NCBI GenBank assembly: GCA_001184205.1
Contig: LBMP01000002.1
Span: 271,444-335,443 of the forward strand
Origin: Desulfocarbo indianensis
Lineage (GTDB): Bacteria; Desulfobacterota; Desulfarculia; Desulfarculales; Desulfarculaceae
DNA length: 64,000 bases
Direction: 5' to 3'
The notes under the pieces are model-generated. The model was not told the origin of the DNA, made no database searches, and saw only the letters and a list, made by a program, of their open reading frames with translations. Of the stretch, positions 1-64,000 are shown in pieces; the stretch's first letter is position 1; each line of letters opens with the position of its first letter. Both the position numbers and the translations under genes were made by a program.

Positions 1-2
1 GT

Positions 3-605
3 GACGGCTCCGGCGCTTCCAGCCACAAGTTCTCCTCCGGCTCCCACGCCGAGGGTCGCTACGCTGGCAAGCAGGCCATCCGCTTCGTGCTGGACAACAA
101 CAGCCAGCCCAAGGTGGACGACGCCAACGTCGAGGCGCTCAAGAAGGCCACCTTCGCTCCCATGGATCTGTTCGCGGCCAACAAGGGCTTCACCACCGAT
201 CCCGACATCAACCCGGCCTACATCCGTCCCATGCAGTTCATGTTCCGCCTGCAGAAGCTGATGGACGAGTACGCTGGCGGCGTGTCCTCCGCCTTCAAGA
301 CCTCCAAGTCCCTGTTGGAGCGCGGCATCGAGCTGTTGGCCATGTTGAAGGAAGACTCGGACAAACTGGGCGCCGAAACCTCCTACGAGCTGGAGCGTTG
401 CTGGGAGAACACCCACCGCATGTGGCAGGCTGAGGCCCACGTGCGCACCATGCTGTTCCGCGAGGAGACCCGTTGGCCCGGCTATTACTTCCGCGCCGAC
501 ACTCCCAAGATGGACGAGGACAACTGGCACTGCTTCGTGAACTGCACCTTCGCCAACGGCGAGTGGAAGTTCGAGAAGAAAGACGTTGTCAAGCTGATTG
601 ACTAG
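3..605 (+). CDS. aprA: Adenylylsulfate reductase alpha subunit (3' part)
   Basis: This is the last 200 residues of a gene that begins before the window. AprA carries FAD and, with the iron-sulfur subunit AprB, reduces adenosine 5'-phosphosulfate to sulfite and AMP in the cytoplasm during dissimilatory sulfate reduction. The visible part contains the family's GASSHKFSSGSHAEGR stretch (from base 15) and the helical C-terminal region (FMFRLQKLMDEYAGG, RCWENTHRMWQAEAHVR, ETRWPGYYFRAD). The frame is open from base 3 to the TAG at 603-605. It is followed by a strong intrinsic terminator and then by qmoA, matching the usual apr-qmo association. The 5' part lies outside the window. Confidence 0.96.
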   Translation, partial: DGSGASSHKFSSGSHAEGRYAGKQAIRFVLDNNSQPKVDDANVEALKKATFAPMDLFAANKGFTTDPDINPAYIRPMQFMFRLQKLMDEYAGGVSSAFKTSKSLLERGIELLAMLKEDSDKLGAETSYELERCWENTHRMWQAEAHVRTMLFREETRWPGYYFRADTPKMDEDNWHCFVNCTFANGEWKFEKKDVVKLID

Positions 606-626
606 CCATATGGGTTAGCGTATAGC

Positions 627-660
627 AACTCCAGGCGCCTTATGGCGCCTGGAGTTTTTT
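627..660 (+). terminator. Intrinsic terminator after aprA
   Basis: A perfect 11-bp stem (629-639 with 644-654), a TTAT loop and a run of six T. It separates aprA from qmoA, so qmoAB probably has its own promoter. Confidence 0.95.
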
Positions 661-978
661 GCCCGCCCCGGTGATGATTCACCCGTCACCGGGGCGCGCA
701 AAAAACCTCGGCCCCTGGCTAGGGATAATGTCCTGGACCGGGTCCGGGAAGTTGCGGATTTTGTGAAGGCTTTCTCCTGCTTTTGCTGGACTGGCCTTGC
801 CCAGGTGTGTATATTGTGGTGCGTGTCGCCGGCTTGCTTTGGGCCGGAAAACGGCGCTGTTCCTTCGGCATTAGTCCTTCTATTGATTTCCTGGCGGCTC
901 CGGCGGGCCCCCCGGCGGCAGCGGCGGGAGGGACGGGCCTTTCAAGGGGCGCGAAAGTACTACCGCGGAGGTGAGTAG
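661..978. other. aprA-qmoA intergenic region with a second hairpin
   Basis: This is 318 bp without a convincing gene. It holds a perfect 10-bp inverted repeat (GCCCCGGTGA at 665-674, complement at 686-695) just after the terminator; the downstream run is CGCAAAAAA rather than T, so it is not a second plus-strand terminator. The qmoAB promoter must lie in the rest, but I see no good -35/-10 pair; TATATT at 810-815 is the best -10 candidate. The short ORFs here lack support. Confidence 0.5.
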
Positions 979-2223
979 ATGACCGATCAGGACAAAAAAA
1001 TATTGGTGGTGGGCGGGGGCATATCCGGCCTCACCGCCGCCTTGGAAGCCGCGGAAGCGGGCCATGAGGTGGTCTTGGTGGAGCGCAACCCCTATTTGGG
1101 GGGCCGCGTGGCCCAACTCCATCAATATTTCCCCAAGCTCTGTCCGCCCTATTGCGGCTTGGAGATCAATTTCCGGCGCATCAAGGCCAATCCTCGCCTG
1201 GAGGTTCTCACCATGGCCGAGGTGGAGGCCATCAAGGGCGAACCCGGCAACTACACCGTGACCATCAAGCAGCGCCCGCGCTTCGTGAACGAGAAGTGCA
1301 CCGCCTGCGACAAGTGCGCGGATGCGGTCTCCACCAAGATCAAGAATCCCTTCAACTACGGGCTGAACGAGGTCAAGGCGGCTTACCTGCCCCACGAGCT
1401 CTGCTATCCCTACCGTTACGTCATCGATCCTTGCATCGTGGGCGAGGAAGACGGCAAAAAGGCCGCCGAGGCCTGTCCCTACGACGCGGTGAATCTGGAC
1501 GACAAGGAATCCGAGATCACCGTGGAGGCCACGGCGGTGATCTGGGCCGCGGGCTGGCAGCCCTACGACCCGCTCAAGCTGGAGACCTACAACTTCGACA
1601 AGAGCCCGGATATCCTAAGCAACGTGCAGTTCGAGCGCCTGGCGGCCGCCAACGGCCCCACCGCCGGCAAGGTGCTGAAACCCTCGGACGGCCAGCCTCC
1701 CAAGAGCGTGGCCTTCATTCAGTGCGCCGGCAGCCGCGACGAGAACCATCTGCCTTTCTGCAGCACCATCTGCTGCCTGGCCTCCCTGAAGCATTCAACC
1801 TACGTGCGCGAGCAGTACCCGGACAGTGAAGTGACCATCTACTTCATCGACATCCGGGCCATGGCCCGCAACGAGGACTTCTACACCAGGGTCAAGGCCG
1901 ACGAGGGCGTGAAGTTCGTGAAATCCAAGATCGCCCGCATCGAGACCGAAGGCGGCAAGCTGGTGCTGGAGGGCGAGAACACCGCCACCGGCGCCAAGTT
2001 CAAAGCCGAGCACGATCTGGTGGTCTTGGCCACGGGCATGCAGCCCAGCACAGCCGAAAACAAGATTCCCGCTGACATCGCCTACGATGCCTACGGATTC
2101 CCCATCTCCACCGATGGCATCATTGCCTGCGGCACGGTCCGCTCGCCCATGGAGGTGGCCAATTCCACCCAGGACGCCACGGCGGCGGTCCTCAAGGCGA
2201 TTCAGACGTCGGTCAGGAGGTAG
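979..2223 (+). CDS. qmoA: Quinone-interacting membrane-bound oxidoreductase subunit A
   Basis: A 414-residue flavoprotein related to HdrA. QmoABC is thought to pass electrons between the menaquinone pool and adenylylsulfate reductase. The N-terminus has the FAD-binding VVGGGISGLTAALEAA motif (about residues 10-25) followed by LVERNPYLGGR. A Cys cluster (CTACDKC, near residue 107) and the HdrA/Qmo signature FIQCAGSRDENHLPFCSTICC follow. The start is ATG preceded by GGAGGTG. qmoB begins 5 bp after the stop, and its Shine-Dalgarno sequence overlaps the end of qmoA, which suggests translational coupling. Family, length and position next to aprA agree. Confidence 0.96.
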   Translation: MTDQDKKILVVGGGISGLTAALEAAEAGHEVVLVERNPYLGGRVAQLHQYFPKLCPPYCGLEINFRRIKANPRLEVLTMAEVEAIKGEPGNYTVTIKQRPRFVNEKCTACDKCADAVSTKIKNPFNYGLNEVKAAYLPHELCYPYRYVIDPCIVGEEDGKKAAEACPYDAVNLDDKESEITVEATAVIWAAGWQPYDPLKLETYNFDKSPDILSNVQFERLAAANGPTAGKVLKPSDGQPPKSVAFIQCAGSRDENHLPFCSTICCLASLKHSTYVREQYPDSEVTIYFIDIRAMARNEDFYTRVKADEGVKFVKSKIARIETEGGKLVLEGENTATGAKFKAEHDLVVLATGMQPSTAENKIPADIAYDAYGFPISTDGIIACGTVRSPMEVANSTQDATAAVLKAIQTSVRR

Positions 2224-2228
2224 CGATA

Positions 2229-4451
2229 ATGGACAATAAAGCGATTTGTTATCTCTGCAAGGGCTGCGATATAGGCGAGGCCCTGAATTTCGAAGGCCTT
2301 ACCGAGGCGGTTAACGAAGCCGGCATCAGCGAGGTCAAGGAACACGCGGCCCTGTGCTCGCCCGAGGGCGTGGCCATGATCCAGGCCGACATCGACGCCG
2401 GCGCTACCCATGTTCTGATCGGCGCCTGTTCCGGCCGCGTGAAAAGCAAGGAATTCTCCTTCTCCGGCGTGGTGGTGGAGAGAACCCCCCTGCGCGAGTT
2501 CGCGGTGTGGGCTTCCGACGCCACCTACGAGGGCGAGGAAGAGGAAGGCGTCTGCCGCCAGGAACTGGGCGAGGACTACCTGCGCATGGGCACGGCCAAG
2601 CTGGGCAAATGCTCGGTGCCCACTCCCTATAAAGTCGAGGGCGACGTCTACAAGACCCTGATGGTGGTGGGCGGCGGCCCCGCCGGCATGAGCGCGGCCA
2701 TAGAGGCGGCCAAGGCCGGCAGCCAGGTGGTGCTGGTGGAAAAAGAGGCTCAACTGGGCGGCTTCCTGGCCAAGATGGCCAAGAGGGGCCCCGAGACCCC
2801 GCCCTACACCGACCTGGAAGACGTGGGCCTGGATGTGATGATAAGCGCCATCGAGGCCGACGCCAGCATCAAGGTCTTCACCGGCGCCACCGTGGCCAAG
2901 ACCGCGGGCATGCCGGGCAAGTTCGACGTGGAGCTTTCCAACGGCGAGAAACTCCAGATCGGCGGCATAGTGCAGGCCACCGGCTGGATTCCCTATGAAA
3001 AGGAAAACCTGAAGGACGACCTGGCCGTGGATCTCAACGGCGTCATCTCCAACGTGGAGATGGAGGAAAAGGCCAAGTCGGGCGGCCTGGGCGGGCTTAA
3101 CGGCGTGGCCTTCATTCAGTGCGCCGGCAGCCGCGACCAGAACCATCTGCCCTACTGCTCGGCAGTCTGCTGTCTGGTGTCCTGCAAGCAGGCCATCATG
3201 GTGAAAGACGCCAACCCCGAGGCCGCGGTGTACGTCATCTACAAGGACATCCGCACCACGGGCCAGAGCGAGGAAGTCTACCGCGAGGCCCAGCGCAAGG
3301 GCGTGATCTTCATCCGCCGCGACGAGACCTATCCCACGATCAGCGAGGAAGGCGGCAAGCTGGCCATCACCACCAAGGACGTGCTTTTAGACGACGACGT
3401 GGAGATCGGCGAGCTGGACCTGGTGGTCCTGGCCACCGGCATGAAGACCAACAACCCCAAGATGGTGGATTCGCCCTTGATCCCCTTCGACATGCCGGAC
3501 GAGGAAGGCAAGCGGCTGACCAAGGAGGCCCTGGCCCAAAACGAACAGTGGTCGGTGCTGAACCTGCAGTACCGCCAGGGGCCCAACCTGCCCACCCTCA
3601 AGTACGCCATGCCGGACAGCCATTTCATCTGCTTCCCCTATGAAAGCCGGCGCACCGGCGTTTATCCCACCGGCACGGTGCGCAAACCCATGCGGCTCAA
3701 GCAGGCCATGGACGACGGCGTCGGCGCGGTCCTCAAGGCCATCCAGGCCATCCGGGCGGCCGAGGTGGGCTGCGCGGTGCATCCCCGCTCGGGCGACGAA
3801 TCATTCCCCGAGTTCGCCATGCAGCGTTGTACCCAGTGCAAGCGCTGCACCGAGGAATGCCCCTTCGGCGCCATCAACGAGGACGAGAAGGCCAACCCGC
3901 TGCCCAACATCACCCGCTGCCGCCGTTGCGGCACCTGCATGGGCGCCTGCCCGGAGCGCATCATCTCCTTCAAAAACTACTCGGTGGACATGATCGGCTC
4001 CATGATCAAGTCGCTTTCCGTCCCCGAGGAGGACACCGAGCGTCCCCGCGTGGTGTGCCTGATCTGCGAGAACGACGCGCTGCCCGCCCTGGAAATGGCG
4101 GCCCGCCGCGGCATGAAGTGGAACCCCTACATCCGCTTCATTCCCGTGCGCTGCCTGGGCTCGGTGAACCTGGTGTGGATCGCCGACGCTCTTTCCAAGG
4201 GCATGGACGGCGTTATCCTCTTCGGCTGCAAGCGCGGCGATGACTATCAATGCCACTTCGTGCGCGGCTCCGAGCTGGCCAACGTGCGCATGTCCAAGAT
4301 ATCGGAAACCTTGTCGCGCCTGGCTCTGGAGCCCGAGCGCGTGCGGGTGGACGAGGTGGCCATCAACGAATTGGAGAAGATTCCCACCTTCATCAATGAG
4401 TTCATGGAAACCATCGAGGAAGTGGGCATGAACCCCTTCAAGGGCTTCTAG
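2229..4451 (+). CDS. qmoB: Quinone-interacting membrane-bound oxidoreductase subunit B
   Basis: A 740-residue HdrA-like flavo-iron-sulfur protein of the Qmo complex. Seen in order: an N-terminal domain with CYLCKGC and CSGRVK; an FAD-binding fold with VVGGGPAGMSAAIEAA near residue 143; the FIQCAGSRDQNHLPYCSAVCC segment; two ferredoxin-type [4Fe-4S] clusters (CTQCKRCTEECP from about 534 and CRRCGTCMGACP from about 563); and a C-terminal MvhD/HdrA-delta-like domain (VVCLICENDALPALE, GCKRGDDYQC). The RBS is AGGAGG inside the end of qmoA. A strong terminator follows directly, so qmoC is not cotranscribed, unlike in most sulfate reducers. Confidence 0.96.
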   Translation: MDNKAICYLCKGCDIGEALNFEGLTEAVNEAGISEVKEHAALCSPEGVAMIQADIDAGATHVLIGACSGRVKSKEFSFSGVVVERTPLREFAVWASDATYEGEEEEGVCRQELGEDYLRMGTAKLGKCSVPTPYKVEGDVYKTLMVVGGGPAGMSAAIEAAKAGSQVVLVEKEAQLGGFLAKMAKRGPETPPYTDLEDVGLDVMISAIEADASIKVFTGATVAKTAGMPGKFDVELSNGEKLQIGGIVQATGWIPYEKENLKDDLAVDLNGVISNVEMEEKAKSGGLGGLNGVAFIQCAGSRDQNHLPYCSAVCCLVSCKQAIMVKDANPEAAVYVIYKDIRTTGQSEEVYREAQRKGVIFIRRDETYPTISEEGGKLAITTKDVLLDDDVEIGELDLVVLATGMKTNNPKMVDSPLIPFDMPDEEGKRLTKEALAQNEQWSVLNLQYRQGPNLPTLKYAMPDSHFICFPYESRRTGVYPTGTVRKPMRLKQAMDDGVGAVLKAIQAIRAAEVGCAVHPRSGDESFPEFAMQRCTQCKRCTEECPFGAINEDEKANPLPNITRCRRCGTCMGACPERIISFKNYSVDMIGSMIKSLSVPEEDTERPRVVCLICENDALPALEMAARRGMKWNPYIRFIPVRCLGSVNLVWIADALSKGMDGVILFGCKRGDDYQCHFVRGSELANVRMSKISETLSRLALEPERVRVDEVAINELEKIPTFINEFMETIEEVGMNPFKGF

Positions 4452-4462
4452 CAAGCAAACCC

Positions 4463-4500
4463 GCGCGGGGGGCGTCCCAAAGACGCCCCCCGCGCTTTTT
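4463..4500 (+). terminator. Intrinsic terminator after qmoB
   Basis: A perfect 14-bp GC-rich stem (4463-4476 with 4482-4495), a 5-nt loop and TTTTT. It closes the qmoAB transcript. Confidence 0.95.
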
Positions 4501-4572
4501 ATGTGAGAACCGCCACCAGCCGCCACTTTCCTTTCCGGGGGATGCCTGGCCCCGTCACGCGGGGCGCATGGG

Positions 4573-4600
4573 TTGCAGAGCCGTTAAGGGTGGTTATTAT
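4573..4600 (+). promoter_or_regulatory. Putative sigma-70-type promoter for the zinc-ribbon gene
   Basis: TTGCAG (4573-4578), a 16-bp spacer and TATTAT (4595-4600), lying after the qmoB terminator and about 87 bp before the next start codon. Sequence match only. Confidence 0.55.
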
Positions 4601-4686
4601 AAGAGATATGAGATCACAGGCCTGGCCGCCTAGGCGACCGACAGGGCAGTCGGGCGGTTTTATCAATATCTCTTGGGAGGCTAATA

Positions 4687-4956
4687 ATGTCCGATGAAGA
4701 TAAGACCATTTGCCCTTACTGCGGCCAGAAAATGAGCCGTTGGGAAGGCGGCGCCACCCAAAGCTGGGGCAGCGAATACCAATATATCTGCTTTAACGAC
4801 GAATGCGGCTACTACCAGCGCGGTTGGGATCACACCTTCCGCCGCATCGGCATCAAGGCCAGCTACCGCCATCGCTATGACCCCACCACCGGCCAGTGCG
4901 GGCCGTTTCCGGTCAGCTCGGAAATCGCCGGCAAGGACGGCATCATAGCCGAATAG
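4687..4956 (+). CDS. Small zinc-ribbon protein (Ogr/Delta-like)
   Basis: An 89-residue cytoplasmic protein. It has two Cys pairs, CPYCG near residue 9 and CFNDECGYY near residue 36, typical of an Ogr/Delta-like zinc finger or zinc ribbon, and a soluble C-terminal half rich in Arg, His and Tyr. The start is ATG after TTGGGAGG with 7-nt spacing. It sits between qmoB and a SEC-C gene and has its own candidate promoter. The metal ligands are visible, but no specific role can be read from the sequence; a regulator or chaperone linked to the neighbouring sulfate-reduction genes is only inference. Confidence 0.8.
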   Translation: MSDEDKTICPYCGQKMSRWEGGATQSWGSEYQYICFNDECGYYQRGWDHTFRRIGIKASYRHRYDPTTGQCGPFPVSSEIAGKDGIIAE

Positions 4957-5000
4957 AAAACCATCTGGCGCTGGGCGGCTTGGGCCCGGGAAAGAACGAC

Positions 5001-5786
5001 ATGGACTTTAGCGGTCTTGGCAGAAACGACCTTTGCCCCTGCGGCAGCGGCAAAAAATTCAAGCGCTGCCACATGGGTCAAGAAGGCGAATTGCTCAAGC
5101 TTCTGGAAAAGCAGCTCAATCCTGACCCCGGCGAAATCGCCCAGAATATATTGAATCTGCCCGAATGCGATCATCCCCGCGCCAGGGAAATGGCCGGCGA
5201 CCTGGATTTGCTTTCCGCGGCCGGGAAAAAATTATCCATAAAATTCGTGGACATGGCCGCCTATTTGGAGATGGAGCGCGCCCAGGAGCGCGACCAGGAC
5301 AAACCGCTGCCCAACCCGGACGCGGTGGGCGGCATCTTCCTCAATCCGGCCAGAACCCGCGTCCTGGCCCCCGCCACCCTGTTCATGGCGCTATCTCCCA
5401 AGGCCGATGATTGCACCATAGTCCATCAACTGGCGCACGTCATGGACATGCTGGAGGGCTCCCTGCTGCACCCCGGCATGGGCGTGGAACGGGCCAAGGA
5501 AATGGGCATGCCCAGTGAGCTGCTGGAGCATCCCCAGGAATTCGGCGAACGCCTCCTGGGCCTCTCCGAGCGCTTCGGGGTGGAGTTGGACGCGGACGAT
5601 GAAATCGTGGCTTTTCTGGCCCGGCGCAAGCTGCTCATGCCCGGCAAGCTGATCGCCAAGGGCGCCCGCGAGGAACTGGTGGCCGAGGCCGAGCGCATTA
5701 TTCGCTTTTTGCGGGAATCCCAGGAGGAAATCAACGCGCGCATCAAAAAGCGCAAGGGATACGTGGGCAAGAAAGCCAAGGCCTGA
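5001..5786 (+). CDS. SEC-C motif domain protein
   Basis: A 261-residue soluble protein starting with a SEC-C zinc motif (CPCGSGKKFKRCH, residues 12-24), the same metal-binding module found at the C-terminus of SecA. The rest has no fold I recognise; it contains the segment HQLAHVMDMLEGSLLHPGMG and a helical, Lys-rich C-terminus. I chose ATG 5001 because the SEC-C motif then lies at the N-terminus and GGGAAAG precedes it; the reading frame is open further upstream to 4896 but overlaps the zinc-ribbon gene. It probably shares a transcript with that gene and is followed by a terminator. Confidence 0.85.
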   Translation: MDFSGLGRNDLCPCGSGKKFKRCHMGQEGELLKLLEKQLNPDPGEIAQNILNLPECDHPRAREMAGDLDLLSAAGKKLSIKFVDMAAYLEMERAQERDQDKPLPNPDAVGGIFLNPARTRVLAPATLFMALSPKADDCTIVHQLAHVMDMLEGSLLHPGMGVERAKEMGMPSELLEHPQEFGERLLGLSERFGVELDADDEIVAFLARRKLLMPGKLIAKGAREELVAEAERIIRFLRESQEEINARIKKRKGYVGKKAKA

Positions 5787-5808
5787 TCGAACGCGCTGCA
5801 GTATCTTG

Positions 5809-5831
5809 GGGCCCCGACCGGGGCCCTTTTT
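5809..5831 (+). terminator. Intrinsic terminator after the SEC-C gene
   Basis: A stem GGGCCCC/GGGGCCC (5809-5815 with 5820-5826), a 4-nt loop and TTTTT. Confidence 0.85.
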
Positions 5832-5904
5832 CAATGCAAAAGCGGCTCCGACCTAGTGGAGCAACTGAGTTCGTCCCAATCCCTAACCAGACCTTTTCCA
5901 TTTT

Positions 5905-5932
5905 AAAGCGGCCCCCATATGGGAGCCGCTTT
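5905..5932 (-). terminator. Hairpin after sucC, possible terminator
   Basis: AAAGCGGC/GCCGCTTT arms with an inner CCCAT/ATGGG pairing, 24 bp past the sucC stop on the minus strand. On that strand the hairpin is followed by only a short U-rich stretch, so termination is plausible but not certain. Confidence 0.5.
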
Positions 5933-5956
5933 CGAATGTCGGCGATCGGCTAAAAA

Positions 5957-7123
5957 TCAGGCGGCTTTCAGCACCTGGGCTATCTTGGTCGCAGCCTCGC
6001 TCATGGAGGAGGCCACCTCGAAAGCCAGGCCGCTGTTGGCCAGGATCTTGCGGCCCTCGTCCACGTTGGTGCCCTCCAAGCGAACCACCAACGGCACGTT
6101 AAGCTTGACTTTTTTGGCCGCGCCCACCACGCCGCTGGCCAGCACGTCGCAACGCAGGATGCCGCCGAAGATGTTGATGAGGATGGCCTTCACGTTGGGA
6201 TCGCCCAGGATGATCTCAAACCCGTTGGCCACCATCTCCTCGGAGGCACCGCCGCCCACGTCCAGGAAGTTGGCCGGTTCGGCCCCCGCCATCTTGATGA
6301 CGTCCATGGTGGCCATGGCCAGGCCCGCGCCGTTGACCATGGTGCCCACGTTGCCGCCCAGGCGGATGTAGTTGAGCCCGTAGCCCTGGGCGCGGCGCTC
6401 CAGGGGATCGGTTTCCTCCGGGTCTTCCAGGGCGGCTATGTCGGGATGGCGCTTCAAGGCGCTGTCGTCGAAATTGATCTTGGCGTCCAGGGCGATGAGG
6501 CTTCCCTCGGCGGTGACCACCAGGGGATTCACCTCCACCAGGGAGGCGTCCTTTTCCCAAGCCAGGCGGGCCAGGCCCTGCAGGAGCCCCACGCCCTGGC
6601 GCAGGCCGGCGCCAGCCACCCCGCAGCCGAAGAGCAGGTTGCGGGCCTGGAAATCCCACAGCGGCTGGCCGGGCTTGATCTGGGCGGTGAAGATGAGCTC
6701 CGGGGTCTCGGCGGCCACGGCCTCGATGTCCATGCCGCCCGCCGGAGAGGCCATGAGGGTGTAGCACTCGTTGCCCCTATCCAGCACCACCGCCAGATAA
6801 AGCTCGCGGGCTATGTCCGTGGCCTTTTCCACCCATGCCCTGCGCACCAGTTTGCCCTCGGGGCCGGTCTGGTGGGTGACCAGGGTCATGCCCAGAATCT
6901 CTTTGGCCGCGGCTCCGGCCGCTTCCGCGCCCTTCACCACCTTCACGCCGCCGCCCTTGCCGCGGCCGCCCGCGTGCACCTGGGCTTTTACCACGAAGGC
7001 GTCGCCGCCCAGCTCCCTGGCCGCCTCCAGGGCCTCGGCCTGGGTGGTGGCCAGGCGGCCGTCCGGAACCGGTATTCCATATTGCTTGAAAAGCGCTTTG
7101 GCTTGATATTCATGTACGTTCAT
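5957..7123 (-). CDS. sucC: Succinate-CoA ligase (ADP-forming) beta subunit
   Basis: A 388-residue protein, the same length as typical SucC. It is the ATP-grasp subunit that, with SucD, interconverts succinyl-CoA and succinate with nucleotide phosphorylation. The N-terminus MNVHEYQAKALFKQYGIPVP, the glycine-rich GGRGKGGGVKVVKG segment, GGMDIEAVAAETPEL and the C-terminal NIFGGILRCD and VRLEGTNVDEGRKIL are diagnostic. I start at 7123 because homologues begin there and GGGGAG precedes it; an upstream in-frame ATG would add 10 unrelated residues. No sucD is adjacent, which is unusual. It is divergent from qmoC. Confidence 0.95.
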   Translation of the reverse strand: MNVHEYQAKALFKQYGIPVPDGRLATTQAEALEAARELGGDAFVVKAQVHAGGRGKGGGVKVVKGAEAAGAAAKEILGMTLVTHQTGPEGKLVRRAWVEKATDIARELYLAVVLDRGNECYTLMASPAGGMDIEAVAAETPELIFTAQIKPGQPLWDFQARNLLFGCGVAGAGLRQGVGLLQGLARLAWEKDASLVEVNPLVVTAEGSLIALDAKINFDDSALKRHPDIAALEDPEETDPLERRAQGYGLNYIRLGGNVGTMVNGAGLAMATMDVIKMAGAEPANFLDVGGGASEEMVANGFEIILGDPNVKAILINIFGGILRCDVLASGVVGAAKKVKLNVPLVVRLEGTNVDEGRKILANSGLAFEVASSMSEAATKIAQVLKAA

Positions 7124-7465
7124 GTGGCTGGCTCCCCTGTGTATTGACCGCATGCGACGGTGCCGGAAGTCTATACCAAGCGGCGCACCGACCGCAACCC
7201 CCGCCTGGCGCGGGGCCTATTTTTACTGATCAGGCTTCACTTTATACTGGCCTTGCGCCCTCCATTTGTGATAGAAGGCACGTGCAAGCATTGTGTGCGG
7301 ATCGGCGGAGTTCCGCCGCACGGAAAAGCTTGATTACCCTTATGTGAAAACGTATAAAGGGGCGTGTTGCTTAGCAAGTGGCTCCAGCCGGCGGCTTGGG
7401 AGCCTGTCAGCGTTTTAAGTCACTCCCGGCCGGGGCGGGTGCTGTTCACCGAGACGTGAGGAGAG
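7124..7465. other. Divergent sucC-qmoC intergenic region
   Basis: This is 342 bp between divergently transcribed genes, with no supported ORF. It contains the qmoC promoter candidate annotated separately and must also contain the sucC promoter, which I could not pinpoint. I looked for Rex-like or FNR-like palindromes and found only half sites. Confidence 0.5.
7330..7358 (+). promoter_or_regulatory. Putative sigma-70-type promoter for qmoC
   Basis: TTGATT (7330-7335), a 17-bp spacer and TATAAA (7353-7358), about 110 bp before the qmoC start. It supports separate transcription of qmoC. Confidence 0.65.
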
Positions 7466-7471
7466 ATGGGT

Positions 7472-8677
7472 ATGAGTGCCAAGGTCTACCCGAATTTAAT
7501 CAAGGAACTAAAGCATTACGGCTTGAAAAACGCCACCCAGTGCTATCACTGCGGCAACTGCACCGGCGTATGCCCGCTGTCCACGGATGACAATCCTTTC
7601 CCCCGTAGATTCATGCGCCTGGTGCAATTGGGGCAAAAGGACAAACTCATGCAGGCGCCCGAGCCTTGGCTCTGTTACTACTGCGGCGAGTGTTCCGATC
7701 ATTGCCCCCGGGGAGCTGATCCCGGCGAAACCATGATGGTCATGCGGCGCTATCTGACCTCGCTCTACGATTGGACCGGTTTCGCCCGCAAGTTCTACAC
7801 CTCGGAGGCCTTCGAGATCGGGGCGGTGTCCGTGGTGGCCGCCATAATCGGCGCGCTGTTCCTCATCTTCGGGCAATGGAGCGAGGCCCTGGCCAAGCCG
7901 GGCATAGCCCTGAATATCTTCGCGCCCAACCACGTCATCGAGATTCTGGACCTGATCATGGCCGCGGTGCTGACCTTCTTCCTCTTGAGCAACGTCTGGC
8001 GTTGCGTCAAGATCGTCCAAGGAGACATGCACGGCAAAATCCCGATGAAATACTACAAAGATAAATTCATCGAGATGGTCTGGAACATGGCGAGCCAGTG
8101 GCAGTTCTCCAAGTGCGAGGACAAGAAGCAGTGGGTGGTCCACCTGCTGATCATGACCGGCTACAGCTCGGTGTTCCTCATGGTGGTGGTGGGCCTGCGC
8201 TGGTTCCAGCGCGACGCGGTCATCGACCCCGAATGGCCCATCGTATCGGCCGTCATGACCCTGGTGGGCTACTACGCCACCTTCGCCATCATGTACGGCA
8301 CCACCTACGCGCTGATCGGGCGCATCAAGAAGAGCAAGGCGCCCTACAAGAACTCCCACGGCACCGACTGGATGTTCCTCATCCTGCTGCAGCTCACCAC
8401 CATCACCGGCATCCTGGTCCACGCCTTCATCTACCTGAAGTGGCCCATGGCGACCTACGTGATCTACATGATTCACCTGATGGTGGCGGTGCCCATGCTG
8501 GTCCTGGAAGTGCCCTTTGCCAAGTGGGCCCACTTGGCCTACCGTCCGGTGGTGCTCTTCCTGAATAAGGTCAGGCTGGCCTATCTGGCCGACCATCCCG
8601 AGGCGCAGACCGCCGCGGCCGTGGCGGAGCCGGTGGAGGCTCCCCAGGAGGCCCCCCAGGCGGAGCCGGCAGCCTAG
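7472..8677 (+). CDS. qmoC: Quinone-interacting membrane-bound oxidoreductase subunit C
   Basis: A 401-residue fusion of an HdrC-like ferredoxin domain and a heme b membrane domain; it anchors the Qmo complex and meets the quinone. Two [4Fe-4S] motifs are visible near the N-terminus (CYHCGNCTGVCP and CYYCGECSDHCPRG). About six membrane segments follow in a NarI/HdrE-like domain with several conserved His, and the tail is rich in Ala, Glu and Pro. I prefer ATG 7472 over ATG 7466 because GAGGAG then sits 8 nt upstream rather than 2. It is separated from qmoAB by 3 kb, two plus-strand genes and an antisense sucC. Confidence 0.95.
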   Translation: MSAKVYPNLIKELKHYGLKNATQCYHCGNCTGVCPLSTDDNPFPRRFMRLVQLGQKDKLMQAPEPWLCYYCGECSDHCPRGADPGETMMVMRRYLTSLYDWTGFARKFYTSEAFEIGAVSVVAAIIGALFLIFGQWSEALAKPGIALNIFAPNHVIEILDLIMAAVLTFFLLSNVWRCVKIVQGDMHGKIPMKYYKDKFIEMVWNMASQWQFSKCEDKKQWVVHLLIMTGYSSVFLMVVVGLRWFQRDAVIDPEWPIVSAVMTLVGYYATFAIMYGTTYALIGRIKKSKAPYKNSHGTDWMFLILLQLTTITGILVHAFIYLKWPMATYVIYMIHLMVAVPMLVLEVPFAKWAHLAYRPVVLFLNKVRLAYLADHPEAQTAAAVAEPVEAPQEAPQAEPAA

Positions 8678-8703
8678 CGCTTCCCGCGGCCTAAAGTAAA
8701 CAC

Positions 8704-8735
8704 AAGCGGTCCCCTGGTAAAGGGGGCCGCTTTTT
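8704..8735 (+). terminator. Intrinsic terminator after qmoC
   Basis: An 11-bp stem (AAGCGGTCCCC with GGGGGCCGCTT, one G-T pair), a 7-nt loop and a TTTTT run. Confidence 0.88.
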
Positions 8736-8796
8736 GTCCTGGCGCGGCCATCCGCTTTCGGGCGGGAGGGCCGGCTTGGGCGGGGGGGAGTCCCCT

Positions 8797-10323
8797 CTAC
8801 TCGTCGCGGTAGGCCCCCAGGGCGCCTTTAAGCCGCCTGATCCAGCGCCTGAAGGGCCGTAAAGGCCGCTCAAGGCTTTTCTCCGCCTTGAGCCTGTAAA
8901 GGCCGTTCTCGGCGAGGGTGAGGCTGACGCTGGCGCCCGGTCTGGGCGGCTCCTCCCCGTTGAAATGCGCCAAGGTGGCCCAGCCCTGGCTGGTTTCGGC
9001 CAGGCCCAGCCCCAGGGGGGCGGGAAAGCCCTCGGGCGGGCGTTGCAGCAGCGTGGCCGAGAGCAGCCTGCCGCTTATCTCCTTGGGCAATTGGGCCGAG
9101 GGCGCCGGGCGGGGAGGGTGAATTACCGGCGTGAAGCTGGACTGCCAGGGCGCGGCCGGGTAAAGGGGCCGCGAGGCGGGGACCAGGATGGTGACCAGGT
9201 TGTTGTTGCCCAGGCCGCCGATGGATTGGGTCAGCGCCACCTGGGGCTCCCTGGCCAAACGGCGCTTGGGGTCCACCTTGCCCACCAGAAGCCAGAAGGC
9301 CTCCACCACCTGGGCCAGGCCCGAGGCCCCCACCGGATGCCCCCGCGCCTTGAGGCCGCCCGAGGGGTTGATGGGGATGCGGCCTTCGGCCGAGGTCTCG
9401 CCGTCCAGCACGGCCCGCCAGCCCCGGCCCGGCGCGAAGAAGCCCAGGTCCTCGGAGCCGATCACCTCGAACATGGTGAAGGCGTCGTGCACCTCGGCGA
9501 AATCCACGTCCTCCGGATTCACGCTGGCCATGGCGTAGGCCTGCATGGCCGCCTGGCGGGTGGAATTGAAGCTGATGAGGCTGCCCCGGCGGGCCACCTC
9601 GGCGCTGTCGGTGGCATGCCCCATGCCGGCCAGCCGCACCAGGCCGTTCTGGCTGGAGAGAACCACCGCCGCCGCGCCGTCGGTGATGGGCGCGCAGTCG
9701 AACACCCGCAGGGGGTCGGCCACCAGGGGCGAGGCGTAGTATTTTTCCTGGCTCAGCTCCTTCTGGAACTGGGCGTAGGGGTTCAGCGCGCCCCTGGCGT
9801 GGTTTTTCATGGCCACCCGGCACAGGACCCGTGAGAGGGTCTTGCGGTCCAGGCCGTGGGCCTCGGCATAGGCCCCGGCGATGAGGGCCGCCAGGGCCGG
9901 CATGGAGGCCCCGTAGGCCCGCTCCCGCCCGGCGATGACCTCGGCCAGGATGCGGGTGGTTTGGCTGGTGCTGAGGCCGGTCATCTTTTCGCCGGCCACC
10001 ACCAGCGCATGCTTGCGGTAGCCCGAGGCCACCGCGAAAAAAGCGGTCTCCAGGGCCCCGGCCCCGGTGCTGGAGGCGGTCTCCACCCGCGATGACGCCG
10101 CGCCGGAGATGCCCAGGCGGTCGGCCAGGGCCACGGCCAGGTTGCCCTCGCCGGTGAATTCCTCGGCGTTCATCACCCCCACGTACACCGAATCCACCTT
10201 GCTCAAGCCCGCTTCCTGCAGGGCCGCGCCGGCGGCCTGGGCCAGGAGGTCCACCAGGGGAGTATCCAGCTTGCCGAAGCTGGTGAGGGCGGCGCCGGCG
10301 ATGTAGACCGGGGCTGGCGGCAT
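8797..10323 (-). CDS. Thiolase-family protein with OB-fold tail, nucleophile Cys replaced
   Basis: A 508-residue protein of the archaeal/SCP-x type thiolase family (residues 1 to about 385) with an extra C-terminal portion that may be a DUF35-like OB fold. Conserved elements are EVHDAF, NPSGGLKARGHPVGASGLAQ and SIGGLGNNN. The position that normally holds the nucleophilic Cys (V-E-x-A-C) reads VETASSTG, with Ser84 in its place, so classical thiolysis or condensation is doubtful. The start follows GGAGGT with 7-nt spacing. It stands alone on the minus strand downstream of the YkgJ pair. A role in acyl-CoA metabolism is inferred from family only. Confidence 0.85.
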   Translation of the reverse strand: MPPAPVYIAGAALTSFGKLDTPLVDLLAQAAGAALQEAGLSKVDSVYVGVMNAEEFTGEGNLAVALADRLGISGAASSRVETASSTGAGALETAFFAVASGYRKHALVVAGEKMTGLSTSQTTRILAEVIAGRERAYGASMPALAALIAGAYAEAHGLDRKTLSRVLCRVAMKNHARGALNPYAQFQKELSQEKYYASPLVADPLRVFDCAPITDGAAAVVLSSQNGLVRLAGMGHATDSAEVARRGSLISFNSTRQAAMQAYAMASVNPEDVDFAEVHDAFTMFEVIGSEDLGFFAPGRGWRAVLDGETSAEGRIPINPSGGLKARGHPVGASGLAQVVEAFWLLVGKVDPKRRLAREPQVALTQSIGGLGNNNLVTILVPASRPLYPAAPWQSSFTPVIHPPRPAPSAQLPKEISGRLLSATLLQRPPEGFPAPLGLGLAETSQGWATLAHFNGEEPPRPGASVSLTLAENGLYRLKAEKSLERPLRPFRRWIRRLKGALGAYRDE

Positions 10324-10396
10324 GCGGCATACCTCCAAAAGAAAACGGCCGGGGCGCGTAAGGCCCCAGCCGCATTATAGCATGATGAAATTCGCT

Positions 10397-11251
10397 TCAG
10401 GAGCCCGGGAACATGCCTTGCGGGCCCATGGGGCCCACCGGCCCCAGAGGTTGCTCCATGCCCCGTTGCTTGGCCTTTTCCTCCATCCGCTTTTTCACCT
10501 CGGGCTTCACGGTCAGGGTGGCGTCGCCGAAGATGGAGAACTGGAGCCACTGGAAGGCGAACTTCAAAAGCTCCAGGTCGTTGTTTTGCAGGATCTCCGC
10601 CCGGTTGGGGTTGAGCTCGAAGATCTCGGTCAGGCGGGTCTGGTTGAGGAACTTGCGGAAGGACTCCAGCTTGTAGCACGCCATGAAGAACATCTGCATC
10701 TTCTTGGCGATCACCTGGGGATTGGGGTCCGGGGCCTGGCGGGTCAGGAGGGGCATGAAAAGATCGTTCATGTGGAAGTAGGTCTCCAGGCCCTGATCCT
10801 TGATCCAATCCTGGGGGGTCCACTGCGGGCCCTCCTCGAAGCCGCGGCAATGCTCCTCGCGCACCAGGAAGAAGCCTTCCTCGTTGATGCCGGCCTGGGT
10901 GCCGCCCTTGGTGGCCCGGCCCAGGGGATAGGTGCGGCAGGCGCCGGGTCGGTCGGGATAGACCGTGCAGCCTTTCTCGCTCACCAGGGGACAGGTCTCC
11001 CGTTCGTTGTCCAGCATCACCATCCGGGGCATGGGCCAGCCGTTCTGGCCGTGCTCCACCGTGCAGTAGCGGTCCAGAAATTCGTCGGAGCTCAGCCCCA
11101 GGTTGGCGCGCAGGCGCAGGAAATCATAGGGGGTAAGCCACAGGGTGAGCTTGCGGCAGCATTCGTTGAAGCAGGGCACGCCGGGATGGCAGGAAAAGGA
11201 GAAGCCCTCCTTCAGCTCCTGGAAGCGCTTGTCCATGTTGGGCGGCAGCAT
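10397..11251 (-). CDS. YkgJ-family cysteine-cluster protein
   Basis: A 284-residue soluble protein of the YkgJ (CxxxCxxC, putative zinc or iron chelating) family. Visible motifs are CHPGVPCFNECC near residue 21, CPLVSEKGCTVYPDRPGACRTYPLG and EEHCRG. The C-terminus is Pro/Gly/Met-rich (LGPVGPMGPQGM). ATG 11251 follows GGGAGG with good spacing and directly abuts the stop of the upstream paralogue, so the two are co-translated. The function of the family is not established; the Cys pattern suggests metal or cluster binding. Confidence 0.85.
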   Translation of the reverse strand: MLPPNMDKRFQELKEGFSFSCHPGVPCFNECCRKLTLWLTPYDFLRLRANLGLSSDEFLDRYCTVEHGQNGWPMPRMVMLDNERETCPLVSEKGCTVYPDRPGACRTYPLGRATKGGTQAGINEEGFFLVREEHCRGFEEGPQWTPQDWIKDQGLETYFHMNDLFMPLLTRQAPDPNPQVIAKKMQMFFMACYKLESFRKFLNQTRLTEIFELNPNRAEILQNNDLELLKFAFQWLQFSIFGDATLTVKPEVKKRMEEKAKQRGMEQPLGPVGPMGPQGMFPGS

Positions 11252-12001
11252 TTAATTGCCTCCCGCCGCTTGCTGGTCCTGGTCCTTCAGCTTCAAGGTC
11301 TTCTGGCCCAGGAGCCCGAAACGCACCCAATCGTAGCCCAGGTCCATCATGGCCGTGTCGTCGGTCTTGATGGCGTCGATGCGCTCCGGCTCCAGCTCGA
11401 ACTTGTCCAGGAAGCTGGAATTCAGCACCATCTTGCGGAAGCCGTCCACGTCCCACAGGGCGGTGACGATCATGTTCAATATCTGGTCGTTGGTGATGTC
11501 CAGGTTCTTCATGAGGTGATGGCCCGCCAGGCCGTCATAGGAGCCGTCCGCCTCCTTGGACTGGGTGGCGCCCTGGTCCTTGAGCCATTCCTTCACCTGC
11601 CAGTCGTCGCCTTTTATCAGGCCGTGGCATTTCTTGGGATCGGCCACCACGGTGAAGCCGCCGTCGGGCCGTTCGTCCAGGGGGAACATGCGGCAGGCCC
11701 AGGGGCGGTCCGCGTAATACAGGCAGCCGTGGGAGCGCACGAAGAAACAGCGCTTGTTGTTTTCCTCGTCCATGCGCAGTTGCACCAGGGGCAGGTGCCG
11801 GCCGGGCACCACCACCAGGTCGGTGTACTTGTGCAGGAACTCGGTGGAGGTGAGTCCCATGGCCTTTTTCAGGCGCAGCACGTCGTTGGGGGTGAGGAAG
11901 ATATTCACGTCGCGGCAGCAGGAGGTGTAGCAATCCAGGCCGCGGTGGCAAGCGAAGGAGAAATGGTCTTCCAGATTGAGCTTGGGCTTCTCTTGACTCA
12001 T
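11252..12001 (-). CDS. YkgJ-family cysteine-cluster protein, tandem paralogue
   Basis: A 249-residue paralogue of the next gene, with the same Cys layout: CHRGLDCYTSCCRDVNIFLTPND near residue 17, then CFFVRSHGCLYYADRPWACRMFPLD and PKKCHG. Its C-terminal half resembles that of the downstream copy (a NSSFLDKFELEPERIDAI-like segment), indicating a local duplication. ATG 12001 has AAGGA upstream with 9-nt spacing; the longer frame to 12028 adds no conserved residues. Confidence 0.85.
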   Translation of the reverse strand: MSQEKPKLNLEDHFSFACHRGLDCYTSCCRDVNIFLTPNDVLRLKKAMGLTSTEFLHKYTDLVVVPGRHLPLVQLRMDEENNKRCFFVRSHGCLYYADRPWACRMFPLDERPDGGFTVVADPKKCHGLIKGDDWQVKEWLKDQGATQSKEADGSYDGLAGHHLMKNLDITNDQILNMIVTALWDVDGFRKMVLNSSFLDKFELEPERIDAIKTDDTAMMDLGYDWVRFGLLGQKTLKLKDQDQQAAGGN

Positions 12002-12188
12002 GGCCGATCCTTGGCGCGCGCCGGGCACTCCTGGCCGCGCGTTGGCTAAAAAGGGACGATTTCCTGAATCTGTAATTGTTGAGAAGTTTTACCAGCCGGC
12101 CCCCCCGCGGTCAACCAATAAGGGCGGGCCAGAGGCCGGCCCTTCAAGCAAAGGGCTTCCCTGCCCGCCGGCCTCCCGCCGGCGGCCT

Positions 12189-12839
12189 TTAGAAATCCGC
12201 GGCGCTCAGCACCGCCTGGGCCGGCTTTTCCTTGACCGCCTGCTCGCGGGCCAGCTTGGCCCCCAGGCTCAAGGCCTTTCGGTTGAGGGCCTCGGTGCCC
12301 TTGGGCACCCTGGCCAGAAGCGCCTTTTCCAGGGATTTCAGGCTGGCCACGCCGGTGAGCTGGCTTATGGCCCCCAGGGCCACCACGTTGGCCACCATGA
12401 TTTTCTTGAGCTTGTCGCGGGCCGTGGCCGTAAAGGGCAGGGCCACCGCCCGGCTGGTGGGCGGGTGCTCCACCAGGTCGGCGTCCACCACCACCCAGGA
12501 CGAGGGGTCCACGTCCCAGGCGTAGGTATCGGCCGCCTCCTGGTTCAGGGCCAGCAGCAGGTCCACCTTGCTGCACAGCGGATAATCTATGGGCCGGTCG
12601 GAAACGATCACCTCGGCCTTGGAGGCTCCGCCGCGGGCCTCGGGGCCGTAGGATTGCACCATGGCCACCTCGCGCCCGTCGTAGAGACCGGCGGCCTCGG
12701 CCAGCACCAGGCCGGCCAGGAGCAGCCCCTGGCCGCCCGAGCCGGCCAGGCGCACTTCCAGGCGGTTCATGGCGGGCAGGGTCTTTGGGGCGGCCTTCTT
12801 GGCGGAGGCCGGAGCGCCTGATTTCTTGGCCGGGCTCAT
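12189..12839 (-). CDS. korC: 2-oxoacid:ferredoxin oxidoreductase gamma subunit
   Basis: A 216-residue gamma subunit of a 2-oxoglutarate (or related 2-oxoacid) ferredoxin oxidoreductase, which oxidatively decarboxylates a 2-oxoacid to an acyl-CoA and reduces ferredoxin. Typical gamma-subunit motifs are GSGGQGLLLAGLVLAEAA, VQSYGPEARGGASKAEVIVSD and DYPLCSKVDLLLALNQEA. A Lys/Ala-rich extension of about 25 residues precedes the domain. The start follows GAGGAGG and overlaps the korB stop by 4 bp (ATGA). It is the last gene of the kor cluster. Confidence 0.93.
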   Translation of the reverse strand: MSPAKKSGAPASAKKAAPKTLPAMNRLEVRLAGSGGQGLLLAGLVLAEAAGLYDGREVAMVQSYGPEARGGASKAEVIVSDRPIDYPLCSKVDLLLALNQEAADTYAWDVDPSSWVVVDADLVEHPPTSRAVALPFTATARDKLKKIMVANVVALGAISQLTGVASLKSLEKALLARVPKGTEALNRKALSLGAKLAREQAVKEKPAQAVLSAADF

Positions 12840-13684
12840 GATTTCGCCTCCTCGCGCAGCCGGGCGGCCCGCTGGCACACCTCGGCGTAGTGGTCAAGGT
12901 AGGTGGGATGATCGCGGTCCACCAGCACCCCGATGGAGAAGCGCCCCTCCCGTTCCTCCTGGCTCATTTTCTCCCAGCGCTCCTGGCGCACCGCGTCGCG
13001 CTTATAGGTTTTCATCATGTCCACCTGGGAACCCAGCTTGTTCTGGCGGCCGAAGTTGGTATGGCAGGGGCTCAACACCTCCACCAGGCTGAAGCCCCGT
13101 TTTTGCAGCATCAGGCTCAGCATCTTGTCCAGCTGGGTCACGTGGTAGACCGTGCTGCGGGCCACGAAGGCGGCGCCGGCCGTGGCGCTGAGCGCGCTTA
13201 TGTCGAAGCTGGGCTCGATGTGGCCGTAACGGGCGGTGGTGGCCTTGGCGCCCATGGGGGTGGTGGGGCTGTATTGGCCGCCGGTCATGCCGTAGTTCAG
13301 GTTGTTGACGATGATGGCGTTCAGGTCCAGGTTGCGCCGCGCCGCGTGGATCAGATGGTTGCCGCCGATGGCCGTGGCGTCGCCGTCGCCCATCACCGTG
13401 ATCACCGTGAGATCGGGGTTGGCCAGCTTGATGCCGGTGGCGAAGGTCAGCGCCCGGCCGTGGGTGGTGTGCACGCTGCCCACGTCCACGTAAACCGGCA
13501 GCCGGCCGGAGCAGCCGATGCCCGAGACCAGCACCACCCGGTTCTTGTCCAGGCCGCTGTTCACCAGGGTGCGCACCAAGGACCCCAGCAGGACGCCCAG
13601 GCCGCAGCCGGGGCACCACACGTGGGGAAATTTCTTGTCGTGTCGCAGCCACTCATAAACCACGCTGCGATGAACTGGCGGCAT
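12836..13684 (-). CDS. korB: 2-oxoacid:ferredoxin oxidoreductase beta subunit
   Basis: A 282-residue thiamine-diphosphate subunit. WCPGCGLGVLL near residue 24 is the beta-subunit N-terminal Cys motif, and GDGDATAIGGNHLIHAARRN with IIVNNLNYGMTGGQ is the TPP/Mg binding site. ATG 13684 is preceded by AAAGGAG with 9-nt spacing; 10 residues of upstream open frame were excluded. It overlaps korC by 4 bp. It lies 193 bp downstream of korA, a longer gap than elsewhere in the cluster, with GC-rich inverted repeats but no clear terminator. Confidence 0.95.
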   Translation of the reverse strand: MPPVHRSVVYEWLRHDKKFPHVWCPGCGLGVLLGSLVRTLVNSGLDKNRVVLVSGIGCSGRLPVYVDVGSVHTTHGRALTFATGIKLANPDLTVITVMGDGDATAIGGNHLIHAARRNLDLNAIIVNNLNYGMTGGQYSPTTPMGAKATTARYGHIEPSFDISALSATAGAAFVARSTVYHVTQLDKMLSLMLQKRGFSLVEVLSPCHTNFGRQNKLGSQVDMMKTYKRDAVRQERWEKMSQEEREGRFSIGVLVDRDHPTYLDHYAEVCQRAARLREEAKS

Positions 13685-13877
13685 GTGGTCAACTCCTTTG
13701 GCAATGGGTTCCATGGGGGCCCGCCGTGGGCCGGGCCCGCCACCCTTATCCGCTTATGTCGGCCGGGAACCCCCGGCGGTTTTAAATCCCCGTGGCCGGC
13801 GGCCCGCTTGATTCCCCCCCCGCGGCGGGCCGGGCTTCCGGCATGGGCCGCTTATCTCCGGGATGGCTCCGCGAGGG

Positions 13878-15023
13878 TCAGCTCAATACCCGCAAACGGG
13901 CGAGCAACTCCTCGGGCGTAATCATGGAGCCGTCCATTTTGCTGTGGCGGTGCACCTGGGTGCGGCCGTTGTTGACCCGTTTGACCTCGCGGCTTATCTG
14001 GCCCATGTTCAGCTCCGGCACCAGGCAGAGCTTCTTGCCGGCCAGGGCCTCTTCCACCGGGCGGCGGGGGAAGGGCCACAGGCTGATGAGCTGCAAGAGG
14101 CCCAGCTTGAGGCCCCGCTCGCGGCCCAGGCGCACCGCGGCTTGGGCGCTGCGGGCGGTGCAGCCATAGGCGATGATGAGGATCTCCGCGTCCTCCAGGG
14201 CCACGCCCTTGACCATCTCCAGCATGGTGAAGTTGCGGCTGATCTTGTTGAAGAGCCGCGCGTAGAAGGGCTCCACCTCGTCGGCCCGCCGGGTGGGGAA
14301 GCCGCGCTCGTCATGCACCAGGCCGGTCACGTGATAGCGGTAGCCCTGGCCCAGGTCGGCCAGGCGCGGTATCTGGGAGCCGTCGGCCTTATAGGGCTTG
14401 TACCAGTCCGGCGGCTCCAGGGGGCGCGGCCGGTTGATCACCTCCACCTGACCCTCGGCCGGCAGGGTAACCTTCTCCCGCATGTGGGCCACCACCTCGT
14501 CGGAAAGCAGCACCACCGGCGTGCGGAAGCGTTCGGCGAAATTGAAGCACTGCACCGCCACCTCGAAGCATTCGCCCACCGAGGCCGGGCAGAGCACGAT
14601 GGCCGGATGATCGCCGTGGGTGCCCCAGCGGGCCTGCTGCACGTCGCCCTGGCCGGGGTTGGTGGGCATGCCCGTGCTGGGGCCGGCGCGCATCACGTTG
14701 ACGATGACCGTGGGAATCTCGGCGATGCAGGCGTAGCCCAGGTTTTCCTGCATCAGGCTGAAGCCCGGCCCCGAGGTGGCGGTCATGGCCTTGCGCCCGG
14801 CCAGGGAGGCCCCCAGGCAGCAGCCGATGGAGGCGATCTCGTCCTCCATCTGGATGAAGGGGTGCCCCAGGGCGGGCAGCTCGCGGCTCATGATCTCGGT
14901 TATCTCGCTGGCCGGGGTGATGGGGTAGCCGGCGAAAAAGTCGCAGCCGGCGGCCAGGGCTCCCAGGGCGATGGCCTCGTTGCCTTGCAGCAGGCGGGCC
15001 CGGTTGACGGGGGTTTTTGCCAT
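13878..15023 (-). CDS. korA: 2-oxoacid:ferredoxin oxidoreductase alpha subunit
   Basis: A 381-residue alpha subunit. The pyrimidine-binding domain motifs are FFAGYPITPASEITE, FIQMEDEIASIGCCLGASLAGRKAMTATSGPGFSLMQEN and MRAGPSTGMPTNPGQGDVQQARWG; domain II contains LGLLQLISLWPFP and a final LVPELNMGQ. ATG 15023 has GAAGGAAAG upstream. The substrate is most likely 2-oxoglutarate from the subunit pattern, but other 2-oxoacids cannot be excluded. It is cotranscribed with korD and the thioesterase gene. Confidence 0.95.
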   Translation of the reverse strand: MAKTPVNRARLLQGNEAIALGALAAGCDFFAGYPITPASEITEIMSRELPALGHPFIQMEDEIASIGCCLGASLAGRKAMTATSGPGFSLMQENLGYACIAEIPTVIVNVMRAGPSTGMPTNPGQGDVQQARWGTHGDHPAIVLCPASVGECFEVAVQCFNFAERFRTPVVLLSDEVVAHMREKVTLPAEGQVEVINRPRPLEPPDWYKPYKADGSQIPRLADLGQGYRYHVTGLVHDERGFPTRRADEVEPFYARLFNKISRNFTMLEMVKGVALEDAEILIIAYGCTARSAQAAVRLGRERGLKLGLLQLISLWPFPRRPVEEALAGKKLCLVPELNMGQISREVKRVNNGRTQVHRHSKMDGSMITPEELLARLRVLS

Positions 15024-15091
15024 GGCTTTCCTTCGCTGGCGGCCGCCCGCCCAGGGGCGGGGTCCGCGCAAAAATTTTGAACGGCGGCCCC

Positions 15092-15436
15092 TTACTCCTC
15101 GGTGGGGATGGGAGCCAAGCGCTCGGGGCTGTGGTTGGGAGAGACCGGCGAGCCGGGCTTGCCCGGCGCGGGACAGGTGTCGGCAACGGCCGGCGCGGCC
15201 TCGCCCACGCTTATGGCGAAATCGGGGCACAGCATCTCGCACAGCCCGCAGGCGGTGCAGCGCTCCGGGGACTTGAGGAAGGGGTGCCCCCATTCGTCCT
15301 GGGCCAGGGCCTGGCGCGGGCAAAAGGCCACGCAGTTGCCGCAGCGCTTGCACCAGGCCGGGAAAAAGGAGACTTTGCCCTGGGCCGGCTCCTTCAGGGG
15401 CTTGGTTTCGGGCTTTGCCTTGGATTTGGCGCTCAT
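15092..15436 (-). CDS. korD: 2-oxoacid:ferredoxin oxidoreductase delta (ferredoxin) subunit
   Basis: A 114-residue dicluster ferredoxin with two [4Fe-4S] motifs, CKRCGNCVAFCP near residue 29 and CTACGLCEMLCP near residue 60. It has a Lys-rich N-terminal extension and a Pro-rich tail. It heads the korDABC order and overlaps the upstream thioesterase gene by 4 bp (ATGA). It would carry electrons out of the TPP enzyme. Confidence 0.93.
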   Translation of the reverse strand: MSAKSKAKPETKPLKEPAQGKVSFFPAWCKRCGNCVAFCPRQALAQDEWGHPFLKSPERCTACGLCEMLCPDFAISVGEAAPAVADTCPAPGKPGSPVSPNHSPERLAPIPTEE

Positions 15437-15840
15437 GCGGGGGCTCCCTTGGCGGCCTTGGCTGCCACCTGCTCCAGAAATTTGGGTTTGTCCACCAAAA
15501 AGCGAACGTGGGTCGCCTGGGCGATCTGATCGGCTCCGTCGTGGGCGCTGACCTTGAAAACCAGCTTGCGGCCCTTGATCTGCTCCAGTACCGCCTGGGC
15601 GGTCACCTGGAAGCCCTGGGGGGTCGGCGCCAGATGATCCATCTCCATGCGGGCGCCCACCGTCATGTCCTCGGGCCCTAAATAGGGGGCCAGGCTATCC
15701 AGGCAGGCCTGCTCCAAAAGGGTCATCAGGGTCATGGAGGACATCACGTCCACGCCGGGATTGCCATAGGACGAGGCCAAGTCCTCGCGCCGCACCACCG
15801 CGGTCACCTTCCCCTTGACCCCTTGTTTGATTCCGTTCAT
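15433..15840 (-). CDS. Thioesterase (FlK-like hot-dog fold)
   Basis: A 135-residue protein resembling the fluoroacetyl-CoA thioesterase (FlK)-like hot-dog family. The segments SSMTLMTLLEQACLDSL, GARMEMDHLAPTPQGFQV and VSAHDGADQIAQATHVRFLVD match the usual hot-dog helix and strand pattern, including the HD pair. It probably hydrolyses a small acyl-CoA. Two adjacent ATG codons are possible; the second (15840) has GGAGG at 6 nt and is preferred. It is the first gene of the kor cluster with 4-bp overlap, suggesting it acts on the acyl-CoA made there (inference). Confidence 0.82.
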   Translation of the reverse strand: MNGIKQGVKGKVTAVVRREDLASSYGNPGVDVMSSMTLMTLLEQACLDSLAPYLGPEDMTVGARMEMDHLAPTPQGFQVTAQAVLEQIKGRKLVFKVSAHDGADQIAQATHVRFLVDKPKFLEQVAAKAAKGAPA

Positions 15841-16029
15841 CATCCGCCTCCGCCTCTACAGGGTAACCCATGGAAGGGGTTTTTATTTATATCATATCCC
15901 GCACCCGGAAAAAGAGAGACTTGGCAAACGCCGCGCAATTTAAGGCCGGCGGCCTCCCCCGGCGGCAGCGCCCGGCGCTGGTCGGCGGGCTTGGCTCCCG
16001 GCGGCCCGCGGCCAGGACCGCCGCCTTTC

Positions 16030-16058
16030 TTGACACTCCCGGTGGACCGTGGTAAATA
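16030..16058 (+). promoter_or_regulatory. Putative promoter of tRNA-Lys
   Basis: A perfect TTGACA (16030-16035), a 17-bp spacer and TAAATA (16053-16058), ending 18 bp before the tRNA. Confidence 0.7.
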
Positions 16059-16076
16059 TCCGAATTCTAGTAGTTT

Positions 16077-16152
16077 GGGCCGTTAACTCAGACGGTAGAG
16101 TATCTGCCTTTTAAGCAGAGAGTCGCGTGTTCGATCCACGCACGGCCCACCA
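16077..16152 (+). tRNA. tRNA-Lys (anticodon UUU)
   Basis: A 76-nt cloverleaf: acceptor arms GGGCCGT and ACGGCCC, anticodon stem TCTGC/GCAGA with loop CTTTTAA (anticodon TTT), T arm GCGTG-TTCGATC-CACGC, discriminator A and an encoded CCA end. It reads lysine codons AAA/AAG. It stands alone with its own promoter and a terminator-like hairpin. Confidence 0.97.
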
Positions 16153-16167
16153 GCAAGGAAGCAGAAC

Positions 16168-16208
16168 GGCGCTTTCCGGCCTTGGCACCGGAAGGCGCTG
16201 TTTCGTTT
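16168..16208 (+). terminator. Terminator-like hairpin after tRNA-Lys
   Basis: A 12-bp stem with wobble pairs (GGCGCTTTCCGG with CCGGAAGGCGCT), an 8-nt loop and a broken T run (GTTTCGTTT). Confidence 0.65.
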
Positions 16209-16299
16209 GAACCTTTCCGGCCAGGGGGAGGGCCTCTTCAATACAGGCGCGGCCAAGGAATCAGGGGATTGGGCGGCGGGAAAACCGCACGCGAGCCGG

Positions 16300-16671
16300 T
16301 TATTTTTCCTTGCGGCGTTTCAGCCAATCGCGGAGACGCACCACCACTCCCCGCCTTTGCCAGGTGGCCAAGAGCTCTTCCAGGAGAAGCAGGGCCGATC
16401 TGGCCAGGCGCAGTTCCCGCGGCAGCTCCGGCTGGCCGGGCGACTGGAGCCCGCGGCGCAGATGATGCCAGCGACACAGCAAGGCGGCCAAGAGGCCCAC
16501 GGCGCAGCCGGCCAGAAAAATGAAAAATAGGTCGATGTCTCCGCCGGCGGAAGGGGTATCGGCGCTCTGGAAGGGGCCTGTCTGGGGCGGGCGGCGGGGC
16601 AGGGAAGCCGAGCAGGCGGACAGGGCGCCTGTCAGGCAGATCATGAGGGGACGCAAAAGAGGTGCCGGCAT
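16300..16671 (-). CDS. Hypothetical small lipoprotein/membrane protein
   Basis: A 123-residue ORF not matching a family I know. The N-terminus looks like a lipoprotein signal (LMICLTGALSAC, lipobox Cys at residue 20). A single hydrophobic segment (about residues 47-67) follows, then a basic, helical C-terminus ending RRKEK. The RBS is weak (GGGAAC), and the opposite strand is also open here, so this is less certain than its neighbours. The signal-plus-membrane layout favours this strand. Confidence 0.5.
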   Translation of the reverse strand: MPAPLLRPLMICLTGALSACSASLPRRPPQTGPFQSADTPSAGGDIDLFFIFLAGCAVGLLAALLCRWHHLRRGLQSPGQPELPRELRLARSALLLLEELLATWQRRGVVVRLRDWLKRRKEK

Positions 16672-16891
16672 GGTTGTTCCCGGATGCCTGGGTTGGAGTC
16701 ACCAGCACCGGCAACCATGCAAGGAACCCGCCGTGCAGGGCCATGGGTAATTAGTTAATTATTCAGTATGGTTAAAAATTGAGCTTTGCGGCCGCTTCGA
16801 TGGATTTTCGGCTGTTGGACAATAATCTACGGTAGTTTTGCCGCCGGTCCGGGACCACGCCCCCCGCGCGTTCCCGGACCGCGTCGCGGGC

Positions 16892-17854
16892 CTAGCCGTG
16901 GGTTTCGTAATCAGGCTTTTCCCTGGCCTGGCCCAGGGCCACCACCGTGACCCCGGCCTGGCGCGCCACTTCATCATGGCTGTCTTTCAGCAGCGCGGCC
17001 GCCTCCTCCAGGGCCTCGGCGGCCTTCAGGTTGGCCAGGGCGCTGAGACAGGCCTTGCGCACGTTGGGATCGCGGTCCTTGAGCCCCTTCATCAGGGCCT
17101 TGACCAAATCTTCCTCCCGCAGGCGGGTGTTGCCCAGGGCTATGGCCGCCACCCGGCGCACCTCGGGGTCGGCGTCCCCCAGGCGGTCGCCCAGCGCGCC
17201 CAGGGCCCGGCGGTCCTTGATGTGGTTCAGGGCGATCACCGCCTCCTTGCGCACCCCGGCGTCGGCGTCATCCAAAAGCTCCACCAGCTTGGGCACCGCC
17301 TGGGATTCGCGCAGCTTTCCCAGGCAGGCGGCGGCGGTGCGGCGGATGGCCGGGTCCTGGTTGCTTAAGAGCTCCACCATGCGCTCGCTGCCGGCCGCGG
17401 ATTCCAGGTTGGCTAACCCCACCATGGCCGCCGAAAGCAGGGCGGCCTGATCCGAGCCCAGGGCCGCCATGAGGGCGTCCTGGGCGGTCTTGGGCGAAAG
17501 CTGGTTGAGGGCCACGGCCGCGGCCCTGGCCAGTTCCGGGTGGGTCTCCTCGCTGTCTTCGGCCGGGGCCTGGCCCTTGCCGGCCGCGGCGGACAGCATC
17601 TTGGCGCGCAGCTCCCCTTCCGAGGCCTTCAACAGCCTGCGCAGAAAAGGCTGCGCGCCGGCCGCGCCTATGCGGCCCAGGGCCCGCGCCGCCTCGGCCT
17701 GCACCTGCCAGACCTTGTGGCCCAGGGCCTTGATCAGGCCGCGCTCGGCCTGGGCCAACTTCAACACTCCCGCCATGTGGCAGGCCGCCCTCAGGATATT
17801 GGGGTCTTCCGTTTCCAGCGACTCCAGCACTGCCTGCGCCAAGTTGTCAGCCAT
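16892..17854 (-). CDS. HEAT-repeat protein
   Basis: A 320-residue all-helical protein made of tandem HEAT (PBS lyase-like) repeats of about 31 residues, for example DPAIRRTAAACLGKLRESQA, DAGVRKEAVIALNHIKDRRA, DPEVRRVAAIALGNTRLRE and DPNVRKACLSALANLKAAEA. Such solenoids act as protein-binding scaffolds. No signal peptide and no catalytic residues are seen. It is monocistronic on the minus strand, and its partner cannot be deduced. Confidence 0.88.
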   Translation of the reverse strand: MADNLAQAVLESLETEDPNILRAACHMAGVLKLAQAERGLIKALGHKVWQVQAEAARALGRIGAAGAQPFLRRLLKASEGELRAKMLSAAAGKGQAPAEDSEETHPELARAAAVALNQLSPKTAQDALMAALGSDQAALLSAAMVGLANLESAAGSERMVELLSNQDPAIRRTAAACLGKLRESQAVPKLVELLDDADAGVRKEAVIALNHIKDRRALGALGDRLGDADPEVRRVAAIALGNTRLREEDLVKALMKGLKDRDPNVRKACLSALANLKAAEALEEAAALLKDSHDEVARQAGVTVVALGQAREKPDYETHG

Positions 17855-18127
17855 GAATGTCTCGCTCCCTAAATAATTAGCGCGTTTCCTTCAGGGGCTA
17901 GAAAAGAAGGCGCGTTTCCAGTTACGTCTTTCAGGTAATATCTTACGCTAAAATGATATGAAAATGTCAAACCAGCGCAAGCGCGGCTTGCCTCCCGGCC
18001 GGCCTCGGGTTGATAATGAAAAGCCGGGTAAAAGGCCCCGCCGCGGTCCGGGCTTGGCGGCCGGCCGGGGCCTCGAGGGGGCCCGCGCATGCATCAAGAT
18101 TATCGGTAATGGATTGGAGGCGCCAGT

Positions 18128-19765
18128 TTGACGGTGCTCGGTTTCATCAACGCCTTTGACGAGCTGGCCGAGGAGGATCAGCGCATCGGCAGGAAGGTGG
18201 CCAATTACAGCCTGGTATCGGCTCTTTTGGAACACAGCGCCGCCGATGAGCTGCATTTTTTTCTGCCTTTTCAAAACGCGCTCAAGCCTTTTGAGCGCGG
18301 CCACCGCTCCTGGCTGGAAAAAGCGCCCAACCCCCAGAGGGTCAAGCTTCTGCCCGCCTTGAAGATGCCGGTGGTGCTCACCCGGGTGGATTACCTGGCC
18401 ATGCACGCGCCGGAGCTGGACCGCTATTTCCCCGAGCTTTGCCACCTGAGGAACCGCTGGGCGGCCAGGCCCTTTCCCATCACCTGCACCACCCACACCT
18501 TGAGCTATTGGTCCACCCAGGTGCGCAACCTTTACAAGCTCCTGCCCGGCCCCTTGCCCTGCGACGCGGTCTTCTGCACCAGCCGGGCGGCCGTGATCCA
18601 TCTGCGCGAGGCCTTTGCCGCCGCCTCGGCGGAACTAAAAGAATTGGGCCTGACCGAGGCCGGCTTCAAGGGCCGCCTGGAGCGGGTGCCCCTGGGCGTG
18701 CGCGCCGCTGATTTCGCGGGCCGGGACCAGGCCCAGGCCCAACGGAATCTGGGCCTGGAACCCGGACCCTTGACCCTGCTCTGCCTGGGCCGCCTGCGGC
18801 CTTCGGATAAATACGACTTGTTGCCGCTCTTGGCGGTGGTGCGTCAGCTGGCCGCCGGCTTTGATCTGCGCCTGGTGCTGGCCGGCGGCGGCTCGCGCGG
18901 CTATGGCAAGTCTATTTTAAAAGCCGCCCAGGAGATGGGCTTGGGCGGCAAGGTGCATCTGTTCGCCGATTTCCCCTCCCAGCATAAGCCGGACCTCTAC
19001 GCGGCGGCGGATGTCTTCATCTCGCCGGCGGATAATCTGCAGGAAACCTTCGGCCTCACCATCCTGGAAGCCATGGCTGCGGGTCTGCCGGTGGTGGCCA
19101 GCGATTTCAACGGCTACCGGGACCTGGTCAAGCATGGGGAGACCGGCTTTTTGATCCCCACCCTGGGGCCGGCCGACACCGGGCTCATAGACGCGGGCTG
19201 GCCCATCCTGGCCGAGATGACCTGCGCCCTGCAGATGTCCCAGCGCACCGCCCTGGATCTCGGCGCCCTGCGGGCCGGCCTGGAGGCGCTTTTGGCTAAC
19301 CGCGAGTTGCGCCAAGCCATGGGCCAAGCCGGCGCCGAGCGGGTGAACAGGCTTTTCGACTGGTCGGCGGTGGTGGGCTTCATGGAGGAGAAATGGCGCG
19401 AGCTTAAAAACGCCGCGCCGGCCCAGCCCCCCCGGCCCGTGCCCAGGAACGTGGCAGGAGCCGGCCTGGCGCGCCTCTTCGGGCATTTCCCCAGCCAGAC
19501 CATCAGCGGGGACCACCGGTTGGGCCTGGGGCCTTTGGCCCAGGACTTCCGCCAGGGCTTATGGGCGCGCAAGCCGTTCGATGATTTGTCGGACCTGTTG
19601 CCGCCGGAGGGGTTGGAGATGCTGGTGGCCGGCCTGCTGGAACTGGGCGGCGACGCCGACCTGGCCAGCCTGCAACGGCATCTGGCCGCCAAGCTGCCGC
19701 CCCAGATGTGCGAGCATCTGGCGCTGCACGGCCTGAAATACGGGGTCCTGGCTTTGCTGCCCTGA
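18128..19765 (+). CDS. GT-B glycosyltransferase (family 4-like) with C-terminal extension
   Basis: A 545-residue cytoplasmic glycosyltransferase. The GT-B C-terminal half has LTLLCLGRLRPSDKYDLLPLL, LVLAGGGSRGYG and the nucleotide-sugar binding segment AADVFISPADNLQETFGLTILEAMAAGLPVVASD with the EX7E-type glutamates. About 130 residues after this domain (from about 415) are not part of the usual fold and include a Pro-rich linker (PAQPPRPVPRN). Translation starts at TTG 18128, chosen because GGAGG lies exactly 7 nt upstream. The acceptor is unknown. Confidence 0.88.
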   Translation: MTVLGFINAFDELAEEDQRIGRKVANYSLVSALLEHSAADELHFFLPFQNALKPFERGHRSWLEKAPNPQRVKLLPALKMPVVLTRVDYLAMHAPELDRYFPELCHLRNRWAARPFPITCTTHTLSYWSTQVRNLYKLLPGPLPCDAVFCTSRAAVIHLREAFAAASAELKELGLTEAGFKGRLERVPLGVRAADFAGRDQAQAQRNLGLEPGPLTLLCLGRLRPSDKYDLLPLLAVVRQLAAGFDLRLVLAGGGSRGYGKSILKAAQEMGLGGKVHLFADFPSQHKPDLYAAADVFISPADNLQETFGLTILEAMAAGLPVVASDFNGYRDLVKHGETGFLIPTLGPADTGLIDAGWPILAEMTCALQMSQRTALDLGALRAGLEALLANRELRQAMGQAGAERVNRLFDWSAVVGFMEEKWRELKNAAPAQPPRPVPRNVAGAGLARLFGHFPSQTISGDHRLGLGPLAQDFRQGLWARKPFDDLSDLLPPEGLEMLVAGLLELGGDADLASLQRHLAAKLPPQMCEHLALHGLKYGVLALLP

Positions 19766-20053
19766 TCAAACGCGCTTGCGGCCGGCTCGCACTCGGCTCG
19801 GCGGAAATGGGCTTGCAGGCCGGCCGCCGGGGGTGAGCCCGCGCCCGGCGGGGACGCTTGCCGAACCGCGTATCATCCCCCCCCTTTTCCCTGCACGAGT
19901 TCTCCGCCCGGCGTGGGGACCGCTCCGCCCTTTCCCGGCTATCAGGGCGGACGCGGCCCGCCTGCGGTCTTTTGCCCCCGCTCCGAACATGCTAAAAAGA
20001 AGCAGAGAGGTTTGGGCTCCCGTGGAACGTCCGCCCTTGACAGGAGAAATCGC

Positions 20054-21073
20054 ATGGCCCTGGAATTCGGCGTCAGCTCCCGCAAATTCAGTTTCTTGGA
20101 CCCCTTCAACGGCTTTCAGCGCAAGGACCTTGCCATCGAGGTGCGGCGCGACCCCCTGAGCGGCGACGTGGCCCGCATTCTGGAATTCCGCGCCAGGGAC
20201 CTGGGCCCCATTGACCACAGCCTCTTTCTGGAGCGCGAGGCCGGGCGGCCCTGCCCCTTTTGTCCGGAATACCTGGAAAAGGTGACGGCCCGCTTCCTCC
20301 CCGAGCAGGTCCCCCAGGGCAGGCTTTCCCGCAACGAGGCGGTGCTGTTCCCCAATGCCTTTCCCTACGAAACCATGAACTCGGTGATGGTGCTAACCCG
20401 CGAACATTATCTGCAACCCAAGGAATTCACGGAGGAAATCATCGACAACGGCTTCATGCTGGCCAGGGAGGCCTTTGCCAAACTGGCCCAGGGCATGAGG
20501 TTTGCCTCGGTGAACTGGAACTACATGATGCCGGCCGGCGGCGGCATCATTCATCCCCATTTCCAACTGGCCGCCGGCAAGACCCCCACCACCTATCAGG
20601 CCGCGGTGCGCCGCCAGGCCCTGGCTTTCAAGCGTAAGCATCCCCAGGAGGATTTGGCCGCGGCTTATCTGGATCATGAGCGCAAGGAGAAAAGCCGTTG
20701 GCTGGGCCGCCTGGGGCCGGCCGGCTGGACGGCCACCTTCGCCCCACGCGCCATCTACGACATCATGGCCCTGGTTCCCGGCGGCAAGGGGTTGTTGGAT
20801 TTGAAGCCGGCCCAGGTCGCCAAAATGGCCCAAGGGGTGGCGGCGGTGATGCGCTTTTTCCAGGACAAGGGCGTGAGCGCCTTCAACATGGCCATGCACA
20901 CCCCCCTGGGACCCGAGCGCGCCATGCCGCTCATGCTGCGCCTGGTCAGCAGGATAGAAATCCCCCCGCTGGGGGTCGACGAGATCAACTATTTCGAGAA
21001 ACTGCATGACGAGATGCTGACCTTTATCCGGCCCGAAAGTCTGGCCGCCGAGTTGCGGCCCTATTGGCCCTGA
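20054..21073 (+). CDS. GalT-like nucleotidyltransferase (HIT superfamily)
   Basis: A 339-residue protein resembling galactose-1-phosphate uridylyltransferase. CPFCPEYLE near residue 71 corresponds to the zinc-binding CxxC, and IIHPHFQLAAG holds the HPH-x-Q nucleophile motif near residue 176. NAFPYETMNSVMVLTREHYLQP matches the substrate loop. The start at ATG 20054 follows AGGAG with 7-nt spacing; the open frame extends upstream but without conservation. It lies 288 bp after the glycosyltransferase gene, so the two may serve the same sugar pathway (inference). Confidence 0.82.
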   Translation: MALEFGVSSRKFSFLDPFNGFQRKDLAIEVRRDPLSGDVARILEFRARDLGPIDHSLFLEREAGRPCPFCPEYLEKVTARFLPEQVPQGRLSRNEAVLFPNAFPYETMNSVMVLTREHYLQPKEFTEEIIDNGFMLAREAFAKLAQGMRFASVNWNYMMPAGGGIIHPHFQLAAGKTPTTYQAAVRRQALAFKRKHPQEDLAAAYLDHERKEKSRWLGRLGPAGWTATFAPRAIYDIMALVPGGKGLLDLKPAQVAKMAQGVAAVMRFFQDKGVSAFNMAMHTPLGPERAMPLMLRLVSRIEIPPLGVDEINYFEKLHDEMLTFIRPESLAAELRPYWP

Positions 21074-21143
21074 GGCCGCCGGGGTTGGCCCGGCGCCCAA
21101 GCCGGCGTTTAAGGGGGCTAATCGGTAAAAAAACTGAAAACAC

Positions 21144-21171
21144 TTGACTTTTCGGCTTGAGCCCATAAAAA
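21144..21171 (+). promoter_or_regulatory. Putative promoter of the DivIVA-like gene
   Basis: TTGACT (21144-21149), a 16-bp spacer and TAAAAA (21166-21171) in a locally AT-rich stretch 48 bp before the start codon. Confidence 0.45.
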
Positions 21172-21218
21172 TATGGCCGGAGATATCCCCTCGCAACCAA
21201 CCTGGGGGAGCAGGATTT

Positions 21219-21719
21219 ATGGAAGTGGAAAACATCCGCCAAAAAGAGTTCAATCGCCGCTTCAGGGGCTATGACCCTCATGAGGTGCACGTTTTTCTGG
21301 ACCAGGTGGCCGAGCGCTTGACGGGGCTCGTCAAGGAAGGCCAGGACCTGCGGGCCCAACTGGCCGAGTTGGCCAGGGACGTCAAGAAATACCGCCAGCG
21401 GGAGCAATCCCTGGAGGCCACCCTGGCCCAGACCCGCGAGGTGGCCCAGGAGATCAAGACCAACGCCGAGCGCGAGGGCCAGCTCTTGGTGGCCGAGGCC
21501 GAGTTGCAGGCGGAAAAAATCCTGGGCCAGGCCCACAACCGCTTGGCCCAGATTCATGACGACATCGCCGAACTGAAACGGCAGAGGGCCCAGTTCGAGG
21601 TGCGCCTGCGCTCCCTGGTGGAGGCCCACCTCAAGCTCCTGGACGTGGAGACCGAGCGCGACCGCGATTTGGCCGAACTGGAAGACAAGATCAAGATTCT
21701 GCGCTCTCCCTCGGCCTAA
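21219..21719 (+). CDS. DivIVA-domain coiled-coil protein
   Basis: A 166-residue protein. The N-terminus IRQKEFNRRFRGYDPHEVHVFLDQVAERL is the DivIVA/GpsB lipid-binding module, followed by a long heptad coiled coil. DivIVA proteins recognise negatively curved membrane at poles and septa and recruit partners. ATG 21219 is preceded by GGGGGAGCAGGA; 25 residues of upstream open frame lack the domain and were excluded. In many bacteria a divIVA-like gene lies beside a DUF167 (YggU) gene, as here. Confidence 0.88.
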   Translation: MEVENIRQKEFNRRFRGYDPHEVHVFLDQVAERLTGLVKEGQDLRAQLAELARDVKKYRQREQSLEATLAQTREVAQEIKTNAEREGQLLVAEAELQAEKILGQAHNRLAQIHDDIAELKRQRAQFEVRLRSLVEAHLKLLDVETERDRDLAELEDKIKILRSPSA

Positions 21720-21734
21720 CCCAAGGGGGCTGGT

Positions 21735-21858
21735 CGGCGTCAGGCCGGGTGGCGTCAAACAACGGGGCGAGCGGCGTGAGAGAAGTGGGCCGAGCGTCAG
21801 ACGGCAGGACCTAGTGGCGTCAAATAACGGGGCCAGGCGTCATACGACAAGGCCGGGC
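21735..21858. repeat. Cluster of degenerate GGCGTCA-containing repeats
   Basis: Between the DivIVA-like and DUF167 genes the heptamer RGCGTCA occurs five times, starting near 21735, 21751, 21793, 21816 and 21837. Two 19-nt copies (21750-21768 and 21815-21833) differ at one base. The last unit (GTCATACGACAAGGCCGGG, 21839-21857) resembles sequences at 30412 and 30594. Confidence 0.6.
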
Positions 21859-21985
21859 GGCCTCAGGCAACGAACCGGCGTTGATGGACCTCCCCATGAA
21901 AAAAGCCGCGTCGTCGTCCAGGGGCGGTCACTATCCGGACCCGGCGAGGCCGGGCGCGCGCAACCACGCGGGTTAGCTGAGTACC

Positions 21986-22273
21986 TTGCTGGAGATCAGG
22001 ACTGAAAAAGGCGGGGCCAGCTTTTGGGTCAAGGTCTCGCCCCGCGCTTCCCAGGACAAGATAGCCGAAGTGGCCCAGGGGGCCCTCAAGGTGCGGCTGA
22101 CCGCGCCGCCGGTGGAGGGCGCGGCCAACCAGGCCCTGGTGAAGCTCCTGGCCAAGGCCTTGGGGCTGGCCAGGGGCAAGGTGCGGGTGATAAAGGGCCA
22201 CAAGTCGCGCGACAAACGCGTCCTGGTGGAGGACCTGGAACCCGATCAGATCATCCGCCTTTTGGATCCGTAG
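21986..22273 (+). CDS. DUF167 (YggU) family protein
   Basis: A 95-residue protein with the DUF167 signature: FWVKVSPRASQDKIAEV, LKVRLTAPPVEGAANQALVKLLAKALGL and VRVIKGHKSRDKRVLVE. The molecular function of the family is unknown. No ATG fits: an in-frame TAG lies just upstream (21974-21976) and TTG 21986 is the only conventional start that keeps the domain. The RBS is poor, so translation may be weak or coupled to an upstream transcript. Confidence 0.85.
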   Translation: MLEIRTEKGGASFWVKVSPRASQDKIAEVAQGALKVRLTAPPVEGAANQALVKLLAKALGLARGKVRVIKGHKSRDKRVLVEDLEPDQIIRLLDP

Positions 22274-22357
22274 CTTATCCCATATCTCTTGCGGCCCCTT
22301 GGTCTGTGCTGTAGCTTTTCAGCCAATCGGCATTGCACCCAAACAAGGAGCCTCGCC

Positions 22358-23128
22358 TTGTCCGAGCCGCCAGGCACAAAATGGGATTCTCAAAAATACG
22401 AAGAAAATGCGGCCTATGTGATCAAGATGGCCGGAACCGTGCTGAAATGGCTGGCTCCCCAGCCTGGCGAGCGCATTTTGGATTTGGGTTGCGGCGATGG
22501 TCAACTAAGCTTGGCTTTGGCCGAGGCCGGAGCCCAAGTTGTGGCGGTGGACGGCTCGCCCGAAATGATTGAGGCGGCCCAGGAGCGCGGCCTGGACGCC
22601 CGGATCGTACCGGGCCAGTCCCTGGAGTTCAGCCAAGAGTTCGACGCGGTGTTTTCCAACGCGGCCCTGCATTGGATGCATCCTCATCAAGCCATGCTGG
22701 CCGGGGTGGCCCGGGCCCTCAAGCCGGGCGGCCGTTTCGTGGCCCAGATGGGCGCGCACGGCTGCGCGGCTCCGCTCATCGTGGCCTTGGCCGCCGTGCT
22801 GGAACTAAGGGGCGTGGACGCAAGCCAAGCCATGCCTTGGTTTTTCCCCACCCCGGATGAGTATCGCGGGTTGTTGGAGTCCCACGGCTTTGCCGTCAAG
22901 CGCATTGAATCGGTCCCCAGCCCCACTCTTCTGCCCACCGGCATAGAAGGCTGGATGGACACCTTTGCCTGTCACTTTTTGGACTTCCTGCCGCCTGAAG
23001 ACCGTCCGGCCGCGCGCGATCAAGCCATTACCTTTTTAAGGCCCGCCATCGAGGACCGGGACGGCAACTGGACCGTGGATTTTACCAGCCTTAGGTTCGA
23101 GGCGGCGCTAAAAGGCCATGACGGCTAG
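22358..23128 (+). CDS. Class I SAM-dependent methyltransferase
   Basis: A 256-residue Methyltransf_11-like enzyme. Motif I is ILDLGCGDGQLSLALAEAGA (about residues 40-59), motif II is VAVDGSPEMIEAA, and the later segment is FDAVFSNAALHWMHPHQAMLAGVARALKPGGRFVAQMG; the overall layout resembles trans-aconitate-type methyltransferases. TTG 22358 was chosen because AAGGAG precedes it by 7 nt; an upstream ATG adds 23 atypical residues. It overlaps the next gene by 11 bp. The substrate is unknown. Confidence 0.88.
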   Translation: MSEPPGTKWDSQKYEENAAYVIKMAGTVLKWLAPQPGERILDLGCGDGQLSLALAEAGAQVVAVDGSPEMIEAAQERGLDARIVPGQSLEFSQEFDAVFSNAALHWMHPHQAMLAGVARALKPGGRFVAQMGAHGCAAPLIVALAAVLELRGVDASQAMPWFFPTPDEYRGLLESHGFAVKRIESVPSPTLLPTGIEGWMDTFACHFLDFLPPEDRPAARDQAITFLRPAIEDRDGNWTVDFTSLRFEAALKGHDG

Positions 23129-24152
23129 GCCCACACAGCGGGCGCGCTGGCTGTCAGTCCTTTCATTGACGCTGTGGACTCTCCTGGCCTGGCCTCTCCA
23201 AGCCGCCGAGCCCGGCTTGCCCGGCCTTAGCGTGACGGCCTCCAGCCTGGAGCTCGCCCAGCACGTGCGCGATATTTTCCGCCAGGCCGCGCCGCGCCTG
23301 GCTGGGCTCACCGGCGGCCAGCCCAGCCGCATCAAGGTGGAGGTGGCCCAGGACCGGGAGGCCTTTGACCGCCGGGTGCGCCAATTGGGAGGGCCGGAAT
23401 GGGCCGCCGGCCTGGCCATGCCCGGCAGGGACCTCATAGTGCTGCGCTCGCCCAAGCAACTGACCCAGCCACAGGATTTCCGCCCGCTCTTGGTTCACGA
23501 ACTGACCCATCTCTATTTGGCGCGCCAGTTGCGGGGCAGGTCCGCTCCCCTCTGGCTGGAGGAAGGCCTGGCCATGTACGCCGCCGGCGAGGGGGGCTTC
23601 GCCCTGGCCGGAACCATGGCGGGCGGGGTGCTCTCCGAGCGGCTGAAGCCTCTTTCCCTGTTGGAATCCAGGTTCCCCGCCGGGGCCGAGGAGGCCTCCC
23701 TGGCCTATGCCCAGTCGTATTACCTGGTCAGCTATCTGATCAACGCCTACGGCCCGGAAACCCTGCCCCGGCTGTTGCGGGAGCTGGCCCTGGGCCGGGA
23801 GCTGACCGCGGCCCTGCGCAAATCGACCGGGCGGAGCCTGGCACAGGTGGAGGCTGATTTTCACGAGGCCATGACCAGCCGCTTCAGTTGGCTGGCCCTG
23901 CTTTTCGCCGGCGGCACCCTTTGGGCCCTGGTGGCCCTGGGCGCCGGCGTGGCCCTGGTTTGGCGGCGCGGGCGGCAAAAACTGCGCTTGCGCCAGCTTG
24001 GGGAGTTGGAATTGCAGGGGAAAAAGGATTTGGGGCCGAAACGGATTTGGCCGCCTCCCCCCAGGAGGGGCGATGTCTTGGAACAAGCGGGGCTGGTCAA
24101 GCCCGCTTCCCCGGAATCCTATCCAGGGGACGCCGGGAAGGACGGGGGCTAA
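23118..24152 (+). CDS. Membrane-anchored gluzincin-like metallopeptidase
   Basis: A 344-residue protein with an N-terminal signal segment (about residues 11-29), then a peptidase MA-like domain with the zinc motif HELTHLYLARQ near residue 132 and the downstream WLEEGLAMYAAGE glutamate typical of gluzincins. A membrane helix lies near residues 258-278, and a basic cytoplasmic tail ends the protein. The active site would face the periplasm. It overlaps the methyltransferase gene by 11 bp, so the two are co-translated. The substrate is unknown. Confidence 0.85.
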   Translation: MTARPTQRARWLSVLSLTLWTLLAWPLQAAEPGLPGLSVTASSLELAQHVRDIFRQAAPRLAGLTGGQPSRIKVEVAQDREAFDRRVRQLGGPEWAAGLAMPGRDLIVLRSPKQLTQPQDFRPLLVHELTHLYLARQLRGRSAPLWLEEGLAMYAAGEGGFALAGTMAGGVLSERLKPLSLLESRFPAGAEEASLAYAQSYYLVSYLINAYGPETLPRLLRELALGRELTAALRKSTGRSLAQVEADFHEAMTSRFSWLALLFAGGTLWALVALGAGVALVWRRGRQKLRLRQLGELELQGKKDLGPKRIWPPPPRRGDVLEQAGLVKPASPESYPGDAGKDGG

Positions 24153-24340
24153 GCGTTATGCGAGCAGCCCAAAGCCTCCAAAGATTCATCTAAAAGCTGG
24201 AGGTTCTGGTAACGCTCTTTGGCGGCAGCGCACTCGATGTTCAGGCTGCAGTGAGCCAGGCAGACTGAATCGGCCCGATCGAACTCGCCAAAGCAGTCGA
24301 TGCGGTCTTCCAAGTCTTCCGGTTGCAGTCTATGAGCCAA
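24149..24340 (-). CDS. Hypothetical small Cys-containing protein
   Basis: A 63-residue ORF with four Cys (CFGEF, CLAHC, IEC) plus CSHNA at the end; acidic and helical. TTG start with AGAGGA 5-6 nt upstream. It lies on the same strand downstream of mreB. I do not recognise a family. The good RBS and compact size support it as real, but it is too short to be sure. Confidence 0.5.
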   Translation of the reverse strand: MAHRLQPEDLEDRIDCFGEFDRADSVCLAHCSLNIECAAAKERYQNLQLLDESLEALGCSHNA

Positions 24341-24369
24341 GTTAATCCTCTTTGGCTGGTGTTTTTACT

Positions 24370-24389
24370 CCCCGGATTTCAATCCGGGG
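24370..24389. repeat. Perfect 9-bp inverted repeat downstream of mreB
   Basis: CCCCGGATT and AATCCGGGG arms separated by TC, in the 113-bp gap between mreB and the small Cys protein. There is no T run on either strand, so it is not a classical terminator; it could stabilise RNA ends or attenuate. Confidence 0.55.
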
Positions 24390-24453
24390 CCAGTTGTCAA
24401 ACCCTCCAAGATGTATGTATAGAGCCTTTGGGTGTCTTTTTCAAGGGTCGGCC

Positions 24454-25479
24454 TTAATTAATGAAAACCCGCCGGTACTCCTTCACGTTCTGCAAGGCGG
24501 CGCCGGCGCCCATAACCACCGAGGTTAAGGGGTCTTCGGCGATTACCACCTTGAGATTCAGATCCTCGTGGATCAATTGATCCAGGCCCCGAATCAGGGC
24601 CCCGCCGCCGGCCAGCACCAGGCCCCGGTCGGCCACGTCCGAGGCCAATTCGGGCGGAGTCTTTTCAAAGGCCCGCCGCACGCTTTCCACGATCACCCCC
24701 ACCGGTTCGGCCATGGCCTCGCGCACTTCCTGGTCGGTGATGGTCACGGTGCGCGGCACGCCGTTCACCAGGTCCTTGCCGCTCACCTCCATGTACAGGG
24801 GCTCGTCGGGAGGATAGGCGGAGCCGATGCGGATCTTGACCTGCTCGGCGGTGTTCTCGCCGATCAGCATCTGATATTTTTTTTGCAGAAGCCGCAAGAT
24901 GGATTCGTTGGCCTCGTCGCCGGCCACTCGGACGCTTTCCGAGTATGCCGTGGCAAAGAGGCTTATCACCGCCACCTCGGTGGTGCCGCCGCCGATGTCC
25001 ACGATCATGGAGCCCCTGGGCTCGTGGATGGGGAGCCCCGCGCCTATGGCGGCGGCCATGGGCTCCTCGATGAGGAATATCTCCCGAGCGCCGGCCTGCT
25101 CGGCGCTTTCGATCACCGCCCGCTTTTCCACCTGGGTCACCCCGGTGGGCACCCCGATGAGCATGCGCGGCTTGATCAGGCCGGCGGCCGAGCGCACCTT
25201 GATGATGAATTCCCGGATCATCAGCCTGGTGAGGTCGAAATCGGCTATCACGCCGTCTTTCAGCGGACGGCTGGCCAGGATGGAGGGATTGGTGCGCCCC
25301 AGGTATTCCTTGGCCTTGTGGCCCACGGCCACGGGCTTGCCGCTATCCCGCTGAATGGCCACCACAGAGGGTTCGTTGAGCACAACTCCCTTGCCTTTGA
25401 TGTAGATCAAGGTGTTGGCGGTTCCCAGGTCCATGGCCATGTCTTTGCCAAACAGACCCAGAATCTTCCCAAAGACCAT
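24454..25479 (-). CDS. mreB: Rod shape-determining actin homologue MreB
   Basis: A 341-residue bacterial actin. Visible are MAMDLGTANTLIYIKGKGVVLNEPSVVAI (phosphate 1), PRMLIGVPTGVTQVEKRAVIESAEQAGA, IVDIGGGTTEVAVISL (phosphate 2) and LVLAGGGALIRGLDQLI (adenosine). It assembles at the inner membrane and guides lateral wall synthesis. The N-terminal MVFGKILGLFGKD fits a membrane-binding helix. No mreC, mreD, pbp2 or rodA is adjacent. The start follows GGGAGGG. Confidence 0.96.
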   Translation of the reverse strand: MVFGKILGLFGKDMAMDLGTANTLIYIKGKGVVLNEPSVVAIQRDSGKPVAVGHKAKEYLGRTNPSILASRPLKDGVIADFDLTRLMIREFIIKVRSAAGLIKPRMLIGVPTGVTQVEKRAVIESAEQAGAREIFLIEEPMAAAIGAGLPIHEPRGSMIVDIGGGTTEVAVISLFATAYSESVRVAGDEANESILRLLQKKYQMLIGENTAEQVKIRIGSAYPPDEPLYMEVSGKDLVNGVPRTVTITDQEVREAMAEPVGVIVESVRRAFEKTPPELASDVADRGLVLAGGGALIRGLDQLIHEDLNLKVVIAEDPLTSVVMGAGAALQNVKEYRRVFIN

Positions 25480-25524
25480 GCTCTTATGCCCTCCCGCCTA
25501 TAATAAGCCGGCGCCGCAAGCGGC

Positions 25525-26520
25525 TTAGGCCGGCGCTAATCCGTAATGTTCCACCGTGGCCGCCAGCCGGTGTCCGGCCAACTGCAAGGCGCGCTCCTCC
25601 TCCTCGTCCAGGTGGCGTTCGCTGTGGCCGGCAAAGGCCCATACGCCCATGAGGCGTCGCCAGGCCAGCAAGGGAACCCCCACAAAGGCATTATATCCCC
25701 GTATGGGCTCATCTGGCGAGATCAGGTACGATTTTCCTCGCAGGGGCCTGAGCCGCGAGTGGGTCAGCGGCCTGACCTCCCTGATGACCCAGCCCACCAG
25801 GCCCTGGCTCACCGGAAAGGCCCGGCCCCGCAGGGTGCTCAGGGAAGGACCCTGCACCGCCTCCACCACGTATTGCTTGCGGCCGGGCAGGAGCAGGCAG
25901 AGGAAGGCCATGGGCAGGCCGCAATAGCGGCGGGCCGCGTCCAGGACCTCCGCGTAGAATTCGCGGGGGTCGTTAAAGGCCAGGGCCGCGTTCTCCACGT
26001 CGTATAAAAGGTCCAGGGTGCGGCCGTAGAGGGCCTCCCTGGTGCAGGTCTCCTGCTGCAAGACCAAATTGCCCAGGAAGCGGGCAAAGTCGCGCACCAC
26101 TTTTTTCTCGCGTTCGCCGAAGATGGAGCGGGCCTTGCTGTCCACCACCAGGACGCCCATCTCGCCGATGGGCACCGCCAGAAAGGCCTTGATGCCTTCG
26201 TCCTCGCGGTAGAGTCTGGTGGCGGTGGCGCCTTGCTGGTAGCGGTCCACGTCCACCGGCACCAGGTGCTTGGCCACGTAGCCCACCACGCCCTCGCCCA
26301 CCTTGATGGGTTCGTCCGAGCGGAAGGAGCGGCTCAGGGTGTGCCAGGCCACCACCCGCAAGGTATCCGTGCCGCGGTCGCGCAGGAAAAGCGCGGCGGT
26401 GAAGGCCTCGGTCAGATCGGCCAAGAGCTCCACGGCTTGACGGAGGTCTTTCCGCGACCCCAAGGACGCCGCGCCCGGCAGGCGTTCTCCGTCAACAGCA
26501 ATCGCTGCGGAAGTTGGCAT
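25525..26520 (-). CDS. GAF-domain protein
   Basis: A 331-residue protein that seems to consist of two GAF-like modules. The first has VGEGVVGYVAKHLVPVDVDRYQQG and FLAVPIGEMGVLVVDSKARSIFGEREKKVVRDFARFL; the second has FPVSQGLVGWVIREVRPLTHSRL and AFVGVPLLAWRRLMGVWAFAG. No output domain (kinase, GGDEF, HTH) follows, so it is a stand-alone sensor or adaptor. ATG 26520 was chosen; longer open frame upstream reads through another gene. It overlaps the 3' end of the DUF6485-like gene by 29 bp and lies just upstream of mreB. Confidence 0.8.
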   Translation of the reverse strand: MPTSAAIAVDGERLPGAASLGSRKDLRQAVELLADLTEAFTAALFLRDRGTDTLRVVAWHTLSRSFRSDEPIKVGEGVVGYVAKHLVPVDVDRYQQGATATRLYREDEGIKAFLAVPIGEMGVLVVDSKARSIFGEREKKVVRDFARFLGNLVLQQETCTREALYGRTLDLLYDVENAALAFNDPREFYAEVLDAARRYCGLPMAFLCLLLPGRKQYVVEAVQGPSLSTLRGRAFPVSQGLVGWVIREVRPLTHSRLRPLRGKSYLISPDEPIRGYNAFVGVPLLAWRRLMGVWAFAGHSERHLDEEEERALQLAGHRLAATVEHYGLAPA

Positions 26521-26689
26521 AGGATCTATCGTATGTGCGCTCCCCCTGGGCGGTGAAAAAACAGCCAGGAATCTGGCGCATTTTGCGGTGATAGGCCACG
26601 CATTGGCAGCACAGTCCCTTTTTGGGGCAATCATAGGTGCAGGAACAGTCCGCCAGATTATGTTTGATATTAGGGCAGGCTTCTTTCAT
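26492..26689 (-). CDS. DUF6485-like small Cys-rich protein
   Basis: A 65-residue protein resembling DUF6485: CPNIKHNLADCSCTYDCPKKGLCCQC, then RQIPGCFF. Nine Cys in a compact pattern suggest metal or iron-sulfur binding. ATG 26689 places the first Cys five residues in, as in homologues I recall; GTG 26707 would add six residues and cannot be excluded. It overlaps the GAF gene start by 29 bp. Confidence 0.75.
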   Translation of the reverse strand: MKEACPNIKHNLADCSCTYDCPKKGLCCQCVAYHRKMRQIPGCFFTAQGERTYDRSYANFRSDCC

Positions 26690-26872
26690 TTTGCCTAAAT
26701 CGCTCACAGCTCGCTCTCTTTTGTCCGGCCCGGCGGGGCCAATAATGGCTGTGCTTGTGGATAAAGCGCCAAGTGCACTGTATATAGGATTAATAGGGGT
26801 GTCAACCACTAAATAATGGGGTTTACGCCGCCAAGCCCCATGGCTTGGGGGTGCGGCCCGTCTGGAGCGAAC

Positions 26873-27694
26873 ATGCCCGAATTGCCCGAGGTGGAATGCG
26901 TGCGCCGGACCCTGGAGCCGGCGGTGATCGACCGGCGCGTGAGCCGGGTTTTGGTGAGCAAGCCCAAGCTGGCCCGCCCCACGCCGGCGGCCCTGGCCGA
27001 GGGCCTGCGCGGCCACGTCATAACCGCGACCAGCCGCCACGGCAAGCTGCTCATCCTGCACCTGGACGGGGGCGGGTATTGGGCCATTCATCTGGGCATG
27101 ACCGGCCAGGTGATAACCGCGCCGCAAAGGCCGAAGGCGGATCACATCCACATCACCGTGAGCTTCAGCGACAAGGGGCCCAAGCTCTATTACCGCGACG
27201 TTCGCCAATTCGGCTTCATGGCCCATTGCCAAGACCGGGCGGCCCTGGAGGCCGGCCCCCTGGCCAACTTCGGGCCGGACGCCCTGGGCTTGGGTCTGGA
27301 TGATTTCCTGAGAGGCCTGGGCCGCCGCACCGCCCCCCTGAAAAGCCTGCTCCTGGACCAGCGCATCCTGGCCGGGGTGGGCAACATCTACGCCGACGAG
27401 GCCCTGCACCGGGCCGGCTTGTCTCCCACGGCCAGGCCTGCGGACCTCGCCCCGGAAAAGCTGGCAAACCTGCACGCGGCCATCCAGGAGACCCTGGCCG
27501 AGGCCCTGGCCAAGGGCGGCTCCAGCGTGCGCAATTTCGTGGACGCCCGGGGCAGGGCGGGAACCTTTCAGCACGCCCACCGGGTTTATCAACGCACGGG
27601 CCATGCCTGCCCCCGCTGCGGGGGAACCATCCAGCGGACCGTGCTGGGGGGGCGCTCCACCCACTTCTGCCCGGATTGCCAATTGGAGAAATGA
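26873..27694 (+). CDS. mutM: Formamidopyrimidine-DNA glycosylase
   Basis: A 273-residue base-excision repair glycosylase and AP lyase that removes oxidised purines. It begins MPELPEVE, where Pro2 is the Schiff-base nucleophile and Glu3 is catalytic. Also visible are SRHGKLLILHL, the H2TH region LKSLLLDQRILAGVGNIYADEALHRAGL, and the C-terminal zinc finger CPRCGG...CPDC. The start was set at the conserved MPELPEVE; 19 upstream residues are excluded, and GGAG precedes it. Confidence 0.97.
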   Translation: MPELPEVECVRRTLEPAVIDRRVSRVLVSKPKLARPTPAALAEGLRGHVITATSRHGKLLILHLDGGGYWAIHLGMTGQVITAPQRPKADHIHITVSFSDKGPKLYYRDVRQFGFMAHCQDRAALEAGPLANFGPDALGLGLDDFLRGLGRRTAPLKSLLLDQRILAGVGNIYADEALHRAGLSPTARPADLAPEKLANLHAAIQETLAEALAKGGSSVRNFVDARGRAGTFQHAHRVYQRTGHACPRCGGTIQRTVLGGRSTHFCPDCQLEK

Positions 27695-27755
27695 TATCCC
27701 CCGGCGTGAAGGTTACGGAGATAACATATTGATATTCAAGCCAGCTCATGGCAAC

Positions 27756-27773
27756 GCCCGGCAAATGCCGGGC
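27756..27773. repeat. GCCCGGC hairpin after mutM
   Basis: A perfect 7-bp stem GCCCGGC-AAAT-GCCGGGC in the 170-bp gap between mutM and the triple-repeat gene, with no T run. The rest of the gap shows no gene. Confidence 0.5.
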
Positions 27774-27864
27774 CGGCGGGGAGGATGGTGAAGGCCCTTG
27801 CCGCGCGGCCCGCTAAAGCCGACAATAAAAGTAATGAATAACCGGTCCGGCCAAGGAGCGTTTC

Positions 27865-28164
27865 ATGAGCGAGAAGCAATCCGGCCAGGGAGCCTGGCTG
27901 AAGGTTTTCTGCCCCAACGCCCGCTGTCTCAGCCAGGCGGAGGTGGCCCAGTTGCCGCCGGAAAAGCTGAGCGAGACCCAAGGGTCCGGCAAGGAGGGGC
28001 TCTGGTTGGAGCTTTTCTGCCCGGAGGGAGCCTGCGCCAGCGGTCCCCAGAAGTTCTGGACCGTGGAGCAAGCCACCGGCCAAGGTGGCGAAAAGGGGCT
28101 CTGGCTCAAGCTATTTTGCCCGGAGGGCTCCTGCCAGCTCAGCGAGCCCACGGACGAAGCCTAG
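27865..28164 (+). CDS. Small protein with three W-L-x-x-F-C-P-x3-C repeats
   Basis: A 99-residue protein that I do not recognise. A motif repeats three times: GAWLKVFCPNARC (residues 9-21), GLWLELFCPEGAC (45-57) and GLWLKLFCPEGSC (78-90). Each contains a C-x4-C pair, six Cys in total and no others. Linkers are polar and rich in Gly, Ser, Glu and Gln; there is no signal peptide. ATG 27865 follows AAGGAG with 7-nt spacing, a strong translation signal. The layout suggests three small metal- or disulfide-binding units; function unknown. Confidence 0.82.
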   Translation: MSEKQSGQGAWLKVFCPNARCLSQAEVAQLPPEKLSETQGSGKEGLWLELFCPEGACASGPQKFWTVEQATGQGGEKGLWLKLFCPEGSCQLSEPTDEA

Positions 28165-28411
28165 GATAGCTATTTGAACCGCCCGGAAGCGGGCCGCCCT
28201 GGGGCCGCCGGGCGGCTGCGAAATTGGCAGAGCGGTTCGCTTTCGCCTCTCCTCCCGATAGGGCGGGGCCCGGCCCGCCCTGGGGCCCGAACCACCCGAA
28301 AACAGAGGTATCCCCGCCATGAGCGCCCGGCGGCGCCGGGCCGGGCTCCCTGCGCCTTGACCCACGCAAACCCCTGGGGTAGATTACGGAATCCTAAGTA
28401 CGGGGAGAATC

Positions 28412-29410
28412 GTGGCGCAGGTCATCAATCACAGCTCCGCCGAAATACTGGAATCCCGGGCAGCCTGGGAGTTGCTGGAGGCCTATGCCTTCGTGGCCGA
28501 CGCCTGGCCCGGCTGGGAAGCGGAAGAGGCCGCCAAGGAGGTCCTGGAAGCGCTGCCCGCCGAGGGCGCGGCCTGGGCGCTTTTGGACGGCGGCGGCTGG
28601 CAATGGCTGGCGGTCTACGCCCCCCTCGAGTTCGACAGCCACCTTTTCGGCAGGCCCATGGCCAAGCTGTGGCCCCTGGCCCATCGCCAGGCCTGGCCCG
28701 AGCCCGAGGCCCTGGCCCAGGGCAGGCAGCTCCTTACCCAAGTCAAGGAGGCCGCCGCCGAGGGAGGCGTGCAGTGCCTGGTGGCGCGGGCGCCGGGCCG
28801 GGATTTCCTGGCCGCCCAGGCCCTGGAGTCTTGCGGTTTCCGGCTGATGGACGCGAGCGTGGAATGGCTGGCCGCCTTGGACAACCTGCCCAAGCGGGGC
28901 CAACTGCCCGCGGGCGTGGGCATCCGCACCTGGCGGCCCGGCGATGAGGAAGCCCTGCAAAGCCTCACCGCCGAGGCCATGTGCCGCCTGGAGCACTATG
29001 CCGACCGCTTCGCCATGGACCCGCGCCTGCGGTTCAACTGCGGCGAAATGTACCGCCGCTGGGTGGCCAACAGCCTGGCGGGCGAGCAATCCGACCAGGT
29101 GCTGGCGCTAACCCAGGATGACGAGCCGGCCGGGCTGATTACGCTGAAGCTGCCCGCCGGCCACGGCCCGGCGGCCGGCTGCGGCTGGGTGGTGATCAAC
29201 GCCATCTCGCCGGCGCTGCGGGGCAGGGGCCTTTACCACGAGCTTTTGCTGCGGGGCCTGGAATGGCTTTTCAAGCATGGCGCCAAGGCCGCCAGGGTGC
29301 GCACCAAACTCAGCCAGCAAGCGGTCATCCGGGCCTGGTCCCGCCTGGGCGCGCGCCAGGTCTGTTCCGATTTCACTTTTCATCTTTGGCTGGACCAGGA
29401 CGCTGGCTAA
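28412..29410 (+). CDS. GNAT-family N-acetyltransferase
   Basis: A 332-residue protein. The N-terminal ~150 residues are weakly conserved and include an EFDSHLFGRPMAKL segment that recalls WecD/FemAB-like sugar N-acetyltransferases. The C-terminal GNAT domain has AGLITLKLP, VVINAISPALRGRGLYHELLLRGLEWLFKHG (acetyl-CoA loop R-G-R-G) and a final strand near RVRTKLSQQAVIRAWSRLGAR. GTG 28412 is preceded by GGGGAG. It ends 31 bp before the epimerase gene; together they suggest modification of a nucleotide sugar (inference). Confidence 0.82.
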   Translation: MAQVINHSSAEILESRAAWELLEAYAFVADAWPGWEAEEAAKEVLEALPAEGAAWALLDGGGWQWLAVYAPLEFDSHLFGRPMAKLWPLAHRQAWPEPEALAQGRQLLTQVKEAAAEGGVQCLVARAPGRDFLAAQALESCGFRLMDASVEWLAALDNLPKRGQLPAGVGIRTWRPGDEEALQSLTAEAMCRLEHYADRFAMDPRLRFNCGEMYRRWVANSLAGEQSDQVLALTQDDEPAGLITLKLPAGHGPAAGCGWVVINAISPALRGRGLYHELLLRGLEWLFKHGAKAARVRTKLSQQAVIRAWSRLGARQVCSDFTFHLWLDQDAG

Positions 29411-29441
29411 ACCCAGGGCGGCCCGGCGGGGAGCGGAGATA

Positions 29442-30401
29442 ATGAAGCGTGTTTTAGTCACCGGCGGCGCCGGCTCCATCGGCTCCTATGTGTGCGAGGT
29501 GCTCATAAGGCGGGGCCACGAGGTGGTGGCCCTGGACAACGGCCCCTCGCTCAAGGTGGAGCATCTCTTCGACACGGGCCGCTTCAAGTTCGTGCAGGAT
29601 TCGGTGCTCATCCCCGAGGTGGTGGAGCGCCTGGTGGACCAGTGCGACACCGTGATCCATCTGGCGGCCATCGCCGACCCCAAGCGCTACGTCAACGAGC
29701 CCCTCAACGTGCTCAACGTGAACCTGAAGGGCTCGCTCTATCTCCTGGATTTCTGCGCCCGCCAGAAAAAGCGCTTCGTTTTCGCCTCCACCAGCGAGGT
29801 GCTGGGCAAGAATCCCAACGTGCCCTGGAACGAGGAGGCGGACCGGCTCTTGGGACCGCCCTCCATCAACCGCTGGTGCTATTCCACGGGCAAGGCCCTG
29901 ATCGAGCACTACTGCTACGCCTACGGCCAGCAGGAGGACATGCCCTTCGTCATCATGCGCTTTTTCAACGTCTACGGCCCCCGCTGCGACGACCTGGGCC
30001 AGGGACGGGTCATCCCCATTTTCCTGGAAAAGCTCCTGCGCGGCCAGCCTCTCATCGTGCACGGCGACGGCGCCCAGACCCGCTGCTTCACCTTCATCGA
30101 GGACGCCACGGAGGCGGTGGTGGAGCTGGCCCTCAACAACGCGGCCCTGGGGCTTTGCTTCAATATCGGCTCCGACCGGGAGACCAGCATCCTGGAATTG
30201 GCCAAAGCCATGAAAAAGGCGGGCGGCTTCAAGAACCCCGTCGAGTTCAAACCGCATTTGGAAGTCTTCGGCAAGAGCTACGAAGACATACCGCGGCGCA
30301 TTCCCGACGTGAGCCGCATCAAGCAGGTGATCGGCTGGGAGGCCACCACCAGCCTGGAAGACGGCCTGAAAAAGACCATCGATTTCTACCGCCAGCCCTA
30401 G
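29442..30401 (+). CDS. NAD-dependent sugar epimerase/dehydratase
   Basis: A 319-residue extended short-chain dehydrogenase. The Rossmann motif GGAGSIGSY lies near residue 8, VIHLAAIADPKRYVNEPL follows, and the catalytic pair is in CYSTGKALIEHY (Y-x3-K, near residue 148). FFNVYGPRCDDLGQGRVIPIF and TRCFTFIEDATEAVVELAL are typical of UDP-glucose 4-epimerase-like and dTDP-glucose dehydratase-like enzymes. The exact reaction cannot be fixed. ATG 29442 with CGGAG upstream. It follows the GNAT gene closely. Confidence 0.88.
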   Translation: MKRVLVTGGAGSIGSYVCEVLIRRGHEVVALDNGPSLKVEHLFDTGRFKFVQDSVLIPEVVERLVDQCDTVIHLAAIADPKRYVNEPLNVLNVNLKGSLYLLDFCARQKKRFVFASTSEVLGKNPNVPWNEEADRLLGPPSINRWCYSTGKALIEHYCYAYGQQEDMPFVIMRFFNVYGPRCDDLGQGRVIPIFLEKLLRGQPLIVHGDGAQTRCFTFIEDATEAVVELALNNAALGLCFNIGSDRETSILELAKAMKKAGGFKNPVEFKPHLEVFGKSYEDIPRRIPDVSRIKQVIGWEATTSLEDGLKKTIDFYRQP

Positions 30402-30411
30402 GGGCGGCGTC

Positions 30412-30454
30412 GTCATAAGACAAGGCCCGGCACCCCCAAGGGGAGGCCGGGCCT
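30412..30454. repeat. Hairpin copy 1 of a flanking repeat pair
   Basis: GTCATAAGACAAGGCCCGG followed by a hairpin (AGGCCCGGC 30423-30431 with GCCGGGCCT 30446-30454, inner CCCC/GGGG). It ends right where the palindromic element begins and closely resembles the hairpin at 30594-30640. It may also end the epimerase transcript, though no T run follows. Confidence 0.65.
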
Positions 30455-30579
30455 CAGGCTGCTGATAAAACCCCATCTGCGTCGTTGCTGCGGAAAAGGC
30501 TGAAACTCACGTAGATCCAACTACGCTTCGTTCCAGCCTTTTCCTCGCGCCTAGCATCCGGGGCTTTCTGAGCAGCCTG
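30455..30579. repeat. 125-bp imperfect palindromic intergenic element
   Basis: Outer arms begin CAGGCTGCT and end AGCAGCCTG; the inner arm GGAAAAGGCTGAAACTCACGTAG (abbreviated: 30492-30514) is matched by CTACG...CAGCCTTTTCC (30521-30544). The whole could fold into one long interrupted hairpin. It contains no ORF. From memory it resembles a recurrent noncoding repeat seen between genes in several deltaproteobacterial genomes; that needs a search. Confidence 0.7.
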
Positions 30580-30593
30580 GTCAGCTTGGCTTT

Positions 30594-30640
30594 GTCATCA
30601 AGTAAAGGCCCGGATCCCCAAAGGGGAGGCCGGGCCTTTT
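30594..30640 (-). terminator. Hairpin copy 2; likely terminator of the DM9 gene
   Basis: GTCATCAAGTAAAGGCCCGG followed by a hairpin with 10-bp arms (AAAGGCCCGG 30604-30613, CCGGGCCTTT 30630-30639). It lies 24 bp past the DM9 stop on the minus strand, followed there by TTTACTT; it could work in both directions. Confidence 0.6.
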
Positions 30641-30663
30641 GGCTTTTAGCGGCGCTGCCGGGC

Positions 30664-31635
30664 CTAATCGCTCACCAGCACCTCGTAGGAATCCAGAGCA
30701 AATTCCTGGCCTCCCCAGCCGATGTTGCAGCGGCCCTGCCAGGTCTTGCCCGGATGCAACCCATCCCTGAAATTGGCCCGGCACACGCACTGGCTCTGCT
30801 GGCCGCGCCGGCCGGCCTCCACGCAGCGCCGGTTTCCGGCCCGGTCTTTGGGCAGCCAGGCCAGGCCTTGCCGCACCACCAGCACGTCATAGTTGTCCAC
30901 GGCCACTTCCCGGCCTCCCCAGCCGAGGTGGCATTTGCCCGCGTACAGCTTGCCGGGATGAACCCCGTCGCGGTAATTGGCTCGGCAAACGAACATCTCG
31001 CCCTGGTTGCTGTAGCCGCCCCCCACGGCTCCGGCCGGGATCTCTCCCGGTCGGGCCCGCTGCCAACTGGCGCCGTAGGCCGTCAGCACCTGGTAATCGT
31101 CCACCGCCACTTCCCGGCCTCCCCAGCCGAGGCGGCATTTGCGGTTGAGTATCTTGCCCACGTGCATGCCGTCCTGATAATAGGCGCGGCACACGTAAAG
31201 ATCGCCGGCCGGGCAGCGTCCGGCCAATACCGCGCCCTTGGGATAGCCCTGGCCATGGCGCACCCAGCGCGCCTGGCTGCGCGGCCCCACCAGCACCTCG
31301 TAGTCGTCCAGGGCGATTTCCTGGCCGCCCCAGCCGATGTTGCAGCGGCGGTTGACCACCTTGCCGGCGTGGAACCCGTCCTGGTGAAAGGCGCGGCACA
31401 CGTAAAGCGGCTGGCCTTGGGCCCTGCCGCCCACCACGGCTCCGGAGGGAATCTGCCCGCCGGAAAACCTCACCCAGCGCGCGCCCAGGTTCTGGATGGC
31501 CTGCGGGCGCGCCTGGTTCTGGCCGTTGCGCCAGTGGTCATCCTGCAGGGACCAGGGCGCGTCCGATTGGGCCAGGGCCGGAGCCCAGGCAAAACAAATG
31601 AGCGCGAGCAACGTGATCAAGGCCGCATGCTTCAT
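30664..31635 (-). CDS. Exported DM9-repeat (DUF3421) protein
   Basis: A 323-residue protein with an N-terminal signal peptide (cleavage probably after ALA at residue 22). Four DM9-type repeats of about 67 residues occupy residues 53-116, 123-184, 191-252 and 259-321. Their shared pattern is W-x...PxGAVxGG, LYVCRAxxxDGxHxGK, C-x-(I/L)GWGG(Q/R)E and YEVL. The fourth repeat lacks the PxGAVxGG part and has extra Cys. DM9 modules are known in insects and molluscs, where some bind mannose; here a periplasmic or extracellular sugar-binding role is inference. It is monocistronic. Confidence 0.88.
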   Translation of the reverse strand: MKHAALITLLALICFAWAPALAQSDAPWSLQDDHWRNGQNQARPQAIQNLGARWVRFSGGQIPSGAVVGGRAQGQPLYVCRAFHQDGFHAGKVVNRRCNIGWGGQEIALDDYEVLVGPRSQARWVRHGQGYPKGAVLAGRCPAGDLYVCRAYYQDGMHVGKILNRKCRLGWGGREVAVDDYQVLTAYGASWQRARPGEIPAGAVGGGYSNQGEMFVCRANYRDGVHPGKLYAGKCHLGWGGREVAVDNYDVLVVRQGLAWLPKDRAGNRRCVEAGRRGQQSQCVCRANFRDGLHPGKTWQGRCNIGWGGQEFALDSYEVLVSD

Positions 31636-31870
31636 AGCGGATTCTCCGTCCAGGGGGTTAGCCTTGTCTTCGCATTCTAGAATGTCGAGACCCTATAGGG
31701 AAGCCGGCGGTTTGTAAAGATGGAGCGAAATTTTTGCTTCCGGCAGGGGAAACTGAGCGCAATCAGGAGGGGAAATGCTGTTTTTTGCGGGGATAGCCCT
31801 GGTTTTGGGGCTGGCAAGGCCCGTTTATAGGCTCTTTAGGCGTGAATACGCCGAACCGGCCGCGGGCCTT

Positions 31871-32602
31871 TCACAGGCCTTGCTCGGCGTCTTTTTCAGT
31901 GGCCTTGGCCGGCGGCTGTTGCCCGGGGTCGCCCGGCGGCTCCACCAGATTCAGAAAGGAAGCGCCATCCACCACCTTGCCCTGGTCCAGGCGTATGACG
32001 CGGTCGGCCAGGAAGCGCACCTCCCGCATGGAGTGGCTCACGTAGAGGATGGGCAGGTCCAGCTTTTGGGGGAGTTTGGCCAGGAAAGGCAATACCTCGT
32101 CCTTGCGCGCCTGGTCCAGGGAGGCCAGGGGCTCGTCCATGAGCAAGAGGCGCGGGCCGGCCAGCAGGGCCCGGCCCACCGCCACCCGCTGCTTCTCGCC
32201 TCCCGAGAGATTGGCGGGCCGCCTTTTCAAGAGATGCGAGATGCCCATGAGGTCCACCACCTCCTCCAGGGAGAGCAGGCGGCGTTCCGGCGGCGAAAGC
32301 CGCATGCCGTACAGCAGATTGGACCTCACGGAAAGATGGGGGAAGAGCCGCCCGTCCTGAAATACATAGCCCACGCCACGCTTTTCCGGCGGCAGGTCCA
32401 CGCCCCGGACCGAGTCGAAAAGCGTCTTGTCCCCCAGGGCGATGCGGCCCCCGTCCGGCTTCAGCAGACCGGCCACGATGTTGACCAGGGTGGTCTTGCC
32501 CGCGCCCGAGGGACCGAAAAGCGCGGTCACTCCGCGGGGGGCCTGGAAGCCGGCTTCCAAGGCCAATCCCCCCAAGCGTTTTTTCACCGCCACTTGCAAC
32601 AC
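31871..32602 (-). CDS. modC: Molybdate ABC transporter ATPase (short ModC)
   Basis: A 243-residue ABC ATPase. Walker A is GPSGAGKTT near residue 32, the Q-loop is YVFQDGRLFPHLSV, the signature is NLSGGEKQRVAVGRALL, and Walker B is LLLMDEPLASLD with SHSMREV as the H-loop. It would energise oxyanion import through ModB. It ends about 100 residues short of classical ModC and lacks the C-terminal Mop/TOBE molybdate-binding domain; the tail is Pro/Lys/Glu-rich. GTG 32602 lies 5 bp after the modB stop with AAAGGG upstream. Confidence 0.9.
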   Translation of the reverse strand: MLQVAVKKRLGGLALEAGFQAPRGVTALFGPSGAGKTTLVNIVAGLLKPDGGRIALGDKTLFDSVRGVDLPPEKRGVGYVFQDGRLFPHLSVRSNLLYGMRLSPPERRLLSLEEVVDLMGISHLLKRRPANLSGGEKQRVAVGRALLAGPRLLLMDEPLASLDQARKDEVLPFLAKLPQKLDLPILYVSHSMREVRFLADRVIRLDQGKVVDGASFLNLVEPPGDPGQQPPAKATEKDAEQGL

Positions 32603-32607
32603 GGCGC

Positions 32608-33306
32608 TTACCCTTTCAGATGTTTTTCCAAGCGGCGGGAAAGCAGCTCGGAAGCCAACAGGGCCGCCAGGGAGACCAGGACGGCGATCACGCAAAGCCG
32701 GAACGCCCCGCTTTCGCCCCCCGGCGTCTGCACCAGGGAATAGAGGGCCAGGGGCAGGGTGCGGGTCTGGCCGGGGATATTGGAGACAAAGGTTATGGTG
32801 GCGCCGAATTCGCCCAGGCTGCGGGCGAAGGCCAGCACCGCGCCGGTGAGCAGGCCGGGCAGGATGAGGGGCAGGGAAACCGTGCAGAATACCCTGACCG
32901 GCCCCGCCCCCAGGGTGCGGGCGGCCTGCTCCAGACCCCGGTCCAGGCTTTCCACGGAAAGCCGCGCCGCCCTGACCATGAGGGGAAAGGACATCACCGC
33001 CGCCGCCACCGCCGCGCCCTTCCAATTGAAGGCCACGGTGATGCCCAGGTTATCGTGGAGCCAGGCCCCCAGAACGCCCTTGCGCCCCAGGAAAACCAGG
33101 AGCAGGTAGCCGGTCACCACCGGCGGCAGCACCAGGGGCAGGTGGATCAGGCCGTCCAGCAGGGCCTTGCCTGGAAAGCGGCCCCGGCCCAAGGCCCAGG
33201 CGGCGGCCAGGCCCAAGGGCAGGCTGCCGGCCACCGACCAGGCCGAGACCTTGAGGCTGAGCCACAGGGCCTCGCTTTCCAGGGGTGATAATACGAAAAA
33301 GGGCAC
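32608..33306 (-). CDS. modB: Molybdate ABC transporter permease
   Basis: A 232-residue inner-membrane permease with about five membrane segments. PLVLPPVVTGYLLLVFLG and the EAA loop EQAARTLGAGPVRVFCTVSLPLILPGLLTG, followed by LAFARSLGEFGATI, are typical of ModB/CysT-type permeases. It starts at GTG 33306, whose G is the last base of the modA stop codon, with GTGGAG just upstream. Confidence 0.92.
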   Translation of the reverse strand: MPFFVLSPLESEALWLSLKVSAWSVAGSLPLGLAAAWALGRGRFPGKALLDGLIHLPLVLPPVVTGYLLLVFLGRKGVLGAWLHDNLGITVAFNWKGAAVAAAVMSFPLMVRAARLSVESLDRGLEQAARTLGAGPVRVFCTVSLPLILPGLLTGAVLAFARSLGEFGATITFVSNIPGQTRTLPLALYSLVQTPGGESGAFRLCVIAVLVSLAALLASELLSRRLEKHLKG

Positions 33307-34076
33307 TACTCCACCGCGAAACCGAATCGTTTGAATATCTCCCGCGCTTGGGGCGACTTCAAGAACTCAAGATAGGCCTTGGTTTGGGCGCTGTCCCGGC
33401 TCTTGACCGCCGCCGCGGGATAGGTGATGGGCGTGTGCGAATCGGCCGGGAAGCGGCTCACCACCTTCACCCGCTGGCTGATGCGGGCGTCCGTGGCGTA
33501 GACCACGCCCAGGGGCGCCTCGCCCCGCTCCACCAGGGCCAGGGCGGCGCGCACGTTGGCCGCGGCGGCCACCTTGTTCTGCACGAAATCCCACATGCCC
33601 AATTTTACCAGAGCTTCCTTGGCGTACATGCCCGCCGGCACGTGGGAGGGATCGCCCAGGGAGAGACGGCCCTCGCCCAGGTATCCGCTCAAATCCAGGC
33701 CCGGCTTGAGCGCGATCTCCTTGACCGCGCTATCGGCCGGCGCGATGATCACCAACTGGTTGCGCAGGATATCCGCCCGGCTCCCGGCCGCGACGAAGCC
33801 TTCCTTGTCCAGATAGTCCATCCATTTCTGGTTGGCCGAGATGAACACGTCGGCCGGCGCGCCGTGGGCTATCTGCTTGGCCAGGGTGGAGGAGGAGGCA
33901 AAGGAGTTGGTCACCTTGACGCCGGTCTTCTGGCCGAAGGCCTGGCCCACGGCGCTGATGGCGTCGGTGGTGGAAGCCGCGGCGAAAACCAGCAGGTTCT
34001 CCTCCGCCTGCGAAGAAGGAGCGGCCCAAAGGGCCACGGTCAATACCAGGGCCAGGGCGATCAATTTAGCTTTCAT
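33306..34076 (-). CDS. modA: Molybdate-binding periplasmic protein
   Basis: A 256-residue precursor with a signal peptide (to about residue 24). Mature features: LLVFAAASTTDAI (oxyanion-binding Ser), SFASSSTLAKQIAHGAPADVFISANQKWMD, GDPSHVPAGMYAKEAL and GVVYATDA. It captures molybdate (or tungstate) and hands it to ModB. ATG 34076 is preferred over 34091, with GGAG about 10 nt upstream. It overlaps the end of resB by 11 bp and modB by 1 bp, fixing it in the ccsA-resB-modABC operon. Confidence 0.93.
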   Translation of the reverse strand: MKAKLIALALVLTVALWAAPSSQAEENLLVFAAASTTDAISAVGQAFGQKTGVKVTNSFASSSTLAKQIAHGAPADVFISANQKWMDYLDKEGFVAAGSRADILRNQLVIIAPADSAVKEIALKPGLDLSGYLGEGRLSLGDPSHVPAGMYAKEALVKLGMWDFVQNKVAAAANVRAALALVERGEAPLGVVYATDARISQRVKVVSRFPADSHTPITYPAAAVKSRDSAQTKAYLEFLKSPQAREIFKRFGFAVE

Positions 34077-34893
34077 GGTTGGCATCTCCATTAAGGTGAT
34101 TGAGGCGGTGCTTCCGCACCGTAGCCGCCAAATAGATGTAAACCAGAATCCAGGCCAGGTAGGACGCGAAAAAAAGCTTTTCCAGGGGATTGCGCGCCAC
34201 GGTCAGCAAGACGCCCACGCGGGGCGGCGTTTGGGAATCGTCGCGGAAAAACTCGGCCAGGGTCACCCGCAGGCCGTCGGCCTCCCAGGGCTCCAGGATG
34301 CGCAAGACTCCCTTGGCCTGGCTCCGGCCGCCCAGGCTCAGCTCGAGGCTGGCCGTGTTTTTCTCGCGGTGAAACACGCCGGCCAAAAGGCTGGCGCGCC
34401 CCTGGCGGTAGCTGAGGTTAAGGAGCGCGGGATCGTCCGCGAAATGGGTTTCGGTCACCGTGAGCAGCGAACCGTCGGGCAGCTCCCTGCTCTGGCCGGG
34501 CAGCAGCTTGACGCTCTCCAGCTTGAAGCCTAAGCCCATCTGGGAGAGGTGGCCCAAAAGCACCAGGAGCATCAGAACGTGCACCCCGGCCAGGAACCAG
34601 GTGCGCAGGCGGCCGCCGTTGCCTTTCAGGCGGGGCAGCAGCTTGGTCCAGGTGCATACCGCCATATTTAAGGCCAAGAGGCCCACGCCCCCGCACAAGA
34701 CCAGGAACCAGACCAACACCACCGGCTGGCCCAGGGCCGGGCCGGCCAGCCAATCCCTGAGCAGGGTCTGGTCCATGGCTTTCATGTGCAGCATGTAGGG
34801 CTGGGTCTGGGCCAGCAGCATTCCCGCCGCCAGCCACAGGGCCAGGCCGGCCAGGCAATAGAGCGTCAAATACAATGATGATAGCTTGTTCAC
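34066..34893 (-). CDS. resB: ResB-like cytochrome c biogenesis protein
   Basis: A 275-residue membrane protein of the ResB (Ccs1) type, partner of CcsA in system II cytochrome c maturation. Three N-terminal membrane segments are seen (LSSLYLTLYCLAGLALWLAAGMLL, a second near residue 60, a third near residue 105), then a periplasmic beta domain (VTETHFADDPALLNLSYRQG, LRILEPWEADGLRVTLAEF) and a last membrane helix (FFASYLAWILVYIYLAA). It is shorter than classical ResB. The start is GTG 34893, two bases after the ccsA stop. It overlaps modA by 11 bp. Confidence 0.8.
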   Translation of the reverse strand: MNKLSSLYLTLYCLAGLALWLAAGMLLAQTQPYMLHMKAMDQTLLRDWLAGPALGQPVVLVWFLVLCGGVGLLALNMAVCTWTKLLPRLKGNGGRLRTWFLAGVHVLMLLVLLGHLSQMGLGFKLESVKLLPGQSRELPDGSLLTVTETHFADDPALLNLSYRQGRASLLAGVFHREKNTASLELSLGGRSQAKGVLRILEPWEADGLRVTLAEFFRDDSQTPPRVGVLLTVARNPLEKLFFASYLAWILVYIYLAATVRKHRLNHLNGDANHES

Positions 34894-34895
34894 GA

Positions 34896-35633
34896 CTACC
34901 CCGTGACCTGGTGGATGAGCCAGAGGGAAAGACCGGCCAGGCCCGGCGCGGCGTAAAGGGTCCGCACCAGGCCGATTCTGCCCGCCAGGCGGGGCGGCAG
35001 GTGCAGGGCCGCGCTGGCCACCAGGAAGATCAAGGTTGATTCCAGGAAGTTGCGGTTCCAACGCCAATAATCGCCCAGCCAGTTGAGGCACCAGTAAAAG
35101 CCCGCCAGCTCGCCGGCCAGAAACAGGGCGGTGCCCCAAATCAGGAACCTACGGGAGCGGTCCAGCAGGTTGCCGCCCGCGGGAGCGGATCTGTCCCAAA
35201 CCAGGGCCGCCAGGGAGCCGTGAATCAAAAAGCCCAAGGCGGCCACCCGCAAAAGGAAAAAGGCCCGGTTCCAGAAATAATGATATTGGTACCAATCCGG
35301 GTTGACCTGGCGGGGCGCGATCAAAAGGCATAGAAGCACCAGGCAGACCGCCAGCCAGGTGAGCCCGGCCAGGCGGCGCGAGGCGTTGTCGCCGCCCAGG
35401 GCCGTGAAGGCCAGCAGGTTCAAAAGCAGGCATAACAGGGTGAACGACTCATAGGCCCCGCTCAAGGGCGGCCTGCCGGCCGTCTGCCAGATGTGAACCA
35501 CCATCGCCGCGCAGCCCGCCGTTGCCATGAAGCCGCAGAGCCAGGCCCATTTGCCCGCTCTCCGCCAAGCGGCGCAGCCCGCCGCCAGGCTGGCGGCCAG
35601 GCCCAGCAGGTACGCCGCTTCCCACCAATCCAT
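34896..35633 (-). CDS. ccsA: CcsA/ResC-like heme handling protein
   Basis: A 245-residue protein with about eight membrane segments. Features of CcsA are the conserved His residues (HIWQTAGRPPLSGAYESF; FLIHGSLAALVW; LIHQ) and a tryptophan-rich WWD-like segment LNWLGDYWRWNRNFLEST. In standard CcsA this reads W-G-x-Y-W-x-W-D; here the last Asp is Asn, so the heme-binding loop is divergent. It should export heme and, with ResB, attach it to apocytochromes. ATG 35633 follows GGGGAGG. First gene of the ccsA-resB-modABC unit, downstream of ModE-box-like sites. Confidence 0.8.
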   Translation of the reverse strand: MDWWEAAYLLGLAASLAAGCAAWRRAGKWAWLCGFMATAGCAAMVVHIWQTAGRPPLSGAYESFTLLCLLLNLLAFTALGGDNASRRLAGLTWLAVCLVLLCLLIAPRQVNPDWYQYHYFWNRAFFLLRVAALGFLIHGSLAALVWDRSAPAGGNLLDRSRRFLIWGTALFLAGELAGFYWCLNWLGDYWRWNRNFLESTLIFLVASAALHLPPRLAGRIGLVRTLYAAPGLAGLSLWLIHQVTG

Positions 35634-35688
35634 GCAAGCCTCCCCTCGCCGGCGCCCGCCGGTCCCCGCCGCGCCGGCATCCGGACAA

Positions 35689-35712
35689 CGTTATCTTAAT
35701 CAAATTATATCG
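35689..35712 (-). promoter_or_regulatory. ModE-box-like operator 1 with internal -10
   Basis: CGTTAT-N12-ATATCG, a 24-bp near-palindrome with the same geometry as the Escherichia coli ModE box (CGTTAT-N12-ATAACG). On the minus strand a perfect TATAAT (35704-35709) lies inside it, 71 bp before the ccsA start, so binding would block the operon promoter. Confidence 0.65.
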
Positions 35713-35723
35713 ATAACCCCAGT

Positions 35724-35743
35724 AAAAGGCCCCTGAGGGCCCT
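35724..35743 (-). terminator. Putative terminator after modE
   Basis: On the minus strand AGGGCCC-TCA-GGGGCCT (one mismatch) followed by TTTT, lying between the two ModE-box-like sites and 83 bp past the modE stop. Confidence 0.5.
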
Positions 35744-35760
35744 CTGGCAAATCTGGTATC

Positions 35761-35784
35761 CGTTATAGTCCCTACTGGATAGCG
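35761..35784 (-). promoter_or_regulatory. ModE-box-like operator 2
   Basis: CGTTAT-N12-ATAGCG, a second 24-bp palindrome identical in geometry to operator 1, centred 72 bp further upstream, between modE and ccsA. Confidence 0.6.
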
Positions 35785-35825
35785 CGTCAAGACTTGATCA
35801 ACGAGGGGAGGGGAGGAAGCGCGGC

Positions 35826-36206
35826 TCAGGGCTTTTGCTTTTGGAGCCAGCCCTGGAAGCCGTCCACCAGTTTCCAGAAATCAGCCACCGCCTTTTTGCC
35901 GGCCGGGGTCAGCCAAGCGCCGCCGCCGCCCTTGCCGCCCGCCTGCTTGCTCACCAGGGGCTCCCCGGCCAGGGCGTTCATGTTCTCCACCAGATGCCAG
36001 GCGTGGCTGAAACTCATGCCCATGGATTTGGCCGCGGCTGAAACCGAGCCGGTCTCGTCGATGCGCTGCAACAGCACCACCCGGCCCCAGGAGACAAAGG
36101 TCTGGCCGTCCTTTTCCACCCAAAGCCGGCCTTTTATCTGCAGGCTGCCCCGGGAGGGGCTTGCGGCCATGGCGTTGTTTTCCAGGTCTTGTTTGCTTTT
36201 GGGCAT
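35826..36206 (-). CDS. Short ModE-type winged-helix regulator
   Basis: A 126-residue protein matching only the N-terminal LysR-like HTH of ModE: VVLLQRIDETGSVSAAAKSMGMSFSHAWHLVENMNAL and GKGGGGAWLTPAGKKAVADFWKLV. The Mop/TOBE domains that bind molybdate in E. coli ModE are absent. ATG 36206 follows GGAAA; the longer open frame was excluded. It lies directly upstream of the ccsA-resB-modABC operon, whose promoter region carries ModE-box-like sites, so it is the likely regulator. How it would sense the oxyanion is unclear. Confidence 0.85.
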   Translation of the reverse strand: MPKSKQDLENNAMAASPSRGSLQIKGRLWVEKDGQTFVSWGRVVLLQRIDETGSVSAAAKSMGMSFSHAWHLVENMNALAGEPLVSKQAGGKGGGGAWLTPAGKKAVADFWKLVDGFQGWLQKQKP

Positions 36207-36413
36207 AAACTGTTTCCGTCGGGTTTGAACATCTACTGATAATATAGCATGGCCCCGCGGCCGCTGGCCGGAAGCGGCCGCGCTCGGGCCGGTCCGGCCA
36301 CGGCCCCCCCATGCCTGATCGCTTTTCTCGCGGGGGGCGCCGGCGTTTAGGCTTGCCGCCGATACACCTTTCATTTATACACAAATCAGGTTGCCGCCGT
36401 CAAAGGAGCGCCC

Positions 36414-36860
36414 ATGCCCCAACCAGGCCAAGGCATGCTGGACAGGAGCCAACCCCCCGGCGACGAGGCGGTGCGGCAATGGATCGGCCGGGAAAATTAC
36501 CAGCGCTGGCAGTGGCTGCTGCGCTTCATCGCCGCCAATTACCCCGGCGCGTTTCCCCAGGATGATCGGGTGTTAGGCGGCAGGAAACACGGCTGGGGCC
36601 CGCGCTTCAAGAAATCCAAATTCTTCTGCGCCCTGCTTCCCGAAAAGGGCCGGCTGCTCTTGCAGATAGTGCCGGGCGGGGCGGAACCGGCCAAGGCCGA
36701 GGCCATCATGGATACGCTCAGCCAGCCAGTGCGAGGGGAGTGCGCCGCGGCGCGCACCTATCACGACGGCAAATGGCTGGCCCCGGCCTTGGACAATGAC
36801 GAGATTTTAGGTGACGCGGCCAAGCTGTCGGCCATCAAGCGCAAGCCCAAGCCGGCCTGA
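36414..36860 (+). CDS. DUF3788-like protein
   Basis: A 148-residue soluble protein. The core WGPRFKKSKFFCALLPEKGRLLLQIVPGG followed by a helical segment resembles DUF3788 (a small alpha/beta family of unknown function). ATG 36414 follows AAAGGAG with 7-nt spacing. It is transcribed away from modE and converges with ahbD. No catalytic residues are evident. Confidence 0.7.
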   Translation: MPQPGQGMLDRSQPPGDEAVRQWIGRENYQRWQWLLRFIAANYPGAFPQDDRVLGGRKHGWGPRFKKSKFFCALLPEKGRLLLQIVPGGAEPAKAEAIMDTLSQPVRGECAAARTYHDGKWLAPALDNDEILGDAAKLSAIKRKPKPA

Positions 36861-36893
36861 CAACGGCCTGGCCGGCTATGCCCGCCGCCGACC

Positions 36894-38018
36894 TTAGCCC
36901 TGGGCGGCCGGCTGGTACAGGCACAAGGGCTCCTCGGCCATCTCGTCGCCCGATACCTCGTAGGCGCGGGCGCGGCAGCCGCCGCAGACCTTGCGGTATT
37001 CGCAGCGTCCGCACTTGCCGCCCAGGAGGTCCGGGTTTCTGAGGCGCTGGAAAAGCTCGCTCTCGCGCCAGATTCGGCTGAAGGGCTGCTCCTTGATGTT
37101 GCCGGCGGCCAATTCCAGATAGCCGCAGGGCTGCACCTGGCCCACGTGGGAGACAAAGGCGAATCCCGAGCCGCCCAGACAGCCCTTGGTCACCGCGTCC
37201 AGGCCGTGGGTCTGGAAGGTCAGCTTTTCGCCCCGCTCCTTGGCGCGCTGGCGGATGATGCGGTAGTAGTGCGGCGCGCAGGTGGCTTTCAGCTCCAGGG
37301 GCACTTGGCCCTTTTTATCCGCGAACCAGTGCAGCACGTCCTCGTATTCCTGGGCGCTGATTATTTCCTCGGTGAGGGCGCGGCCCCGGCCGGTGGGCAC
37401 CAAGAGAAAAATATGATGCGCCTTGGCCCCCAGCTCCACGGCCAATTCCTGAATGGCCGGGATGTCCGGCAGGTTGCCCCGGGTCACCGTGGTGTTGATC
37501 TGGAATTCCAGGCCAGCGTCCTTGGCCGCCTGGATGCCTTGCAGCGCGCCACTGAAGGCGCTCTCCTGGCCCCGGAAGACGTCGTGGCTGGCCGCGTCCG
37601 GGCCGTCGATGGAGATGCTGAGGCGCTGAATGCCGACCTCTTTTAATTTGCGCGCGATCTCCGGGGTGAGCAGGGTGCCGTTCACCGCCATGACCATGCG
37701 CAGGCCCAGCTTATCGCCGAATTCGGCCAGATGGAAAATATCCTCGCGCAAGAGGGGCTCGCCGCCGGTCAGGATCACCACCGGCTGGCCCATGGTCCTT
37801 AAGTCCTTGAGAAAAGCCTCGCCTTCCCCGGTGGTGAGCTCGTTGGGATAATGCTCGTCCTGGGCCCCGGCCCGGCAATGCAGGCAGGAGAGATTGCAGC
37901 GGCGGGTGGTTTCCCAGGCCACCAGGCGCAAGGCGGGGACTCCGTCCTGGCTGGAGGGATGGCCTGGCGGATGGCCGCCGGGATGGCCGTGGGGCGGGCC
38001 TTGGGGATGCTCGGGCAT
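36894..38018 (-). CDS. ahbD: AhbD-type radical SAM heme b synthase
   Basis: A 374-residue radical SAM/SPASM enzyme resembling AhbD, which decarboxylates Fe-coproporphyrin III to heme b in the siroheme-dependent pathway of sulfate reducers and archaea. The cluster motif is CNLSCLHC (C41, C45, C48) after RLVAWETTRR; GGEPLLREDIF, NGTLLTPEIARKL and SISIDGPDAASHDVFRG follow. The C-terminal SPASM part has CLGGSGFAF, QPCGYLE and CEYRKVCGGCRARAYE. Residues 3-20 form an unusual His/Pro/Gly-rich leader (HPQGPPHGHPGGHPPGH). ATG 38018 has AAGGAG at 6 nt. AhbC or another NirJ homologue is the alternative assignment. Confidence 0.85.
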   Translation of the reverse strand: MPEHPQGPPHGHPGGHPPGHPSSQDGVPALRLVAWETTRRCNLSCLHCRAGAQDEHYPNELTTGEGEAFLKDLRTMGQPVVILTGGEPLLREDIFHLAEFGDKLGLRMVMAVNGTLLTPEIARKLKEVGIQRLSISIDGPDAASHDVFRGQESAFSGALQGIQAAKDAGLEFQINTTVTRGNLPDIPAIQELAVELGAKAHHIFLLVPTGRGRALTEEIISAQEYEDVLHWFADKKGQVPLELKATCAPHYYRIIRQRAKERGEKLTFQTHGLDAVTKGCLGGSGFAFVSHVGQVQPCGYLELAAGNIKEQPFSRIWRESELFQRLRNPDLLGGKCGRCEYRKVCGGCRARAYEVSGDEMAEEPLCLYQPAAQG

Positions 38019-38275
38019 GGTCTGCTCCTTGACGCGGGAAACCCTGGATGTTGAGTCTAGCGGGTCAGGGTAAAGGGCGCAAGGCGGGCCGCGCAACCCG
38101 CCTCGATCGGGCAATGGGTTTTTATTGATAAATACCGCCAAAGAGTTGTAGATTCGGAGGCAATTGAAAGTAACTCGCTGAATATGGATATTATTGCCGG
38201 CCTGCCCGGTCACGGCGTTTTTCTTTTGCCTGGCCCCGCATTGAATTGCCGCGTCAATCTTTTAAGTAAAGGATC

Positions 38276-39250
38276 ATGCATGTGAAAAATCCATTGAAGA
38301 TGGGTGCTTTAATCGCGGGGCTTTTGGCTCTTTGGATTCACTTGCCCCCCTCTTTGGCCGCGGGAGCGGGACCTTACACCCTGGCCACCGGCGGCGAACA
38401 GGGATGCTACCATGCGGTTGGTTCATCCATAGCGCGCCTAGCCAAGGAAAAGCGCGCCCTGGATTTGCAGGTAAAACCCAGCCACGGCTCGGTGGAGAAC
38501 ATTCAAGCCGTATTGGCCGGTAAAGCCGATTTCGGCTTGGCCCAATCCGACCGGGTCTTGCAGGCCAGGCAGGGGAAAGCCGAATGGCAGGACAAGGGCC
38601 CCCAGGGCAATCTGCGGGCCGTAGCAGGATTGTACAATGAAAGCTTAGTGTTGATAGCTTCGGCCGGCTCCGGCGTCAAGGAATGCCGCGATCTGCGCGG
38701 CAAGAAGATCGCCGTGGGAAAGCCGGGTTCGGGCATGCGCCAGAACGCCGTGGACGCCTTGGAAAGCTGTAACTTGACGCTCAAGGATTTGGCCTTGGCC
38801 GCGCCTATCAATGCCGAGGAGGCATTGCGCGAATTACAGGCAGGCAAATTGGACGCATTTTTCTATACCGCCGGCCATCCCAACCGTATTGTAAAGCAGG
38901 CGGTCAAGGGCAAAGTTAAGGTAAGGCTGATCGGTTTTCCGGACGTATGCCGCGACCGTTCGTTTTGCTATGTCAAGTCATGGATTTCTTTGGATCTATA
39001 CCCTGGCCTCCTGAATAAGGGTTATGAACTGCAAACCTGCGGGGTAAAGGCGGTTCTGGTCGCCAGCGCCAAAACGCCCGACAAGGTTGTTTACAAACTC
39101 ATGGAGTTGTTGGGCCAGAACCTGGACCAGGTAAAAGCCATGCATCCTTCTTTGCGCAGGCTGGAGCTGCATGACATGGTTGATGACCTGCACGCGCCCC
39201 TGCATCCGGGGGCCGAGCGTTATTTCCAAGAAAAGGGCCTCGTCAAATAA
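38276..39250 (+). CDS. TAXI-family TRAP solute receptor (orphan)
   Basis: A 324-residue exported binding protein with a signal peptide (to about residue 29). LATGGEQGCYHAVGSSIARLA, VENIQAVLAGKADFGLAQSD, LRGKKIAVGKPGSGMRQNA and AGHPNRIVKQ are typical of the TAXI (NMT1-like) receptors of TRAP transporters. No TRAP membrane subunit is adjacent, so it is an orphan receptor. ATG 38276 has AGGA only 2 nt away; GTG 38282 (8 nt) is an equally good start. The gene and its flanks are a little less GC-rich than the surroundings. Confidence 0.88.
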   Translation: MHVKNPLKMGALIAGLLALWIHLPPSLAAGAGPYTLATGGEQGCYHAVGSSIARLAKEKRALDLQVKPSHGSVENIQAVLAGKADFGLAQSDRVLQARQGKAEWQDKGPQGNLRAVAGLYNESLVLIASAGSGVKECRDLRGKKIAVGKPGSGMRQNAVDALESCNLTLKDLALAAPINAEEALRELQAGKLDAFFYTAGHPNRIVKQAVKGKVKVRLIGFPDVCRDRSFCYVKSWISLDLYPGLLNKGYELQTCGVKAVLVASAKTPDKVVYKLMELLGQNLDQVKAMHPSLRRLELHDMVDDLHAPLHPGAERYFQEKGLVK

Positions 39251-39443
39251 GGCGGGACGCTAGCGGGCATTTTCTTGCAATTAAGCAATTATTCCTCATG
39301 GCCCGCCAAGGGGGTGGATTGCCGGGTCCCTCATGAGGTGAGCATTTACCCCGCCTAAGCGCGCCGCGGCCGGCGGGCGAAACCCGCTGGCCCGCGCGCC
39401 GTCGGCTTACGGCCAACCATAATTCCGCGGTCCCGGTTTGGGC

Positions 39444-39473
39444 TTGACATGCGCGGGCGGCCTTGTCTATGCT
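39444..39473 (+). promoter_or_regulatory. Putative sigma-70-type promoter of tetR
   Basis: A perfect TTGACA (39444-39449), an 18-bp spacer and TATGCT (39468-39473), followed 5 bp later by a palindrome covering the expected transcription start. Confidence 0.72.
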
Positions 39474-39477
39474 TAAC

Positions 39478-39493
39478 CTGAGCGAGCGCTCAG
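39478..39493 (+). promoter_or_regulatory. TetR-type operator palindrome
   Basis: CTGAGC-GAGC-GCTCAG, 16 bp with perfect 6-bp arms, just downstream of the -10 and 103 bp before the tetR start. TGAGCG-type palindromes are common operators of TetR regulators of fatty-acid metabolism, so autoregulation is likely. Confidence 0.65.
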
Positions 39494-39595
39494 TCGTAAT
39501 GGGGGCGTGTTCAGTCTCCGCCGGCACGCAGACCGGCGGGCGCGGCCCAGGCGACCGGGCATCAAGCCGACCACCCCAGCAAGGGAAGGCGAGGC

Positions 39596-40237
39596 ATGAG
39601 CGACCCGCGGGCCCTGGCGGACGGGCACGAGATACCCACCGAGGTGAAAGACCCCGGCCTGGTGGCCCAGCGCCGCCGCCAGATAGTGGACGCGGCGGTG
39701 GGGCTTTTCATCGCCAACGGTTTTCACAAGACCACCACCAGGCAGATAGCCAAGGCCGCCGGCTTTTCCATCGGCAATCTCTACCAATACGTGAAAACCA
39801 AGGAAGACGTGCTCTATCTGGTGTGCCAGGCCATCCACCAGGAAATGGAAGAGCGCCTGAATCAGCGCGTGCGCTACGCGGGCAACGCGGCCAGCGCCCT
39901 GGCCGAGGCCATAGAGAACTATTTCCTGGTCTGCCACCAGATGAGCGACCACATACTTCTCATCTATCAGGAGACCAAGAGCCTCACCCGCCAGTCCATG
40001 CGCTTCGTGCTGGCCCACGAGGAGCGCATCACCCAAATCTTCGCCGATCTTTTGCGCAAGGGGGTGACCGATTACACCCTCAAGCCCCTGCAAAGGGGCC
40101 AGGTGGAGCTGATGGCCCACAACATCATGGTCCTGGGGCACATGTGGACTTTCCGTCGCTGGTCCCTGGCCCGCCATTTCTCTCTGGACGAATACGTCCA
40201 GCATCAGCGTGATCTGATAATGAGCGAGTTGATCTAA
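39596..40237 (+). CDS. TetR/AcrR-family transcriptional regulator
   Basis: A 213-residue repressor. The N-terminal HTH is RRRQIVDAAVGLFIANGFHKTTTRQIAKAAGFSIGNLYQYVKTKEDVLYLV (residues ~26-76), and the C-terminal ligand domain is all-helical. ATG 39596 with GCGAGGC upstream. A promoter and a palindromic operator lie upstream. The next gene starts 20 bp after its stop, and icmF follows, so acyl-CoA or a related metabolite is a reasonable effector (inference). Confidence 0.9.
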   Translation: MSDPRALADGHEIPTEVKDPGLVAQRRRQIVDAAVGLFIANGFHKTTTRQIAKAAGFSIGNLYQYVKTKEDVLYLVCQAIHQEMEERLNQRVRYAGNAASALAEAIENYFLVCHQMSDHILLIYQETKSLTRQSMRFVLAHEERITQIFADLLRKGVTDYTLKPLQRGQVELMAHNIMVLGHMWTFRRWSLARHFSLDEYVQHQRDLIMSELI

Positions 40238-40257
40238 CCAAGCTTGGGAGGTTTTGC

Positions 40258-40731
40258 ATGACGCCGGAAGACATGAGCAAGCGGGCCGTTGAGCTTTTTA
40301 AGCAGCGTTTTCACTGTTCCCAGGCCGTGGCCGCGGCCGGCCAGGAAATGCTGGGCCTTGACGAGCCGGCGGTCATCCGGGCCATGGGGGCCTTTGGCGG
40401 CGGCATAGCCAGCCAGGGCAGCGTGTGCGGCTGCCTCACGGGGGGCATCGCGGTGCTTTCCCAGCTCCACAGCCGGGCCAACGCCGAGGAAAAGGAATCG
40501 CCCCAGATGTGGCGCTCCTCCTACAGGCTGGTCAAGCGTTTCCGGGAGCTGACCCAGGAATACGGCGGCATCGATTGCCGGGAGATCGCCCAGGTGAACT
40601 GGCGCGACAAGGACGCGGTGAAGCAGTTCTACGGCGATCCCGCCAGCCGGCGGCAGCTTTGCGCCAAGCTGGTGGGCGCCACCGCCCAAGCCCTGGGCGA
40701 GATATTGGAAGAGGAAAAAAGCCAGGCCTGA
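40258..40731 (+). CDS. C_GCAxxG_C_C family redox-type protein
   Basis: A 157-residue protein of the C_GCAxxG_C_C family, small proteins with conserved Cys of unproven, probably redox or metal-related, function. Visible are FHCSQAV (Cys20), GSVCGCLTGGIAVL, GGIDCREIAQ and RRQLCAKLV. ATG 40258 follows TTGGGAGG. It lies between tetR and icmF on one apparent transcript. Confidence 0.85.
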   Translation: MTPEDMSKRAVELFKQRFHCSQAVAAAGQEMLGLDEPAVIRAMGAFGGGIASQGSVCGCLTGGIAVLSQLHSRANAEEKESPQMWRSSYRLVKRFRELTQEYGGIDCREIAQVNWRDKDAVKQFYGDPASRRQLCAKLVGATAQALGEILEEEKSQA

Positions 40732-40809
40732 CCTGGCTTGGCAATATGATTTCATGCCCCCGCTGTGGCAGGCAATAGGGGGGAGTTTCAGGCAAGGGAG
40801 GGGTTTCCC

Positions 40810-43800
40810 ATGACCCAGGAAAGCAAGCCCTACGCGCCCAAGAATCCCATCAGGGTGGTCACCGCGGCCAGCCTTTTCGACGGACACGACGCGGCCATCA
40901 ACATCATCCGCCGCATTCTGCAGGGCACCGGGGTGGAGGTGATCCACCTGGGGCACAACCGGGCGGTGCACGAGGTGGTGGAGGCGGCCATCCAGGAGGA
41001 CGCCCACGCCGTGGGCCTCAGCTGCTACCAGGGCGGCCACGTGGAGTTTTTCAAGTACGCGGTGGATCTTTTGCGCGAGCGCGGCTGCGGCCACATCAAG
41101 GTCTTCGGCGGCGGCGGCGGGGTGATCGTGCCCGAGGAGGTCAAGGAGCTGGAGGAATACGGGGTGGCCAAGATCTACACCCCGGAGGACGGCCGCCGGC
41201 TGGGCTTGCAGGGCATCATCAACCATTTCGTCAAATCCTGCGATTACCCCATGGGCGCGGACGACGATCCCAAGCTGGTGAGGAAGCTGGCCCCGGATCA
41301 GGTGAGCGCCGTGGCCAGGGTCATCACCTGCGTGGAGGCGGCGGCCCTGGAGGCGGGCGATAAAATGGCGGCCTGGCGCAAAGCGCTCAACAACCGGCTC
41401 AAGGGCAACCAGGTGCCGGTGGTGGGCATCACCGGCACCGGCGGTTCCGGCAAGTCCAGCCTCACCGACGAGGTGCTCATCCGCCTCTTGCACGACCTGC
41501 CGGAGACGCGGGTGGCCATCGTCAGCGTGGACCCCACCCGGCGCAAGAGCGGCGGCGCGCTCCTGGGCGACCGCATCCGCATGAACTCCCTGGACAGCCC
41601 CCGGGTCTACCTGCGCTCCATGGCCACCCGGGGCAGCGGCATGGAAGTTTCCGCCGCCCTGGCCGACGCCATAAAGGTGGTGAAAGCGGCGGGCTACGAC
41701 CTGGTGATCGCCGAGACCGCGGGCATAGGCCAGGGCGACGCCGCGGTGGTGGATTTGGTGGACGTGTCCATGTACGTGATGACCTCGGATTTCGGCGCGG
41801 CCAGCCAGCTGGAAAAGATAGACATGCTGGACTTCGCCGACTTGGTGGCCATAAACAAGTTCGACCGCCGGGGGGCGGAGGACGCGCTCAGGGACGTGCG
41901 CAAGCAGATGCAGCGCAATCAGAACGCCTGGCAGGTGGACCCGGCCAGCATGCCGGTCTACGGCACCATCGCCGCCAAGTTCAACGACGACGGGGTGACC
42001 GGCCTCTACCTGGGTCTCCTGGACATCCTCAACCGAAAATGCGGCACCAAATTCCAGAGCCGGCGCCCCCGGCCCAGGGAAAGGTATTCCTCGGCCAAGA
42101 CCGTGATCGTGCCCGCCGAGCGCAACCGCTACCTGGCCGAGATCGCCGACGCCGTGCGCAAGTACCACGCCAAGACCAGGGAGCAGGCCGGCATCATCCG
42201 CCGGGTGTGGCAGATGAAGAACACCCACGATCACCTGCAGGAGGCCTGGTCCGGCGACGGCGGTCTAATGGCCGCCCTGGACAAGCTCAGGGCCGAGGTG
42301 CACCGCCTGGAGGAGGGCTTCACCGAGGAGACCCATCAGCTCCTGGCCAAGTGGCCCCAGATGCGGGAGGCCTACTCCGGCCTGGAATACAAGTACAAGG
42401 TGCGGGACCGCCAGTTCAGCGTGCCCTTGACCACCCGTTCGCTCTCGGGCAGCGAGATACCCAAGGTGTGCCTGCCCAAGTGGGAGGACCCGGCCGAGGT
42501 CTACGCCTGGCTGCGCTCGGAAAACGTGCCCGGCGAGTTTCCCTTCACCGCCGGCGTGTTTCCCTTCAAGCGCACCGACGAGGACCCCACCCGCATGTTC
42601 GCCGGCGAGGGCGATCCCTTCCGCACCAACCGCCGCTTCAAATACCTGAGCCAGGGGGCCAAGGCGGCGCGGCTCTCCACCGCCTTCGACGCGGTGACCC
42701 TGTTCGGCTGGGACCCCGACTCCCGGCCCGATATCTACGGCAAGGTGGGCACCAGCGGGGTTTCCATCTGCACCCTGGAAGACGCCAAGGTGCTCTATGA
42801 CGGCTTCGACCTGCTGAGCCCCAACACCAGCGTTTCCATGACCATCAACGGCCCGGCCCCCATCATGCTGGCCTTTTTCTTTAACGCGGCCATCGACCAG
42901 CAGACCGAGACCTTCCGCCAGACCAACGGGCGCGAGCCCAATCCCGAGGAGATGGAGCGCATCCGCGCCATGGTTTTGCAGAACGTGCGCGGCACGGTGC
43001 AGGCCGATATCCTGAAGGAGGACCAGGGCCAGAACTCCTGCATCTTTTCCATAGATTTCGCCCTGCGCATGATGGGCGACATCCAGCAGTATTTCATCGA
43101 CCAGCAGGTGAAGAACTTCTACTCGGTATCCATCAGCGGCTATCACATCGCCGAGGCCGGGGCCAATCCCATCAGCCAGCTGGCCTTCACCCTGGCCAAC
43201 GGCTTCACCTACGTGGAGTACTATCTTTCCCGCGGCATGAAGGTGGACGAGTTCGCCCCCAACTTAAGCTTCTTCTTCAGCAACGGCATGGACCCCGAAT
43301 ACACGGTGATCGGGCGGGTGGCCCGGCGCATCTGGGCCCTGGCCATGCGCGAGATGTACGGCGCCGGCCCGCGCAGCCAGATGCTGAAATACCACATCCA
43401 GACCTCGGGCCGCAGCTTGCACAGCCAGGAGGTGGATTTCAACGACATCCGCACCACCCTGCAGGCCCTGTGCGCCGTCTACGACAATTGCAACTCCCTG
43501 CACACCAACGCCTATGACGAGGCCATCACCACGCCCAGCGAAGACAGCGTGCGCCGGGCCCTGGCCATCCAGATGATAATCAACCGGGAGTGGGGCCTGA
43601 GCAAGAACGAGAACCCCCTGCAGGGGGCGTTCATCGTCGATGAGCTCACCAACCTGGTGGAAGAGGCGGTGCTCAACGAGTTCTACCGCATCACCGCCCG
43701 GGGCGGCGTGCTGGGCGCCATGGAGACCGGCTACCAGCGCTCCAAGATTCAGGACGAATCCATCTATTACGAGACCCTCAAGCACACCGGCGAGCTGCCC

Positions 43801-44094
43801 ATCATAGGCGTCAACACCTTCATCAACCCCCGGGCCGACGAGCTTTTCACCCATTGCGAACTGGAGTTGGCCCGGGCCACCGAGGAGGAGAAGCAGAGCC
43901 AGCTCACCCGCTTGAACGAGTTCCATGAACTCCACCGGGAAGAGGCCCCGGCCGCCCTGCAAAGACTGCAACGGGCGGCCCTGCAGGGCGGCAACGTGTT
44001 CGCCGAACTCATGCAGACGGTGCGCGCCTGCTCCCTGGGCCAGATCACCCAGGCCCTCTACCAGGTGGGCGGCATGTACCGCCGCGGCATGTAG
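40810..44094 (+). CDS. icmF: Fused isobutyryl-CoA mutase (IcmF)
   Basis: A 1094-residue adenosylcobalamin enzyme combining three parts. The N-terminal B12-binding domain has SLFDGHDAAINIIRRIL (His ligand) and GGGGVIVPEE. The middle MeaB-like G-protein chaperone has P-loop GTGGSGKSSLTDE near residue 207, SVDPTRRKSGGALLGDR and a NKFD guanine motif. The C-terminal mutase TIM barrel has FPFTAGVFPFKR, ARLSTAFDAVTLFGWDPDSRPDIYGKVG and SVSMTINGPAPIMLAFF. The fusion order and FPFTAGVFPF segment fit IcmF rather than methylmalonyl-CoA mutase. It interconverts branched and linear acyl-CoAs. ATG 40810 follows GGGAGGGG. Confidence 0.95.
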   Translation: MTQESKPYAPKNPIRVVTAASLFDGHDAAINIIRRILQGTGVEVIHLGHNRAVHEVVEAAIQEDAHAVGLSCYQGGHVEFFKYAVDLLRERGCGHIKVFGGGGGVIVPEEVKELEEYGVAKIYTPEDGRRLGLQGIINHFVKSCDYPMGADDDPKLVRKLAPDQVSAVARVITCVEAAALEAGDKMAAWRKALNNRLKGNQVPVVGITGTGGSGKSSLTDEVLIRLLHDLPETRVAIVSVDPTRRKSGGALLGDRIRMNSLDSPRVYLRSMATRGSGMEVSAALADAIKVVKAAGYDLVIAETAGIGQGDAAVVDLVDVSMYVMTSDFGAASQLEKIDMLDFADLVAINKFDRRGAEDALRDVRKQMQRNQNAWQVDPASMPVYGTIAAKFNDDGVTGLYLGLLDILNRKCGTKFQSRRPRPRERYSSAKTVIVPAERNRYLAEIADAVRKYHAKTREQAGIIRRVWQMKNTHDHLQEAWSGDGGLMAALDKLRAEVHRLEEGFTEETHQLLAKWPQMREAYSGLEYKYKVRDRQFSVPLTTRSLSGSEIPKVCLPKWEDPAEVYAWLRSENVPGEFPFTAGVFPFKRTDEDPTRMFAGEGDPFRTNRRFKYLSQGAKAARLSTAFDAVTLFGWDPDSRPDIYGKVGTSGVSICTLEDAKVLYDGFDLLSPNTSVSMTINGPAPIMLAFFFNAAIDQQTETFRQTNGREPNPEEMERIRAMVLQNVRGTVQADILKEDQGQNSCIFSIDFALRMMGDIQQYFIDQQVKNFYSVSISGYHIAEAGANPISQLAFTLANGFTYVEYYLSRGMKVDEFAPNLSFFFSNGMDPEYTVIGRVARRIWALAMREMYGAGPRSQMLKYHIQTSGRSLHSQEVDFNDIRTTLQALCAVYDNCNSLHTNAYDEAITTPSEDSVRRALAIQMIINREWGLSKNENPLQGAFIVDELTNLVEEAVLNEFYRITARGGVLGAMETGYQRSKIQDESIYYETLKHTGELPIIGVNTFINPRADELFTHCELELARATEEEKQSQLTRLNEFHELHREEAPAALQRLQRAALQGGNVFAELMQTVRACSLGQITQALYQVGGMYRRGM

Positions 44095-44110
44095 GGATTC
44101 AAGGCGGGCG

Positions 44111-44941
44111 ATGCTGGCGCTGTTCTTGAGCCTGGCCCTGACCGCCCTGCTCCTGGCGCTGCCGCTTATGGTCTGGCGGGCTCGCGCCTGGGCGCGGGCG
44201 GACGCCGGGCTGGGCCGGCTCCAGCGCGCGCTAATTGGCTGCGCCATCGCCGCCTGGGGGCTTTTGGGCGTGCGCTACTTACTGCTGGCCCAGGCCGGAA
44301 TTCCCCTGGAGGCGCGCCAGGCCTCGCAATTGACCTCTCCCCTGGGCTGGCTGACCTGGTTGGCCGCCCTCGCCGGCTTGGGCGTTTTTCTGATCTTGAG
44401 CATGAAAAAGAACAACCCGGCTGGCGCCGCCGACCAGCCCGGCAACGAAAGGCAGCCGATGATCACCGCATCCGAGATCGAATACGCTTACCTGCCAGCC
44501 GGCCGGGAAAAGGAGGCCATCCAGTTGGTGGAGGCGGTGTTCCGCGGCCAGGTGGCTCCCCTGTACAGCCAAGAGGGGGTGGAGGAATTCCTAAAGTACG
44601 CCACGCCGCGGGCCGTGGAGGGGCGCTTGGCCGCCCACAACTTCATCCTGGCCGCCAGCGGCCCCCAGGGGCTGGTGGGGGTGGCGGAGGCTGACGAGCA
44701 GCGCGGGCACATCGTTTGGTTCTTCGTGGCCGACGGGGCCCGAGGGCTGGGCGTGGGCCGCGAACTCATGCGCCGGGCGGTGGCCGAGCTCAAGCGCCGC
44801 CGGCCGGATTTGCACCGGGTCACGGTCAATTCCTCGCCCAACGCGGTGGCGGTCTATCTGGCGCTGGGATTCATCCCCTCGGACCATCAGCGGGAGCACA
44901 GCGGCATCAAGTTCACCCCCATGACGCTGCTGCTCGATTGA
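44111..44941 (+). CDS. Membrane-anchored GNAT acetyltransferase
   Basis: A 276-residue ORF. Residues 1-100 contain three hydrophobic segments (LALFLSLALTALLLALPLMVW; LIGCAIAAWGLLGVRYLLLA; LGWLTWLAALAGLGVFLIL). Residues ~117-276 form a GNAT domain with VGVAEADEQRGHIVWFFV, DGARGLGVGRELMRRAVAEL (acetyl-CoA loop) and NSSPNAVAVYLALGF. There is no stop between the parts, so it is one fused protein unless ATG 44459 (after AAAGG) is used as a second start. It begins 16 bp after icmF, so it is probably cotranscribed. Confidence 0.78.
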   Translation: MLALFLSLALTALLLALPLMVWRARAWARADAGLGRLQRALIGCAIAAWGLLGVRYLLLAQAGIPLEARQASQLTSPLGWLTWLAALAGLGVFLILSMKKNNPAGAADQPGNERQPMITASEIEYAYLPAGREKEAIQLVEAVFRGQVAPLYSQEGVEEFLKYATPRAVEGRLAAHNFILAASGPQGLVGVAEADEQRGHIVWFFVADGARGLGVGRELMRRAVAELKRRRPDLHRVTVNSSPNAVAVYLALGFIPSDHQREHSGIKFTPMTLLLD

Positions 44942-45149
44942 GCCCCCCGGCCCGGCGTGCGGGACGGCCCGCGCCCGCCCCTGGAGCCGCTGGCCGCTCC
45001 CCCTATAAGCTTGTGCGGCGATTGTTTTTTTGCGAGACTTAAAAGCCCGCGCCCGGTTCATGGCCGCGATGTCGCCGCCGGCCGGTCGGGGATAAACCAA
45101 TGTACGCGCCCCTTAGCCAGCCTTGGGCGGGGCGGCCGGCGGGTTGGCC

Positions 45150-47177
45150 ATGTCTGACTTTCCCTTTCAGCGGGTTTTGGAATTCGTCCGGGGGGTGGTG
45201 CCCTTTGACTCCCTGGGCGAGGAAGACCTGCTCCGCACCGTGCGCGGCATGACCATCGCCTTTTTTCCCAAGGGCGAAGTCATCATCCAGCAGGGCGGGC
45301 CCCCCTCGGAAAACCTCTACATCATCCAATCCGGCTCGGCCCGGGTGAGCTTCACCCCGGAGGTCAAGGCCGGGGAAGCGGAGCCGCCGGAAAAGGAAGA
45401 TACCGGCGATATCCTGGTGGACGTGCGGGCCGAGGGCGAAACCTTCGGCGCGGTGAGCATGCTGCAAAGCCGCGAGGCCCTGTTCACGGTGACCGCCCGC
45501 GAGGACCTGATCTGCTATCTGCTGCCGGCCGATATCTTCAAGGAACTGGTGCGCTCCCGCGGCCAGTTCGAGCGGCACTTCAGCTCCTCCCTGTCCCGCA
45601 ACCTGGAGGCGGTGCGCCGGGGCGCGGCCGAGGAATGCCGCCTGCCCCTGGTGGAGGGGATGCAAGGGGCCAGCCTGGGCGCCACCCTGGTGCGCAGCCC
45701 GGTGAAGGACCTGATGAGCCGGGAGGTGCTCACCTGCCTGCCCGCCACCACCATCCGGGCGGCGGCCCGGCTCATGACCCAGAAGAGGGTGGGCTCGGTG
45801 GTGGTGGTGGAGTCCAGCGGCGCGCCCCTGGGCATCATCACCGACACGGATTTGCGGGTGCGGGTGGTGGCCCAGGGCCGCGATCTGGACCAGTCGGTGG
45901 TGGAGGTGATGAGCCGGCCCCTGCACACCATCGGCCCGGACGAGTACGGCTTCGAGGCCCTGCTCGCCATGAGCCGGCACGGCACCGATCACATCGTGGT
46001 GACCCAGGATGACCGGGTGGCGGGGGTTATCTCCAACCACGATCTGCAAACCGTCTCCGGCGTCTCGCCGGTGGGCCTCATCAACGACATCGACAACGTC
46101 GCCAGCCTGGAAGAGCTGGTCAAGCTGCATTCCAAGATCGACCGGGTGCTGGAGATGTTCCTCCGCCAGGGCGGCGAGGCGCGCATGATGCTGGAGCTGG
46201 TCACCGAATTCAACGACCGGCTCACCATCAGACTCATCGAGCTCACCGAAAGCGAGATGGAGAACCAGGGCCTGGGCAATCCGCCGGTGCCCTACACCTG
46301 GATGGCTCTGGGCTCGGAAGGCCGCAAGGAGCAAACCCTGCGCACCGACCAGGACAACGCCATCATCTTCACCAACGTGCCCGAGGAGAGCCAGGAGCGC
46401 ATCCGGAAATGGTTCCTGAGTTTCGCCGAGCGGGTGGTGGCCGGTCTGGAGCGCTGCGGATTTCCCCGCTGCCTGGGAGGGGTGATGGCCTCCAATCCGG
46501 AGTGGTGCCAGTCGGAGCGCGACTGGCGGCGCACCTTCAATTCCTGGATAACCAACCCGGACCCCCGCGCCCTGCGCATGGCCGGCATCTTTTTCGACTA
46601 CCGGGAGATCTACGCCGAAGCCGATCATCTGGAAAAGCTGGACGAGGCCCTGCGGGCCACCATGGAGGACAATCGCCTGTTCCTGCGCTTTCTGGCCAAG
46701 AACAGCCTGTACAACAAACCGCCCCTGGGCTTCCTGCGCCAGTTCGTGGTGCTCAAAGACGGCGAGAACAAGAACAAGCTCAATCTGAAGCTCTCCGGCC
46801 TGACCCCCATCGTGGACGCGGCGCGGGTGATGGCCCTGGACCAGAAGGTGGAGGCCACCGGGGCCCGGGCCCGCCTGCACGAGGAATCGCCCCGTAGGCT
46901 GGTGACCAACACCCTGGACCGCCTGGACGAGATAGCCCGCCGCGGCCTCATCAAATCCGACATGGCCGCCGATTTGCGCGAGGCATTTTCCTTCATCACC
47001 ATATTGCGCATAAGCCTTCATCTGGAGGCCAGGGCCAGGGGCGAGGTGCCGGATAATTTCGTGGACCCCGCCAATCTGAACAGCCTGCAAAGAAAAATGC
47101 TCAAGGAGAGCTTCGGCGTGATAAGTAAGCTGCAAGAACTTCTGGAACACCGTTACCAGACCTGGCTGGTGGCCTGA
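45150..47177 (+). CDS. cNMP-binding / CBS / DUF294 nucleotidyltransferase-like protein
   Basis: A 675-residue signalling protein. Domains in order: cyclic-nucleotide-binding fold (about 10-135; ENLYIIQSGSARVSF, GETFGAVSMLQSREALFTVTA), a CBS pair (about 185-310; VKDLMSREVLTCLPATTIRAAARLM, VVEVMSRPLHTIGPDEYGFEALLAM), DUF294 nucleotidyltransferase-like (about 340-480; MALGSEGRKEQTLRTDQDNAII) and the DUF294 C-terminal helical domain. It resembles GlnD-type transferases in the GSEGRKEQT...D-x-D motif. Probably a metabolic-state sensor with nucleotidyl transfer output. ATG 45150 chosen. Confidence 0.9.
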   Translation: MSDFPFQRVLEFVRGVVPFDSLGEEDLLRTVRGMTIAFFPKGEVIIQQGGPPSENLYIIQSGSARVSFTPEVKAGEAEPPEKEDTGDILVDVRAEGETFGAVSMLQSREALFTVTAREDLICYLLPADIFKELVRSRGQFERHFSSSLSRNLEAVRRGAAEECRLPLVEGMQGASLGATLVRSPVKDLMSREVLTCLPATTIRAAARLMTQKRVGSVVVVESSGAPLGIITDTDLRVRVVAQGRDLDQSVVEVMSRPLHTIGPDEYGFEALLAMSRHGTDHIVVTQDDRVAGVISNHDLQTVSGVSPVGLINDIDNVASLEELVKLHSKIDRVLEMFLRQGGEARMMLELVTEFNDRLTIRLIELTESEMENQGLGNPPVPYTWMALGSEGRKEQTLRTDQDNAIIFTNVPEESQERIRKWFLSFAERVVAGLERCGFPRCLGGVMASNPEWCQSERDWRRTFNSWITNPDPRALRMAGIFFDYREIYAEADHLEKLDEALRATMEDNRLFLRFLAKNSLYNKPPLGFLRQFVVLKDGENKNKLNLKLSGLTPIVDAARVMALDQKVEATGARARLHEESPRRLVTNTLDRLDEIARRGLIKSDMAADLREAFSFITILRISLHLEARARGEVPDNFVDPANLNSLQRKMLKESFGVISKLQELLEHRYQTWLVA

Positions 47178-47215
47178 ACCCTCAGCCGCGATAGGCAAGC
47201 AAGGAGCGACCCGCC

Positions 47216-47632
47216 ATGAAACGCGTTGGTATAAGCATTATCCTGATCCTCGCCGTCCTGGCCCTGGCCGGGCCGGCCCTGGCCGGCGACCAGGCCAAGC
47301 CCACCTTCGACTCGGTGGATAAGAACCGGGACGGCAAGATAGACATGGGGGAATGGCTGCAAGTCTGGGTGGACAAGGAGGCGGCCAAAAAGAACTTCCA
47401 AAAACTGGACCGCAACCAGGACGGCGTGCTGGACGACGCCGACGGAAAAATCATTTTCGCCGAGCGGGACAAGGACGCCAACAACAAGATAAGCCGTGAC
47501 GAATACGTGTTCGACACCAATGACGCCCAGGCGGCCCACGACGATTTCGTGGCCTATGATTCCAACCGGGATACCTACGTGACCTGGGACGAGTGGCGCG
47601 GCAACTGGCCCTTCATGCCCTACTATTACTAG
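47216..47632 (+). CDS. Exported EF-hand calcium-binding protein
   Basis: A 138-residue precursor with a signal peptide (cleavage after ALA23). Four EF-hand loops: DKNRDGKIDMGEW (35-47), DRNQDGVLDDAD (65-76), DKDANNKISRDEY (85-97) and DSNRDTYVTWDEW (115-127). The first and third have full sets of acidic ligands; the second and fourth are less regular. It ends WPFMPYYY. Calcium binding in the periplasm or outside the cell is likely; partner unknown. ATG 47216 follows CAAGGAGCGA. Confidence 0.88.
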   Translation: MKRVGISIILILAVLALAGPALAGDQAKPTFDSVDKNRDGKIDMGEWLQVWVDKEAAKKNFQKLDRNQDGVLDDADGKIIFAERDKDANNKISRDEYVFDTNDAQAAHDDFVAYDSNRDTYVTWDEWRGNWPFMPYYY

Positions 47633-47918
47633 GCAGCCCGCCAAGAAAGTCACCCGCCCGGCGGAGGCCAGCGCCTCCGCCGCGGCGCGGAATCGGCCGG
47701 CGCGCCGGGCGGCCGGCCCCTCCGCCCCCCCCTTGTGTGGCCATGGCTGGCCGGGCCGCTCGCCGCCGCCTTAGGGCTCCCCTGCCTTGAAACGGGCGCC
47801 GCTCCACCTCTTTTTTCCTCGTTTCGTCTCCCTCGGGGCCGCATATACCCCTTTCCCCCTCCAATTCCTGGCGCCAAGGGACTTTTCTTTTAGAGGGCCG
47901 GGAGTATATGTTAAGGCC

Positions 47919-49745
47919 ATGAGCGTTGCAGCCATCAAGTCGGCCCTGGAGCACCTGCCCCAAGCGCCCGGCGTTTATTTGATGAAGGACGCCGCGGGCA
48001 AAGTCATATACGTGGGCAAGGCCAAGCGGCTGAAGACGCGGGTCGCTAATTACGCCCGCCTGGACGCCGCCCCGACCTATTACCGCCACAAAGTGGAAGC
48101 CATGGTGGAGCGCGCCGCCATGGTGGAATTCGTGGTGACCTCCAGCGAAAAGGAAGCCCTTTTGCTGGAGAACACCCTGATAAAGCGCCACCGGCCCCAC
48201 TACAACGTGGACCTGCGGGACGACAAGACCTATCCGTATTTCCGCTTTTCCCTGCAGCACGAGTACCCGCGCCTGAGCCTGGTCCGCCGGCCGGTTTCCG
48301 ACGGGGCGCGCTATTACGGCCCCTTTGAAAGCGTGGGAGCCGCCCGCAAAACCATGCGCTGGCTGCAACGCATATTTCCCCTGCGCCGCTGCTCGGATCA
48401 TTCCCTGCGCAACCGCGCCCGCCCCTGCCTGGATTATGAAACCGGGCGCTGTCCCGCGCCCTGCACCGGCAGGATAAGCCGGGCCGATTATAAAAACCTG
48501 GCCAGCCAGCTGGAGCGCTTCTTCGCCGGCCAGGGCCTGGAGGTGGCCAAGGACCTGGAGCGCCAGATGAAACAGGCCGCGGCCGCGGAGCGTTTCGAGG
48601 CGGCCGCCCTTTTGCGGGACCGCTGGCAGGCGCTGAGCCGCACCATGGAGCGCCAGAGCGTGGCACGGGCCGAAGGCCTGGATCTGGACGCGGTGGCCTT
48701 GCATGACGAGGGGAGCGCCTATCGCCTGGCGGTGATCACCGTGCGCGGCGGCCGGGTGGTGGCCTCGCGGGTGCACGACTTAAGCCAGGCGGCTCTGGAG
48801 CCGGAAGAGGTCATGGGGCAGGCCTTGCTTATGCTTTATGAAAAAGGCGCGCCGCCGCCGCCCCTGCTCCTGGTCACCCACATGCCCGATGATCCGGGGC
48901 TGGTGGTGGAGGTGCTGGGGGATTTGGCCGGGCGCAAGGTGGAGGTCCGCAAGCCCCTGCGCGGCGAAAAGCGCGAGGTGCTGGAGCTGGCCAAGATGAA
49001 CGCGGCCCAGCCCAGGGTGGCGGCCGATGACGCCGGCCAGGTCCTGGAGCGGCTGGGGCGGCGCCTGGGCCTGGAGGAGACGCCGGCTACCATTGAATGC
49101 ATGGATATCTCCCACCTGGGCGGCCGGCTGACCGTGGCTTCGGTGAGCGCCATGAACGGCGGCAAGCTGGATAAAAGCAATTACCGCCGCTACAAGATTT
49201 TGGGGGTTTCGGATATGCCGGACGATTTCGCGGCCATGGCCGAGGTGGTGGAACGCCGGCTCTCGGGAGAGCGCCAGCCGCCCGATCTCCTGGTGGTGGA
49301 CGGCGGCAAGGGCCAGCTGAGCGCCGCGCTGAAGGTGCTGGAGGGCCTGCCGCCGGAAAAGCGGCCCGCCCTGGCCGCCCTGGCCAAGGGCAGGGGCCGG
49401 GAACCGGACCGGGTCTTTCTGCCGGGCCGCAAAAACCCGGTCAACTTGAAGGCGCGCGACGCCGAACTCCTGCTTTTGATGCGCTTGCGTGACGAGGCCC
49501 ATCGCTTCGCGGTGACCTACCACCGCCTGCTCAGGAAAAAGGCGCTGACCCGCAGCATCCTGGAGGAGGTGCCCGGGGTGGGGCCGGCCAAGCGCAGGCG
49601 GCTGCTCCGCACCTTCGGCTCCCTGGCCGCGCTCAAGCAGGCCAGGGCGGCGGACATGGTGGCCCAGGCCGGGGTGGACGCGGCCACGGCCAAAAGGGTG
49701 GAGGCCTTCCTGGCCGCCCTTGACACTACCCAACCCCCAAAGTAG
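47919..49745 (+). CDS. uvrC: Excinuclease ABC subunit C
   Basis: A 608-residue nucleotide-excision repair endonuclease. The N-terminal GIY-YIG domain reads [26 protein letters not shown]; then comes the UvrB-interacting UVR helix pair ([29 protein letters not shown]), the RNase H-like nuclease ([24 protein letters not shown]) and two C-terminal helix-hairpin-helix motifs ([28 protein letters not shown]). ATG 47919 was chosen at the conserved N-terminus (TAAGG close by); 44 upstream residues in the same frame are not UvrC-like. Confidence 0.96.
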
Positions 49746-49774
49746 ACTTCAGAAAATCCTCCGGAGGCCCTTTT

Positions 49775-50206
49775 ATGTTCGGCATCGGCATGCCCGAGCT
49801 TATAATTATTCTTATCGTGGCACTGCTCGTGGTGGGCCCCAAGAAATTGCCCGATTTGGCCAAAAGCCTGGGCAAGGGCCTCACCGAGTTCCGCCGCGCC
49901 ACCGACGCCATCAAGAGCGAACTCACCGAAAACGAGACCTACAAGGGGCTGCACGACGCCACCACCACGATCAAGGACACGGTTTCCTCCATGAATCCCC
50001 AGCAGATTCTTGACGTGAAGCCCATCCTGGATCCCAAAAAACCCGAGGAAAACCTGCAAGCCCGCCAGGAGCTCATAGAAAAGGCCACCAGCGGCGGGGA
50101 GCCTCCGTCACCCGAAAACCAGCCCCAGGACAAGCCAGCGGACAGCCAAGCCGCCGAAGCCGGCCAAACCGCCGGCGAAGCCAAGGCGCCAGCCAAAAAT
50201 GCCTGA
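49775..50206 (+). CDS. tatB: Twin-arginine translocase TatA/TatB-type subunit
   Basis: A 143-residue protein. The N-terminal membrane helix [39 protein letters not shown]-like region (residues 1-39) has Glu8 and the G-P hinge, followed by an amphipathic helix and a long charged tail. The length and tail favour TatB; a TatA role cannot be excluded. RBS CGGAGG. It overlaps tatC by 8 bp. Confidence 0.88.
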
Positions 50207-51041
50207 AGATTCCGCAGCCAAGCAGCAGCCGGCCGCCGAGGAGAACGACGAGCTCAGCGCCAGCCGCATGACCCTGGTGGAGCACCTGGAGGACCTGCGC
50301 AAGCGCGTCAGCCGGGCGGCCATCGCGGTGGGAGTGGGCTTTCTGGCGGCCTATGGCTTCAAGGAAGAATTGTACGGCTATTTGACCTTGCCGCTCAAAG
50401 CGGCCATGCCGCCCGGCGCCAAGCTGATCTACACCGCCCCGGCCGAGGCCTTTTTCACCTATCTCAAGGTGGCTTTCCTGGCCGGCATCGTGGCCGCCTC
50501 GCCGGTGATTTTTTACCAGCTCTGGCGCTTCATCTCGCCGGGGCTCTATGAGCACGAGCGGCGCAGGGTCTGGCCCTATGTGGTTTTCTCCTCGGCCTTG
50601 TTCATCAGCGGCACCGTATTTTGCTACGCCGTGGTGTTCCCCTACGCCTTCCAGTTTTTCATGAGCTTCGCCACCGAGGACATCACGCCCATGCTCAAGC
50701 TGAACGAGTACCTCTCCTTCAGCTCCATGCTGCTGTTCGCCTTTGGCGTGGTGTTCGAGATGCCCATCATACTGGTCTTCCTGGGCCGCATCGGCATGGT
50801 GACCTCCAAGAGTCTGCGCTCCAAGCGTAAATACGCCATCCTCGTCATCTTCGTCGCCGCGGCCTTTTTCACCCCGCCCGACGTGGTGAGCCAGGTCCTC
50901 ATGGCCTTGCCGCTCCTGGTGCTTTACGAGGTGTCGGTGTGGCTGGTGGCCGTCTCCCAGAAGAAGAAGGCGGCCCAGGAGGCGGCCCAGGAGGCCGAGT
51001 TCTCGGGCTCCTCGGATAACACCGCCGCGGGAGGCTCGTAG
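50199..51041 (+). CDS. tatC: Twin-arginine translocase TatC
   Basis: A 280-residue integral membrane protein with six membrane segments; it recognises twin-arginine signal peptides. Conserved segments are [36 protein letters not shown] (near residue 107) and [25 protein letters not shown]. The N-terminal 22 residues are polar and the C-terminal tail is Lys/Ala/Glu-rich. It overlaps tatB by 8 bp. Confidence 0.95.
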
Positions 51042-51119
51042 CCGCGCGCAGAGCTGCTAGCGCCGCCTGAGGGCAGGGGACCGCATCCACTGGGCGACTT
51101 GAGGCCGGCAAGGCCGGTC

Positions 51120-51147
51120 TTGACAAAAATCTGGCAAGCTGCATCAT
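51120..51147 (+). promoter_or_regulatory. Putative promoter of the molybdopterin-fold gene
   Basis: A perfect TTGACA (51120-51125), a 16-bp spacer and CATCAT (51142-51147), 60 bp before the start codon. Confidence 0.5.
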
Positions 51148-51206
51148 GTTAAGTAAAGAGGGGGCCGGACCGTGAAATCCCGACCCAGGGGAGAAAGGGC
51201 CCTCTT

Positions 51207-51839
51207 ATGCTCAGCCGCCTGTTCGCCTCGTGCCTGCTGCTGCTTTTCACCGCGTCGTTCGCCTGGAGCGGTCCCCAGGGCCCAGCGGAAATAAAGACAT
51301 ACCAGGGCAAGGAACTGTCGCCCTTTGACCGCCTCTATGACAACGCGGTGGAAAACCCGCTGGAGCGGCAGGCCAATAAAAAATCCTACCGCCTGAAGGT
51401 CGATGGCTTGGTCGCCAACCCCCTCAGCCTGACCTATGAGCAGGCGCTGGCCTTGCCCCACGTGCGGAGAGTGGTGGACATGCCCTGCGTGGAGGGCTGG
51501 ACCGAGACTCTGTTATACGAGGGCGTGCGCCTTGTGGACCTTCTTGAAAAGGCCGGCCTCAAGCCGGGAGCCGACAGGGTGGTGTTCCATACCGTGGGGA
51601 AAAGATACACCTCCTCCTTGAGCCTGGCCTACGTCAAGAAGGCCGATCTGCTGCTGGGCTTCAAGATCAACGGACTGACCTTGGACCAGAAGCGCGGCTT
51701 CCCTTTCCAGGCGGTGGCTCCCGGCAAGCTGGGCTACAAGTGGGTCAAGTGGATCGAGCGGGTGGAGGTAATTGATAAGCCCCGCCTGGGCTATTGGGAG
51801 CAACGGGGCTATTCCGACCAGGCCGACGCCAAAAGATAA
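51207..51839 (+). CDS. Exported molybdopterin-dependent oxidoreductase (sulfite oxidase fold)
   Basis: A 210-residue precursor with an uncleaved or Sec-type leader (MLSRLFASCLLLLFTASFAWS, no twin arginine). The mature part is a small molybdopterin-binding domain: VDGLVANPLSLTYEQALALP, MPCVEGW with Cys94 as the predicted Mo ligand, YEGVRLVDLLEKAGL, and APGKLGYKWVKWIERVEV. It is related to the MsrP/YedY-like and sulfite oxidase fold but much shorter. It lies after tatBC with its own promoter. Its substrate is unknown. RBS AAAGGG, 7 nt. Confidence 0.85.
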   Translation: MLSRLFASCLLLLFTASFAWSGPQGPAEIKTYQGKELSPFDRLYDNAVENPLERQANKKSYRLKVDGLVANPLSLTYEQALALPHVRRVVDMPCVEGWTETLLYEGVRLVDLLEKAGLKPGADRVVFHTVGKRYTSSLSLAYVKKADLLLGFKINGLTLDQKRGFPFQAVAPGKLGYKWVKWIERVEVIDKPRLGYWEQRGYSDQADAKR

Positions 51840-51927
51840 TCCTGGTGGGCCCTGGCTCGCGGCCGCGATGTTGGGCGGCCAAACCGCCCGGCCTGTAAAT
51901 TAGGGCGCGTGTCCCGGCCCCGGCGGA

Positions 51928-52950
51928 TCAACGCTTGCTGCGATGGTGCTGCACCCGGCGCATCACGAAATTGGCCAGAACTTTTTCATCCAGGCCGCCG
52001 GTCTCTTTTTTCACGCGCTCCAGGGGGATTTCCGCCCGGGCCATGGCTTTGTGGCCGCCGGCCGAACCCAGGGCCCCGAAGGCGCCCTCGGCGATCTTGC
52101 CGGCGTTATTGCGGGGGGTGGCGTTGCGTATGATGATTATAAGTTTGTCCTGGTAGATGCCGCTGACCGCCGAGGAATCCACGATGTCCACCTTCAGGAA
52201 GAAGTCGGCGATCTGCACCAGGTTGTCCGGGCTCTTGACCGCGCCCATGTAGGCGAACATGCAATGCTTGCGCAGCACCCGGCGGTCCAGGGCCTGGCGC
52301 AGGAGGTCCAGGTCCTTCACCCGCATCTCGCTGAATTCGATCTTGCGGAGAACCGATTGGTTGGCTTTGGGGAAAAGGAACTTGAAGGCCTTGACGTCTT
52401 CTTCCAGGCTGGGGCGCTGGAAGCCGGCGGTGTCGTTCTTGATTCCGTAGACCAGGGCCGTGGCCAGGCGCGGGGAGGGCTTTATCCGGGCGCCTTGCAG
52501 GTATTCGGTCATCATGGTGGAGGTGGCGCCGTAGCGGGGTCTTATGTCGGCGAAGGCAATCCCGTTGAGATCGCCCTGGGGGTGATGATCGATCACCACC
52601 TGGAAGGGCAGATCCTTGAAACTCTCGTGGTGGTGGGGTTGGGAATCCAGTATTACGAATTTGCTGAAATCCTGCGGCTTGATGGCGGACAAGGGCTCGC
52701 TGGGGATATTGAGCAGACGGCACATGGCCAAGTTGTCCGGGCGGGCGATCTCGTTGCTGCGCGCCACGGTCACCCCGGCCACCTTGCGCCACAGGAGCCT
52801 TTTCATGGCCAGGGCGGAGGCCAGGGCATCGGGATCGGCGGATATCACCACCAATACCTTGTCCTCCGGGTGGAACTGGCTGAGCAGCTTGCGGGCCTGC
52901 TCCGGCAAACTGCGCGGCTTCACGTTGGCCGCGGTGCGTTTATTGGGCAT
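51928..52950 (-). CDS. DHH-family phosphoesterase
   Basis: A 340-residue DHH-DHHA1 protein, probably a nanoRNase/pAp phosphatase-like Mn-dependent phosphoesterase. Metal-binding motifs seen: SADPDALASAL near residue 38, ILDSQPHH, VVIDHHPQGD near residue 120, and the DHHA1 motif GSAGGHKAMAR near residue 300. A basic N-terminus and C-terminus are noted. Monocistronic on the minus strand, convergent with the molybdopterin-fold gene. Confidence 0.9.
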   Translation of the reverse strand: MPNKRTAANVKPRSLPEQARKLLSQFHPEDKVLVVISADPDALASALAMKRLLWRKVAGVTVARSNEIARPDNLAMCRLLNIPSEPLSAIKPQDFSKFVILDSQPHHHESFKDLPFQVVIDHHPQGDLNGIAFADIRPRYGATSTMMTEYLQGARIKPSPRLATALVYGIKNDTAGFQRPSLEEDVKAFKFLFPKANQSVLRKIEFSEMRVKDLDLLRQALDRRVLRKHCMFAYMGAVKSPDNLVQIADFFLKVDIVDSSAVSGIYQDKLIIIIRNATPRNNAGKIAEGAFGALGSAGGHKAMARAEIPLERVKKETGGLDEKVLANFVMRRVQHHRSKR

Positions 52951-53042
52951 GGGCGCTTTCCGGTGAATTGGCTGATTAGTGTTTTAGCATAGCACCGCCG
53001 CGCCCCGACTACAACAGAGGCGAAATCGCCGGGCCTGATTAC

Positions 53043-53071
53043 TTGACTTGTTTTTGGTCTCATAATATACA
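53043..53071 (+). promoter_or_regulatory. Putative promoter of the carboxyltransferase gene
   Basis: TTGACT (53043-53048), a 17-bp spacer and TATACA (53066-53071) in an AT-rich patch 90 bp before the start. Confidence 0.5.
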
Positions 53072-53160
53072 AGCATGGGCGGATATGCCGCATAGGGCCT
53101 CAGCTTAGCGGCGGGGCACCACTACCCCTTAACCGGGGGCATCGAGAAAGAGGAGAAACC

Positions 53161-54666
53161 ATGAGTGAGAAGGAATGGGGTGGGAATCCCACCCCGCTGA
53201 AAGTGATGGACCTGACCTTGCGAGACGGCACCCAGTCCCTCTTCGCCACGCGCATGCGCACCGAGGACATGATCCCCGTGGCGGAACGCCTGGACGAGGC
53301 GGGTTTCTGGGCGGCCGAGGTTTGGGGCGGCGCCACCTTCGACTCCATGAGCCGCTTCCTGGGCGAAGACCCCTGGGAGCGGCCGCGCACCCTGCGTAAG
53401 TATTGCAAGAACACCCCGTTTTCCATGCTGCTGCGCGGCCAGAACCTGGTGGGCTACCGCAATTACGCCGACGACGTGGCCAAGGAATTCGTGGACCTGA
53501 GCTGCGAGGCGGGCATCAACGTTTTTCGCACCTTTGACGCCTTGAACGACTACCGCAACTTCGAGGCGGTGGTGGAGCGCATCAAGGCCAACGGCCAGCA
53601 TTTCCAGGGCACCATCTGCTATTCCCTGACCGAGCGCCGCATGGGCGGCGAGGTGTTCAATCTGGAGTACTACCTGGACAAGGCCCGCCAATTGGAGGAG
53701 ATGGGCGCGGATTCCATCTGCGTCAAAGACATGGCCGGCATCATTGCGCCTTACGACGCCTATACCCTCATCAAGGCATTGAAGGAACGCTGCAAGGCCC
53801 CCATTCACCTACACAGCCATTACACCAGCGGCATGGCCTCCATGAGCATGCTCAAGGCCGCCGAGGCCGGCGTGGACATCATCGACTGCTGTCTGGCGCC
53901 TTTCGCCCTGCGCACCAGCCATCCGGCGGTGGAGCCCATCATCGTGGCCCTGGAAGGCACCCCGCGCGACACCGGCCTGGACCTCAAGCTGATGCTGGAA
54001 ATGGGCGGGGAGCTGGAAAAGATAGCGCCCAAGTACCGCGACTACTGGATGCCCAACAAGATGAGCCCCATCGACACCGGCGTCCTGGTGCACCAGGTGC
54101 CCGGCGGCATGATCTCCAACCTGGTCTCCCAGTTGAAGGAGGCCAAGGCCCTGCACCGGCTGCCCGAGGTTTACAAGGAAGTGGCCTTCACCCGCGCCGA
54201 GCTGGGCACCCCGCCCCTGGTCACTCCCACCAGCCAGATCGTGGGCGTGCAGGCGGTGTTGAACGTGCTGTTCGGCAAATACAAGCTGGTGACCAACGAG
54301 GTCAAGGGCCTGGCCTACGGCCTCTACGGCCAGACCCCCACCGAGGTTTATCCCGAGGTGCGCAAAAAGGTGCTCAAGGGCTATGCCCGCGGCCAGGAGC
54401 CCATCACCTGCCGGCCGGCCGACATTCTGGAGCCCGAACTGGAAGAGGCCAAGGCCCGGGTGAAGGATATCCCCGGCGCGGACAAGTTCGACGTGATGAC
54501 CGCTGCCATCTACGACATCACCGGCACCCAGTTCGTGAAGATCAAGCGCGGCGTGGAGCCCATGCCCGCCGCCATGAAGGGCAAGAGCCTGGAGGACATC
54601 AAGGAAGAAGACGCGGCCCTGGAAGAGTGCCTGAAGCAGCTCAAGGCCAAGAAAGCCGGCAAGTAG
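53161..54666 (+). CDS. Pyruvate/oxaloacetate carboxyltransferase subunit without biotin domain
   Basis: A 501-residue protein of the oxaloacetate decarboxylase alpha / pyruvate carboxylase subunit B / transcarboxylase 5S group. VMDLTLRDGTQSLFATRM is the metal-binding start of the TIM barrel; GGATFDSMSRFLGEDPWERPRTLRK, RGQNLVGYRNYADDVAKEFV, SICVKDMAGIIAPYDA and HLHSHYTSGMASMSMLKA follow. A PYC_OADA helical domain occupies the end. The usual C-terminal biotinyl (AMKM) domain is absent, so biotin must come from a separate carrier. RBS AAGAGGAG. It has its own promoter and a strong terminator. Confidence 0.93.
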   Translation: MSEKEWGGNPTPLKVMDLTLRDGTQSLFATRMRTEDMIPVAERLDEAGFWAAEVWGGATFDSMSRFLGEDPWERPRTLRKYCKNTPFSMLLRGQNLVGYRNYADDVAKEFVDLSCEAGINVFRTFDALNDYRNFEAVVERIKANGQHFQGTICYSLTERRMGGEVFNLEYYLDKARQLEEMGADSICVKDMAGIIAPYDAYTLIKALKERCKAPIHLHSHYTSGMASMSMLKAAEAGVDIIDCCLAPFALRTSHPAVEPIIVALEGTPRDTGLDLKLMLEMGGELEKIAPKYRDYWMPNKMSPIDTGVLVHQVPGGMISNLVSQLKEAKALHRLPEVYKEVAFTRAELGTPPLVTPTSQIVGVQAVLNVLFGKYKLVTNEVKGLAYGLYGQTPTEVYPEVRKKVLKGYARGQEPITCRPADILEPELEEAKARVKDIPGADKFDVMTAAIYDITGTQFVKIKRGVEPMPAAMKGKSLEDIKEEDAALEECLKQLKAKKAGK

Positions 54667-54690
54667 CCGGATATTTCATTGCGATATCAC

Positions 54691-54726
54691 AGCCGCCGCC
54701 GGCCGATGCCGGCGGCGGCTTTTTTT
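54691..54726 (+). terminator. Intrinsic terminator after the carboxyltransferase gene
   Basis: A 13-bp GC-rich stem (54691-54703 with 54708-54720), a CGAT loop and seven T. It also separates this gene from the convergent MBL gene. Confidence 0.95.
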
Positions 54727-54731
54727 GCGGC

Positions 54732-55562
54732 TCAATAATGCGAGTACATCACCTTGGGATTGACGCCGTCGGTTGCAAAGTTGAGATGGTAATGCAGGTC
54801 GGTGCGGTAGTAGTCCCGGCCGTGGTTGTCGAACAGGTCTATCACCGGCTGGTGGGGATGGGAATAAGGCCGCACGTGGGCGCTGATTCCCAATAGCGCG
54901 GCGGCCGGGCAATGATCAAACCAGGGCGTGGACCCGCCGGGACCGAAGGTGCCGTTCACCGAGCCATGGTGCGGCACCTTGAAAAACACGGCGTCCTGGG
55001 GGATGTTGCCGGCGATTTGCTCCCAAACCTCTTCTTCCGCATCCCCGGTCAGCACCATGGCGTTTTGCCCCAGGCGCAACACCAGCACCACGGAATTATT
55101 GTTTTCGTTTCGCCGGTCCAGGGAATCATGGCGGGGCCAGAGTATCTCCATGTCCACCTCGCCCCACTTGGGAAGTATCTTGCTGCTATCCACCGACTGG
55201 TGATGGGCTACATTGCTGGAACGGTTGGCGTAGCGGATGAGATCGATCTGCCCGCCCCAGTTGATGGATTTGGGATACCAGAATTGGCGGGTTCCGAATT
55301 TCATCATGATGAATTTCAAGCCTTGTCCATGGTCGGAGTGGGCATGGCTCAGGAGCACGAAGTCCAGCACCCGGGGCGTATTGCGCCAGTCGATTCCCCG
55401 TTTTTCAAAATGGCGGCGCAGAAAGGTGAAAGAGGATTTTTCCGAGGCTTCGTCATTGGAGTCGATCAGGCCGCAATGATAACCGCCCTGGTCGTCCTCG
55501 TGCTCGATCAGGATGGAATCGCCCCAGCCCACGTCTATCAACACGGCGTTCAAAGTTCCCAT
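54732..55562 (-). CDS. MBL-fold hydrolase, ComEC/Rec2-like
   Basis: A 276-residue soluble metallo-beta-lactamase-fold protein. The metal motif is LLSHAHSDHGQG (H73, H75, D77, H78); LIDVGWGDSILIEHEDD and VLTGDAEEEVWEQI, VFFKVPHHGSVNGTF are typical of the stand-alone ComEC-like MBL group. The hydrolysed substrate may be a nucleic acid or nucleotide, but nothing fixes it. ATG 55562 has AGGAGGT. It is the second gene of a pair, 18 bp after an unknown gene. Codon and base use look slightly less GC-biased than neighbours. Confidence 0.85.
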   Translation of the reverse strand: MGTLNAVLIDVGWGDSILIEHEDDQGGYHCGLIDSNDEASEKSSFTFLRRHFEKRGIDWRNTPRVLDFVLLSHAHSDHGQGLKFIMMKFGTRQFWYPKSINWGGQIDLIRYANRSSNVAHHQSVDSSKILPKWGEVDMEILWPRHDSLDRRNENNNSVVLVLRLGQNAMVLTGDAEEEVWEQIAGNIPQDAVFFKVPHHGSVNGTFGPGGSTPWFDHCPAAALLGISAHVRPYSHPHQPVIDLFDNHGRDYYRTDLHYHLNFATDGVNPKVMYSHY

Positions 55563-55580
55563 GGGGACCTCCTTGAGGCG

Positions 55581-56195
55581 CTATTCTTCATAGCGCAGGC
55601 TGAAGTCGGCGTTCTTGGGATAGATCGCCACGGCGGCCTGGATGTGAAAGGACTCCCAGTCGGTGAAAGCCTCCTCCTCCTGGGGACTGCGCACCGCCTG
55701 ATCTTTCATCTTCCGGCAATGCTCCTCGAATTCCGCTTGGCCCAGACGGCCGGCGGCGTGCAGGTAGGCGGCGGTGAAAAGGTCAAGGCCCAGCCGGTAG
55801 GTTTTGCCGATTTCCCGGCCCTTCCCCAGCAGGCGATTGGGCAGCCAAAGGCTGCCGCTGTTCACCAGCCAGTCGATTCGCTCCTCTATGAAATCGAAGG
55901 TTTCGTCTATTTGCTCGCGCGATTCAAAGCGCCCCCCGCCCAAAGGCCCGGTTATGACCCCGCCAAAGGAAAGAAAACCGAACAAGACTCCCCCTCCCTC
56001 TTGCCGCAGCAAGGCGGTTTTGCCTGCGGCGCCGAGGCCTTCTTGGTCGAGGTACCATTCCGCGACGAAGTAGGTACAGCGGGTCATGGGGAATTCCTCG
56101 GCGGTTTTGACGCTGTCCACCAGGACCGGGACCGAAGGCTCCATTCCGCCCTGAGCCGCCCCGATTGCCAGGGCGAGATCGATGTGATTTGCCAT
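55581..56195 (-). CDS. Hypothetical protein paired with the MBL-fold gene
   Basis: A 204-residue protein I do not recognise. It has no signal peptide or membrane segment; a Gly-rich part (GGGVLFGFLSFGGVITGPLGGGRF) precedes a largely helical C-terminal half (QIDETFDFIEERIDWLVNSG, FTAAYLHAAGRLGQAEFEEH). It starts at ATG 56195 after GGGGGGT. It lies 18 bp upstream of the MBL gene on the same strand, so the two are probably one unit. The first 13 residues of the longer open frame were excluded. Confidence 0.7.
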   Translation of the reverse strand: MANHIDLALAIGAAQGGMEPSVPVLVDSVKTAEEFPMTRCTYFVAEWYLDQEGLGAAGKTALLRQEGGGVLFGFLSFGGVITGPLGGGRFESREQIDETFDFIEERIDWLVNSGSLWLPNRLLGKGREIGKTYRLGLDLFTAAYLHAAGRLGQAEFEEHCRKMKDQAVRSPQEEEAFTDWESFHIQAAVAIYPKNADFSLRYEE

Positions 56196-56410
56196 GCATA
56201 CCCCCCTACGTAAAAATGGCCCACGGGCGCGCACCCATGAACCGTGAAGTTGGCCAAACCTCTTGCCCCCTTATCAGGGTCTCAGCCCTGGGGCCGGCCG
56301 GTCAAGCCCAAAGCGCGAACTTGCCAGAATGCTTGCCTTGCCGCACAATGAGTCCTAAGAAGCGTTAGCATTATCAATGAGGGGGCCCCATGATCAAGGA
56401 GTAATGATCC

Positions 56411-56926
56411 GTGGTTAGCCAAAAAATGACCGACGCGATTAACGAGCAGATCAACGCCGAGCTTTACAGCGCCTATCTTTACATGTCCATGGCGGCGTAT
56501 TTCGAGGACCTCCAACTGCCGGGCATGGCCCACTGGATGGTGGTGCAATCCCAGGAGGAGATGAGCCACGCCCTGCGTTTTTACAAGCACCTCAACGAGC
56601 GCGGCGGCAGGGCCATCCTGAAGGCCATCGAGGGGCCGGAGACCCAGTGGGCTGCGCCGCTGGCCTGTTTCCAGGCCGTGGCGGAGCACGAGGCCAAGGT
56701 GACCTCGCTGATAAACGGGCTCATGCGCCTGGCCCGCCAGGAGGATGACTACGCCAGCGAGAGCTTCCTGCAATGGTTCGTGAACGAGCAGGTGGAGGAG
56801 GAAGCCAGCGCCGCCGAGGTGGTGGGTAAGCTGAAATTGGTGGCCGAGACCCAGGGCGGCTTGTTCATGCTGGACAAGGAGCTGGCGGCCAGGGTTTTCA
56901 ACATGCCGCCGGACCTGACCATTTAG
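56411..56926 (+). CDS. ftnA: Ferritin
   Basis: A 171-residue four-helix ferritin that stores iron in a 24-mer shell in the cytoplasm. Di-iron ligands are in INEQINAELYSAYLYMSMAAYF (Glu) and QSQEEMSHALRFYKHL (E-x2-H); EHEAKVTSLINGLMRLARQEDDYASESFLQWFVNEQVEEEA follows. Translation starts at GTG 56411 with AAGGAG 9 nt upstream. No heme-binding Met typical of bacterioferritin stands out. Confidence 0.93.
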   Translation: MVSQKMTDAINEQINAELYSAYLYMSMAAYFEDLQLPGMAHWMVVQSQEEMSHALRFYKHLNERGGRAILKAIEGPETQWAAPLACFQAVAEHEAKVTSLINGLMRLARQEDDYASESFLQWFVNEQVEEEASAAEVVGKLKLVAETQGGLFMLDKELAARVFNMPPDLTI

Positions 56927-57005
56927 GAGCCGCCGTTCACCTTCAATCACTTTCGGGCCAGGTTGGGCATGCTCTTGCCACTGGACCGTGGGGATAGTAT
57001 TTGCC

Positions 57006-58538
57006 ATGACCCCCAAAAAACTGATGATGATCTGTTGCATGCTGTCAGCGGCCGCCCTCGCCGCGGGCGGGGCCTGGGCCGCCGAAAAACAAGCCGCCCC
57101 CGCATCGCCGCCCATCAGCGAGGCCACCCAAGCCTGTCTTGATTGCCATAGCCTGGCCACGCCCGGCATCGTGGCCGATTGGAAAAAAAGCCGCATGGCC
57201 AAGCGCACGCCCGCCATGGGGCTGAAGGCGCCGGAAATGGAGCGCCGCATCACGGCCAAGGCCGCGGACATACCCCGGGAGTGGCTGGACGTGGCGGTGG
57301 GCTGCGCCGAGTGTCACACCCTGCGGGCGGAAAAGCACCCCGCCACCTTTGACCATGAGGGCTTCCAGGTGCACACCGTGGTCTCGCCGGAAGACTGCGC
57401 CACCTGCCATACCCAGGAGCGCCGCGAATTCGGGCAAAACCTGATGGCCCACGCCCGGGGCAACCTGATCAACAACCCGGTCTACATGGACCTGGCCGAT
57501 CACGTTAACGCCGTGGTAAAGGTGACTGGCGGAAAGGCCGCTTATCTGAAGCCCACGCCGGGGGACGAAGCGGAATCCTGTCTTTACTGCCACGGCACCG
57601 AGATAAAGGCCGATGGCCAGCGGGTGATCAACAACCCCGCCATGGGCGAGGTGACGGTGACGAAACTGAGCGGCTGGCCCAACCGGGGCGTGGGACGCAA
57701 AAACCCCGACGGCTCCCTGGGCTCCTGCACCGCCTGCCACACCCGGCATCAATTCTCCATAGCCATGGCCCGCAAGCCCGCGGCCTGCGCCGAATGCCAC
57801 AAGGGACCCGACGTGCCCGCTTACAAGGTATACGAGGTGAGCGAGCACGGCGGCATTTACCGGGCCATGGGTGGCACCTGGGATTTCCAGGCGCTGCCCT
57901 GGACCGTGGGCAGGGATTTCAGCGCCCCCACCTGCGCCGCCTGCCATGTGAGCCTTCTGGTCTCCGCCGACGGCGCGGTGCTGGCCAAGCGCAGCCACCG
58001 CATGAACGACCGGCTGTGGGTGCGGCTCATCGGTCTGATCTACTCCCATCCCCATCCCAAGGACCCGGACACCAGCAAGATCAAAAACGCCGAGGGCCGC
58101 AGCCTGGCCACCGCCCTGGACGGCCGCCCCGCCGCCAGCTATCTCATCGACGAAAAGGAGCAGGAGGCGCGCCGCGAAACCATGAGCAAGGTTTGCCTGG
58201 CCTGTCACGGGACCCAGTGGGTGGACGGGCAGCTCCGGGAGAGGCTCACCGCCTCCACGGCGGCGGCCGACGCCATGGTCCTGGCCGCCACCCGGACCAT
58301 GCAGGAGGCGTGGCGAAAGGGCCTGGCCACGGGGCCCGCTAAGGGCGGCTCCCCGTTCGACGAATACATCGAGCAGCTCTGGACCGAGCAGTGGCTGTTC
58401 CATGCCAATTCGATGCGCATGGCCTCGGCCATGATGGGCGCGGACATGGGGGTGTTCGAAAGCGGCCGCTGGAACCTGCATAAGAATTTGAGCCACATGC
58501 GGGACTGGCTGCAAACCCGCCAGGACCCGGCCAGGTAG
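57006..58538 (+). CDS. Octaheme hydroxylamine-oxidoreductase-like cytochrome c
   Basis: A 510-residue precursor with a signal peptide (to about residue 26). Eight CXXCH motifs are at C44, C100, C131, C192, C241, C261, C310 and C397, the number and spacing of the HAO family. The C-terminus (EQWLFHANSMRMASAMMGADMGVFESGRWNL) matches the HAO helical domain. In bacteria without nitrification, such proteins often reduce nitrite or hydroxylamine. No long C-terminal Tyr-containing region is evident, so an oxidising HAO is less likely. The gene lies upstream of a DUF362 gene at 9 bp. Confidence 0.88.
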   Translation: MTPKKLMMICCMLSAAALAAGGAWAAEKQAAPASPPISEATQACLDCHSLATPGIVADWKKSRMAKRTPAMGLKAPEMERRITAKAADIPREWLDVAVGCAECHTLRAEKHPATFDHEGFQVHTVVSPEDCATCHTQERREFGQNLMAHARGNLINNPVYMDLADHVNAVVKVTGGKAAYLKPTPGDEAESCLYCHGTEIKADGQRVINNPAMGEVTVTKLSGWPNRGVGRKNPDGSLGSCTACHTRHQFSIAMARKPAACAECHKGPDVPAYKVYEVSEHGGIYRAMGGTWDFQALPWTVGRDFSAPTCAACHVSLLVSADGAVLAKRSHRMNDRLWVRLIGLIYSHPHPKDPDTSKIKNAEGRSLATALDGRPAASYLIDEKEQEARRETMSKVCLACHGTQWVDGQLRERLTASTAAADAMVLAATRTMQEAWRKGLATGPAKGGSPFDEYIEQLWTEQWLFHANSMRMASAMMGADMGVFESGRWNLHKNLSHMRDWLQTRQDPAR

Positions 58539-58547
58539 AGGGCCGCG

Positions 58548-59453
58548 GTGCACACGGTGGTTCTTTGCCAGGATTCCGACCGGACCGCGGGCCTGGTCAA
58601 GGCCCTGGCCGGCCTGTGGCCCGATCTGAAGGACGACCCGGTGCGCGGCAAGGAGGTGCTGATCAAGCCCAATTACAACACCGCCGATCCCGCGCCGGGC
58701 TCCAGCGACAACGCCACCATCCTGACCCTGGTGGATGAGCTTTGGCGGCGGGGAGCCAGGAGCATCCGCCTGGGCGAGCGGAGCTGGCGCGACACCGGGG
58801 AGGTGCTGCGGAGCAAGGGCATCCTGCCCGAGCTGGCCAGGCGCCAGGTGGAAGTCATGGTGTTCGACGAGCTGCCCGCCAGGGATTGGGTGGAGTTCAA
58901 GGTGCCCGGCCACCACTGGCCCCAGGGCTTCGCCGTGTTCCGGCCCATGCTGGAGGCGGAATGCCTGGTGGAGGCCTGCTGCCTCAAGACCCACCAATAC
59001 GGCGGCGGCTTTACCATGTCCTTGAAGCTGGCGGTGGGCGCGGTGCCGGGGGCCGGCCAGGGCGCGGCCTACATGAACGCCCTGCATTCCTCCCCCCGCC
59101 AGCAAAGCATGATAGCCGAGATCAACACGGCCTTCACGCCGGACATAATCGTGATGGACGCGGTGGAGGCTTTCACCGATGGCGGGCCCATGGAGGGTAG
59201 GCGCAAGAAGGGCGAGGCCACCCTGGCGGCGGCCAACCGGGTGGCCATGGACGCGGCGGGCCTGGCCTGCCTGAAGCGCCTGGGCTCGAACTGGTCCGTC
59301 ATGGCCACGCCCATTTGGGAGCAGGAGCAGATAAAACGGGCCGTGGAGCTGGGCTTGGGTCCGGCCGAGCCGGGCCTGGTGCGCATAAAGCCGGCGGATG
59401 AAAACAGCCTCGCCTACGCCCAGGAGGTGGCCGACATTCTGGCCAGGGGATGA
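58548..59453 (+). CDS. DUF362 domain protein
   Basis: A 301-residue DUF362 protein. Family segments: VLIKPNYNTADPAPGSSDNATIL near residue 39, RLGERSWRDT, LVEACCLKTHQYGGGFTMSLKLAVG and IIVMDAVEAFTDGGPMEGR. DUF362 proteins are often linked to iron-sulfur or metal-containing oxidoreductases, but activity is unknown. There is no ferredoxin extension here. GTG 58548, preceded by GAGGG, begins 9 bp after the octaheme cytochrome stop, so the two form one transcript. Confidence 0.85.
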   Translation: MHTVVLCQDSDRTAGLVKALAGLWPDLKDDPVRGKEVLIKPNYNTADPAPGSSDNATILTLVDELWRRGARSIRLGERSWRDTGEVLRSKGILPELARRQVEVMVFDELPARDWVEFKVPGHHWPQGFAVFRPMLEAECLVEACCLKTHQYGGGFTMSLKLAVGAVPGAGQGAAYMNALHSSPRQQSMIAEINTAFTPDIIVMDAVEAFTDGGPMEGRRKKGEATLAAANRVAMDAAGLACLKRLGSNWSVMATPIWEQEQIKRAVELGLGPAEPGLVRIKPADENSLAYAQEVADILARG

Positions 59454-59479
59454 GAGGCGGCAAAGGGCGGGAAAGGCCG

Positions 59480-60124
59480 CTAGACGCCTCGGGTGTCGGG
59501 CGGCCAGATGTATTTGTGCATCTGAAGCTGAAAGCGCACCGGCAGCTGGTCGGCCAGGAGCCATTCCACGGCCAGCCGGGGTTCCAACTGGCCGTGCACC
59601 GTGGAGAGCAATACCCCGCAGCGTTGGGCCAGCCCATGGGTTTGGATTATGTCCCTGGCGTATTCGTAGTCGCCGCGGTCGGCCAGGACCAGCTTGACTT
59701 CGTCTTGGGGCTTGAGGGCCGCCAGGTTTTCCCAGCGGGTCCGCTGGGACATGCCCGAAGAGGGGCACTTGATGTCCATTATGATGTGGGCGCGCTGGTC
59801 CAGGCCGCTTATGTCCTCGCAGCCGTTGGTCTCCACCAGCACGGTGCGGCCGGCGCGGCAAAGAGCCGCGATCAGCGCCGGCGCGCCGGCCTGGCACATG
59901 GGCTCGCCGCCGGTTACCTCCACCAGGCCGGGGCCCTGGGCGGCGACCTGCGCCAATATAGACTCCAGGGAGAGATCGCTGCCGCCCTGTTTGGCATAGG
60001 CGGTGTCGCACCAGCGGCAATCCAGCGGGCAGCCGGCCAGCCGCACGAAAACGCAAGGCAGGCCAGCCCAGGATGATTCGCCCTGGATGCTTTTGAATAT
60101 TTCGCATATCCTCAGTATCGCCAT
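59480..60124 (-). CDS. queE: 7-carboxy-7-deazaguanine synthase
   Basis: A 214-residue radical SAM enzyme that makes the 7-deazaguanine ring in the queuosine/archaeosine precursor pathway. EIFKSIQGESSWAGLPCVFVRLAGCPLDCRWCDT holds the cluster Cys (C32, C36, C39; C-x3-C-x2-C) and VEVTGGEPMCQ, VLVETNG and IIMDIKCPSSG are family segments. It ends with FQLQMHKYIWPP. ATG 60124 has a weak RBS. Other que genes are not in the window. Confidence 0.93.
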   Translation of the reverse strand: MAILRICEIFKSIQGESSWAGLPCVFVRLAGCPLDCRWCDTAYAKQGGSDLSLESILAQVAAQGPGLVEVTGGEPMCQAGAPALIAALCRAGRTVLVETNGCEDISGLDQRAHIIMDIKCPSSGMSQRTRWENLAALKPQDEVKLVLADRGDYEYARDIIQTHGLAQRCGVLLSTVHGQLEPRLAVEWLLADQLPVRFQLQMHKYIWPPDTRGV

Positions 60125-60170
60125 GGGCGATTATTAGCACAACCTCAGGACCGCCACAAGGCGGCAGGAC

Positions 60171-60200
60171 TTGACAAGAGGGGCGGCCTGTTATTGATTA
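60171..60200 (+). promoter_or_regulatory. Putative promoter of the winged-helix ferredoxin gene
   Basis: A perfect TTGACA (60171-60176) with TATTGA at 15 bp or TGATTA (60195-60200) at 18 bp, about 35 bp before the start. The gap to queE is only 108 bp and is divergent. Confidence 0.5.
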
Positions 60201-60232
60201 GCCGGAACGCCCGCCCAGCCCAGGAGAGAGAA

Positions 60233-61228
60233 ATGGACCCCCGTTACAGTGCATTGGCCCAGCGCATCGGCCTGGGAGCCTCGGAGCGCATCGCCGGCCT
60301 CTTCGCCCTGCTGGCCGACCCCCGCGACGCGGACATAATGCTGGCCATGCCCGGCCAGCCGGCGGAGATCGCCGCCAAGGCGGGTCTGGCCGAGGAAGAG
60401 GTGGCCAAGCGCATCCAGGATTTGTTCGTCAAGGGCGTGGCCTTCCCCTCCGCCAAAAGCGATCCCCCCACCTGGCGCATGTGCCGCGATCTGATCCAGT
60501 TTCACGACGCTTCCCTGCTGTGGCCCCAGGCCCCGCTGGAGTTCCTGGATTTGTGGCGGGACTTCATGAACCACGAGTGGTTCGGCGTGGCCAAGGCCAT
60601 GACCAAGCTGAAGCCCAAGCCCTTCACCAGGATAATACCGGTGGGGGTCACCATACAGCCGCGCACCCAGGTGCTGGCCTTTGAAAACGTGCAGGAGATC
60701 ATCCAGAGCGCCAAGCGGATTTCGGTGACCAACTGCACCTGCCGGCTTTCCATGCGCCTGTGCGAGCGCCCCCTGGAGGCCTGCCTGCAGGTGAACAAGG
60801 CGGCCGACTACAATATCGCCAGGGGCACCGGCCGGGAGCTGACCCAGGAGGAAGCCCTGGACCTCATGCGGGAATGCGAAAAGGCGGGCCTGATCCACGT
60901 GACCATGAACCGGCCCGAGGCGGATAATTTCATATGCAATTGCTGCCCCTGCTGCTGCCAGACCATGCCGGTGCTGCTCAAGGGCGGCATCCACGTGCTG
61001 GATCCCAGCCGTTTCGTGGCGGTGGTGGATGAGGAGGCCTGTTCCGGCTGCGGCCTGTGCCATGAGCGCTGCTACTTCGGGGCCATCGGCTTCAGCGACG
61101 GCGAAGGCTCGGTCAGCCGGGTGGAGGCGGACAAGTGCATGGGCTGCGGCCTGTGCATGGTCACCTGTCCGGAAGACGCCTTGCAGCTCCGGGAAGTGCG
61201 CGAGCCGGCTTTTGTGCCCGGCGCCTGA
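60233..61228 (+). CDS. Iron-sulfur protein with N-terminal winged-helix-like region
   Basis: A 331-residue protein. Residues ~15-75 (GASERIAGLFALL, PAEIAAKAGLAEEEVAKRIQDLFVKGVAF) look like a winged helix; a middle part has NCTCRLSMRLCERPLEACL and NFICNCCPCCCQ, clusters of Cys; the end carries two [4Fe-4S] ferredoxin motifs (CSGCGLCHERC near residue 265 and CMGCGLCMVTCPED near residue 303). It is cytoplasmic and probably an electron carrier or redox-responsive protein. ATG 60233 has AGGAG upstream. Confidence 0.85.
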   Translation: MDPRYSALAQRIGLGASERIAGLFALLADPRDADIMLAMPGQPAEIAAKAGLAEEEVAKRIQDLFVKGVAFPSAKSDPPTWRMCRDLIQFHDASLLWPQAPLEFLDLWRDFMNHEWFGVAKAMTKLKPKPFTRIIPVGVTIQPRTQVLAFENVQEIIQSAKRISVTNCTCRLSMRLCERPLEACLQVNKAADYNIARGTGRELTQEEALDLMRECEKAGLIHVTMNRPEADNFICNCCPCCCQTMPVLLKGGIHVLDPSRFVAVVDEEACSGCGLCHERCYFGAIGFSDGEGSVSRVEADKCMGCGLCMVTCPEDALQLREVREPAFVPGA

Positions 61229-61249
61229 GACACCACGAAAGGCCACACG

Positions 61250-62023
61250 TTGAACCACACATCCTTGACCAGCCATGGATCGGCCTGGGGAGCGGCTTGT
61301 TCGCTGCTAAGCGCGCTGTGCCTCCTTTGGACCGCTCAAGCCTGGGCCCAAAGGCCCATGTCCCTGGAGGAGGCGAGCGCCGTGGTGCGCGAAATGCAGG
61401 CCGCCCACGCCGCTCTGACCGATTACAGGGCCGTCCTGCACAAACAGATGCGCTACGAGGAAGACCTGGCCCCCCTGGAAAAATTGGCCATCAAATTCAA
61501 GAAGCCTTTCAGCGTGTACCTGGTCTGGCTGGAAGGCGAGCACCAGGGCCGGGAAGTGATCTACGTGCAAGGCGCCAATGACGGCAACATGTGGGTTCAC
61601 AACGGATCGTTCCCGGATCTCACCCTCAGCCTGGACCCCGAGACCTGCCAATCTTTGTCGGGCAGCCGGCATCCCATAACCGAGGCCGGCATAGGCTTCA
61701 TCATCGACACCATAGCCGCCGACCTGGCCAAGGCCAAAAAGCGCCCGCTGGACACGGTGCGCTGCTGGAATTACGGCCAGCGCCAGGAATTCGGCGAGCC
61801 GGCCAGGTGTTTTGAATTGGTGACCCCGCCGCGCAAGAATCTGGGCTATTACGCCCACCGCGCCTACGTCTGCCAAAACCGCCGCACCGGCCTGCTGAAC
61901 AGAATAACGGTTTGGGACCACCGCAACCTGGTGATGGAGGACGTGGGGTTTGAAAATATCCAGGTTAACGTGGGGCTGCAAGCCAAGGACTTTGATCCCG
62001 AGAATCCCGACTACAATTTTTAG
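61250..62023 (+). CDS. DUF1571-family exported protein
   Basis: A 257-residue precursor. The N-terminal hydrophobic segment (SLLSALCLLWTAQAWA) reads as a signal peptide. The mature part has MQAAHAALTDYRAVLHKQMRY, FSVYLVWLEGEHQGREVIYVQG and VWDHRNLVMEDVGFENIQVNVGL, resembling DUF1571, a family related to LolA/LppX-type beta sheets that may bind lipid. TTG 61250 was chosen because AAAGG lies 8 nt upstream. It follows the ferredoxin gene at 21 bp. Confidence 0.8.
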   Translation: MNHTSLTSHGSAWGAACSLLSALCLLWTAQAWAQRPMSLEEASAVVREMQAAHAALTDYRAVLHKQMRYEEDLAPLEKLAIKFKKPFSVYLVWLEGEHQGREVIYVQGANDGNMWVHNGSFPDLTLSLDPETCQSLSGSRHPITEAGIGFIIDTIAADLAKAKKRPLDTVRCWNYGQRQEFGEPARCFELVTPPRKNLGYYAHRAYVCQNRRTGLLNRITVWDHRNLVMEDVGFENIQVNVGLQAKDFDPENPDYNF

Positions 62024-62190
62024 GCGGCCGCGGGTATACCCCAGGGGCCTGAGCTGCTAGGCTAAAAAGCTAGGCGGCGAGGGCCCGCGACGCTGGCGGC
62101 CGCGGCCGCGGCCGCGCCTGCCCGGCCATTCCGGCTTCCGGCCCGGAGACGGCCATTTTGTCTGCTGGACACGAACCAAGGTGGAATGAG

Positions 62191-63021
62191 ATGCAGGATA
62201 TTTTAAACTCGGTGCAGAGTTGGCTCGCGCTCTACGGCCTGAAGGTAGTGGGCGCGATAATTATTTTGCTGGTGGGGATCGTGGCGGCCAAGTCGCTTAC
62301 CCGCCTTTTCCTGAAGGTGATGCGCAGGGCCAAGGTGGAAGAGACCCTGGTCTCCTTCGGCGGCAACGTCATGCACTTCCTGCTGATGGCCTTCGTGGTC
62401 ATCGCCGCCCTGAACCAGGTCGGCTTTCAGACGGCCTCCCTTATCGCGGTCCTGGGCGGCGCGGTCCTGGCCGTGGGTCTTGCCTTGCAGGGCCAGCTTT
62501 CCAGCCTGGCCGCCGGGGTGCTGATATTGATCTCGCGCCCCTTCAAGATCGGCGACGTGGTGGAAGTGGCCGGCGGCACCATGGGCACGGTGCAGGCCAT
62601 CACCATCCTCACCACCCGGATAAGCGGTTTCGACGGCACGATGATGGTTCTGCCCAACACCAAGGTCTACGGCGACAAGATCACCAACTACGTAAGCACT
62701 CCCACCCGCAGGATCGACTTGGTATTCGGCATTGATTACGGCGACGACGTTCAGAAGGCCAAGGAGATCATCATGAAGACCATGCGGGAGGACGCGCGGG
62801 TGCTGCCCGATCCGGAGCCCACGGTGTGGCTGATGGAGCTGGCCGATTCCAGCGTCAACCTCTTGGCCAGGCCCTGGGTGAACAACGGCGATTTCTGGGC
62901 GGTGCGCTGCGAACTCATGGAAAAGGTGAAGCAGGCCTTTGATCAGGCAGGCATCAGCATACCCTTCCCCCAGCAGGACGTGCATTTGAAAGACGGATCG
63001 CCGCTAAAAGAGGCGGCCTAG
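62191..63021 (+). CDS. mscS: MscS-family mechanosensitive channel
   Basis: A 276-residue small-conductance channel. Three membrane helices are seen (LKVVGAIIILLVGIVAAKSL; MHFLLMAFVVIAALNQVG; LIAVLGGAVLAVGLALQGQLSSLAAGVLILISRPFKIGDVVEV, the third being the pore lining with Gly/Ala packing). GTVQAITILTTRISGFDGTMMVLPNTKVYGDKITNY is the beta domain. It opens under membrane tension to release solutes. ATG 62191 chosen; the frame upstream is not conserved. Confidence 0.94.
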   Translation: MQDILNSVQSWLALYGLKVVGAIIILLVGIVAAKSLTRLFLKVMRRAKVEETLVSFGGNVMHFLLMAFVVIAALNQVGFQTASLIAVLGGAVLAVGLALQGQLSSLAAGVLILISRPFKIGDVVEVAGGTMGTVQAITILTTRISGFDGTMMVLPNTKVYGDKITNYVSTPTRRIDLVFGIDYGDDVQKAKEIIMKTMREDARVLPDPEPTVWLMELADSSVNLLARPWVNNGDFWAVRCELMEKVKQAFDQAGISIPFPQQDVHLKDGSPLKEAA

Positions 63022-63052
63022 GGCGGGCATAAAAAAGGAGAGAAAGCTGGTC

Positions 63053-64000
63053 ATGAATCGTTTGGCAAGGTCTGGGGCGGCTCTCTTGATGGCGTTGATT
63101 CTGTTCTCTGGCCTGGCCTCCGCGGCGCGGGCCGATGTGGTTGTCCTGAAAAACGGCGACCGCATCAGCGGCAAGGTGGCGGCCATGGCCGAGGGCAAGC
63201 TGACCCTGGAGACCTCCTACGCGGGCAAGATAGTCATCGCCTGGGATCAGGTGGCGGGCTTGAGCACCGATACTCCCATAAAGGTCAAGTTGGCTGACGG
63301 CCGCCTGGCGGGGGGACTGGCTCAGGCCGATGACGCCGGGGCCCTGAAGCTATCGGGAGACAGGGACCTGCGGGCCCCCTTGGCCGAGGTGCAGGCCATC
63401 AACCCGCCCGACGCGAAAAAGCTGAAGGTGAAGGGCCAGGTGAACCTGGGCAGCGACATCCGCGCGGGCAACACCGACAAGCGCCGGTATGACGCCGACG
63501 GGCGGGTCACCATGCGCTGGGACATCCACCGCGTGCGGGTGGGCGGCGAGCTGCACCGGGAGGAGAACAAGGGCAAGGACACGGTGGACAACGACCTGGC
63601 CTACCTGGAATACAACCGGTTCATTTCGGAGCGCTGGTACGCTTTCGGCAATCTGGGCTACAGCCGCGACGTGTTCAAGGGCCTGAGCAGCCGCTACGCC
63701 TTTGGCGCTGGCATGGGCTACCAAATCTGGCAGAGCAATATAAGCAACCTCTCGCTGGAACTGGGCCCCAACTATGTCTTGGAGAACACCGAGCGCAGGG
63801 GGGAGCGCGATTACGTGGCCGCCCGCTGGGCGCTGAATTTCGATTACTGGCTCTGGCTGGAACGGCTGCAACTATATCATTACCACGAAGTGTTCAGCCG
63901 GGTGGACGCCGCCGAGGAGACCTTCCTCACCACCCGCACCGGCCTGACCATGCCCATCGCGGCGGGCTTGGCGGCGTCGGTTGAATATAGCTGGGATTAT
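63053..64000 (+). CDS. DUF481-family outer-membrane protein (5' part)
   Basis: At least 316 residues; the gene runs off the window. A signal peptide (LLMALILFSGLASAARA) is followed by an SH3-like part (VVVLKNGDRISGKVAAMAEGKLTLETSYAGKIVIAWDQVAGL) and the DUF481 beta-barrel (GQVNLGSDIRAGNTDKRRYDADG, YLEYNRFISERWYAFGNLGYSRDVFKGLSSRYAFGAG). DUF481 proteins are outer-membrane barrels of unknown function, often seen under salt stress. It starts at ATG 63053 with AAAAAAGGAG upstream at 13 nt, 31 bp after mscS. Confidence 0.9.
   Translation, partial: MNRLARSGAALLMALILFSGLASAARADVVVLKNGDRISGKVAAMAEGKLTLETSYAGKIVIAWDQVAGLSTDTPIKVKLADGRLAGGLAQADDAGALKLSGDRDLRAPLAEVQAINPPDAKKLKVKGQVNLGSDIRAGNTDKRRYDADGRVTMRWDIHRVRVGGELHREENKGKDTVDNDLAYLEYNRFISERWYAFGNLGYSRDVFKGLSSRYAFGAGMGYQIWQSNISNLSLELGPNYVLENTERRGERDYVAARWALNFDYWLWLERLQLYHYHEVFSRVDAAEETFLTTRTGLTMPIAAGLAASVEYSWDY

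Follow-up and report, generated by a model that had tools for sequence, protein, structure and literature searches.

The stretch of DNA analysed here (the window, 64,000 nucleotides from Desulfocarbo indianensis) contains on its minus strand a gene for a protein of 323 amino acids with four DM9 repeats preceded by a signal-peptide-like N-terminus. The open reading frame occupies positions 30664-31635 and has an ATG start, its boundaries being identical to those in the preliminary description. The gene and the parts of its product are as follows, position 22 being counted as in the oyster lectin CGL1:

30664..31635, minus strand: DM9 protein gene, 323 aa (Pfam match; orthologue with 53% identity)
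31570..31635, minus strand: signal-peptide-like N-terminus, residues 1-22, ending in ALA before Q (hydropathy and a crude rule; cleavage site by eye)
31288..31485, minus strand: DM9 repeat 1, residues 51-116; K92, E106, W102; Cys80/Cys98; position 22 is Ala72
31081..31275, minus strand: DM9 repeat 2, residues 121-185; K161, E175, W171; Cys149/Cys167; position 22 is Cys141
30877..31074, minus strand: DM9 repeat 3, residues 188-253; K229, E243, W239; Cys217/Cys235; position 22 is Ser209
30670..30867, minus strand: DM9 repeat 4, altered, residues 257-322; K297, E311, W307; Cys285/Cys303; position 22 is Arg277

DM9 (PF11901, formerly DUF3421) is the only Pfam family found in the protein, and its profile matches the reading frame with an E-value of 5.4e-67 and 223.4 bits (cut-off 26.2). 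In the 5.1-Mb genome of the organism this profile has four matches, all inside the gene, which is thus the single DM9 locus, and it has no match in any of 14 control genomes. The GC content of the gene is 67.9% and its GC3 84%, the GC3 of the neighbours being 72-89%. Together with the E-values and the existence of an orthologue, this native composition excludes a chance reading frame. A search against NCBIfam produced a single row, which was considered to be due to chance. The host had been taken for a sulfate reducer, a label that is supported by the presence of dsrA in the genome (TIGR02064, 583 bits); the other genome of the genus is a Desulfarculaceae MAG, JdFR-95, in keeping with this label.

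The DM9 gene lies beside genes for an ABC transporter (Pfam families ABC_tran, BPD_transp_1 and SBP_bac_11), putatively of the molybdate/tungstate type, and is convergent with a gene for an NAD-dependent epimerase. Because the JdFR-95 orthologue has other neighbours, gene context was dropped as evidence. A scan for promoters and terminators around the gene was uninformative. The intergenic region between the DM9 and epimerase genes contains a repeat of about 126-150 bp (positions 30455-30602) that forms an imperfect palindrome. The genome holds twelve other copies with 91-97% identity, several of them also matching as reverse complement (71-74%); this repeat is possibly a miniature mobile element. 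Elsewhere in the window, a 99-aa open reading frame adjoining mutM (27865-28164, plus strand) shows three copies of a WLKxFCPExxC-like motif and is not matched by any Pfam family. Its homologues (48-54% identity, one per genome) are present in six of 20 relatives besides its own genome, and it represents an uncharacterised small protein family.

The four DM9 repeats are each about 65 amino acids long and pairwise 41-58% identical, in agreement with the initial delimitation of four such units in one reading frame. The fourth repeat had been described as altered, and it is indeed distinct in two respects: the IP-x-GAV start is missing and two extra cysteines, C271 and C283, are present. Both of these cysteines occur in the JdFR-95 orthologue, and the second also in a fragment from another genome of the family (G013), which covers only this second position. 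Since the extra pair is conserved in relatives, the change in repeat 4 is not one of decay. Besides these, every repeat contains a cysteine pair at positions 31/51. Among 72 aligned bacterial repeats, which include the four of the window and in which the near duplicates L026/L027 and L017/L018 were kept for all counts, both cysteines are found in 55, only the second in 14, neither in three, and only the first in none. The probability of the latter count being zero by chance is about 0.011 (hypergeometric), repeats not being independent of one another, and this co-occurrence lends weak support to disulfide pairing. Within a repeat the two cysteines are probably linked by a disulfide, which would fit an exported protein.

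The N-terminus of the protein, MKHAALITLLALICFAWAPALA followed by Q, resembles a Sec signal peptide according to its hydropathy and a crude rule, with a hydrophobic core reaching a 10-aa Kyte-Doolittle mean of 2.96 and an ALA cleavage site placed by eye. By the same crude rule, a signal-peptide-like start is present in 27 of 32 DM9 open reading frames but only in 51 of 431 other open reading frames (controls of at least 200 aa), which supports the secretion proposed earlier. Of the two traits that mark secreted bacterial DM9 proteins, a signal peptide and a cysteine pair per repeat, the pair is seen in all four repeats, whereas for the first there is a signal-peptide-like start by hydropathy and the crude rule. 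The gene thus encodes a real four-repeat protein that is probably exported.

The orthologue in JdFR-95 (G001) also consists of four repeats and is 53% identical. In a small FastTree of the repeats, with CGL1 as the sole eukaryotic sequence, repeat 4 of the window protein groups with repeat 4 of the orthologue and the G013 fragment (support 0.84), the second repeats of both proteins are sisters (0.71), and a clade with support 0.81 unites their third and fourth repeats with the fragment; repeat 1 is placed with poor support (0.39). CGL1 appears beside L011 on long branches, a placement that is not trusted. From these groupings, the four-repeat layout is probably older than the split between the two species.

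DM9 occurs sporadically in bacteria and is not an animal speciality, being found at a frequency of about 1% or lower among the genomes of every one of the four phyla sampled. PF11901 is present in three of 60 relatives and in two of 395 genomes of the phylum (own genome included in both counts), in 3/299 and 4/296 genomes of the phyla of a Thiotrichaceae and a Saprospiraceae genome, respectively (each including that genome), and in 1/292 of the phylum of a Nostoc genome, the single case being that genome itself. Two peptide patterns recovered at least 28 DM9 loci on genome contigs, an undercount that includes the JdFR-95 locus L015, and these are distributed over proteobacterial classes, Bacteroidota, Latescibacterota, Leptospiraceae, Sandaracinaceae, Nostoc and others. 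A pattern search gave no match in viral contigs, and plasmid and phage collections contained no relative of the window protein at E 0.01; four weak rows in the phage collection at E 10 had E-values of 1 or more and were taken as chance. Likewise, searching plasmids with the DM9 sequence of a Burkholderiales MAG (L022) gave no match.

Published work already places DM9 in the prokaryotes Legionella pneumophila and Enterobacter cloacae (PMC5712788) and lists it as a eukaryotic motif in several Legionella species (PMC4256840), while the UniLectin authors consider DUF3421 likely to be the oyster lectin family (PMC7778903). Natterin-domain proteins are said in a review to be absent from prokaryotes (PMC8402412), a statement that concerns natterins and not DM9 alone. 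The earlier hint at DM9 as a module of animals is weak, as the domain is spread across bacterial phyla and has appeared in print for Legionella and Enterobacter. No functional study of any bacterial DM9 protein was found in the open-access literature searched. DM9 has thus not proved to be a common bacterial domain with a known non-lectin role, a finding that would have spoken against a lectin: its occurrence is sporadic and no bacterial role was found.

In some bacterial proteins DM9 repeats are joined to known lectin domains. Among the 26 of 31 DM9 open reading frames from other genomes that were scanned with Pfam (L005, L006, L018, L027 and L032 being left out), eight have an additional named domain, which is a Ricin_B lectin domain in four (L020, L021, L024 and L030; L021 below the cut-off) and a mannan-binding MVL domain in one (L033). 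These fusions to lectin domains favour a glycan-binding role of bacterial DM9, although the carbonic anhydrase and gp19 partners are not lectins. The gp19 partner occurs in Latescibacterota, in a second open reading frame of L021 (9411-10589), where a signal-peptide-like start and two DM9 repeats are followed at the C-terminus by a T4 gp19 tail-tube domain (107 bits); another DM9 gene, with four repeats, is located about 1.7 kb upstream of it. In Saprospiraceae (L037, 5776-7614), two DM9 repeats are joined to a carbonic anhydrase of the Pfam 'eukaryotic-type' family (159 bits). Another bacterial protein (L035, 5551-6849) combines DM9 with Methyltransf_FA, a pairing reported in insects (PMC5712788). 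A single DM9 repeat in Nostoc (L039, 1747-2073) follows what appears by eye to be a double-glycine leader (EEAANTVGG before VDW) and not a Sec signal. Finally, an animal-like two-repeat DM9 open reading frame without cysteines or signal (L077, minus strand, 118.7 bits) comes from a genome that was binned to the phylum which also contains the Saprospiraceae genome, and has no obvious bacterial genes around it; eukaryotic contamination or transfer is possible in this case.

In AlphaFold2 models built from a 26-row alignment of the window and locus sequences, the four repeats are predicted to fold as two modules like CGL1, formed by repeats 1 and 2 and by repeats 3 and 4, respectively. Residues 25-323 are modelled with pLDDT 87.6 and pTM 0.69, and the second module alone with pLDDT 96.2 and pTM 0.89. 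Both predicted modules have the two-tandem-repeat fold of CGL1, which is their best match by VIA-align (5id8; module 1, Z 21.7, 1.7 Å over 133 residues; module 2, Z 21.0, 1.7 Å over 130 residues), followed by the nematode protein MFP2 (Z about 15); families that do not appear in these results may also share the fold. Ranked by Foldseek E-value, the full-length model matches MFP2 first (5.1e-10; CGL1, 9.3e-8), because that alignment spans both halves, though with an rmsd near 14 Å. A PDB row for complement receptor 1 was ignored, as it has no matched stretch of its own. Also by sequence, a bacterial DM9 profile finds CGL1 (5e-18).

The sugar sites of CGL1 have been described in its crystal structures. 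In site A, mannose is held by Asp22, Glu59, Lys43 and the backbone of Ala127, and His52 and Phe126 stack against it; site B consists of Lys114, Glu130, the backbone of Ala56, Phe55 and Tyr123, without an equivalent of Asp22 (PMC4932603). Mannose binding is abolished by the D22A and K43A mutations, and H52A has little effect (PMC5712788). Comparison of the 72 bacterial repeats with CGL1 reveals Lys at the equivalent of Lys43 in 70, Glu at that of Glu59 in all 72, Gly at position 56 (Ala in CGL1, contributing its backbone NH) in 71, and Trp, Tyr or Phe at position 55 (Phe in CGL1) in 70, while position 40, Thr in CGL1, is His in 71 and constitutes a bacterial hallmark. Position 22 is acidic (Glu or Asp) in 47, the loop there differing in length between CGL1 and bacteria, which makes equivalence at this position uncertain. 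In the window protein the Lys, Glu and Trp of the site are kept in all four repeats, and Lys and Glu likewise in the four of the JdFR-95 orthologue. However, its residues at position 22 are Ala, Cys, Ser and Arg in repeats 1-4, respectively, where the orthologue has Ser, Asp, Ala and Asp. As judged from these residues, all four putative sites resemble the weak site B of CGL1. The original suggestion of a sugar-binding protein is thus sustained in part, by the modelled fold and the conserved Lys and Glu, but not by position 22. Sugar binding is plausible and a CGL1-like binding of mannose is not predicted; since the Asp22 position is non-acidic throughout, the ligand is probably not mannose as in the strong site of CGL1.

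The explanation that we favour, with moderate confidence, is that the DM9 protein is secreted, tetravalent and stabilised by disulfides, and that it binds glycans with an altered specificity. It would be an exported carbohydrate-binding protein built of two CGL1-like modules. By analogy with CGL1, a pair of sugar sites would lie where the two repeats of a module meet, so that the protein could have as many as four. Each predicted site would comprise the Lys, the Glu, the aromatic residue (Trp) and a glycine backbone NH, and the disulfide in each repeat would make it fit for the periplasm or the cell exterior. With several sites, the protein could cross-link or coat glycans, e.g., polysaccharide, LPS or those of neighbouring cells. 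The loss of Asp22, the non-lectin function of the MFP2 fold and the lack of a conserved gene context were counted against a lectin.

The first two of these points lead to the strongest alternative, which we consider unlikely though worth serious attention: an exported DM9-fold scaffold that does not bind sugar and works as a structural or protein-binding module, as MFP2 does. MFP2 shares the fold and has a cytoskeletal role (PMC3110756), and the uniformly non-acidic position 22 departs from the prevailing acidic residue in bacteria. However, drift is unlikely to have preserved the site Lys and Glu in eight repeats of two proteins, a structural role for them being possible, and site B of CGL1 still held mannose in the crystal despite having no Asp22 (PMC4932603). 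A secreted lectin with an antagonistic or defensive task, for instance the binding of phage, predators or competitors, in the manner of the oyster DM9 proteins whose targets are microbial surfaces, is an improbable reading of the gene. Among the ligands of CgDM9CP-1 are LPS, peptidoglycan, mannan and whole microbes (PMC5712788), and the fusion to a T4 gp19-like tube protein would be in line with such a task, but there are no defence or secretion genes in the nine neighbouring open reading frames scanned and no matches in the phage or plasmid collections at the threshold given above. Recent acquisition of a eukaryotic gene, or contamination, is highly improbable despite the renown of DM9 in animals and the rarity of the gene in the phylum, given the orthologue in the only other genome of the genus and the fragment in the family, the native GC and GC3, the greater identity of the repeats to those of relatives (42-62%) than to CGL1 (23-34%; the only eukaryotic sequence compared), the bacterial-type cysteine pair, His and Trp, and the long contig with ordinary bacterial neighbours; nothing points to a recent transfer from animals.

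The window protein joins an already known, scattered set of bacterial DM9 proteins, to which it adds a twist at the ligand site. DM9 lectins have been studied as animal immune receptors, and the compact, exported four-repeat form of a free-living anaerobe, together with its relatives dispersed over several phyla, makes the bacterial side testable, both as to the ligand and as to whether animal DM9 lectins descend from bacteria. Moreover, the natural variation at the mannose-determining position of CGL1 provides a ready set for specificity mapping. A more tentative idea, to which we give a rather doubtful standing, is that bacterial DM9 lectins are an old, secreted, disulfide-stabilised class that arose before or in parallel to the animal immune ones, and that doubling of one of them to four repeats in Desulfarculaceae and re-tuning of its acidic position created a tetravalent lectin with a new specificity for bacterial glycans.

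Among known systems, the JdFR-95 orthologue (L005/L015) shares the four repeats, the extra cysteine pair of repeat 4 and the signal-peptide-like start, but has Asp at position 22 of its second and fourth repeats and other neighbours. Other secreted bacterial DM9 proteins, from the 28 loci above, have in common with the window protein a signal-peptide-like start, the cysteine pair, the HxGK...CNIGWGGKE motif and often two or four repeats; unlike it, they mostly have Glu at position 22 and several are fused to other domains (Ricin_B, MVL, Methyltransf_FA or carbonic anhydrase). Membership in the natterin type (DM9 plus aerolysin) was rejected, as there is no C-terminal aerolysin domain and Pfam gives DM9 alone. 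MFP2 of nematode sperm (2bjq, 2bjr) has a DM9-like fold in two halves as well, but these are arranged differently (overall rmsd 13.4-13.7 Å) and the protein serves sperm motility (PMC3110756). CGL1/CgDM9CP-1 of the oyster Crassostrea gigas (5id8, 5idb, 5mh1) resembles the modules in fold, in the site Lys and Glu and in the aromatic residue at position 55, with 24-27% identity in the fold alignments. In contrast, it consists of two repeats instead of four and has Ala/Ala in place of the cysteine pair and no disulfides (PMC4932603), while the window protein has lost Asp22, has His for Thr at position 40 and begins with a putative signal peptide.
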